The notes under the pieces: model-generated
Seen by the model: only the letters and a program-made list of their open reading frames with translations
Database searches by the model: none
What the model was told of the DNA's origin: nothing
NCBI GenBank assembly: GCA_026745465.1
Contig: JACYXH010000175.1
Coordinates: 6,592,501 to 6,656,500 of the forward strand
Origin: Lota lota
Taxonomy: Eukaryota; Chordata; Actinopteri; Gadiformes; Lotidae
Direction of reading: 5' to 3'
Length of the DNA: 64,000 bases
Shown: positions 1 through 64,000 of the stretch, piece by piece
How the letters are laid out: every line of letters starts with the position of its first letter
How positions within the stretch are numbered: position 1 is the first letter of the stretch
Position numbers and translations under genes: made by a program

Positions 1-340
1 ACTAATGGTCTTACTGGATCATTAAAGTGCAGCATATAGAGCCAGGCCAGTAGGCCTACTCTCCGTAGCAGGTGGATGTCATGCAAACAGTGATTTTCTT
101 AGCAAACAGTGGGAACTGAGGGCTGTACCAGCTACCGAGTCTCGATGTGAACGTGATGACTTGTCTCTCTCACTGTGTTGTGCTCTTCACAAAGTCTGGT
201 TTTGAAAATGAGAAAAGAAAAAAATAAGTAAAAACACGACTCCAACTGTGTGGACGGTGCGACACAACGCCCAGCACCTTTGTTCCTAACCACGTCTAAT
301 TAACACCTCGGTGGTGATGTGTTCCCTGCTCTCTCTCCAG

Positions 341-411
341 AGACGGAGCCGTCGTCACCGCGACGCAGGGCCTCCCGGCTCCGGAACGTCAGGCAGACGG
401 CGTCTAAATAA
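341..411 (+). other. possible terminal coding exon of an upstream gene
   Basis: A good splice acceptor (pyrimidine tract ending CTCTCTCTCCAG) is followed by a short open frame that reads TEPSSPRRRASRLRNVRQ and ends in TAA at 409-411. The stop overlaps a polyadenylation hexamer AATAAA at 407-412. The serine/arginine-rich peptide is not one I recognise. It could be the last exon of a gene left of the window, or a chance match. No other exon of such a gene is visible here. Confidence 0.25.
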
Positions 412-823
412 AGTCACACGCCGGGACTTAAAGGCAGTCAAAACAACGGCACAAAGGTGAGCGTGTGGGCTCAGCACGTGGCTGTCTGTTGCCATGGTGA
501 CCCGTCAGAATGCCCCCGCGCAGCGCACCGGTGGATGTACAGTAAAGATAGAGCGTTTATTATTTTAACCTTTCTGTCTGGCGCTGCTGTTGGTGCCGAT
601 TGGAGTTAAAACAAAGTGTTCTGTCTGATAATGAAGCACTTGTATAGGTATAGTTTACGGGACACACTATGTATCTAAGCCATTATAACCCATCCGAGAT
701 CATGTTATCCAGCTACAGAATGGACCTTGTAGTTGCCAGTGTGTGTCTGAGTGTGTGCACGTGTGTATGTGTGTGTGTGTGTTTGTGTGTGCGTTTGTGC
801 GTGTGTGCGCGCGATGGTGTGTA

Positions 824-828
<5 letters not shown>

Positions 829-897
<69 letters not shown>
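829..897. repeat. (TG)n microsatellite
   Basis: About 65 bp of uninterrupted TG, preceded from 740 by degenerate TG and followed by a GCGCGCGC tract. Confidence 0.95.
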
Positions 898-903
<6 letters not shown>

Positions 904-1597
904 CGCTTCCTCTCACCACAGCATGACGTGGAGGCCACATCAGAGAGACTACTCTGCAGCAAACTGAGACAACTATGTTTCAAAGAGGAAGTCAGCACAG
1001 ATAGAGCTTAAAGAGCAAAATGGTGTGTGAGTGTGCGTGTGTGTCCGTCTGGGTGTGGGTGTGGGTGTGGGTGTGGGTGTGTATGTGTGTCTCTCTATCT
1101 TTGGTATTTTGTGTACTTAAGGACTTATATTGCAGCGTCACAATATAGTACACCCAACTGGCTTCCTCCTGCTTCAATGTAATACACACCAACCACCAGC
1201 AGAGGTCTGTATGCGCTCACATATGAAGTCATGCCGCTATTATTCAAATCAGCATATACAGGAATTCATATTGAAATTTGACATTTTATGTAGTCCTTTA
1301 TGTTAGGGGCACACGATTTATTTGCAATGTACTGTGAAGACAACAATACAGGGTTGTGTTGGAGAGAAGTAGCTGTCTTATCTCTAAACACAGTCATTAC
1401 CGCTGCCACTGATGTCATCGCTGCTACAGCCCTATTTCAAAAAGTGAGTGAGTTGTGCGGCGCTCCTGCAGTCCTTCCCTTTTTCAAGTCTCAATAATAT
1501 AAAGCGGAGGTCGCTGCCAACAAGAACTGCTGATGTAGAAGTACTTATTAGCCCATGACAGAGAGTGCATGCGTGTGTGCGAGAGAAGCAAGAGAAG

Positions 1598-1740
1598 CAA
1601 GAGACAGAGAGACAGAGAGACAGAGAGACAGAGAGACAGAGAGACAGAGAGACAGAGAGACAGAGAGACAGAGAGACAGAGAGACAGAGAGAGAGAGAGA
1701 TAGAGAGGGACAGAGACAGAGAGAGAGAGAGAGAGGGGGG
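1598..1740. repeat. (GACAGAGA)n array grading into GA and G-run
   Basis: An 8-bp unit GACAGAGA is repeated about eleven times, then passes into GA dinucleotides and a short G homopolymer. Confidence 0.9.
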
Positions 1741-2372
1741 GGGGAGAGAAAGTGAGAAGAGATAGACAGATGCATGTGCAAGCGCAGCTGAAAATTCGCC
1801 ATGCTCATGATTCATGAAATAATCGCAGAAATAAATTGCACAAAAACGAATTAAATTATGCTGTATTACAAATGAGGTTCTGGATTCAAATAATCATATC
1901 AAGATAATTTATATCTAAAACTGAATGCTATAAGCTGAATTGGGCTTTTCTTTCATAAATATCCTGAAAATATAAAAACTGCAAACCTTATTCGTTATGG
2001 GATTACCAAAAATAAATAGATTAAGTCAGTGTATGTTTTGGATCATATCACTATTTTGATGTGACACTTATAGCCTCGACATTTTACATGAGCAAAGACA
2101 AGAGCAAAGTAAAAAAAAGGGGAGGGGAGATTCCTGGTACATTCCTAAATGTTATGTAATGATCCCCTTCTCTTCCTGAATCTCAATAGTGGCATCACTG
2201 GCGAGCTAACCCCCAGCACCCCTCTCTCTGTGTCCTAGAGTGGTACAGGCCACAAAGCTGTAGCACGCGCTTCTCTCCTGTCGTCCCTAATCTCTACGGC
2301 TCACCACCACCATCACAAAGACTACTGAACCCTACCGAGAGGGGGAGGGAGAGAGACACCCGCACACAGGTC

Positions 2373-2810
<438 letters not shown>

Positions 2811-2983
2811 GGAAAGCATAAGCAGGCTTTTGTTGCTGCTTGCTTCAGATAGACCTTACTGCCACCGAAAAGATCCAAGAGCTAGGGCAACAACTAGATG
2901 ACCGGCACATACACGCACACACAAACGCACGCTTGTCCAGAGGGCTAGCACGCTGCACTGCTGAGGCCCGGACGGATTGGACC

Positions 2984-13329
<10,346 letters not shown>

Positions 13330-16300
13330 CGCTTTAGCCGGCGTTTGTTTAAAAGGTAGCGGCAGAGAGCGTACACGGGAGAAGTGTGAACTCTTTTTTT
13401 GCCCCTCTTCTTCTCTGCCTCTCTCCCTCGATCAGTCTCTTGGTGTCCTGTCCATTGGAAAGCAGGGCAAACCCTAAAGTCTTAGCAGTGCCCTTCCCCG
13501 CTTCAGGACCATATTGTGTCATTCTTAATCCCAAGTCAAACGAAAACCCAATCGACCCTCCCACGCCTGCGTTTGTTGCAGTTTTAAACACTTGTTAAAA
13601 ACACTTAGAAAGTCTATTTTATATCAAAGTCTAATGGGTTAGTCTCCAATAAATCAACTCATTAAAAAAGAACAATGGGGAGTTGGATCACAGGCAGTTA
13701 CAAAACCAAAAAACAAATAAAATGGGGACAGGATTTATGACTTTGGTGTCGGTTAGGGCCTCCAGGGGGGGCCCTGTCTGCACCTGCTGTGCTCTCTCTC
13801 TCTCTGCCCTCTTCACCCACTCATTGTCAAGTGGAAGTGTCGGATGGTTGAGAAGGGCGTGCTGTTGTACACACCCACCCACACACAACACCACAGGTTT
13901 TAATTGCATTTCATGTGAATTGTATGTGCTGTTTGTATGTATAATTCTTCTTCTGTTGTATTTCCCAGGTGACTCATGGAGGTAACACTAAGTGACACCG
14001 CCTTAATCTTCACCACGCGGTATGTGGTTGTGTGAAGTGAAGTGAAGTGGTGAAGTTGGTTGGTTGTCTCTAGATTTACCCCAGACGTCCTGACACCCTT
14101 TCCTCAGAGTAGAGATAACGCGGCCCACTAAAGAAAAATAACAATGATAATATTATTGTTTATTTAAATATATATATAATGACTTTCTCATAGCCGAGGC
14201 GGCTAGAACGGCATCAAAGTATAAAACCTACGAGATGGCTTCTTGTGAGTCTACGGCCCTGTTGCCCGAAAGGTCTTCCGTGGCCCCCGCGGAACTATCA
14301 ACACTTCTGTCGAGTTTGTTCTAATCCGTCCGTATCCATGATGTGACGTTGGTTGTTAACGCATGGAATTACATTACATTCCGGTTTGGCTGTGCCGTCG
14401 GCTTAGATAGCTACGCTTAACATTCTTTCTGGGGTTGGGTCTGTACATGAGCTGGGTCGGTCGTTAAAATGTCTATGCATGAAAGTATTTCTTTATGGAA
14501 AATACTCCCCCTCAATCTCCCGCGTACCATATGAGGTGTCATTTTCAATGCATATGCAGACTGAACTGACTTGAGTTTCTCATTGGTTCATGTGTTGTTT
14601 TTCATCCATTTCAAATTCTTCAAACAAGCTCAACAGCTGAGCGTGTGTGTATTTACATGTGTACGAGTGTGTATCTCTGTGTGTGTGTGTGTGTGTGTAT
14701 GTATATGTACGCGTGTACGTGTGTATGTTTGTGTGTGTGAACATGAGATTATGTTTCTGTTTGTGTTTGCTTGTGTGTATGTGAACGTGTGTGTGTGTGT
14801 GTACATGTGTGCGTGTGTGAACGTGTATTTACGTGTGTATGTGTGTGTGCGCGTGTGTACGTTTGTGTGGGTGTGTGTGTGTTTGAACGTGTGTACGTTT
14901 GTGTTTGTGTGTGTGTTCTTCCTGACTGTCAGTTGATTTAAGCCTCTTGTATTAACAAGCTGGGGATGATGTGTTGAATAAAATATACGGCAAATAATTT
15001 AGATTGTGGGCTGTGTTGTCTCATTGAATGTGGTCACATTAACGCGACATAAAGCTTTCTATTCATCTTTTCTGCTCATAACCAAATTCCCCCAAATATT
15101 TAGATAGTGATGCCCTAACTACCGTTTTCTACTATTTGTTCATTTTGGATACACTCCAGATGTTCGAAGGATTTCTTGCATGAAAAGGGAAGCGAGCGCC
15201 CATATGTTCTGGACAAGAGATAAAAAAGACGCAAGATGACATGTCCAAGAAGGCGTGGCCCACGAAGGAGATGGCGAAGCCTGAGGTCCAAAGATAGAAG
15301 CACCGCGCTGGAAGCGAAGGAGATCAGTCATGGGAGCACCAATGTTAAATATAACTCTGTGCTCTGTCTGTTTATATTACAGGCTATAAGCCTATAATAT
15401 ATTAAGTCGGCCTATACCAAATATAAACACACACAAAGGTTTTATATTATGTTTTTTATTATAGGCTATCATTTGATTTGATATATTTGTTTAAGATACA
15501 TTTGACATATTTGGTTTGTTTTAGACAGACGGTGGCTGACCGCAATTATGAATTCGGTTTGATGTTCAATATCCCCCCTTTTCTTCTTCCTAATCTCAAT
15601 AGCTAATTGAGAACCAATTAACTACAGATAAAGTATGCTTACATATTTGAGGGACAAAAATGCCATGCCATTCAATAATCTGACCTTTGACCAAAAACAT
15701 ATGAATCCTTACTCTGACAGTCAAGGCGCTATCACTCATGTCACTAAGTGGCAGAACAGGATTCAGCACCAGCCTTTTGATCTCCCTGGTATCCTGAGAA
15801 CCAACGTTGTCTACCAGGTAAAACATTGGAGAGATCACTAGTGCTGTTTGTTTTTATAACTGACACATTTCTCACAAAAATCGAATATGAAGACATAAGT
15901 TTGCCTATTACAATTCAAAATAAATTTAAAAGGCCTAAACAAAACACAAATAACATGTCTCAATCAACTCCTCCTCTGTATATAAGATAAACATGGGTGT
16001 AGTTACAAAGTTTGTTTAAATAAGGTCGTTACAAAATTATTATAAGGATGATACCCATATAATGTCATAGTTGAACGTAATGACATAGGGACGGGTACTT
16101 TTGGGTTCTGCCCAAATTGTAGTTAAAGTTAATAGTTCAATGGAGGCTCCAGAATGGACGTATTGCACAAAATCGTACAGGAACTAACCATAGCATAGTA
16201 TAGTACACCGTATTATTCCAGCCAACATAATCATCTCACCGTCAACGGGACAACCCTGATCAGACAGGAGGAATGCAAAAGCCACAATCACAAAGCTTGC

Positions 16301-16760
16301 TTGATGCCTTCTGGGTGCATACAAGTTTGCGTCAAAGTTGACTTGCATATTTTAGTGAATGCAACCTTTAGTGAATGCAACCTTTAATTCACAAAGGCTT
16401 GCCAAGTGCAGGGCTGACAGAAGAAAAGTTAGAATAGAAAACGTAAGTGGGATTCCCTGGGCAGTCTATAGGGGTTCCATAGGGTCTGCCTATTCAGAGG
16501 TAATAGGATAGCAAACGAACAAAACAAGCCAAACTGGAAAACCAACATTAATAATTGCCATACGTACAGGCCACTTTAGCCTCATTCTCTTTATCCTAGT
16601 AGAAGATGAGGCGTATGTATGTGTGTGTATATATACATATACATATACATGTCCCTGGTCATCCATTTAATAAAACATAGTAACCTGAGCTCTACAGGTT
16701 GGGCTCTGTACACCTGAGCTCTCAGAGTATGTCAAATTCAAACAAACACACACACACACA

Positions 16761-16794
<34 letters not shown>

Positions 16795-16891
16795 ACAACA
16801 GAGTTGCATTATAATGTATATTCTGGTTCAGAAAAACACAGAACCCTACCTTACTCATGTTAGCCACCCCCCCCCCCCCCCCTGTCACACA

Positions 16892-16966
<75 letters not shown>

Positions 16967-17084
16967 GCATGAACTAACAAGCTTGTTTGCTGCAGAGGGA
17001 GTTTGGTTGACGCCTGACAGAATGAGCTGTCCGTGTCAGTGTAGCTAAGCATGTGTGCGGGATCACAGCAACACTCTCACCACA
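13330..17084. other. intergenic; 3' UTR of dbndd2-like gene, then no gene seen
   Basis: The first 300 bp or more is probably 3' UTR, with AATAAA at 13648 and another at 14977. TG-rich sequence occupies 14640-14920. CA arrays and a C homopolymer occupy 16745-16965. No convincing exon was found on either strand. Confidence 0.5.
16745..16965. repeat. two (CA)n arrays flanking a poly-C tract
   Basis: CA at 16745-16792, about 16 C at 16867-16882, and CA at 16886-16965. Confidence 0.9.
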
Positions 17085-20000
17085 ATGAAGAACTATTTTC
17101 TTATTTTACTGGTAAGTGCAACTCTTCTTCTATTCTCAAACCCTCCGGGATGAGTATTTGCGTCTGTATCAGTCACGTTATATGGGGAGGTGGATTATTG
17201 GTTGTTTTGTATAGGATCTTTGACGGTTTGATCATTTTTGGGGGAAATCTAGCATAAAACATAAAAAATATATAAAACACATCATAAGAATTTATGATGA
17301 GGTGATAAGGTTAAAGAAGGTTTTTTTTCTCCATCATGAGTCTGTGAGAATCGGTTCTTTAGGTTATGATTGCTATTTAATGGAAATGTAAACAATTGAA
17401 GTGATGCTTAAAAAGCATAAGGCAAACACCAAGATAGTTTGGCAGATTGTTCTCTATTTCATTTAATGAGAGAAATCATGTGAATTTGGGAGTTCAACTA
17501 TTGTCATGTGGAAAGCAAGCCAGCAATTAGTTCTCTTTTTAATAGCTACTCGTTGCCACTTGTCTTAAATCCACCTGTTGGTTAGAGGAAACAAATAACG
17601 AACCCTTTTGCTATTTTAGTAGTTCTATGTTGAAGGAGCTTTTATGTAACAAATGTACTGTACTAAATAATAAAATGGCCATGATATGTTTTCAGAGATG
17701 AACGTAAAATGCTGAATCTGCGTGTTGTTGTTCTCTATTCTCTGCGCACCGCGGGTTGCCAGATATTAAACAACTCGGCAACATAAACACAGCGTGACGC
17801 AGCAATCACACGAACCGGATCAACTGAGATTGCGCTAGATTCTACCCGTAAAAAGAAATAAATACAAATAAAAGCCTCGTCCCCTTTCAAAAAAACCCTA
17901 TCACTCTAAATCACGGGTGCCCACACTTTTTTTCTGCTTGTGAGCTACTTTCAAAATGACCACGTTAAAACGATCTACCTACATAAAATAAAAAAAAATA
18001 AAAAATGCTAAACACGTATTTATTTATATATAGTGAGTACTCTGAGGACTTGCACTGAATGGAGTCCGCCAGGGTTGCATGGTGCGGACGGTAGCTGCTG
18101 GTAGCTGGTCTCAAGCAGGCTTCCAAATGATCACCAGTCATGGTGGACCGGTGTTTGGACTTGATATTCTCTGGGAATTGTCCATGAGCCCTGGACTTAA
18201 GCTCAATATCAGTTTGCACTGTCAAAATCTCATCCTCCACTGCAGACGAGTTCAGGTGAAACAGTGCCGCAATTTTTGATGCGCGTAAATCAACCTCAAC
18301 ATCTTCCCTAAATGGATAGCACATGAATGTAGCGATTGGCTCGAGTAAAGCAAAGTCTTGAAACCGTTTGCCAAAGCCTGTCAAGACAATTCTCAATCTG
18401 CTCTGTGCAGCGCGCACGCTTTCCGTGGCGTCTGCAGGTCTGATGCGAGGTTTTGAAAGTTCCCCAAATCATGTCGCTGCAGCTTTGAGGATAGATGTTG
18501 CATTTTTTTAAAGCATTAACTGAGCTGATCATATTGACCACGCTTTCTTTTCTTCTTTTTTTTTTTCTTCTTGCAGCTCTAAATTAAGCTCGTTCAACTT
18601 GTTGGTCAGCTCGGTTAAGAATGCCATGTCTAGCAGCCACTTCCTGTCATTACGTTGCGTGTATTCTGCATGCTTACTCTCAAGGAGAAAGTCCTGTATC
18701 TCCGGACATAGTTCTCGAACTCTCTGCAGGGAGTTACCCCTACCAAGCCATCTCACGTCAGTGTGTAGCAAGAGGTCTGAGTAGTTTGCAGTCAGCCTCC
18801 TCCAGATGTGCACGACACAAGTCGTCTTTGAAGAGGTCTCGCTCGAAGAGAACAGGCGATTTTCGTGGCCACATCCACTATCTCTTTCATGTTTAGCATT
18901 TTAGCACATACTGCTTGTTGGTGTATTATGCAGTGGTGATTAAGGAAGTCGGGGAAAGCGTCGTCCTGCCTGCACTTATGGCAATACATCCATTAAAGCG
19001 GCCCACCATTGCGGGCGCACCGTCCGTGGTGATTGATATTCATTTACACACCGGCAGCCGGGTTTTCTTGATAACGTTTTTGAAAGACTGAAAAATGTCC
19101 TCTTCCCGCGTGTGTTCATTTATTTTTATCATTTATTATTAGTTATACATATATATGTTTTGGAATGTCACGCTTTGTCTACCCGCTCTACCTTTAGAGA
19201 TCGGCACCCCTGCTCTAAATCTTGGGAGTACCGTTTGAAAGATGGAGACAGCTTAGAGGCCAGAAGGAGACGGATGCCAAATGAGCTAGTTTATAACTTG
19301 CAAACAATAAATTATTTGCAAACGTATATATTAGCTGATCGTCTCTAAATATAAGGTTGCGCTTGGCTCGTTTTACGCTCATGTTCGTTCAGTGTCCTCA
19401 ACCCGTCAACCTGCGTGAGATTTGAGTCTGGGGGTGAGGGGGTGGGCGGATACAACGCTCCAATATTGTGACTGCAGTACCACTTTTAATCGCATGGTGT
19501 CAATGCTACTCTCCCACACGTGACTAAGACTTGGTTCAAAGCGAGTCCACTGATGACACCGCAGGCAGATTAAGGTGCAGGTAAACAGCTGTATTTACAC
19601 AAAGAAAACAAAAGGATGACAAAAAGATTTGGCCATAGAATCGCTCTGTAACATAGAAGATATCAATGAAAAAAACAATTTATAATACATTCAAATTGCT
19701 ACATAATTAAAGATCACATTGCTATGAAAATAAGTAAATAAAACATATCATAATCAAAAACACAAAAGACCATGGTGTCAAGAGTAAACTAATAATTACC
19801 TCTTAAGGTTGTTCTGCTGGCTAACAGCACCTCAGTGCTCATTTGGACCAAGGAAGACATGTTCTGTTTGGCCAGTATGTTGATGTGAGGGAAACAGCTA
19901 CAGGTTATTTAAGTTAGGCGTATTGTCACACTACCTTCCCCCTCTCTAGTGAGGGTCGGTTCTGGTAGCCTAGACAGGTAGTCTGCAAAAAGGTTTGATT

Positions 20001-22028
20001 TTCCTGATTGATGGCGGATGCTAAAGCTGGATGGTTGCAGTGGTAGTACCAGCAGGTCACCCTGGCATTTTCATCCTTCGAGTTAATTCACGGTAGTGCC
20101 CTGGTCAGTTTCCAGATTGAATGTTTGTCCTCATAGATAGTAATGCAGTGATTCAAGGGCCCGCTTGATGGCCAAGCAATCTCGTTCAATGGTGGAGTAC
20201 GTTGTCTCTCTTGGTTGAAGTTAGCGACATTGCTTTGAAGAACAGGGAAGGGACAGAGTAATGTATTTAGATGGATAAAGACTTTTCCACATACTGGGCT
20301 CCGTTTGTTTGGATTGGAGGCTGACTTGGGTTAGATTTCCGAAGTGCTGGCTTGAATCCTCTCCGAGCATTTAAAAACTGGGTAGCCAGCTTAGCTGCTT
20401 TGATTCCATCGTCACCTTCATGTTCTTTACCCACATTTGAATGTAATTTGGTAACATTCGCAGCATCAGTTCGAGAATTACTGCTTCTGAAATTTGCTCT
20501 TATTTTTTCCCCTTTATTCTGTCATAAGTCTCTTTTGGGGCCTCACCAAGTAGTATATGAGTTGAACGAAACTGTAGCCGGTATGTCTCCGGAGATGTGT
20601 CAAATTTGGCAAGCAGTGCATCTTGAGTGCACTACTCAGACCAGTGCAGGTCTGAGTAATGATTGGTCGGCTGCTCCCCCATTGCTGAATATGCCTCTAG
20701 TGCCTTGCCAGTGAGAAGAGGAAAGAGGCGGCAAGCTCACTCAGACTCCGGCCAGGCCCAAGTGCGAGCCTTGCGCTCAAAGCGAATAACGATTTCAATG
20801 TCCTCGCCTGGTGAGAAAGGAATCATTTTGGGGTCTTGCCGGAACAGTACCTGGGGCTGTGGTTGACTGTGTGTAGGTGCTACTATCTCTCTGTTTTGAA
20901 AATCCACTGTGGAGGTGTTGGGTGATGGGAAGCAGGGAGAGTGCCACCTAGGGGCGTGTGTAGGTAGGGTCATACGAGGACTTCCCTCTTGGTTATTTGA
21001 GCCAGGCGTAATTATTGTTGTGAACTCACTCCTATCAACGGCAGAGGGGAGAGCTGAGAGAGTTGGGATAGTTCCTGAGGGGGTTGAGGCAGAAGATGCG
21101 GTGAATTGCAACAGTTAAAAACTGTCACACTTCTCTGATTATGTTCTCCTCTTTCTTGCTTTGTCCCATTAAGAAGTCCTTTAATAGGCAAACTAGTTTT
21201 GGTGTCAGTGATGGGATGGTCACCCGCAGAGGTCAAAGGAGTAGACCACACAAGGTCAGGGCAGTTTTACGATCACAAACAGGAAGGATGATATGTACAT
21301 ATTGCACCTTTTAAGAGTGTGGAAAGAAAATACATTAATGAGAATTGATGGGAAATGGCGTACAAAAATAAAACCCAAATCCTATAGACTGATAGATTAC
21401 CCTGACAATTACACATGTACACAACATAAACCCTGGGGCTGATAAACCATTAGAAAAAAGCAGGAACATAATATACTAAGTTGTGTAAAAAGAACATGTT
21501 CCTAACTACTAGTGACTAAATTGTTACTAAAGACAATGGCCAAAAAAAGTTGTATTAGGCCAACCTAACTATTGATTTTTCACAACGGATTACAAGGTCG
21601 CCATGATGATGGCAGAAGCCCTTGGCAACAACTCCACAGAGAACAAGCGGGATAAACGAGTATGTGAATAATGTTTCAAACTACACATTTAAAGTGTAAC
21701 GTTTTACGTTTTACTTAAAATATAAAATAACGTGACCTTGTCTTGTGGCCAATAGGATCTGTTGTTGCGCTCCAAGAGAAGGTGGGTTCTTTCCACTTTT
21801 GAACTAGTGGAGGAAGACAAAGGACCATTTCCAAAACTGCTCACGACGGTAACAAAAGACATTCATTGGTCACATCATGTTTAGTTCATTATTGTTTTTT
21901 GTTCATCAACTGATATTTGTTGATGGCTGAAATTCATTGCATTTTGTCAATATGGCTGTCATAATAAGTCCTATTACAGTTACAGTCCATACAGTCTTAC
22001 AGTGTGGACCGTAAGACCGTAACAAACT

Positions 22029-22102
<74 letters not shown>

Positions 22103-24520
22103 GGTGTGTGTGTCTCATCAGATGTTTAATGATAGAACCAAAGAGGAGAACGACAAACACGAGTTTCATATCTCTGGTGTGGGTGTGGACCAGGGGTTGT
22201 TTTCCATCAATAAACTCACTGGTGATGTCTTCATCCACGAGAAAATTGACAGAGAGACATGTCCCCTTTTCCATGTAAGCAAACACACCGGAGCAGCATA
22301 TCAATGACATTATATTAGAGTCTGTATAGGGCTTATATGTCAGAATGCATCATGGGATGTTTTGTTGGAGATACTCCACCATATTGAGACTCAAGTACTG
22401 TAAAATCCTTTGTTTTGCCACGTCTCTCGCATGAGAAACACCGTGGCATTATTCATTATTGCTTGTGAATTAACGATAGTATTTCGTTGTACCCAAGCAT
22501 GCCAAACTCTTTATATGTTCAACAAGTTCAAACCTTAAAGCAGTGGTATGTGTTATAAATACCATCTATTAAACAATTGATGTCAAAAGCATTAGAAGGT
22601 TTGCTGCTAGAGCATTCAAGGTAACTGGAAATGTAACTATATATTCAGCATACGCCTATAATATTTAAAGCAATAACAATAATCATATAAATACAAAGTT
22701 CAAAAAGTAAAAACATCGGAGGTATTCGAGATAGATACTGAAAGGAGCTCAAATGAACTACATGCATATGACGCAAATACAATTATTTAATTTTGATTTT
22801 GTTTTCCATAGATTCAATTTAATATCCTGGACAGTGAGACAGGAGCCAAGATTGACAAAACTCTGGCCTTTGACATTGCCATAATTGACATTAATGACAA
22901 TGCACCTGAATTTGAAAATCCTGTCATGAACGCTACTTTGAAGGAGAACACACCAGAAGGTAGGCTAATTCCTCAACAGCGTAGAGCTGTATCAGTGTGA
23001 CATTGCCAGACCAATTCGCAAATGGGTATCAGTCTGGAACCTCTCAGTTCATTTTCGATTTCCATGGGGCATTATCAACGGGCTCAGACCAAAATGCCTC
23101 TAGACACAATTGGATAGACCTACAAAAAATCAGAGTAACAAAATGTGTGACATAGTGCTGAGGGGCCAGTTGGTTAATTCAACTTTTACCAAATCTGGCA
23201 AACACATCTTTCTTATCAACAAAGGCTTTAAGTGCAGTTGTTTGTGTTTCTTTTAGAGAAATTATACATTACATTTTCTTTAATACTGAAGGGAAAGCAG
23301 ATTCAACAGACCATTCCACATCAGTGGCAACCATCATGGTTGTTTATGAAAAATCCTGACTGGCGTTCCTCTGTACAGTCATCGTATCAAACCCACCCCT
23401 TATTAGATAAATGGTTGTGATTGGTCCGACCAGGCCAGGTCAGCTTCAAATTTGTCCAAACGGGAAGGAGATAAGACGCATCTGCCAGAGGTAATAAATA
23501 ATTACCTCGCAGATTCATCTGGTTCCCAGTATTGTATTCTGCCTTGTCTTACATTGATTCTGTAATTTGGCTGCTGTTACAACTGGATTTCCCTCCGGGG
23601 ATTAATAAAGTGTTTTATTATATTACAATTACTGAAACACTGGAAATAACGACATCAACATGTATGAATCACTTTCATGATTGCTTAATTTTGTACCAGA
23701 ACCACAATGAGCAATCCACCATTTCATCAGGTTAAAGTTACATAGTGTAAGATTGAGCCCCTTCCAGTTACTAAGCGGGAGACTTTCAGAATTCCAAAAA
23801 TGTAAGTGTTATGTCGAATGTAACTGGCGCCGCAGAATAGAATAGCTCGGCTGTGTGGGTGGCGTGAACTGGAAGGGTATTTAGAGTGTCGATAGTACGA
23901 TTCTTGTAAACAAACAGAGAGGTATGGGCTGGCCAGCAGATATCTTTTTTGAATATATTAGTAATAGGATATGATTTTATTGATAACGTTAGTGAAATTG
24001 CTATCGATTAGCATTGACTACAGACATGTCCAGGTCATTTTAAGCTACGAGCTATTTGAAATGTTACACATTGCGACTTTAGCATTTTGTTTTCTATCCT
24101 AGCCTTGACCTTTGACCTTTATGTATGTGTATGTGTATGTGTATATGTATGTATATATATATATATATATATATATTTAACTCATTTGGTATATAGTTGG
24201 ATTTAAAATGTATGTTAAAGTGTCTGTGAGTGTCTTGAAAGGTTCTTAACACCAGATGTATTATCATGTATTATCAAAGGGTGGCTCCCAGTGTGGCTGA
24301 ATGTACGGGACAAGGACGAGGAGAACACCATCAACTCTACTTTCACTGTCAAGATTCTGTCACAGGAACCCAAAGAACCTAGGTTGAAATTAGATTATGC
24401 TCCTGAATCCAAGAAGCCGCAGCTATCCTTCGATGGGTGCTTTAACTATGATGTGAGGCTCCACTGTAAAAAGAAACGAAAAAGCAAACCTACCCATAAC
24501 CTCACTCACACACACGCATG

Positions 24521-24575
<55 letters not shown>

Positions 24576-27325
24576 GCGCGCACACACACAGACACACACA
24601 CGCACACACACACACGCACACACACACACAGACACACACACGCACACACACACACACACACACTCAAATTCTCCATCTGGGATCAATAAAGTACTTAAAG
24701 ATAAGTATCTTATCTCACATCCTTATCTTACATACACAATATGGTGTTAATTAATATAGTGTTATTTTATAGAAAGTAAACAAGTACAAGGTCATTGTTG
24801 AAGCAAAGGATGGTGGGAAGCCAGCCCTCTCCTCCACTGCTGTGATCAATCTGGAAATTACGGACAGCAACAGTCATCTTCCCACATTCAAAGAGAGAAA
24901 GGTAAATGTTGTAGATAACTTCATCTCACCCTAAATAAACAGAAAAGGGGCAGATCGAGGGCTTTAGCGCTGAACTCATTTTCTAACATGCTTTCCCGTA
25001 ACATGTATAACCTGCGCATCCAGTACGAAGGGGAGATTTTGGAGATGGAAACCAACAAGGAGGTTTTGCGTGTGGGGGTGGAAGATAAAGACACCCCTAA
25101 TACCCCCGGCTGGAAGGCCAAGTATTTCTTCATCAGCGGGAATGAAGACAAAAACTATGAAATCACCACAGATCCGAAGACAAACGAGGGCATCCTCACG
25201 GTGATCAAGGTACATTTTGGTTTTCCACAGTCCTCAAAGAACAGAGTGACAGCCGGAACATTTGTGTAACCCATCTCAGAGCTCTGCGGAGTTTTGATTC
25301 CGCCATCAGTAGACCACAGCCTCACTGAGATAGACATATCAATTCATTACGTTTTTCATTACATTTCTTCAGGGCAAGGATTATGAAAGGACAACCCCCA
25401 ACACCCTGCAGATCGGAGTGGAGAACGAGGAGAAACTGTTTGTTTGCACTTCTAAAAAGGGCGAAGGCACAGTAGCATCCCCCTCACCGAACAGCATCAA
25501 CGTCACCGTGAAAGTCATCGATGTCAACGACCCCCCTAAATTTGACAAGAACCAGACGGTCGTGTATCAAAGGGAAGAGGAGGAACCCGGCCAACAATTG
25601 TTCGAGCCAAAGATCACCGATGAAGATTCGGACATAGCCAACATCCGGTGGGTGGCTCTTCATGCTAGGTTATTTGACACAACACAATCTCTCTCTTTCC
25701 CCTCTTCTTCCTGACTCTCTACCATGTTGTACAACCAGGTATAGGATTCTTAAAGACCCTGCAGGCTGGGCCAGAATCGACACCAAGACAGGCATTGTCC
25801 AATCAGCTAAGAAGATGGACAGAGAGTCGCCGTTTGTTGACGCCAACGTTTACAAAATTGTAGTCGCTGCCATTGATGACGGTACGAGCTATACAAGACG
25901 GCTCGCCACTTAGACATAAACACACATACAGTGTGTACAAGTGTGTGCATACTGTATATATATACATAGTTACACTGCAATGTGTAATAAATCCATACAT
26001 CTATGCCCACGCATTATCTGTGGGTAAAACATTTTAAAAATAAACTTTTGACCTTTAGGGGAGCCCCAGGCCACGGCCTCCACCACTATCCTGGTCCACT
26101 TGAGGGATATCAATGACAACCTCCCAGGGCTGGTCAACAACAGCGTGGAGATGTGCGCTAACAAAGTCAACAAGGTGATGGTTCCCGCCTCGGACAAAGA
26201 CTTAGCTCCGTTCGGCGGACCGTTCGTCTTCTCCCTGGGGGGGGGAGACGAGGCACTGAAGCAGACTTGGAAACTTGACCCTGCCATTGGTAAGTCAATC
26301 CATTTCCCACCCTGGATGTTTCTCTTGTTCTCTTTAATTGACTTTAGTTTACAGTTTCAAATTAAAATGACAATGCAAGAATTTCTTCTTCTTCTTCTTC
26401 TTCTTCTTCCTCCTCCTCCTCTTTGTCATCTACAGGGGAGGAAGCGGGGCTGGTGGCTCTGAAGAGCCTGCCTTACGGCAACTACTCTGTGCCGCTGGTC
26501 ATCCAGGACCAGCAAGGCACGAAAGGGGAGGACATGGTGGTGAAGGTGGTCGTCTGCGACTGTGGTGTCGGGGACACATGCCGCGGGAAGCTGCCGCTCT
26601 CGTCCTCCATCAGCGCGTCATCTATCGGACTGATTTTCGCTGCACTGCTTTCTCTCCTATTTAGTATGTCTGCTAATAAAAGAGACAAATGTTATATTTA
26701 TATATACAATTCATATTTTTCTACTGCCGCTATTTACTCCATTAAAAAATATCTGAACTAGATAGTTTCTGAAGAACAAAAGGCGGCAATAACTGTAGCT
26801 ACAACTCAAGCCACTAGAGGCTGCTAATAGGAAAACCTACATAGTGCAGTTTGATTATATTACAAATTCTTTCAACTCAGATGACTTTATTGATCCTTGG
26901 GAAAAAAAAATCGTTACAATTCCTCTGCTCAAAATATTAGAAATACAAAGTAAGTCCAAGTACAAAATACAACACAATAACATAGAACACACACATGCAC
27001 ACACAAACAAACAAACGAATGAAACAACTAACAGACAAACACAGATACACACAAAAACTGGTAAGGCGAAAAAAATTATGTATGTATGTTTTGCTAAAGG
27101 GAAAGCTCTGGGTATGTGCAGTATACTGGGCTGTATTGGAACACATTGAAACTGTACAAACCAATTATGTATATTGACTCAACTCATTGGAACACGTTCA
27201 CAGTGCTGCTGCTCTTCTTGAGGTGTGAATGCGGCAAGCAGTTCCAGCACATCACCTTCGCCCAGAATGAAAGCAACCAGACGCTCATCATGTACAACCA
27301 GGAGGGAGGGGGCTCTGCATGCAAG

Positions 27326-27391
<66 letters not shown>

Positions 27392-28795
27392 TGGAGTGTG
27401 TGTATGTGTGTCTATATCCGTGAGGGTGTTTGTGTGTATGTGCGTACGTACGTGGATGAGGGTGTGTGTGTGTGTGTGTGACTGTGTCTGCATGAGGGTG
27501 TGTTTGGATATGCATGAATGTTATGGACGGGATTTTTGAGTGCCGTTATGAGTTGTGATTCTGTAAATATTGCACTACGATATTACAATACTGAATATAT
27601 ATTAAGTGAAAGATACACTATATTGCCAAAAGTATTGGGACACCCCTCCGAATCATTGAATTCAGGTGTTCCAAACACTCCACAGGTGTATAAAATCAAG
27701 CACCTAGGCATGCAAACTGCTTCTACAAACATTTGTGAAAGAATGGGTCGCTCTCAGGGGCTCAGTGAATTCAAGCGTGGTACCGTGATAGGTTGCCACC
27801 TGTGCAATAAGTCCATTCGTGAACTTTCCTCACTACTAAATATTCCACGGTCAACTGTTAGTGGTATTATAACAAAGCTTGGCGGTTGCCAGGAGAATGG
27901 TACTTGCCTGACTGCATTGTGCCAAGTGTAAAGTTTGGTGGAAGGGGGATTATGGTGTGGGGTTTGTTTTTCAGGGCTGGGCTTGGCCCCTTAGTTCCAG
28001 TGAAAGGAACTGTTAATGCTTCAGCATACCAAGACATTTTGGACAATTTCATGCTCCCAACTTTGTGGGAACAGTTTGGGGATGGCCCCTTCCTATTCCA
28101 ACATGACTGCGCACCAGTGCACAAAGCAAGGTCCATAAAGACATGGATGAGCGAGTTTGGTGTGGAGGAACTTGACTGGCCTGTACAGAGTCCTGACCTC
28201 AACCCGATAGAACACCTTTGGGATGAATTAGAGCGGAGACTGCAAGCCAGGCCTTCTCGTCCAACATCTGTGCCTGACCTCACAAATGCGCTTCAAGAAG
28301 AATAGTAAAGAATTCCCATAAACACACTCCTAAACCTTGTGGAAAGCCTTCCCAGAAGAGTTGAAGCTGTTATAGCTGCAAAGGGTGGGCAGACTCCATA
28401 TTAAACCTTACGAATTAAGAATGGGATGTCATTAACCTTCATGTGCATGTAAAGGCAGGCGTCCCAAAACCTTTGGCAATATAGTGTAAATATAACAGTA
28501 AATGGCAGTTCATTGTTTAACCATGTTCCAACAGCTTTTTATTATTTTTATACTCTTTCACAGCTGTAGTTGACATTTAGTTATGCTTCATCACCTTACC
28601 TAATCTTCCACATCAACCTCTTCCACCGCCTGTCTCCCCTCCCTCTCCACCCACACACACACACACACACACACATGCAGACGGAGCCCACCTTCCACCT
28701 CACCCCCATCAGAATGATGACAGTGATGGACGGGCAGAAGCTGGACAGAGCGCTGGTACACAGAAACCCCCCCCGCACACACACACACGCACGCA

Positions 28796-28827
<32 letters not shown>

Positions 28828-31618
28828 CACACGACCCTCCCCACTTATTGCAACCAGTCTGCTCAGGCCACATTACCTGGGTTGTCAGAGGAAGTTCACA
28901 GCAGGTGTGTCAATGTGTGCACACACCGCCAGCGGGGCTGAGTGCCTTACACAGACGTATAGGGAGAGGCAGGCTATTGACGCCCGCCTCTTCCAGAGGG
29001 AGCCAACAGCACGACTATAGCCGTAATCCCTCCACATCAGTCATTGCACTGTCTACAAAGAATGACGGAATGGTAACCAAGATTGATTTTGTTAGGCGTG
29101 TCTAATGTCATGCATCGGTTGTGTTTGTTTTTGTGGGGTTTTTTCATCAATCTGTTGCTGCCTGCGAGCCTGCTTATGAGCTTAGCAGAGCAAACATGAA
29201 TTATTTGCAATAACACGTCTGTTTATTTGGGATGTGTGGATCATCTAGGGTCAGGTGATGGTGAAACTCAACATCGAGTACCCGACACATCTGGCTGAAG
29301 AGTTAACTTTCTCTCTCGACAATACTTGACACGATTGCAATGCTGACGGAAAGGGTTGAAACAACATATTATTCCACGCCCCATGCACAAAACACTGAGG
29401 GACACACACCATACTATTATAATACAACCAAGTGAATATATGATGAGCTCAGCACCCAGGCTGGTAATAACCTTTTGTTTCACCAAACGAACAAGAACAT
29501 ACAAACACACTGAAACACCTCGTCAACATGAAACCAGTGTTGCTGGTTGACTATACATTTTGTGTCAATTGCTGGATTGTTGTCAAGTACAGTTCAAACA
29601 CACCCATAACCCCCAACACACCCCCAACCCCTTTCACAGATTAACTCCATTCGAAGTCAGAAACAGGGGCAGAAGCGTGCTGTAGACCCCAGGGAATCTC
29701 TGAGAAGCCAAGGAGGTGGAAGCATGGTAGGCGCTTGCGGTGTCTTCTCTGTCAACAAGAGGGTGCTGTAGCCTTTCTTTAAGTCATCCAATAGTACTGC
29801 AGTTGTCCTTTTAAAATATGATTGCCTTCTAAACAGTTTTCAAACATGATTTTTACTTACTTTCAGTACTCAACTTGGAATTCAAATTGGATGATGTCCA
29901 TCATAGTAAGTTGCGTTCACTAATGCTTAACTGACTACTTGTTATTGCTTCTATATTTTTCAAGTTCATAAAAACTGGCTAAGACTATATTTTCCAAAAT
30001 CAATTTGATCGCAATTCTGCCCATCCCTCTCTTTTTTAGAATGGTTCGCGCCAATTCGCAAAGACCTCAACCCTGCACTCGGATCAGCACATCGCAGAAC
30101 ACATAGACTGCGTAAGATCTATTTACCTGCAACCTATATTCCTAACTTGTGATGTTGCACTAAATCACCAATTCTAGGTGTGCCTAGCCTACACTATGGA
30201 GAGGCTAATAGCGCTGAAGCCGTTATAGTCAATGATGCTGCATAGCTATCATTTGGTTGCTTTTCTCTTTCAGATCAAGACGAAATAGTTTAGTGGTGGC
30301 CTAATAACTACACTATTAGGACCTAATTGTGATCTAACTCACATCTATACAGAAATGTTAACATAAGCTACTAGTTTTACTTTTACTTCTACTACCAACT
30401 TCCACATTATTTAAACTTCAACTTGAATATTTGGCTAATAGGTTCATTATAAATAATACTATAATAATAAATATACGCTTATGGGCTGTGCTCACAAGTC
30501 CTAGACCGTTTTCAATCACACCACTGTACTCACCACAAGACAGGCTTATAAAAAAAAGAGTTCAATTACATTTTATAGATGAATGAACGAACCTATTACT
30601 GTGCTGTAAAACGTGTGTTCCTTCTCTTTCCTTCTTATGTGCAGCAGGTGTTCCACAAAGTGATGGTCCGCCATAAAACAGATTGCCGTCTGCCTATTAT
30701 GGGTTGTTTTGCATCTTTAAAGATAAATCAGTGCTGGAAAGGACTGGATTTGTTATAACCCAGGGCACAGAGCAGTTCCAAAACATCAGAAACTATACTT
30801 TAGCTAGTATTGCCTATAATCACGTAAATGTCATGCCTGATTACGCTTTATACTGCAAGCACTTCTTTGGCAACAATTGTGATTCGGTTACAAAAAACAT
30901 TATAGACACACCTTTGCTATTACAAAATACACAAAGCTATGTGTACTTGCACGTTATGACATTGGGATCCAAATCAAAACAGCTATAGGAATCCGTTTTT
31001 GGCAGACAATCACTTTCTGACATGACGCCTGTCCCTTCTGGTAGTCAGACAACAGGCTGAGCGCACTGCGTTCACTTTTCCCTACAGTAGATCAAATAAT
31101 ATTCACATTGCTTCATTTAAAATGTTAAATTATATATATTTCATTACCTACTGATACAACCTATAGGATTTGAATTCAGGGGCCCTGTCTAGGGGCCTCT
31201 CCCTCTCAGGGCGCCCTCAACCGCCATCACCTTTCCCCTCTTTACCATGCTGCTGTCTTTCCTGGCTGCTTGACAGACTTTGGGCTCCTTTAACTTGAAC
31301 AAACAAGAGGAAACAAGTTCTAATGGATTTGTACAGCGCAGTATTAAGAAGTTGCTTTGAAGGAAGCTACTGAGATATACTCTTGGCTGGTTGATTCAAC
31401 AGAAGCTGCATGAGCAAAGGGAAGTGTCTTGGGACTACCCGCTCTACCACCCCACTGAGTTCACCTACGAGGGCAAAGGCAGCAGGTCTCAGTCACTGGA
31501 CAAGCTGTCACTGGACCTGGGTGACAACCTTGACTTTCTCAGCGATCTGGGCCCCAAATTCAAGATCCTGGGAGGCATCTGTGACCAGAACCTAAAGGAG
31601 TTAAACATACAGCTTTGA
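17085..31618 (+). CDS. cdh26: cadherin-26-like protein, gene A
   Basis: Exons: 17085-17111, 21756-21848, 22122-22274, 22812-22959, 24280-24452, 24773-24901, 25024-25209, 25373-25647, 25739-25881, 26059-26289, 26436-26663, 27204-27325, 28681-28755, 29640-29726, 29867-29905, 30040-30111, perhaps 30645-30659, and 31403-31618. About 803 residues. After a short leader comes a furin-type site RSKR and then RWVLSTF, placing the conserved Trp at mature position 2 as in classical cadherins. Five cadherin repeats follow, with linkers [27 protein letters not shown] and DINDNLPGL, a membrane-proximal CDC pair, one membrane segment ([14 protein letters not shown]) and a cytoplasmic tail ending in a catenin-binding-like [13 protein letters not shown]. 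It is expected to mediate calcium-dependent adhesion at the cell surface. The CDH26 assignment rests on tail and synteny; a cadherin-1-like name is the alternative. A possible extra prodomain exon (about 21592-21659, ending NKRDKR) has a weak acceptor. AATAAA at 33135 may be its poly(A) signal. Confidence 0.85.
17912..19212 (-). mobile_element. hAT-superfamily transposon relic with 8-bp target duplication
   Basis: Perfect 8-bp direct repeats CTCTAAAT flank the element (17904-17911 and 19213-19220). The ends match as inverted repeats: CACGGGTGCC on the left, and CAGGGGTGCC on the right read from the other strand. Minus-strand frames between 19090 and 17960 encode pieces like the ZBED5/GTF2IRD2-type hAT transposase, e.g. 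[20 protein letters not shown] and [15 protein letters not shown], then [11 protein letters not shown] and the C-terminal [12 protein letters not shown]. Frames are broken, and the N-terminal BED-finger part is absent, so it is inactive and internally deleted. It sits in intron 1 of cadherin gene A. Confidence 0.9.
19500..21260 (-). mobile_element. degenerate Ty3/Gypsy-like retrotransposon fragment
   Basis: On the minus strand a gag-like region (about 21115-20350) contains the SCAN-like pattern [21 protein letters not shown] and a downstream ETYR motif. Further on (20230-20060) comes a piece resembling the RNase H-proximal segment of pol, [17 protein letters not shown]. Protease and most of the reverse transcriptase are missing, and stops interrupt the frames. 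No matched LTRs were identified. It lies in intron 1 of cadherin gene A. Confidence 0.65.
22031..22102. repeat. (TG)n microsatellite next to a splice acceptor
   Basis: About 35 TG units that end some 20 bp before the acceptor of the 22122 exon of cadherin gene A, so the tract occupies the branch-point/pyrimidine region. Confidence 0.9.
22333..22400. repeat. dispersed repeat V, copy 1
   Basis: TCAGAATGCATCATGGGAT and the following 40 bp resemble 34660-34735. Confidence 0.55.
22993..23525. repeat. dispersed repeat W, copy 1
   Basis: Contains TGCCAGACCAATTCGCAAAT and CTCAGTTCATTTTCGATTTC, shared with 61525-61880. This copy is longer through an insertion around 23160-23330. Probably a MITE, in an intron of cadherin gene A. 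Confidence 0.7.
23579..23612 (+). repeat. LINE/SINE 3'-tail-like motif
   Basis: GGATTTCCCTCCGGGGATTA then ATAAAGTG. The same motif type occurs at 24666, 34389 and 62745, and inverted at 26884. It resembles the conserved 3' end of fish LINE/SINE elements. Confidence 0.45.
23735..24083. repeat. MITE-like repeat Z, copy 2
   Basis: Same layout as 12605-12870, with about 80 extra bases near 23910-24005. In an intron of cadherin gene A. Confidence 0.65.
24506..24664. repeat. (CA)n microsatellite, interrupted
   Basis: About 160 bp of CA with periodic GACACACACACGCACA variants. It starts about 50 bp after the donor of the 24452 exon. Confidence 0.95.
27327..27388. repeat. (TG)n microsatellite at a splice donor
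   Basis: About 30 TG units start immediately at the donor of the transmembrane-proximal exon of cadherin gene A, with GTTTGTGTG as the first intron bases. Confidence 0.9.
27614..28488 (+). mobile_element. internally deleted Tc1/mariner transposon
   Basis: Terminal inverted repeats TACACTATATTGCCAAAAGT (left) and its reverse-complement form ...TTTGGCAATATAGTGTA (right) bound 875 bp and start/end with TA. The left part encodes the helix-turn-helix region of a Tc1 transposase ([35 protein letters not shown]). It then jumps at about 27885 to the C-terminal catalytic part ([29 protein letters not shown]). The middle, with the first catalytic aspartate, is missing, so it is non-autonomous. It lies in an intron of cadherin gene A. 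Confidence 0.9.
28785..28832. repeat. (ACGC)n and (CA)n microsatellite
   Basis: About seven ACGC units between CA stretches, just downstream of the 28755 donor. Confidence 0.9.
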
Positions 31619-31772
31619 TAAGACTATCAAGCAAAATGTGGCCTTTGATGCAGCTTTCGAAACAAGGATCATCACTTTGACACTTTGTCTTTTCAATGAC
31701 ACATTGAAAAGACAAAAAAATATAGAATATTGTGATGATATTGCACTGCACATTGCTTTAATATATGTATAT

Positions 31773-31780
<8 letters not shown>

Positions 31781-31843
<63 letters not shown>

Positions 31844-31853
31844 GAGAGAGAGA
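31781..31853. repeat. (GA)n microsatellite
   Basis: About 35 GA units with one interruption. Confidence 0.9.
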
Positions 31854-32298
31854 CCGAGACCGCTATGCACTGGGGCTAAATCCTTTTGAGCTCATCTTTA
31901 AAGATAAAGTGAACCCAATATTTGTTTTAATTTCTTAACGTGGTAATTATATGATCTTCTTCAGTGCTATATTGTCAGTTACTAAAATAAGACTGTAATT
32001 TAGAGGAAACAGGTGTAAAAACGCAAGTTTTTGCAAGTCTCCGCCAACCAGTTTTTCGCATTCCTCCCGTGACGTCAGGACCAGGGAACACCTGCTGACA
32101 GGGAGCTCTGCCTGGGCAGCAGTTGATGTTGATGGCCACGTCCGAGAGAGGGTTAAGCTTCTTTTTATAGTATAACTCCATGGTGTGTGCCGCATTTCAT
32201 TTACAACATCTCATATTATATCACACATACACAACGACGGTACTAGCTTAAAATAAAGTATAACAAAGTTTGCGTGGGTCGTATACCTTGAGGATAAC

Positions 32299-32299
<1 letters not shown>

Positions 32300-32329
<30 letters not shown>
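32300..32329. repeat. poly-C homopolymer, 30 bases
   Basis: Thirty consecutive C, unusually long. The exact length may be an assembly estimate. Confidence 0.9.
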
Positions 32330-32529
32330 TTCCTAGAAGTCGCAGTCCAAATCGCATTGTGTTCGAAGTCAAGCTGAAACCAGGGGATCACTTACACTTT
32401 AACAATGGTTTTGGCCCACATGAACTTAAGTAGCCTAAATGGTGGTATTTATAAAAACGTCATAGATAAATGTTTTCACTGGACTATGTGTGTTTAGTTT
32501 GCTTTTTGGATGGTATCGGTAAAGCTTTG

Positions 32530-32533
<4 letters not shown>

Positions 32534-32592
<59 letters not shown>
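32534..32592. repeat. (TA)n microsatellite
   Basis: About 29 TA units, self-complementary. Confidence 0.9.
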
Positions 32593-32598
<6 letters not shown>

Positions 32599-34215
32599 CA
32601 GTATCTATATATATATATTTAAATCACCTTGTGCTGCCTTAAACTCAGATTATCTTGAAATACTAATTCCATGTTTTGTGGAAATGCCTTACCAGTGATC
32701 TCAAATACTCTCTTCTGTAGTTTCACTCTGATCAAATGTTTTGTATGAATGTATAGGCTACTATGAAGGTGATTATCGATAATATTCCTTCCAGTCAGTT
32801 CCTCATGGGATGGCGAATAATGACCTAAATAGGAGGCATAATATAAGTATTCAAAAAAGGAAGAAAAATATATATTTCTCCCAACTTTTCATTTCTTAAA
32901 ATACATAATTATTTAGCCTTATACTTCTTCTTTGGCACTCATGTTTCATGTTTGAAATTTCAAACACATTTGGTAACTTATATTAACCTGTACAAACCTT
33001 TTGTGTGTGGGAAAATATCACTGTTCATAGGGCTGTTAGCACTACCATGTTTAAATTAAGATTTGCATATAAGACTTCACATTGCAGTTGAGGGAGAGGT
33101 TGTGCCTTGGGGAGTGGTGCTGGCATGAAAACCAAATAAAGTGTGTTTACACATTGAACAGTTGACTAAGTATATTTCCTGACTGGGGTGGATGTCGTTT
33201 ACATATTAAACCTGACTGTGTTACAGCTAACTGGAACTCAAAATACTTTTCATTCATGATTGTCAATGTTGATTAAGCAATGTCAGTAACAAACAAAAAA
33301 TACATTTAATTAACTGGAATACACCACTGCTAAATTCACTGTAAGAACAGCTCAGGTCATGTGAGATCATCATTACATCATCTCTCTCTGGCACCAACTT
33401 GGTTGGTCAAACTGGTTTTTCTTATCTTAACATATGAAACGCTGTGTTAAAGGCATATGCGCCTCCAATAACTCTTCTCCAACATATACCATGGTCAGAT
33501 GGTGACATTTAGTTTGAGACAAGAGAGAGACAATTACAAAAGAAAATGGCATAGGTACAAGACTGTAAGGTCAACATTTGTTAACTTGCATAAAGTATGG
33601 CTCAAGGAGGGAGCAAAAAGCAGCAACCTTCTATAGTCAGTTTCAGTCTGTTCAATTTTCTGTAGAAACGCAGTTGTAACCATAATTCTTTAACAAATTT
33701 GATATTTCTTGATGTAGAAAATTATATTTATATCACACAAACCCCACCAAGATCATTTTATGGAGATTCAGATTAAAAGTTTTTAAGGTCCAGATGTAAA
33801 GTATGAGGTGTGTATGACGTGGCAAATATATGTAGGTGGTAGGCATTTTCCTAAGAACACTATCAAACGCAGATCTCTAAGGTTTGCTTCCTTATTGGTA
33901 TCTGACTAATTCGTTTCACAGGTCAGCTGTTAAAAACGAACTTTTTTTTTGCAGTCGACTGGGAGATAAATAACAAATCGGTGGCAATGAGCTGTGCACG
34001 CAATTTTCTGATAGGTCCTGATTGTGGATTAATCACTCAAGCCTTACAGTACTAAGACTGCATAGTCTCACAGCTGTCCTAGTGATGAATGACTTTCAGT
34101 CTGACATGTGAAGACATGTAGGGCTACGTTACTTTTTTCATTCCATTATAAGTTTTACCTTTAAGTACCATGGGGGTATTTGAACACATGAAAACGAATT
34201 ATATGTATATATGTA

Positions 34216-34268
34216 GAGAGAGAGAGAGAGGGAGAGAGGGGGAGAGAGGGGGAGAGAGGGGGAGAGAG

Positions 34269-34358
<90 letters not shown>
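34216..34358. repeat. (GA)n microsatellite
   Basis: GA with an early GGGGAGAGA higher-order unit (three copies, 34230-34267), then about 90 bp of pure GA. Confidence 0.9.
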
Positions 34359-34359
<1 letters not shown>

Positions 34360-34659
34360 TTATTTGTGCAGTTTCACAAGTACTTTATTACCTGGATTTC
34401 CCTTCAGGGGTTAATTAAGAGTTATCTGATCTTCTTTTAACTGCATAATTAAAGAAACCAACCATGATAATAACAAAACAAAAAAATCCATGCCCAATGT
34501 TTGTGTACACATGACACAAGACACGATTTACAATGTGTTGAAAGCTGTGGTTTCATTAAAGGCTTGGCAGGTAGACAAATGGTTGGAAGTCATTGGTTGT
34601 GACTCAGGTGGGTTGCCCCCGTAAGAAGACTTTCCTTGAAAACATCAGATCACCTTGTA

Positions 34660-34735
34660 CATCAGAATGCATCATGGGATTTTTGTTGGTGATATGGCGC
34701 CATTTTGTGATGACTCGAGAGAGTTGTAGTATATA
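34660..34735. repeat. dispersed repeat V, copy 2
   Basis: Shares TCAGAATGCATCATGGGAT and the downstream sequence with 22333-22400. Confidence 0.55.
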
Positions 34736-34882
34736 ATGTAACCTAGGCAAATGACATCTTTGTTGTCACGTAAACAATGACCAAAACACCATTACTACCA
34801 ATAACACTCCTATGCGCCGATACTTCCAAAATGGAGGCAGTCACATCCCATTTCATTGGGATGTGACATCACGATGTACAAG

Positions 34883-35389
34883 CAGGCCCGGTGCCACAAG
34901 GGGACAAAAGGGTGCAATGCCCCCTCTAAAATATTGTGCCCCCTCAGTTTTGTATCCATATTTCCTATCACACAATCTGCCCGATCCTTTTGCTTTAGCT
35001 ACGTTAAGAAGCGTAGACATGATTTCATCATGGGCATTGCTACCAAGAAGGGGATGTGATGTTAATGGTTAAATGGTAGAATAGTTGCTTGATTTGCATT
35101 ACATCGATGAGGGTGGGCAGACCTTGACCAATCTCTGTCGTTGTCATACGTAGCATATTACGGCAGTCTTGTGGCAAGACAGCTTGGCAATTAATTGTTT
35201 GTTTGTTTTTATATACAGTAGCCTGTATTCTTGCGGCAAGACCGCAATCGGTGACTGCAAATACATTGTGTGTAATTGTTGTTATTGTCATTGCTATCAA
35301 TCCTGTGTTATCAGCAAGTCAAAAATAGCTGTGCCTCCTCTGTCATTTCTGATGCCTCCTTGCCTAGTTAGTCCTGCCGCCGGGGTCTG
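34883..35389. mobile_element. non-autonomous hAT-like element (507 bp)
   Basis: Flanking 8-bp repeats TGTACAAG (34875-34882) and TGGACAAG (35390-35397) differ at one base. Ends are imperfect inverted repeats: CAGGCCCGGTGCC on the left, CAGACCCCGGCGG on the right read from the opposite strand. No transposase was recognised inside. Confidence 0.65.
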
Positions 35390-36129
35390 TGGACAAGCCC
35401 AGGGTAACCGTTTAACGTTTGAAGGGACATCGTTTGGAATTATGAACTGCAAATTAATCAGTAGCCTATCACTGGACACAGCATAGAGTGTCAGCAGAAC
35501 CACAATATATCCGTTTACATAAATGGGCAAATAATAAACAAATAAATAATAAATAATAAACAAATGAACAAACAAAACAGAAAAGAATGGCTGCCAGCAT
35601 CTATGGTTAGTACACACTAACTATTAATACATATTTAAGAACTTAATAAAGATATTTACTAAATAAGTTCCACAGGCTATCTCATACTTTAAACAAGAGC
35701 AGTGATACATACTTAAATGTATCACAGTTACAACTAATTGCTTGCTCTGGGACTATAGAGAGAAAACATTGCAGCTGAATCCTGTTGTGTCGGTTGGCTG
35801 GGTAAAACAAGTGCCCTCACATGTTCTCACGTGTCAAAAGGAAAAGAATCGTCAGCCCCTCTCCTCGGCACAAAACACGCCACTTCCTCGTTTCTGACAG
35901 GAATCACTCATGTTAAAAGTTTAACCATTTATTGCATGAAATGGTAATACAATTGTAAAATGGCGGTATGGTTCCACTCTTTTCTGGTGCTCCCTGCTGT
36001 GTGATTAAAAGCATGACATACAGATGTTAGATACAGAATACCAACAGCATGGAACAGTGAAAACAAGTGCACTAGTGCCAAGAATTTTATGGCAGCAGAC
36101 TTCCCAAGTAAACCGTAACAAACAAACGC

Positions 36130-36160
36130 GCGCGCGCACGCACGCACATACACACACACA

Positions 36161-36232
<72 letters not shown>
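36130..36232. repeat. (CA)n microsatellite
   Basis: Over 35 CA units with a CG-rich start (CGCGCGCGCACGCACGCAC). Confidence 0.95.
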
Positions 36233-36234
<2 letters not shown>

Positions 36235-36398
36235 GACTAAGGCTACACACAATGCCACGCTGAAGCCATAGTTTCGTTTTGTTTTTTTATCACTTAATCA
36301 GCGTTTGCTCCTCCCTGTGAATATATTCTGCAGATCATGTGTCGGTGCTTATTTTACAAAGACAGCAAGCTTTAGTGCTGTTCTAATGTACTCCCAAC

Positions 36399-37308
36399 AT
36401 GGACACAATATCTTCCAGCTTCCTCGTCATCCTGGTAAGGTTGTAGCGTCTGCTCCTGATTATGTTAAATAACTTGTATACCATTTAGATACTGCTAATA
36501 TGTTTCTTTATATAATATGCAGCCATTCCAGTTTATCCATGCCACGGTGGAGGGTATTCATACTCATTCAAACGTTGTACATAGTTTCCTCTGGCATGCT
36601 CTTGCAGATCCAGCTGCATCTGTTTTTGCACAGCCTAGACCCCTTTCAACCCACCGTAACTTCTAAAATGTCATTTCGATTACATAGAACCAGATATAGG
36701 GACAGAGTCTGTTTCCAATGGCTAACATATCATTCAGTTATTGCATGCTATTGAGTGTAGATGGATATTTTAATTTGTGTTGAATACATAAAACAATACA
36801 TGTGAACCAAACGTGTAATAAGAAATCAAAAAATGTCATAATCATTCAATGCATTTGTTTTAGTTTCTAGGAATCAACTATTCATCCTCAGATATTTTGC
36901 ATCGGCAGAAAAGAACCTGGATAATAGATACCTTTCAAATTGAAGAGGAATATAGTGGAACATTTCCGTATGTACTAGGCAAAGTGAGTAAAGAGGATGT
37001 CAACACAATACTTTATTTTTTGAGCACAGTGCCGCAGTGAGCCTTTTATACTTTCTGCTGATTTGACATCTTCCTCAGATTGAACTGGAGAATAAGTTCG
37101 CACTTCTGAAGCTGCACGGTCAAGGAGTCGATGAGGACCCCATGGGTAAACTGCAGATTGATGAAAACACAGGCGTTGTCAGTGTGCTTGGCAAATTGGA
37201 CTTTGAGAAAAACAGAAAACTTACGGTTTGTTTCAATTCATAAAGTGTGTCTTTTTTGTTATGTATTCTTATTTAGGACATCAATATATGTGGAACGAAC
37301 ACTTTATT

Positions 37309-37356
<48 letters not shown>

Positions 37357-40300
37357 ATGTGTATGTGTATACATTTAAATATATATATATATATATATAA
37401 GTATATTCTTTTTTAAATTGCAGCTGCAATTTGAGGCATTCGACAAGATTAAAAATGTCATAGACACCAAACTATCTGTGGAGGTGCAAATCTTGGACAT
37501 AAATGACAATATTCCTACTTTTGATAGACCTAGTTATACGGTCCACTTGAAAGAGTCAGCCACACAAGGTAAATTCTGTATTACATGTAATGATGGTATA
37601 CATGGTATTACATAATTACAATATATCATTTATATTGACTGTTGTTGTTTTTTACAATAAATGGTTGGGCAGTATATACACCTTTTTTTTCTCCCAATTC
37701 AGGTTCATATGTGATTGTTGTTCATGCAAAGGATTTAGACTCAGGAACGACCAATAATGGCACGTTTAATTTGAGAATAGTCTCTGTCTTCCCGGAACCC
37801 TCTGGCGTGGAGTTCTTCATGGAACAGAATGGTCCCTATGGAAATATTTCATTTAGAGGGTGTCTGGACTATGAGGTGAGAGAAGTTTTGTATATCATTC
37901 TGTAGGGTTTTTACAAGAAAAAAAACATCGAAACAAACACTTGTTATTGGACCCACACTTTTTTTCCGACACTCAGAAAGCAAAGAGATACACTATCCTG
38001 GTGGAGGCGAAAGACCGTGGGGAAAAGGTTCAGCTGTCAAGCACCTGCACTGTGGTAGTCAATATTGATGATGAAAACAACCACCTTCCCATCTTCACAG
38101 GGCCAACGGTCAGCATGTTCTCTTTCCTATGCTACCGTTGTGGCGTCAAAGTTCAATTGTTGTGTCATATATAATATATATGTTATAATTTTTTTATTTG
38201 GTCTCATTTGTCCAACATTTATAAATCTCAGCATACAGCCACTCTCAAAGAACGAGCGGTAGATGTGGAGGTTTTACGCATGCAAGTAATGGACAGAGAC
38301 ACCAAGGCCACAGACGCATGGAAGGCCAATTATATAATCCACGGAAAAAGTGGCGATAACTTCAGAATCGACACAAATCCAGAGACAAATGAAGGGGTCT
38401 TGTACGTGACAAAGGTATTTTGCTTTTGAAAGTAAAGATTTCTAACACATTGTTAAATGCAGCGCTCTACTCATCTATCATTTTCAGGCATATAATTTAT
38501 GTGGTTGTTGAGCGTACAAAATTATTGAGTATGGAATGTCATCACATGTTTATCTAGCTATTAGTAAGATGTTGTTTGAAGCACATATTAGGAATTACAA
38601 AATACATCTACACTTAGCGCACACACAGTTGCATACATCCACAAATGTGCCAGAAGGCTACTGCAGTGACATACTCTATATGCAGGATACAAGTGCACAC
38701 ATTCATTCATTCACAGCATGGCAGGAAAACAAACATAGGAATCAAGTACAGCGTGTGTACTTAGAGCTGCCATCTTGAACATGGTAAACACTACTGCCTG
38801 ATTACAGAACTGAAACTGAGGGGTATTTTAAGGTATTTTTTATCTCTGTAACAAAGTTGTAGATGTGGTCGTAATAGCCACAACCAAATTTAAAACAACA
38901 ATTGTGTTGTGTGATGAGCCATACCAACAATTGGTACGGCAAAGCCATACCAATTTATTAACTACATACACTACTAGCAAATCAAAGGCCTTAATATCAA
39001 TCCGTCCATCTGCTTTTCTTTCGGTAGTAACAGGGCATGTATAGGGCAGTCCAGGTGATCCTTTCCCTGTCAACTTCCTCCAGCATAGCTGCTGCTTTAA
39101 CTCTTCTTCCTATCCAGCTATACTGCAGTGGAATGACGTGCTTGAGCCACACTTAGCCATGCTCTTACTTTGGTCACTACTCAAAGCTTGTGGCCATAGG
39201 TGACAAAGGATCGAAAACACAGATTAACATTTTACGCAGTGCTCCCATGTTGAAAATATAAACCATCTGCTTCCTTTTTCCATTATGGAGCTTTGTTGAC
39301 TGTAAAAAAGATCTGTTGAAAAATACAACACCTTTAATCCATACTTTCCTCGTTATTTTCTTATAGCCTCTGGACTACGAGGACCAATCGGTTTTGAACT
39401 TGACCATTACTGTGGAGAACCTTGGGAAATATTTTTCATGCACGGTTGTTTCCAAGGCTGTTTCCAGCAATGGTCTTTGGAACGTGATGAAAACGACAGG
39501 GAAGGATCAGCTGTCCACGCGCATTGTGATAGTGAATGTGGAAGATGTGAACGACCCACCCATATTCAAGCCCATTAACAAAACAGTGATGGTGTATGAG
39601 GACATTGCTCTTGGGTATAATCTGGGGAATATGACAGCAATTGACAGGGATATGTCACATGGAAACAAGATTCAGTGAGTTCGCAACAACACTATTTCTA
39701 TACCCACATATAGAAAAACTCATTTTTGAGAGACCCCTTACATGTCTTTAAACTAGGAGCTTTGGTTACTATTTGAATGATGATAAAATATTGATGATTA
39801 ATAACTAAACAACTTACAGACAGTATCCCATGTCTTCCAGGTATGCCAAAGGAGCGGATCCTGGTGATTGGGTGACTGTGGATCCAAATACCGGTGTCAT
39901 AACAACAGTCAAAACATTAGACAGAGAATCATCTCTTGTTAAAGACAATATCTATACAGTCACAGTGTTTGCTATTGACGATGGTACGAACCTTTGAAGT
40001 TGTGTCCCAAAAATTGCTGCAAAGCGAACAACCGTTTAGATCTCCTGATTGCTTGCAATCAGAAGATCTAAACGGTTGTTTGGTCTTCTCTATGATTGAC
40101 AGGTAAGCCTCCGGCAACTGGAACCGGGACTCTGTTAATACGCCTTAGAGACCGAAATGACAATGTTCCCCAACTGGCCACAAACTCGTTTGGAATTTGC
40201 ATCTCCGATGCCATCGAGCATTCCCAAGCAAACCTCTCTGCCTTTGATCTCGATGAAGTGCCCTTCGCTGGGCCCTTTTACTTCAAACTCCACGGAGACG

Positions 40301-42817
40301 TGAAGAACAAGTGGAGGATTGACCCTGAAAATGGTAACTTCGCCCCCATAAGCATATAAAAATTTATAATTTAACAAAAGCGTGTTTATAGACACAAAAA
40401 GAGAATATACAGTATAGAGTTCAGTGTGTGAACTGGCGTGTGTCCTCTCCTGCTCCCCCCCCCCCCCCCCCCCCCCCCCCCACCTCCCCCCGGCTGTGTT
40501 GCAGGGTACTCCGTCAACCTCATCCGAGAGGACAAGGTCCACGCCGGGCACCATGAGCTGCTGCTGGAGGTGTCTGACCAGCAGGACTATTCTGCTCTGC
40601 ACAACCTCTCGGTGCTGGTGTGTGAATGCAAGGCCTCCGAAATGGGGGGCATGCCTAGCTGTCTCAGCCGCCAAGGCTCCAGATCCGTTGGTTTCAGGGG
40701 AGCCTCTCCGATACTGTTTTTTGCCATTCTACTCCTATTAGGTATATGGCCACGTAAAAAAAAATGTCTAGTGCTATTACACTGTTACATTTCAAGACTG
40801 ACTGATGTGATACCAATGTTTAATGTGTGGTTGTTGTTGTTGTGTTCTATCTCAGGTATATTGCTTTTGTCGCTTCTACTATCGTGCAAGAGGCAGGTTA
40901 TTTTCATGCCAGATGAAGGGACGGAACAAAACCTGATTCCCTCAAACACGGAGCACCCAGGAAGCGACTGCAAGGTTAGAATACTTGACACAACATGAAT
41001 TAGATCAGGATTAACAAGAATATTAGTGTTGTAATATTATATGTTATATTAAATGTGAGTCATGACAAACAACACCCTATTGTGACAAATGGGTTTCAAG
41101 ACCTTACATCAAGAGAAGGAAGAACAGGGGACATATGTGCAAGGCACTAGCCACCAGGTCATTTATTTATCCGATTATGACTCATACTGTTGTTAATATT
41201 TAATTTATATTTTATATTTTGTTCCAGGTTTCCAAATATGAAACTGATAATTGCTTTACAAGGACAAATGTATGAAACATAATTAAATAAACAAAAACCT
41301 GTCCGTATTATGTTATGTATGCATGATATCATCATTGGATTAACTTTCTTAAACTATTTTATCATTTGTTTAGCTCCAGGCTGCCGATTCGGAAACTGAT
41401 GTCTTTCAAAAGCCTAACGTACGTAAAAAAATAAATACATAAAATAACAATCTCTGCTATTATCTTATGTAATTATGCATTTATCATAATAAAGTACAAA
41501 TAAATACATTGCAATGTATACTTATCTCATAATATTTCACAAATGTTATTTTGTTTCAGACTTCCTTTCTGGGAACTCATAATAGCTTAAGAAGCACAAA
41601 CGTATGCACAAATAAATAAATGAACCCTCTCCTCTATTATCAAATATTTGCATGAAATACAATAAAGTCAAAATAAATATATTGCATTGGATTCATTTTT
41701 CTCATAATATTTCACAAATGTTCTTTTGTTCCAGACTTCCTTTCGGGAAACTTCCAATGGCTTAACAAGTACAAACGTATGTAAAAAAAAAAAGAAGAAA
41801 AAGAAGAAAAAGAAACACAATGACCTTTTCGTGTATTATCACATTTTTGTATGAAATGCAATAAAGTCAAACTAAATGTATAGTAACGCATTAACTTTTC
41901 TCATAATATTTCATAATTTTATTTTGCTTCAGTCTTTTATCAGGAAAGCTCATAATGGCTCAACAAGGAGAAACGTATGTACTAATAAATAAATAAAAGA
42001 ACCCTCTCCTCTGTTATCAAATGTTTGCATGAAATACAATAAAGTCCAAATAAATATATAGTAATGCGTTAACCTTTCTCCTAATATTTCATAATTTTCT
42101 TTTGCTCCAGTCTTTCATTAGGAGAGGTCATAATGGCTCAACAAGGAGAAACGTATGTACTAATAAATAAATAAAAGAACCCTCTCCTCTGTTATCAAAT
42201 GTTTGCATGACATACAATAAAGTCCAACTAAATATATAGCAATGGATTCACTTATCTCATACTATTTCACAAATGTTCTTTTGTTCCAGACTTCCTTTCG
42301 GGGAACTCATAACGGCTTGACAGGGACAAACGTATGTACTAATGAATGACCATTCCATTATTTGGCATTTCTGTGTTTCTGACACCTTTCATACCATGGT
42401 CATAATTCTTCCCATGCAGAGTGAACATTATGCTGCTTGGGACGGGGAAGACTATTTAGAGCATCGCAAATTCCTGCAACATTTTCTAGAAAGGGTAATA
42501 ATAATAAATACATATATACAGTATATATATAGTTATATTATATGTGCTGACTTGTATGAAGCGCTGCCTTGATTGATTAGTTGCGACATGCTTTTGCTGT
42601 CTGTGTGCAGAGATTCACGATCCTCCAGGCACCAGCAGAGGAGCTGGGAGACTACACCCCTCACCTGTACGCTGAGGAGGGACACCCGGACAGCAGCCCA
42701 CAGCTGGACCCTATCCCCATCCAGGAGATTCCCTTCGACCCGGACATGCTCCAGTCCCTGGACCCAAAATTCAACAAACTGGGCTCCCTCTGTAGCCCCG
42801 AAGACACATTCTCGTAA
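36399..42817 (+). CDS. cdh26: cadherin-26-like protein, gene B, with mini-exon-encoded tail
   Basis: Exons: 36399-36434, 36864-36983, 37079-37225, 37424-37568, 37703-37875, 37977-38108, 38232-38414, 39367-39674, 39841-39983, 40103-40333, 40505-40741, 40856-40974, seven mini-exons (41228-41269, 41374-41418, 41560-41601, 41735-41776, 41933-41974, 42111-42152, 42290-42331), 42420-42494, 42611-42817. Sum 2553 nt, 850 residues plus stop, all phases consistent. A leader exon is followed by furin site RQKR and TWIIDTF (Trp at mature position 2). There are five cadherin repeats with linkers [27 protein letters not shown] and DRNDNVPQL, a CEC pair, and a membrane helix ([19 protein letters not shown]). 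The tail ends with an acidic catenin-binding-like segment, [11 protein letters not shown]. Several ectodomain exons have exactly the same length as in gene A (173, 143, 231 nt), so the two are tandem duplicates. A cell-surface adhesion role is inferred from the family. Confidence 0.88.
37316..37399. repeat. (TA)n microsatellites ahead of an acceptor
   Basis: Two TA blocks (37316-37347 and 37381-37399) in intron 3 of cadherin gene B, ending about 25 bp before the 37424 acceptor. Confidence 0.9.
40027..40080. repeat. near-perfect 26-bp hairpin in a 119-bp intron
   Basis: The left arm (40027-40052) pairs with the right arm (40055-40080) across a two-base TT loop. All 26 positions pair except one C/A opposition (40044 with 40063). 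It lies inside the intron between the 39983 and 40103 exon borders of cadherin gene B. Confidence 0.95.
40457..40482. repeat. poly-C tract before an acceptor
   Basis: About 25 C. It is part of the pyrimidine-rich run leading to the acceptor of the 40505 exon of cadherin gene B. Confidence 0.85.
41228..42331 (+). repeat. tandem array of seven in-phase mini-exons with homologous introns
   Basis: Each exon is 42 nt (the second is 45) and phase 0 on both sides. In order they encode [85 protein letters not shown] and [14 protein letters not shown]. Units 3 to 7 recur every 175-198 bp. Their introns also match, each with AATAAATAAAT, ACCCTCTCCTC-like text, TTTGCATGA and ACAATAAAGTC. This shows duplication of whole exon-intron units. 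The peptides add a Ser/Thr- and Arg-rich linker between the membrane helix and the catenin-binding end. Confidence 0.9.
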
Positions 42818-43233
42818 AACACGTATGCCAGCACACATGCATGCATACATGCACTCACACACACCCACACACACGAAACACCCTGGTATTGGACCTAACG
42901 AACAAAATTCTGATTTATTATGAGTAAATAATTTGCAAAATTACATACCATGTGTCAAGGTGAACAAAAGTGTGTAATACAAGTTTAACATGTTTTGTTA
43001 AACATAGTGTGACAAGTTAGTGGTATGGAATGACTTTAAAAACACTAAGATAATATATGTAGAGAAATATATATGTATATTTTTCTGTATAGTGTACAGT
43101 TGAGGAAGATATTTAGTGTAAAGCGCTGTGTGCTTCCCTGTCCCCTGAACATGATTTCTTGAATTGGATTTGATGTTGACCTTGGTTGAACTGTTCTGCC
43201 TCTCTATCTCTGGAACTAAGAGGGTTTCACACA

Positions 43234-43416
43234 ATGTCACACATATTCCTTACCACAACCTTCATTTTCACGATTATACTAACAATAACAATAACTGGTT
43301 GCCTGGTTATTCTAGTATTTCTGGTCAAAAGTACCAAAGGCTTGCCCTTATTTGATGGAACTTCAGATCGAAACCTTGCTATAGCCTATACATTGCAGAG
43401 AAACAGAGATAACTAG
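43234..43416 (+). other. small ORF with one predicted membrane helix
   Basis: A 60-codon frame starts MSHIFLTTTF, contains a hydrophobic stretch of about 25 residues (IILTITITGCLVILVFLV) and then a basic/polar tail KSTKGLPLFDGTSDRN. The layout resembles a short single-pass protein, or the transmembrane exon of a lost third cadherin copy. I do not recognise it, and there is no supporting splice structure. Confidence 0.2.
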
Positions 43417-46400
43417 TAGATCATTCTACTAACCGCGTCTTTCTGATTCCTAGAGATTCTCTCTACAAAAATGTTTAGTTGTTTCTTTTGGACACTTGGT
43501 CATGAAGCACTTTTTTTGTAGTTGGATTTTTGTTTTGGTTGTAGGTTATTTATCTATTATGGGATATTATTGAAAGCAACTGTGTAAAAAGTGTCTAAAT
43601 GTAATGCATATGTGGCATAGTATGAAATCTTAGCAACAATCAGGCCTGTCTGTGTTGTAAGACCATACATCTGGGGAGCCTCAAAGTGGGCAGGACCCCC
43701 TCCACGTTAACGTGCATGCATTATATCGTGTTTTTCATCTCCTTTTTTCATTCTGCTGCTGGGTCTATTGTTTAAGAATAATTTTATGTTTTCTACTATG
43801 TTGATTAGATGATAATTAGGCCGAGAGCCTCTGATAACCAAATATGCATATATGATGTAAAAGTGTCTTATTCAGCATGTGTTATTTTTTTTTTTTAAGT
43901 AAGTACTTTTGCTGATCAGCACCTGCCTGGTTCCAGCCCCTGAATCCGGAGCCACTTCTGGACTTGTAGTCCCACTTATTTTGCGTTGCTTTAGCCTCTA
44001 GCTCTCTCACTTCTGTTTGAATCCAGGTTTTTTGGTTGCAGCCAGCAATTGGTAGATCCAGCTGCCTGTTGCGCCCTTCGACTGGTGTCAAGACCATTCA
44101 CAGCTCAGCTCTAGGGTCTCTTGTACAACCAAAGTGTCACAAGAGAGACTGGAAATGGGTGCAAGGTGTCTGGTGTCAGACATGAATTTTCCCCGAGCCA
44201 GTCAGCGCCTTGTAGGCAGGAAAGATATGCTGACGTAATTAATTTGTCCATTGTGAGCAAAGGAAAACAACACAGGGACTGCCGTAGTGAAATGCATGGA
44301 TGGCCTTTAAAGTATCTTGATTCTGCTATTGGATCTGTTTTGAGATAATGTCCAGAAATATCAGACGTCACTTGCAGAATCATTACCCCCCTAATGATCG
44401 GAAAATAGTCAACGTCTTTGTGCATGGCGATGTGTCTCAAACACAAGAACGCACCGTTTATTGTGCATTTATAGGTTTATATTCCTACAATTCGAGACAA
44501 CTTCTCGCACAGTTTGTTGTATTTTTTAGGTTGACATTCCTACAATTTGAGAGACAACTTCTCGCACCGAACGGCAACCAGGGCTGACGTCACCGAAGGA
44601 GGAGGAGTCGGGCTCGTGGAGGCGGGCTCGACACAATTCGCGCTTTTAACAATACGAACCTATACAGCCCATATATGTGTATCTTTGTAAAAAAAAAAAT
44701 GGGCTTGTATGGGCTTAAATGGTGCTGTAACATTGCGTATTTATAGTGCGAAAAGAAGCGTGTTGCAACTTGAAATGAGAGTAACTTAAGTAAAGCCCAC
44801 TTCGGCGAGGTTCAATGAAATGTCCTGAGTTTGTATACATTTGTATTGCAATTATGACTAAAGGTGATTGATCACAGCATTTTCTTTGTATTGTTAAAAA
44901 AAAAAACATTCACCTCTCATTTTGTTCACACACCTTTAAAAAATAAATCATATTTGTATGAGGTTTATTTGAATGACATTTCTAAAGAAAGAAGAAACTG
45001 CAAGCAGATAATTGGAATACAGCTACCTGCTGTTTGGTTACCTAGGTTACCAGTGAAGAATAACCAAGGAGCTCATCCCTCCAAGAAAAGAGAGCCTGAC
45101 CTCTCAGCAACGCTGCAGTCATGCCAACCCATGCCAATAATCACATCGAAAACCCACAAAGAAGGCCTACTAAATACATTGAATATATAAACATCCAATA
45201 ATTACAGCAATAATTACCCATAGAACTCAAGGACTATTTCTCACTCTCACTGTCCATGCCTGTCACATGTCAACCTGCTCAATGGCAGATAAAGTGTCAT
45301 CTGAATCAGCTACCAACATTAAAACGCGAGGCTTTTCCCCCCTCAATAATACATCCAACCAATAAAAACAAATATATCCTTTTCACCAGCGCGTGGAGCC
45401 CGCATGTCCAACCTCAGTCAAAGTAGCGTGACAACAACAGCGATGTGCTTATAACAACACTGTGACAGGGCAAGAGAGACAACAGCAGGTAGAAAGCTTG
45501 TCTGTCTGGAGATGTCCTCCAAGCGGTGACATTCACTTATACAAACACCTGTAGTTACTTTTAACCCCCTCCTTTTTGAAATATAAATGCTTTTATATAT
45601 TTATGGGTTTATATTATGATGGTGATTATGTAGAAGGACCACAGGAACATGTGAGTTTTAAGAATGATCCAGAAGCTATTCAGTACTGCTCTGAATGACA
45701 GGCCTTGCTGACAGTGAGCAAACACTTGAAACTGGTTTGTCTACACTATTGATACGTAATATGAGTCTGTTTCTAACCTTAAATGACTCCTGCCGCATAT
45801 CCCCATCCTTCAAGTCAAGCATGGCTGGTTTGTTATTTTACCATATTTTGTACCACCTTTTGTACATGCTACTTGTCTGTCACTGAAGTTCTCAGACAGT
45901 AAGTTGGAACAGAAAACAGGTTTTTATTAATTACAAAGGACAATTCTGCACAGATAATTGACTTAGGGTTGAGAGTTATGGGTTACAAAGTGTCAGTGAA
46001 ATAAATCAGTTGATGAGAATGAAACGTAAGAAAGTCTGCCAATTGCACACATCTACTGAGTACTAGGCCACAAACCACATGACCAGAGCAATTTGGATGC
46101 CTTGAAAGTTACGACATAATTAGACCATTTTGTAATAACATAGATCAAACATTTGCCTGCATTGATGTACTAATAAAAGTCAGCTTTATCATTGATCTCC
46201 AACAATCTAAAAACATGTCATGTGCGATGTGGCAGTCTGTTTATTCTATTCTACTCTTATTACAAATTGTCAGAAATGACACATTTGTATTGTAATTAAT
46301 ATAATAATAATTCATGTACAGAAAATATTTGACAGATTGGGCACAGTACTTTAGATGCTAAATGAAATCCAGGGTCCTTGGACTATTCCTTTCAATAAAC

Positions 46401-46501
46401 AAGCTGTTGTCATATCTTGTGATAGCTTTGACCCTTGACAAACTTTGAATATCAAAATAACCCTGACATAATTGACCAATAATTGTTTTGATTAATCATT
46501 C

Positions 46502-46732
46502 TTAGGGGTTTGCTTAGCTCAAGAGGTAGAGCGGGATGACTTGTAACCGGTTGCTAGTTCGATCCCCGGCTCCTCCTAGCTGAGTGTCTAGGTGTCCCTG
46601 AGCAAGACCCCTAACCCTAAATGCTCCCGACGAGCTGGCTGTCGCCTTGCATGGTTGACTCCGCCGTGAATGTGTTTATGAATTGTTGTAAGTCGCTTTG
46701 GATAAAAGCGTCTGCTAAATGCCATAAATGTA
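46502..46732 (+). mobile_element. tRNA-derived SINE with target-site duplication
   Basis: The head has an A box (TAGCTCAAGAGG) and a B box (AGTTCGATCCC) of RNA polymerase III type. The tail GTCGCTTTGGATAAAAGCGT then CTGCTAAATG is the conserved domain found in vertebrate V-SINE-type elements. AATCATTC occurs on both sides (46494-46501 and 46733-46740) as target duplication. Confidence 0.85.
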
Positions 46733-46990
46733 AATCATTCACAGCTATTGTACCTTAATCTATGCACGGGTACATCACGAATTTTCAGCCATTCAAAACC
46801 CTTTGCTTCTCTTCAGTACAGCCTTACGTTGCCCAAACCATGTCCATTGTTCATTCATTGAACATGTCAGTGAAAACAATTCAGAAATAAAAGCATTTTT
46901 CCCATTTATTCAAAAATATTTATTCAATAATTTAAATTATATATCTTGTCATAAAATACAAAATAAGTGAAAGGCTGAGCAGAGTATATA

Positions 46991-48895
46991 CTACCACCTA
47001 GTGGCCGTGCCGTCTCCTTCGACGTAGCCGTCGTACAGCTCTCTGAGATGCAGGATCAGCTCCTCTGTGTTGTGTCCCTTGAGAGCCGACACAGGGATCA
47101 CCCTGTGGGGGACCCGGCTCCTCAGAGCCTCCAGGTTTCCCCGGGCCTCGGGCAGGTCCATTTTGTTGGCTACGATGGCTTGGGGTCGTTTGGACAGACC
47201 CGGCTCATACTGGTCCAGCTCGTAGCACAGTTGCTCCAGGTGAGTCCAGGGCTCTGGAGAGGACATGTCCAGGACAAACAGCAGGAAGCGGCAGCGCTCG
47301 ATGTGACGCAGGAAGGAGATGCCGAGGCCGCGGTTCAGATGGGCCCCGTGGATGATGCCTGGGATGTCGGCCACTGGACAAGAGCAAAAGCACCCGTTTG
47401 TTTAGCTGAACGACAGCGTGCAAGATACCACAGTCTCCGGGAAGCCGAGAAAAAGCATGTTACCTGCTACTTGCTCGTGGTCCCTATACTTCACGATGCC
47501 CACGTGTGGGTTCAGTGTTGTGAAGGGGTAGGCGGCGACGGCAGGCTTGGCGTTGGAGATGGCCCTCAGGAGCGAGGATTTTCCTGCATTTGGAAACCCG
47601 ACCTGAAGAGGTTCCATATGTTTTATTGTTCATAATCTGACGACCAAAATGACATACTGAAGTACAAAAGGAGCATATTCATGGTTCTGCAGTATGAGAT
47701 TTATTGTAAATATACAATATATACTAATCTTTTTGTACCAATGTGTTTTTCTAAAATTGGAACACCACGCACCTTTTCTGCAAAATCCTTGTTACGCACC
47801 TGTTCTATAAAGACTTTTTATTCAGAAAAGGACTGCTTACCAGCCCAGCGTGAGCCATGGTGCGTAGCTCAAGCTGTAAGTGCCTTTCTTGACCTGGTAT
47901 TCCAGGAGTGGTCGTCATTGGCGCCCGGTTTTCATTTGAAAGAAAGAAGCGATTTCCCTTTCCTCCTGTACCACCAAACACTGCCAGATACTCCTGACCA
48001 TGCTGAGAGAGATCTGCCACCATCGTTCCTTGCTCTTTTACCACAGTGCCGATTGGGACCTGCAAACATAGACACACAGTGATAGAAATGCATTAGGTAC
48101 ACAATATATATCAATGAAAGCATGTGTTGACTATATACATTTTAGAAAGAAATACACACACACCAAAATGTAGGTTATGCTGCCGTTCCGACCATAACAG
48201 TTTTTACTGCCGCCTGATTGGCCATCTTCTCCCTTATACAGTGGTACCACCTGTGCCAATGACTTGATAAGGCGGTCAACTGAAAGCAGACACATTTTGT
48301 TTTGGCAGATTTGAAGACACAAAGCTTCTTTATTAAACATGAAAAATGAAAATAAAAGTACAATGTTGAATGAATAATGCAGGCATGTTTTTATTACAAA
48401 TATACTGGGCCTATCATTTACCTTTGATAATGATGTTTCCCCCATCACCTCCGTTCCCTCCATCAGGTCCGCCCCACTCCTTCCGGGGTTCACTATGGAA
48501 GGAGCAGACTCCTCGTCCACCTGACCCAGCTGCCAGCTTCACATTGCGGTAGTCAATAAAGTAACGTGTCTGGGGAAACACGTCATAGTAGAAAATCGGA
48601 GGATTACCCATACAAAGGGCTGTTATCGTATATATATATATATTGCATACATGTGTCAGCATACCAGTTTTTTCTCAGAGAGAGGTTTCTTCTTCTGGAC
48701 CACTCGGGCTTTGGCACACAATGAAACTGTAGTGCTAAGGTCTCTGATCTCTACTGCTTTCCTCTGTACCGCTGATTGTGGAAAGCTGTTGTTTAAAAAA
48801 AGCATCCTTCTGCTTTCTTGTTCACAATTTCGTCCTTTGAGTAATGTTTGTGAAAGCCAGTTGTAGCACTTGCTTCTCGACAATGTTTTCAACAT
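46991..48895 (-). CDS. mtg2: mitochondrial ribosome-associated GTPase 2 (Obg family)
   Basis: Six minus-strand exons: 48665-48895 (start ATG), 48422-48569, 48164-48279, 47841-48059, 47464-47602, 46991-47373 (stop TAG). Total 1236 nt, 411 residues, close to the length of vertebrate MTG2. The N-terminus is basic and looks like a mitochondrial presequence. The Obg fold has glycine-rich loops ([36 protein letters not shown]). The GTPase domain shows G1 [10 protein letters not shown]2 YPFTTL, G3 DIPG, G4 NKMD and G5 VSALKG. It acts in the mitochondrial matrix in late assembly of the large ribosomal subunit. No break or missing motif is seen. TTTATT on the plus strand at 46905 could be its poly(A) signal. 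The next gene upstream is the decayed SS18L1-like locus. Confidence 0.96.
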
Positions 48896-50429
48896 GTTCT
48901 CATTTAGCAACGCTAGCTAGCTAGCAATGTGACCTATCTAGGACAGTTACAGCTTAAATCCACAATAACAGTACCACTTGCAATCATTTCCAATGTTACC
49001 AAAGCGAAGACTTTCATTTTGACATGATTAGAAAAAAATGTAAGAAATGTTGATAAGCTAAATCTGCAGAACAACCACCAAGTTAGAGTTACAGACTGGT
49101 TATTTCCAAGCTCCCACACAACTACGGAAACTCTGAAGGGCCGTAAAGGTTTTTGGCAATATTTCCCCGGAAGCGGAGCATTTAAATGTATAGGATTTTT
49201 ATGTTAAATGTATACATTTGCTGCCTCACTAGATAATGCACACATATACTTTTCTACATTTACGAGACCATGATCATGGGAAGACAATCATTACAATTAA
49301 GCTTTCCATGGCACATACTATATGGAAGTAAACTGGTACAGACACAATCTTTGACTCTCATATTGTATTGTATTTACATTTGAAACAAAACTGAAGTGCA
49401 AACAAGTGCCAACGTGTTATTATATAAAACATTATTTATTGGGAGCATTACAGTGTGGTGCCACAATTTTGCACCAGGAAGACATCCTTGTGTCTAATCA
49501 TTGAATAAAAAAACAATGAGCAATACCATCACCATGCTTGATCATCATAACGCTCCAAACTATAAATGAAGTGCCCATCTATTAAGATAAATGCAGGCAT
49601 TAAGACATACAAACAGAGAATGTTGGATCACACATGCACACATCGCAGTAGGACTAACAGTAACTTCTCATATCAAATCAGGTATAGGGACATTGACCTT
49701 CATAACTTCATATAATAAACAATATTATAGTGACTTCACATGTTATTCACGTAACTCCTGAATCATGTGGATTTTATTAGACATTATGGAACATAGTAGT
49801 ATGTCTCATTTACTTGTTTTTTCTATACTTGGCATTTTTGCAGATGGATCATCTCAATCTGATCTAATCAATATAACAGAATAAACAACAGTAAGTTAAG
49901 GGCAGATAGACACAAGGCGTTGATATATCCACACCAATAATCTATTTTTCCAGAGGTATTCGTCTAATAACATTGTTTAAGCTTCATAACAGGTTAATTG
50001 TCTTTATTTTCGATCCTCTGAATTGAAGTCAGAGACTTCACTGCTATGGCTAGCAGCTTGTGCATTCCATTAATGGGCCTTGCTTTTACCCCCAGGTGTG
50101 ATGTTGATTAGCCATTACAAGCAATTTAAAAAGCTACCCTATAGTGACATCATGTATGATGAAATGGCTGAATCCACATCACACCTGAAAACAGGGGCCC
50201 TTTAACCACACAATAGTTTAGCAAAGATACCAATAATACATAATAATTAATTATCAGCAAGAAAGATAATTAGGAGATGGTACCTTATTGCTGAAAGTGT
50301 CATACCCTGCCTACAATATAGAATACAATACAAGAAATCATTCATATGACTCTATAATACAACATATTCATATCATAAAAACCTAAATAATACTATTATT
50401 ATTATCTATTAGTTGGAGGAGAGGCAGAT
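48896..50429. other. intergenic, no gene seen
   Basis: AT-rich sequence upstream of mtg2. The first about 100 bp includes the mtg2 5' UTR or promoter. No exon or strong repeat was recognised. Confidence 0.5.
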
Positions 50430-50763
50430 CTATAAGGTCATAGCTTGTGTATAATATGGTCTGTTCATATGCGCAGGGTCTCTGTGACTGCGTTTTCAAG
50501 GGCTCCCTTGGAGGAGAGGTGGGAGCTGTACGTTTGGCCCTGAGGCTGCTGATACTGGGATTACTGTGAGGATCCACCTTGGCTAGGGCCTGACGGGCAC
50601 ATAAAGCCGCTTTATGGATTTATCATTGTATGTGTAATGTACTGCATGTGTTGCGCAAATAAAGTCTTGCGTATATGGAATATATTGTATGCAAGTGTCT
50701 GTGTGTGTGTGTGTGTTTGCATACACGTGTGCATGTATGTGTGTTTGTCGCATGGTGCATGTG

Positions 50764-50767
<4 letters not shown>

Positions 50768-50806
<39 letters not shown>
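50768..50806. repeat. (TG)n microsatellite
   Basis: About 19 TG units, in a former intron of the decayed SS18L1-like gene. Confidence 0.9.
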
Positions 50807-50807
<1 letters not shown>

Positions 50808-51570
50808 TTTTAACCGTATCCCAGTGCCTGTCCACTGTAGCCCTCTTGAGAGGAGAACAGCTGCTGGTCAGAGCCCTGCTGGTACTGGCCCTGCGGCTGA
50901 GTTTACACTGAGCACTCCCTGGAGGGTTAAACACACATACATAGCCAACCCGTCTATGTGAATTAGTCCTCTAGTTCAGAATGAAACCACTTTGCTTAGT
51001 TATATAGTCATAATATACTATGGCCACATGTTTATTATTATCTCATCAATCATTTTATAAATAGATTATTAGATTAGTAAGAGAGAAATGTGTAACATGG
51101 TATAGAATAGACTAATAAGCAAGAACAAGAAGAAGAATTCTAGCTACTTCTCACCTCCTTCTTAGTAATGATTTGTCAAAGGACCTCTCATAGCCTTGTT
51201 CACCGTATGAAGACAGTTGGTAGGAGTATGTTCCATAGCCTGTGGAGAACTGGATTCTGAGCAATGAGCATGCATAAAAGTAATACTGCTGGTTTATGGG
51301 CCTGTTGGGGCTTTGCGAGGGTCCATACTGCTCTCCCTAGAACCATCTTCTCCTGCACTACTGTGCTGATCCAGCAAGACAGGGGACACTGCGATCATTA
51401 ATTAGGTGCTCGAACTGGTCGGCTACAGTGAGTGTAAGCAAACTATATGGACTAAGCCAGGACACTTAGCCCATTGTATTGCTGCAAGTGTGTGAGCTAG
51501 GTACCTCCCATTAGGCAGTAGGTCGCTTCAAATATCCATCTAGAACTAATATTTGTAATGGTCCACCTTG

Positions 51571-51599
51571 AGTGTCACAGGTCTATGACCTGTGACACT
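51571..51599. repeat. 13-bp perfect hairpin
   Basis: Arms AGTGTCACAGGTC and GACCTGTGACACT with a TAT loop, within the SS18L1-like pseudogene span. Confidence 0.9.
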
Positions 51600-52429
51600 G
51601 ATCACCTATCCTCAATTGTTTTCCCAATGATCAAGGGTGAATGTGTTTCTACAAAAAAAGCTATAACATCAAGGTAAAGAAAGTCTGGTTCTAATACTTC
51701 CAATGGATATATGGATAGTTATTGAGGGTATATCTAATCTCAGTTTGATGGTGGGGTGCAAAAACCCAAGATTCCCTGTTTACTTGTATCTCATTTATAT
51801 ACACAAAACAATATTGTAGAAGCATATTTGATTAATGTATTTGTATTATATTTCAAGAAACAGCGGGTGTGCAGCAGCTGCTGAGTCTTTTAAAGGATTG
51901 TCTGGCGTATCCCTTAACGTTAATCTACCAATACTGAATATCCCAAAGAATAAACCAAAAGATGAATCACGTATTCAAGCCTTATTGAGAATAAAATACC
52001 AGTGTTATTTAAGAAAATGCTAGCATTAGGGTCAAGGTAAACAATCTACAATCTTCTATAATTTTCCGGAATCTATGAGGCATGCCTTTATCAATTCTTT
52101 CAGTGAGTTATTAGTAGGCCTTTGCTGACACGACACGGATAAAGTGATTCGACCATCGACTCCCTTAGACATTTGAATTGGGAGGCTGAGAGAAAGGGTG
52201 GGGACGGTGGGTCGGGGGTAGAGTTGGAAATTTAAGATTAGGGTGCATTGGAGCGAGGGAACGACAAGTGAGGAGCTTCTATCGTTATTCCAGAGTGTAT
52301 ATTCTGGTTAGAGTCTGCTATTGTGGCCATCTGTGCAGGATCTGCTGATAGCTAACCAAAGATCAAAGCTCATATCATGAAGTTAGATCTGTAATCAAGT
52401 ATAAAAGATGATGGCTGGAGATTTACTGG

Positions 52430-52470
52430 CAGAATGCACACAGTGGATTTTAGCTACTGTGTGCATTCTG
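52430..52470. repeat. 15-bp inverted copy of a pseudogene exon end
   Basis: CAGAATGCACACAGT at 52430-52444 is the reverse complement of ACTGTGTGCATTCTG at 52456-52470, with 11 bp between. The second arm is the 3' end of the SNH-domain relic exon (residues TECTQ). Confidence 0.9.
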
Positions 52471-53431
52471 TAGTCTTGCCTTTGCTTTGGTAATCCACTA
52501 TGCATTGTATTAATGATTTTCATCGAGCATCTGTTGAGGTCAAAAACAATGTTTCTAGTATGCCATAGGCAAACAAAAGATGTGGACTGCAGATTCCCTT
52601 GACTTCCATACCGAGACACACCGATAGAACTGGGTCATTGTTTTCAGGAGAATTACAGCATTAAATCTTTTACAGTTAAGTGATTGCATGTCAGGCTGAT
52701 TATGCGTTAATAGGTACAATAAATATAACCGTTTGCCTACATTACACTTCATACATTTATTGCTTCCTGTATGTCAAATGTCTGCCCTTATCAGTGAACA
52801 AAACATACCTTTGTAAAAAAATTCTAACTTCGATGTAACAAATGTACAGGACTAAAACCCCTCAGCTTTTGGTATGGCCCGAACAACGAAGTCTACCACT
52901 TTAGTGTAGAAGGGTTCTTCATTCAGTTTGTATAATACGATAGGAATTAAAATACAGTAGCCTATTTATCCAGGGGTGGGAATTAAGTAGGTGTGTCGCA
53001 TTTGTTTTTATAGGCTAAGAATTTACACCGTGCATGAAAAACCTAGGCCAGTTTTATTTCATGCATTTATTCATATTTAAATGTAGGACGCTTAGAGAAC
53101 AAAAGAGGGCAAATATTATTTGAATAGGTATATCATTTTATAGATTATATCAATATTTACAAACAATGATTTGATAATAAATGCTGACACTGTAAACATG
53201 CTTATCATAAACACTTTAATCTTATCAAATTATTCACTGGAACAGCTGGAGACTTCTCAGACGTTGCCTGAGTTGACACCTGAGGACAGATCAAATAACG
53301 TTGGGCAACAAATAGGCAGAACAAAGAACAATATGGGGCACGATTGAGATAGATTGACTAGTCCAAAATAATGAACTTGCCCTTATCAGATGTGCTGGAA
53401 GGTGTTGTGACAAAGCATTACATACTGAATC

Positions 53432-55601
53432 TTATAGCAGTTTGTTCCCAGCTCGCCGATAGTGAAACATCGGTTCCCTTGGCCCACGGTATCCACCTCG
53501 GAAACCCCGGCCCTGCGGGAAGAAACCTGGAACTCCAAAGGTCTCGATGTTCCTCCTGCGCTCCTCTGCCCAGGTTTGCCTGAATCATTTCAGATTGATA
53601 AAATAAAGGAGGGCAAAGTAAAACATCGTAGCCCTCGAAAGGAAAACAGGCCAATGATGCGTTGGATGCTCTGAAATGGGTGGACCACTAGGTTTACCTG
53701 AAGGCATTATCCGATGACAGCATGTCAAAGAACGACTTTCCCTTATCATAGTAGCACTTTGGGCCAATAGGTTCCTCCAGATTTGTATCGGTTTGGGAAT
53801 CCTGCTCAGCCTTATCCTTCCCCTCTGAAGGAGTTATAGAAACATATCAGGGAAACATTAGATAAACCTGGATAAAACCAGGATTTGGGTAACTGCATTA
53901 AGAGTTCCCTCCATACTCCGATTATTTTTGAAATAATTCTGCTCAGACGCATCCATTTCTACTTTACATTGCCACCAACCTTTTCTATGCATCTCTCGTT
54001 CCAGCACCATCTTAATGAATTGTGCATTTGAGGAATCAAAATCAAAGTCTGTTTCAAACTTCAGGGTGCTAGACGCAACATATTCAGCCATCTCCCAGCC
54101 TCTGCCATTGTTCTTGCGCCTGCCTAAAATATGATACAAAGATTGAGGGATATGTAATTCAAGACTTCCATTCAAAATTCTGAATCAAACGGTTGAAAGA
54201 CTGTGTTTAAGGTACTAGTCAGGAGTGATGGCACCTAAAATTATAGACAACAATCTTGAAAATACTCAACATTGGTCCCATTAAATATTAGCATGACGAG
54301 TTTTAAGGACGAGACATTAAAAGTGGACCACTTGAAAGAGCATGTTTTCATAAAAAAAGAAAAAAGGACAGAAGCCTCAAGTCTAAACATACAATTCCTT
54401 AGAAGAAAAGTGGGAATGAGCTCTTTAATATACTTTACTATTCACCTTGACCTCTCCTTGGTGGAGGTCCAGTTTCATAATATCCACGTTGTCCTCGATA
54501 GGTTTGTTCATGAGTCCTGGACACAGGGGCTGGGTTCCTTCCTATTAGCAATAAAAACGATTTAACAAGTTGCAATTTACTGTTGATTGCAATAACCATT
54601 TAAGCTCTTAAAAATGTCTGCAATTTATTTAGTTAGGATTTTTTGTGGCATCATTGCTAGTTTTGTCTCACTTTGTATTGCCTGCTTACTTGTGGGTCTA
54701 GTGCCCCTAGTGGTCATTGATCTAGCTCCCTGGGGCCTCCAGCCCTCCCAGCCCTGGTCACAAGCATTCAATTCCCTCCTTTGCGTCGGCATCTCCACCT
54801 GTACAGTCTGGACAGCTTTTTCCACCATGGGAGCCCTTCTGACAAGCTGGCCCGGAAGAACCGGCCCTGCGTACCGAGAGGGTCCAGTTTAGGAGTGTTC
54901 ATATTCAACACATGAGTTAAAATAGAAATGTGCTTCATATCTAACGTGTTCTCTTGTTTTTATTACCATAGCCATGCACAGCAGCGTACTGTTGGTACTG
55001 TTGACAACTACTAGCTAGCTGGTTATAGGACGGCATCCTTACGGGACTGAACGGTTCTTCTTGTTGGGTGTAGAGTCCTGATGAGATCCCATCTGATGAC
55101 TGAACCAAAATAACTTTTAGATTCTAGAACCAATACAGCTCACAAAACAAGTGTTCACAATACACCAATATAATTACCTGTATGATTGCGGGATCATTTG
55201 GAAGGCTGTGGTGTGACCTCGGAGGCTCACACAGCGTGATGTCTTTAATGTCACTTCCCAGGAAGGTGATGTACTCAAAGATATCATGTTTGGGGGGAAT
55301 TGGCTTATGTGTTCGTCGCCCCTCTGTTCCAAAACACTTTACTATTTAAAAAGACAAAGAGTAGTTGATTGTAAAGCACTGCAATCAAACACAAGGCCTA
55401 CTCACTTAACACTGCCATTTCCACGTAGACACAAAATGGTGTCGCCTAATTGTTCTAAGAGGGAGTCAAATATAACTCACCTTTTTCCAGTACAACTGTT
55501 GAGTTAATAGTATCAATTGTAAACAAAATGCCCTCATAACGATTCTGAGCTTTTGAAATTAAGCCTAGTTTACATCCAATGTAGGGCTTTCCACTGTTCA
55601 T
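53432..55601 (-). CDS. lsm14b: LSM14B, P-body RNA-binding protein (RAP55 family)
   Basis: Minus-strand coding exons: 55481-55601, 55178-55341, 54967-55099, 54690-54866, 54446-54541, 53980-54123, 53698-53824, 53432-53579 (stop TAA). Total 1110 nt, 369 residues, similar to vertebrate LSM14B. The start is the ATG just after an acceptor at 55603, giving [19 protein letters not shown]; an untranslated exon must lie upstream. Domains: N-terminal Lsm fold (exons 1-2), a short motif PMVEKAVQT, an arginine/glycine-rich stretch, the FDF box ([17 protein letters not shown]), the FFD box ([14 protein letters not shown]), the TFG box ([14 protein letters not shown]) and a C-terminal RGG-type tail. The family binds mRNA and DDX6/4E-T partners in P-bodies and represses translation. 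It is head to head with taf4. I prefer LSM14B over LSM14A because of synteny with TAF4 and MTG2. Confidence 0.95.
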
Positions 55602-56360
55602 AGCTGTAAACAAGTATGTAGACCAATAAAATGCCCTTCTTGTGTCGTTCGACAAAAACGTATGTGTACCTTCGCCAACACAGAAACTTATAAAATTGCA
55701 ACCCCTCACATGGGCAATAACCACGCCCATTTATCAAGGTTGACGCACCTGGTCGTAATAGATTGGAATCAAAAAATTGAACCATTCATTCACCTAGCTT
55801 TTATAATTATGCTTTTAATTTCTCTAGTTTATCTAATCATGGAGACATTTCGCCCATTCGGCGGTTACTGGAATGTTATCTCGTTTAAATATTTATAGAA
55901 GACGTTTTTTTTCATTTCCAAACTAGTAAGTGATAACAATGTACAACCATCATATTATACATTTATGTGGCTAACACGATTCAACAAGTTTTCCAGACAT
56001 ATTGTGCACGTTTTCAAATCATTTGAAAGCCAGCCCAGAACGCAGGGGGTGGTGGTGGTGCATAGAGCACAGACAGTACCAGCAGCGTTAGCTGCGGTAC
56101 TAGGCACGGCAGCTGCTACTTGGAAAAATACGCAGCCATTTTGTGTCGTCTGTTCTATGAATTATAAAAAAAATACACTGAAGGTCAAGCATATGCTTCT
56201 ACTTTATTTGGAATACCTCCGTGTAAATGCGACGCCCGAGAGAACCACGTTCAATCGAAAGTAGCCCTCCGTCTAAAAATGCTCTCATGTTTATCTACAG
56301 AGCAGACGTACACGAAATGCAACCGTCCGCCATTACTTCCAGCTTTATTTCTCAACTAAA

Positions 56361-56407
56361 CCAATCACAGCACCCGGCGATAGCGTGTCAGCAGGAACGC
56401 ATCCAAT
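56361..56407. promoter_or_regulatory. CCAAT boxes of the lsm14b/taf4 divergent promoter
   Basis: CCAATCACAG at 56361 and CCAATCGG at 56403 lie 40-90 bp before the taf4 start codon, in the 845-bp interval between two divergent coding starts. NF-Y-type CCAAT pairs are common in bidirectional housekeeping promoters. No TATA box is evident. Confidence 0.5.
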
Positions 56408-56446
56408 CGGCGCTTTTGTCTAACGAGAGAGCGTAGCTGTGCAAAG

Positions 56447-64000
<7,554 letters not shown>

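Follow-up and report, generated by a model that had tools for sequence, protein, structure and literature searches.

The locus considered here raises the question of how seven consecutive mini-exons came to lie in the cytoplasmic tail of a cadherin gene of Lota lota, and whether they enter every transcript or are spliced in varying numbers. The window, i.e., the whole stretch of 64,000 nucleotides that was analysed, contains two cadherin genes in tandem, A and B, and it is gene B that carries the array (Table 1). Joining the exons of gene B, which have GT/AG borders, gives a single open frame of 848 residues with no adjustment needed. The product has five Pfam cadherin repeats (PF00028) and a hydrophobic stretch of 20 residues that, judged by eye, is the membrane helix, and in the PDB its extracellular part finds matches in Cadherin-2, EP-cadherin and desmocollin-2; by its extracellular repeats and its membrane helix it is a member of the cadherin superfamily. 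It also contains RQKR, which we take to be a furin-like motif. The pair A/B is located near an OBG-type GTPase gene, and a third copy, C, is present elsewhere in the genome. With the tandem pair, the third paralogue and the GTPase neighbour, and with the name resting on synteny, it is plausible that gene B is cadherin-26.

Several other features of the window are recorded here. The GTPase exons lie at 46991-48092 on the minus strand, with matches to GTP1_OBG at 72 bits and to MMR_HSR1 at 28.8 bits, and belong, as we assume, to an MTG2-like gene. A UnaL2 LINE 3' element is found at 46675-46728 (71 bits), and C-rich runs occupy 32300-32329 (30 nt) and 40455-40491 (37 nt), the latter lying shortly upstream of one of the gene B acceptors. 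Intron 9 of gene B contains a near-perfect hairpin of 25 pairs at 40026-40081 (-41.5 kcal/mol, z -8.7 versus shuffles), which matches only itself and its own antisense in the genome and no Rfam family at gathering, and which may represent either a precursor of microRNA type or a single foldback element.

A sequence-only reading of the locus had placed seven consecutive mini-exons, all in phase 0, between the membrane exon and the tail end of gene B, and the coordinates proved right: each exon is preceded by AG and followed by GT, and no stop is met in the joined frame. The lengths had been given as 42-45 nt, which is correct for six exons (42 nt each), while unit 2 has 39 nt, or 45 nt through a tandem acceptor (tttag/CTCCAG/GCT, 41370-41380) of which the upstream choice adds Leu-Gln in frame. 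The 39-nt form starts at the acceptor homologous to those of the other units and the 45-nt form six bases upstream. Since every length is a multiple of three and every phase is 0, any subset of the exons can be skipped with the frame preserved, as had been claimed; retention of the intron after an array exon leads to a stop in all seven cases. The introns after the array exons have lengths of 88-156 nt, and the whole array encodes 97 residues with a net charge of +8. The H-N-G core that the modules were said to share is exact in three of the seven units (5, 6 and 7), with unit 3 having HNS and unit 4 SNG.

Table 1. Positions in the window of the gene B features, the downstream TGCATG sites and the tail exons of gene A
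Feature	Position	Strand	Remarks
Gene A tail exons	28681..31618	+	75, 87, 39, 72, 216 nt; all phase 0; no array
Gene B, cadherin-26-like	36399..42817	+	21 exons, 848 residues
End of membrane helix and first cytoplasmic stretch	40856..40974	+	ends GSDCK; phase 0 at end
Array exon 1	41228-41269	+	14 residues
TGCATG	41320..41325	+	+51 from donor of array exon 1
Array exon 2	41380-41418	+	13 residues; alternative in-frame start 41374 adds LQ
Array exon 3	41560-41601	+	14 residues
TGCATG	41649..41654	+	+48 from donor of array exon 3
Array exon 4	41735-41776	+	14 residues
Array exon 5	41933-41974	+	14 residues
TGCATG	42026..42031	+	+52 from donor of array exon 5
Array exon 6	42111-42152	+	14 residues
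TGCATG	42204..42209	+	+52 from donor of array exon 6
Array exon 7	42290-42331	+	14 residues
Exon after array	42420..42494	+	75 nt, phase 0; joined frame
Terminal coding exon of gene B	42611..42817	+	conserved with paralogue C (C: DYNPHLYADEG)

The array is a feature of gene B. Gene A has none, as the earlier reading stated, and no homology was detected between its tail exons and the units; in the model of gene A, the chosen start of exon 7 lacks a preceding AG and the first exon is provisional, and the array argument uses the tail of gene A alone, the donors of its exons 1-12 serving also among the splice-site and motif controls. A DDE_3 transposase stretch, which we take to be Tc1-type, is found at 27862-28305 (47.5 bits) in the intron after the membrane exon of gene A. 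Paralogue C was found by a genome search with the last 93 residues of B on another contig (G000:C314:1058939-1059136); it is likewise cadherin-26-like, its model covers 11 exons from the middle of the gene onwards to the end, and it has tail exons of 105, 42, 96 and 270 nt, all in phase 0, and no array. Over the corresponding parts, identity is 45% between C and B (455 aligned positions) and 37% both between C and A (459) and between A and B (463), and because of these identities C is taken as the closer relative of B. The GSDCK ending of the exon before the array is common to A (GSACK) and C (GTDCK), and B and C have clearly homologous terminal exons, with 42% identity over residues 25-89 of the 93-residue query. 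When the units were compared with two small exons, the one of 42 nt in C and the one of 39 nt in A, no homology emerged (14 comparisons with shuffle controls, lowest p 0.12), and a blastn search with all seven units in the tails of A and C, introns as well as exons, yielded a single 10-nt match at chance level. Small phase-0 tail exons are thus common to A, B and C, and among the three the array is confined to B. In the 575-Mb genome of 867 contigs, a search with an 821-nt array query, which skips simple repeats and very common words, places the array DNA at a single locus, with only one 34-nt stretch matching elsewhere; an origin of the array from a mobile element is unlikely, the query having matched itself and that one stretch.

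The tail end beyond the array had been called catenin-binding, which proved to be an assumption. PF01049 matches the tail of A at 28.8 bits, above the cut-off, and that of C at 14.8 bits, below it, but was not found in B, whether in the whole protein (E up to 0.1), in the tail (E up to 10) or in the terminal exon (E up to 1). Gene B thus gives no match to the C-terminal PF01049 that defines a classical, catenin-binding cadherin. A PDB search with the gene B tail of 220 residues gave no match, and one with its last 93 residues gave two, both at chance level. In human airway cells, according to extracts of PMC5809386, CDH26 pulled down actin and not beta-, alpha- or p120-catenin (given there as data not shown), and the human CDH26 locus has 23 variably spliced exons (extracts of PMC5809386).

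How the array arose can be read from the comparison of its units. Units 3 to 7 are spaced by 175, 198, 178 and 179 nt from start to start, just as described earlier, and TRF gives a period of 178 with a score of 749 over 41836-42347. The homology extends to both exon and intron, in agreement with the earlier reading: in all 10 pairs among units 3-7 the exons are 64-90% identical and the preceding introns 72-91%, and this supports tandem duplication of whole exon-intron modules. As direct repeats, five other array exons with their splice sites are 67-73% identical to the first. The exons of units 1 and 2 are 46-64% identical to those of the remaining units, and the intron between them shares 62-69% identity with the five that precede units 3-7; because this intron resembles the others, units 1 and 2 are assigned to the same family. 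By these identities the seven array exons are one family, introns included, which extends the earlier claim, limited to units 3-7. No extra degenerate unit was found by blastn (E up to 0.5) in the introns flanking the array. A false duplication in the assembly is unlikely, given differences of 10-36% among the exons of units 3-7; further identical copies may have been collapsed in it.

Units 3-7 fall into two classes, with units 3, 4 and 7 in one and units 5 and 6, which have four Arg/Lys each, in the other; the exons differ by 10-19% within a class and by 29-36% between classes. Both the exon and the final 50 nt of the intron before it show this split; in the latter there are 4-6 differences per 48-50 sites within a class and 7-11 per 47-49 sites between classes. 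The 5' parts of the introns group otherwise, with 2 differences in 87 sites for the introns preceding units 6 and 7 and 6 in 83 for those preceding units 4 and 6. This mosaic of exon and intron groupings suggests that the units have exchanged sequence repeatedly, in part recently. Note also that divergence in some exon pairs exceeds that of the introns preceding them, for which positive selection on the exons was considered and set aside: a mosaic arising from unit exchange would explain the exon excess at least as well, because the last 50 intron nucleotides group as the exons do. The pooled dN/dS among units 3-7, computed on 42 nt for each unit, is 0.98, ranging from 0.27 (units 5 and 6) to well above 1 in some between-class pairs, and in such a comparison no constraint on the protein sequence is visible between the units.

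We now consider the signals by which the array exons would be recognized. Since the array copies share ancestry, the splice-site and motif tests are not tests of seven independent points and their p-values overstate the evidence: with this in mind, the U1 pairing of the seven array donors is -1.9 to -3.5 kcal/mol, versus -2.8 to -9.7 kcal/mol in 29 control donors from A and B (Mann-Whitney p 1e-4; with a weight table in place of U1 pairing the difference shrinks to p 0.03), and TGCATG is present within 100 nt downstream of four of the seven array exons, whereas none of the 39 control exons, drawn from A, B and C, has one there (Fisher 2e-4). The array exons end with AAC or AAT and their introns start with GTATG or GTACG; the acceptors have an ordinary pyrimidine content (11-13 of 17). 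Four of the six introns between array exons contain TGCATG, whereas shuffles average 0.22 and not one of 2000 reaches four, and one-mismatch forms occur at +58 after exon 2, at +72 after exon 4 and, after exon 7, only at +12. At the least, one TGCATG arose and was then kept in four copies, and this retention apparently spans the early divergence of unit 1 from the other units, because the sites align in one column. The QKI-type motif ACTAAY, present in two of the six array introns (shuffle mean 0.81, p 0.17), is not significantly enriched. According to extracts of PMC4317164, a single 6-mer in human, TGCATG, is strongly enriched downstream of micro-exons (51 nt or less) that are alternatively spliced, with constitutive micro-exons having no such enrichment; the same extracts state that RBFOX binding downstream of an exon is known to enhance its inclusion and that RBFOX-regulated human micro-exons have weaker splice sites and longer flanking introns (PMC4317164), the intron length being a tendency and not a fixed requirement. 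The weak donors and the RBFOX-type sites of the array thus favour the optional splicing of its exons.

On this basis we propose, and hold moderately probable, that the duplicated tail modules are optional micro-exons with RBFOX-favoured inclusion in a cadherin-26 paralogue. In the proposal, a small phase-0 tail exon and its intron would have been duplicated in tandem through repeated rounds, giving the seven homologous modules, and each exon would add 13-14 polar, Ser/Thr-rich and probably disordered linker residues between the membrane and the conserved tail end. The weak 5' splice sites would hold the exons near the edge of recognition, while RBFOX proteins on UGCAUG about 50 nt downstream would favour their inclusion, and cell types would thus make tails that differ in length and charge. 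Most likely, then, the array serves as a linker with its length and charge set by splicing. Units 5 and 6 would add a basic patch together with RRNS and RRNT across their junctions; the sites RRN/S and RRN/T do span the exon junctions of these basic units, and the two RRx[ST] sites are marginal against shuffles (p 0.04). We take RRNS and RRNT to be a PKA-type motif. A more extended version, in which RBFOX-type factors set the number of units, the junctions act as a PKA-type switch and ongoing exchange varies the copy number between fish, we regard as rather doubtful. Several points speak against the main proposal, namely the short introns, the shared ancestry of the units, the two array introns with one-mismatch motifs only, the last intron with no more than a distant form at +12, and the dN/dS of 0.98.

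The same short introns, which would suit intron definition, are among the points in favour of a second possibility, that all seven exons are always included and simply make the disordered tail longer by 97 residues, like the coding repeats of other proteins. Every frame is intact and the pyrimidine content of the acceptors is that of ordinary exons, both of which would be expected for a constitutive linker. Such a linker is difficult to reconcile with the weak donors and the downstream TGCATG, which extracts of PMC4317164 tie in human to alternative micro-exons, and we consider it unlikely, though still to be reckoned with.

It might also be argued that the array consists of decayed or rarely used modules, where a dispensable exon was duplicated at an AT-rich spot and has since drifted almost neutrally, with any skipping being noise. 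A pooled dN/dS so close to 1 would fit this, as would the weak donors, and the 2 differences in 87 sites between the 5' intron parts before units 6 and 7 imply that exchange has been recent. However, all seven copies retain the frame, a length divisible by three and the splice dinucleotides. In a simulation of neutral change (assumed tree, 24 parsimony changes, 20,000 runs, indels uncounted), the five copies of units 3-7 stayed free of stops in 60% of the runs, and both free of stops and with intact splice dinucleotides in 5.5%; moreover, none of the five exons carries an indel, whereas their introns carry several. The preserved frame and splice dinucleotides are moderate, not strong, evidence that the array exons are used, and with them the decay of the modules appears improbable.

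Finally, a Dscam-like mutually exclusive cluster, with one unit per transcript chosen perhaps through pairing of flanking sites with one in the intron that precedes the array, would accord with the two classes of units and with a 12-nt site at 41159-41170 that is complementary to sites after units 3 (41612-41623, 100%), 5 (41989-42000, 92%) and 6 (42167-42178, 92%), the pairing after unit 3 exceeding 198 of 200 shuffles of that intron, but it is very improbable indeed, for seven introns were tried, the pairing sites are almost wholly A/T (11-12 of 12 bases), shuffles reach the pairing after units 5 and 6 in 29 and 23 of 200 and after units 1, 2, 4 and 7 in 68-179 of 200, so that the case for docking-type pairing is weak, and with all lengths being multiples of three the frame enforces no exclusion.

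Returning to the array as a set of optional exons, we compare it with known systems. Schistosome micro-exon genes have serial small symmetric exons that give protein variants by skipping; their products are mostly secreted parasite proteins, and they differ from gene B in that no cadherin tail is involved. In the PEVK region of titin, the muscle spring, many skippable in-frame exons tune a linker, and the tail of the cadherin desmoglein has repeated units that are not known to be separate exons. The desmoglein repeat domain is named in extracts of PMC3268089, which also treat desmocollin a/b, a cadherin with a tail altered by a mini-exon of 43-46 nt. Desmocollin differs in having one such exon, with a stop codon, that changes the tail end; a zebrafish desmocollin has no mini-exon, and no mini-exon array in desmocollin is described in those extracts (PMC3268089). 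The array is also like the tandem duplicated exon substitutions of PMC9741552, in which adjacent homologous exons result from tandem duplication, but those exons substitute for one another while here any number fits the frame. With the RBFOX-regulated micro-exons in the extracts of PMC4317164 it shares a length of 51 nt or less that is a multiple of three (all seven array exons), weak splice sites and a downstream TGCATG; unlike them, with their longer introns, it consists of seven homologous tandem copies with short introns, and the extracts of PMC4317164 hold no tandem micro-exon array.

The gene structure of the array is real, clean and unusual, and its optional splicing is plausible, with two different kinds of sequence support. 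The array joins the known kinds of tandem exon duplication and regulated micro-exons and makes no new category; a description of such a cadherin tail was not found among the best matches listed in the open-licence papers searched. If the proposal holds, the array would clearly exemplify how a micro-exon and its regulatory intron are amplified as one, the splicing regulation having been copied along with the exon. If the number of units included does vary between transcripts, a single adhesion receptor would offer, between the membrane and the tail end, a naturally graded set of linkers of different length and charge, with which the effect of linker length in a cadherin could be tested directly.
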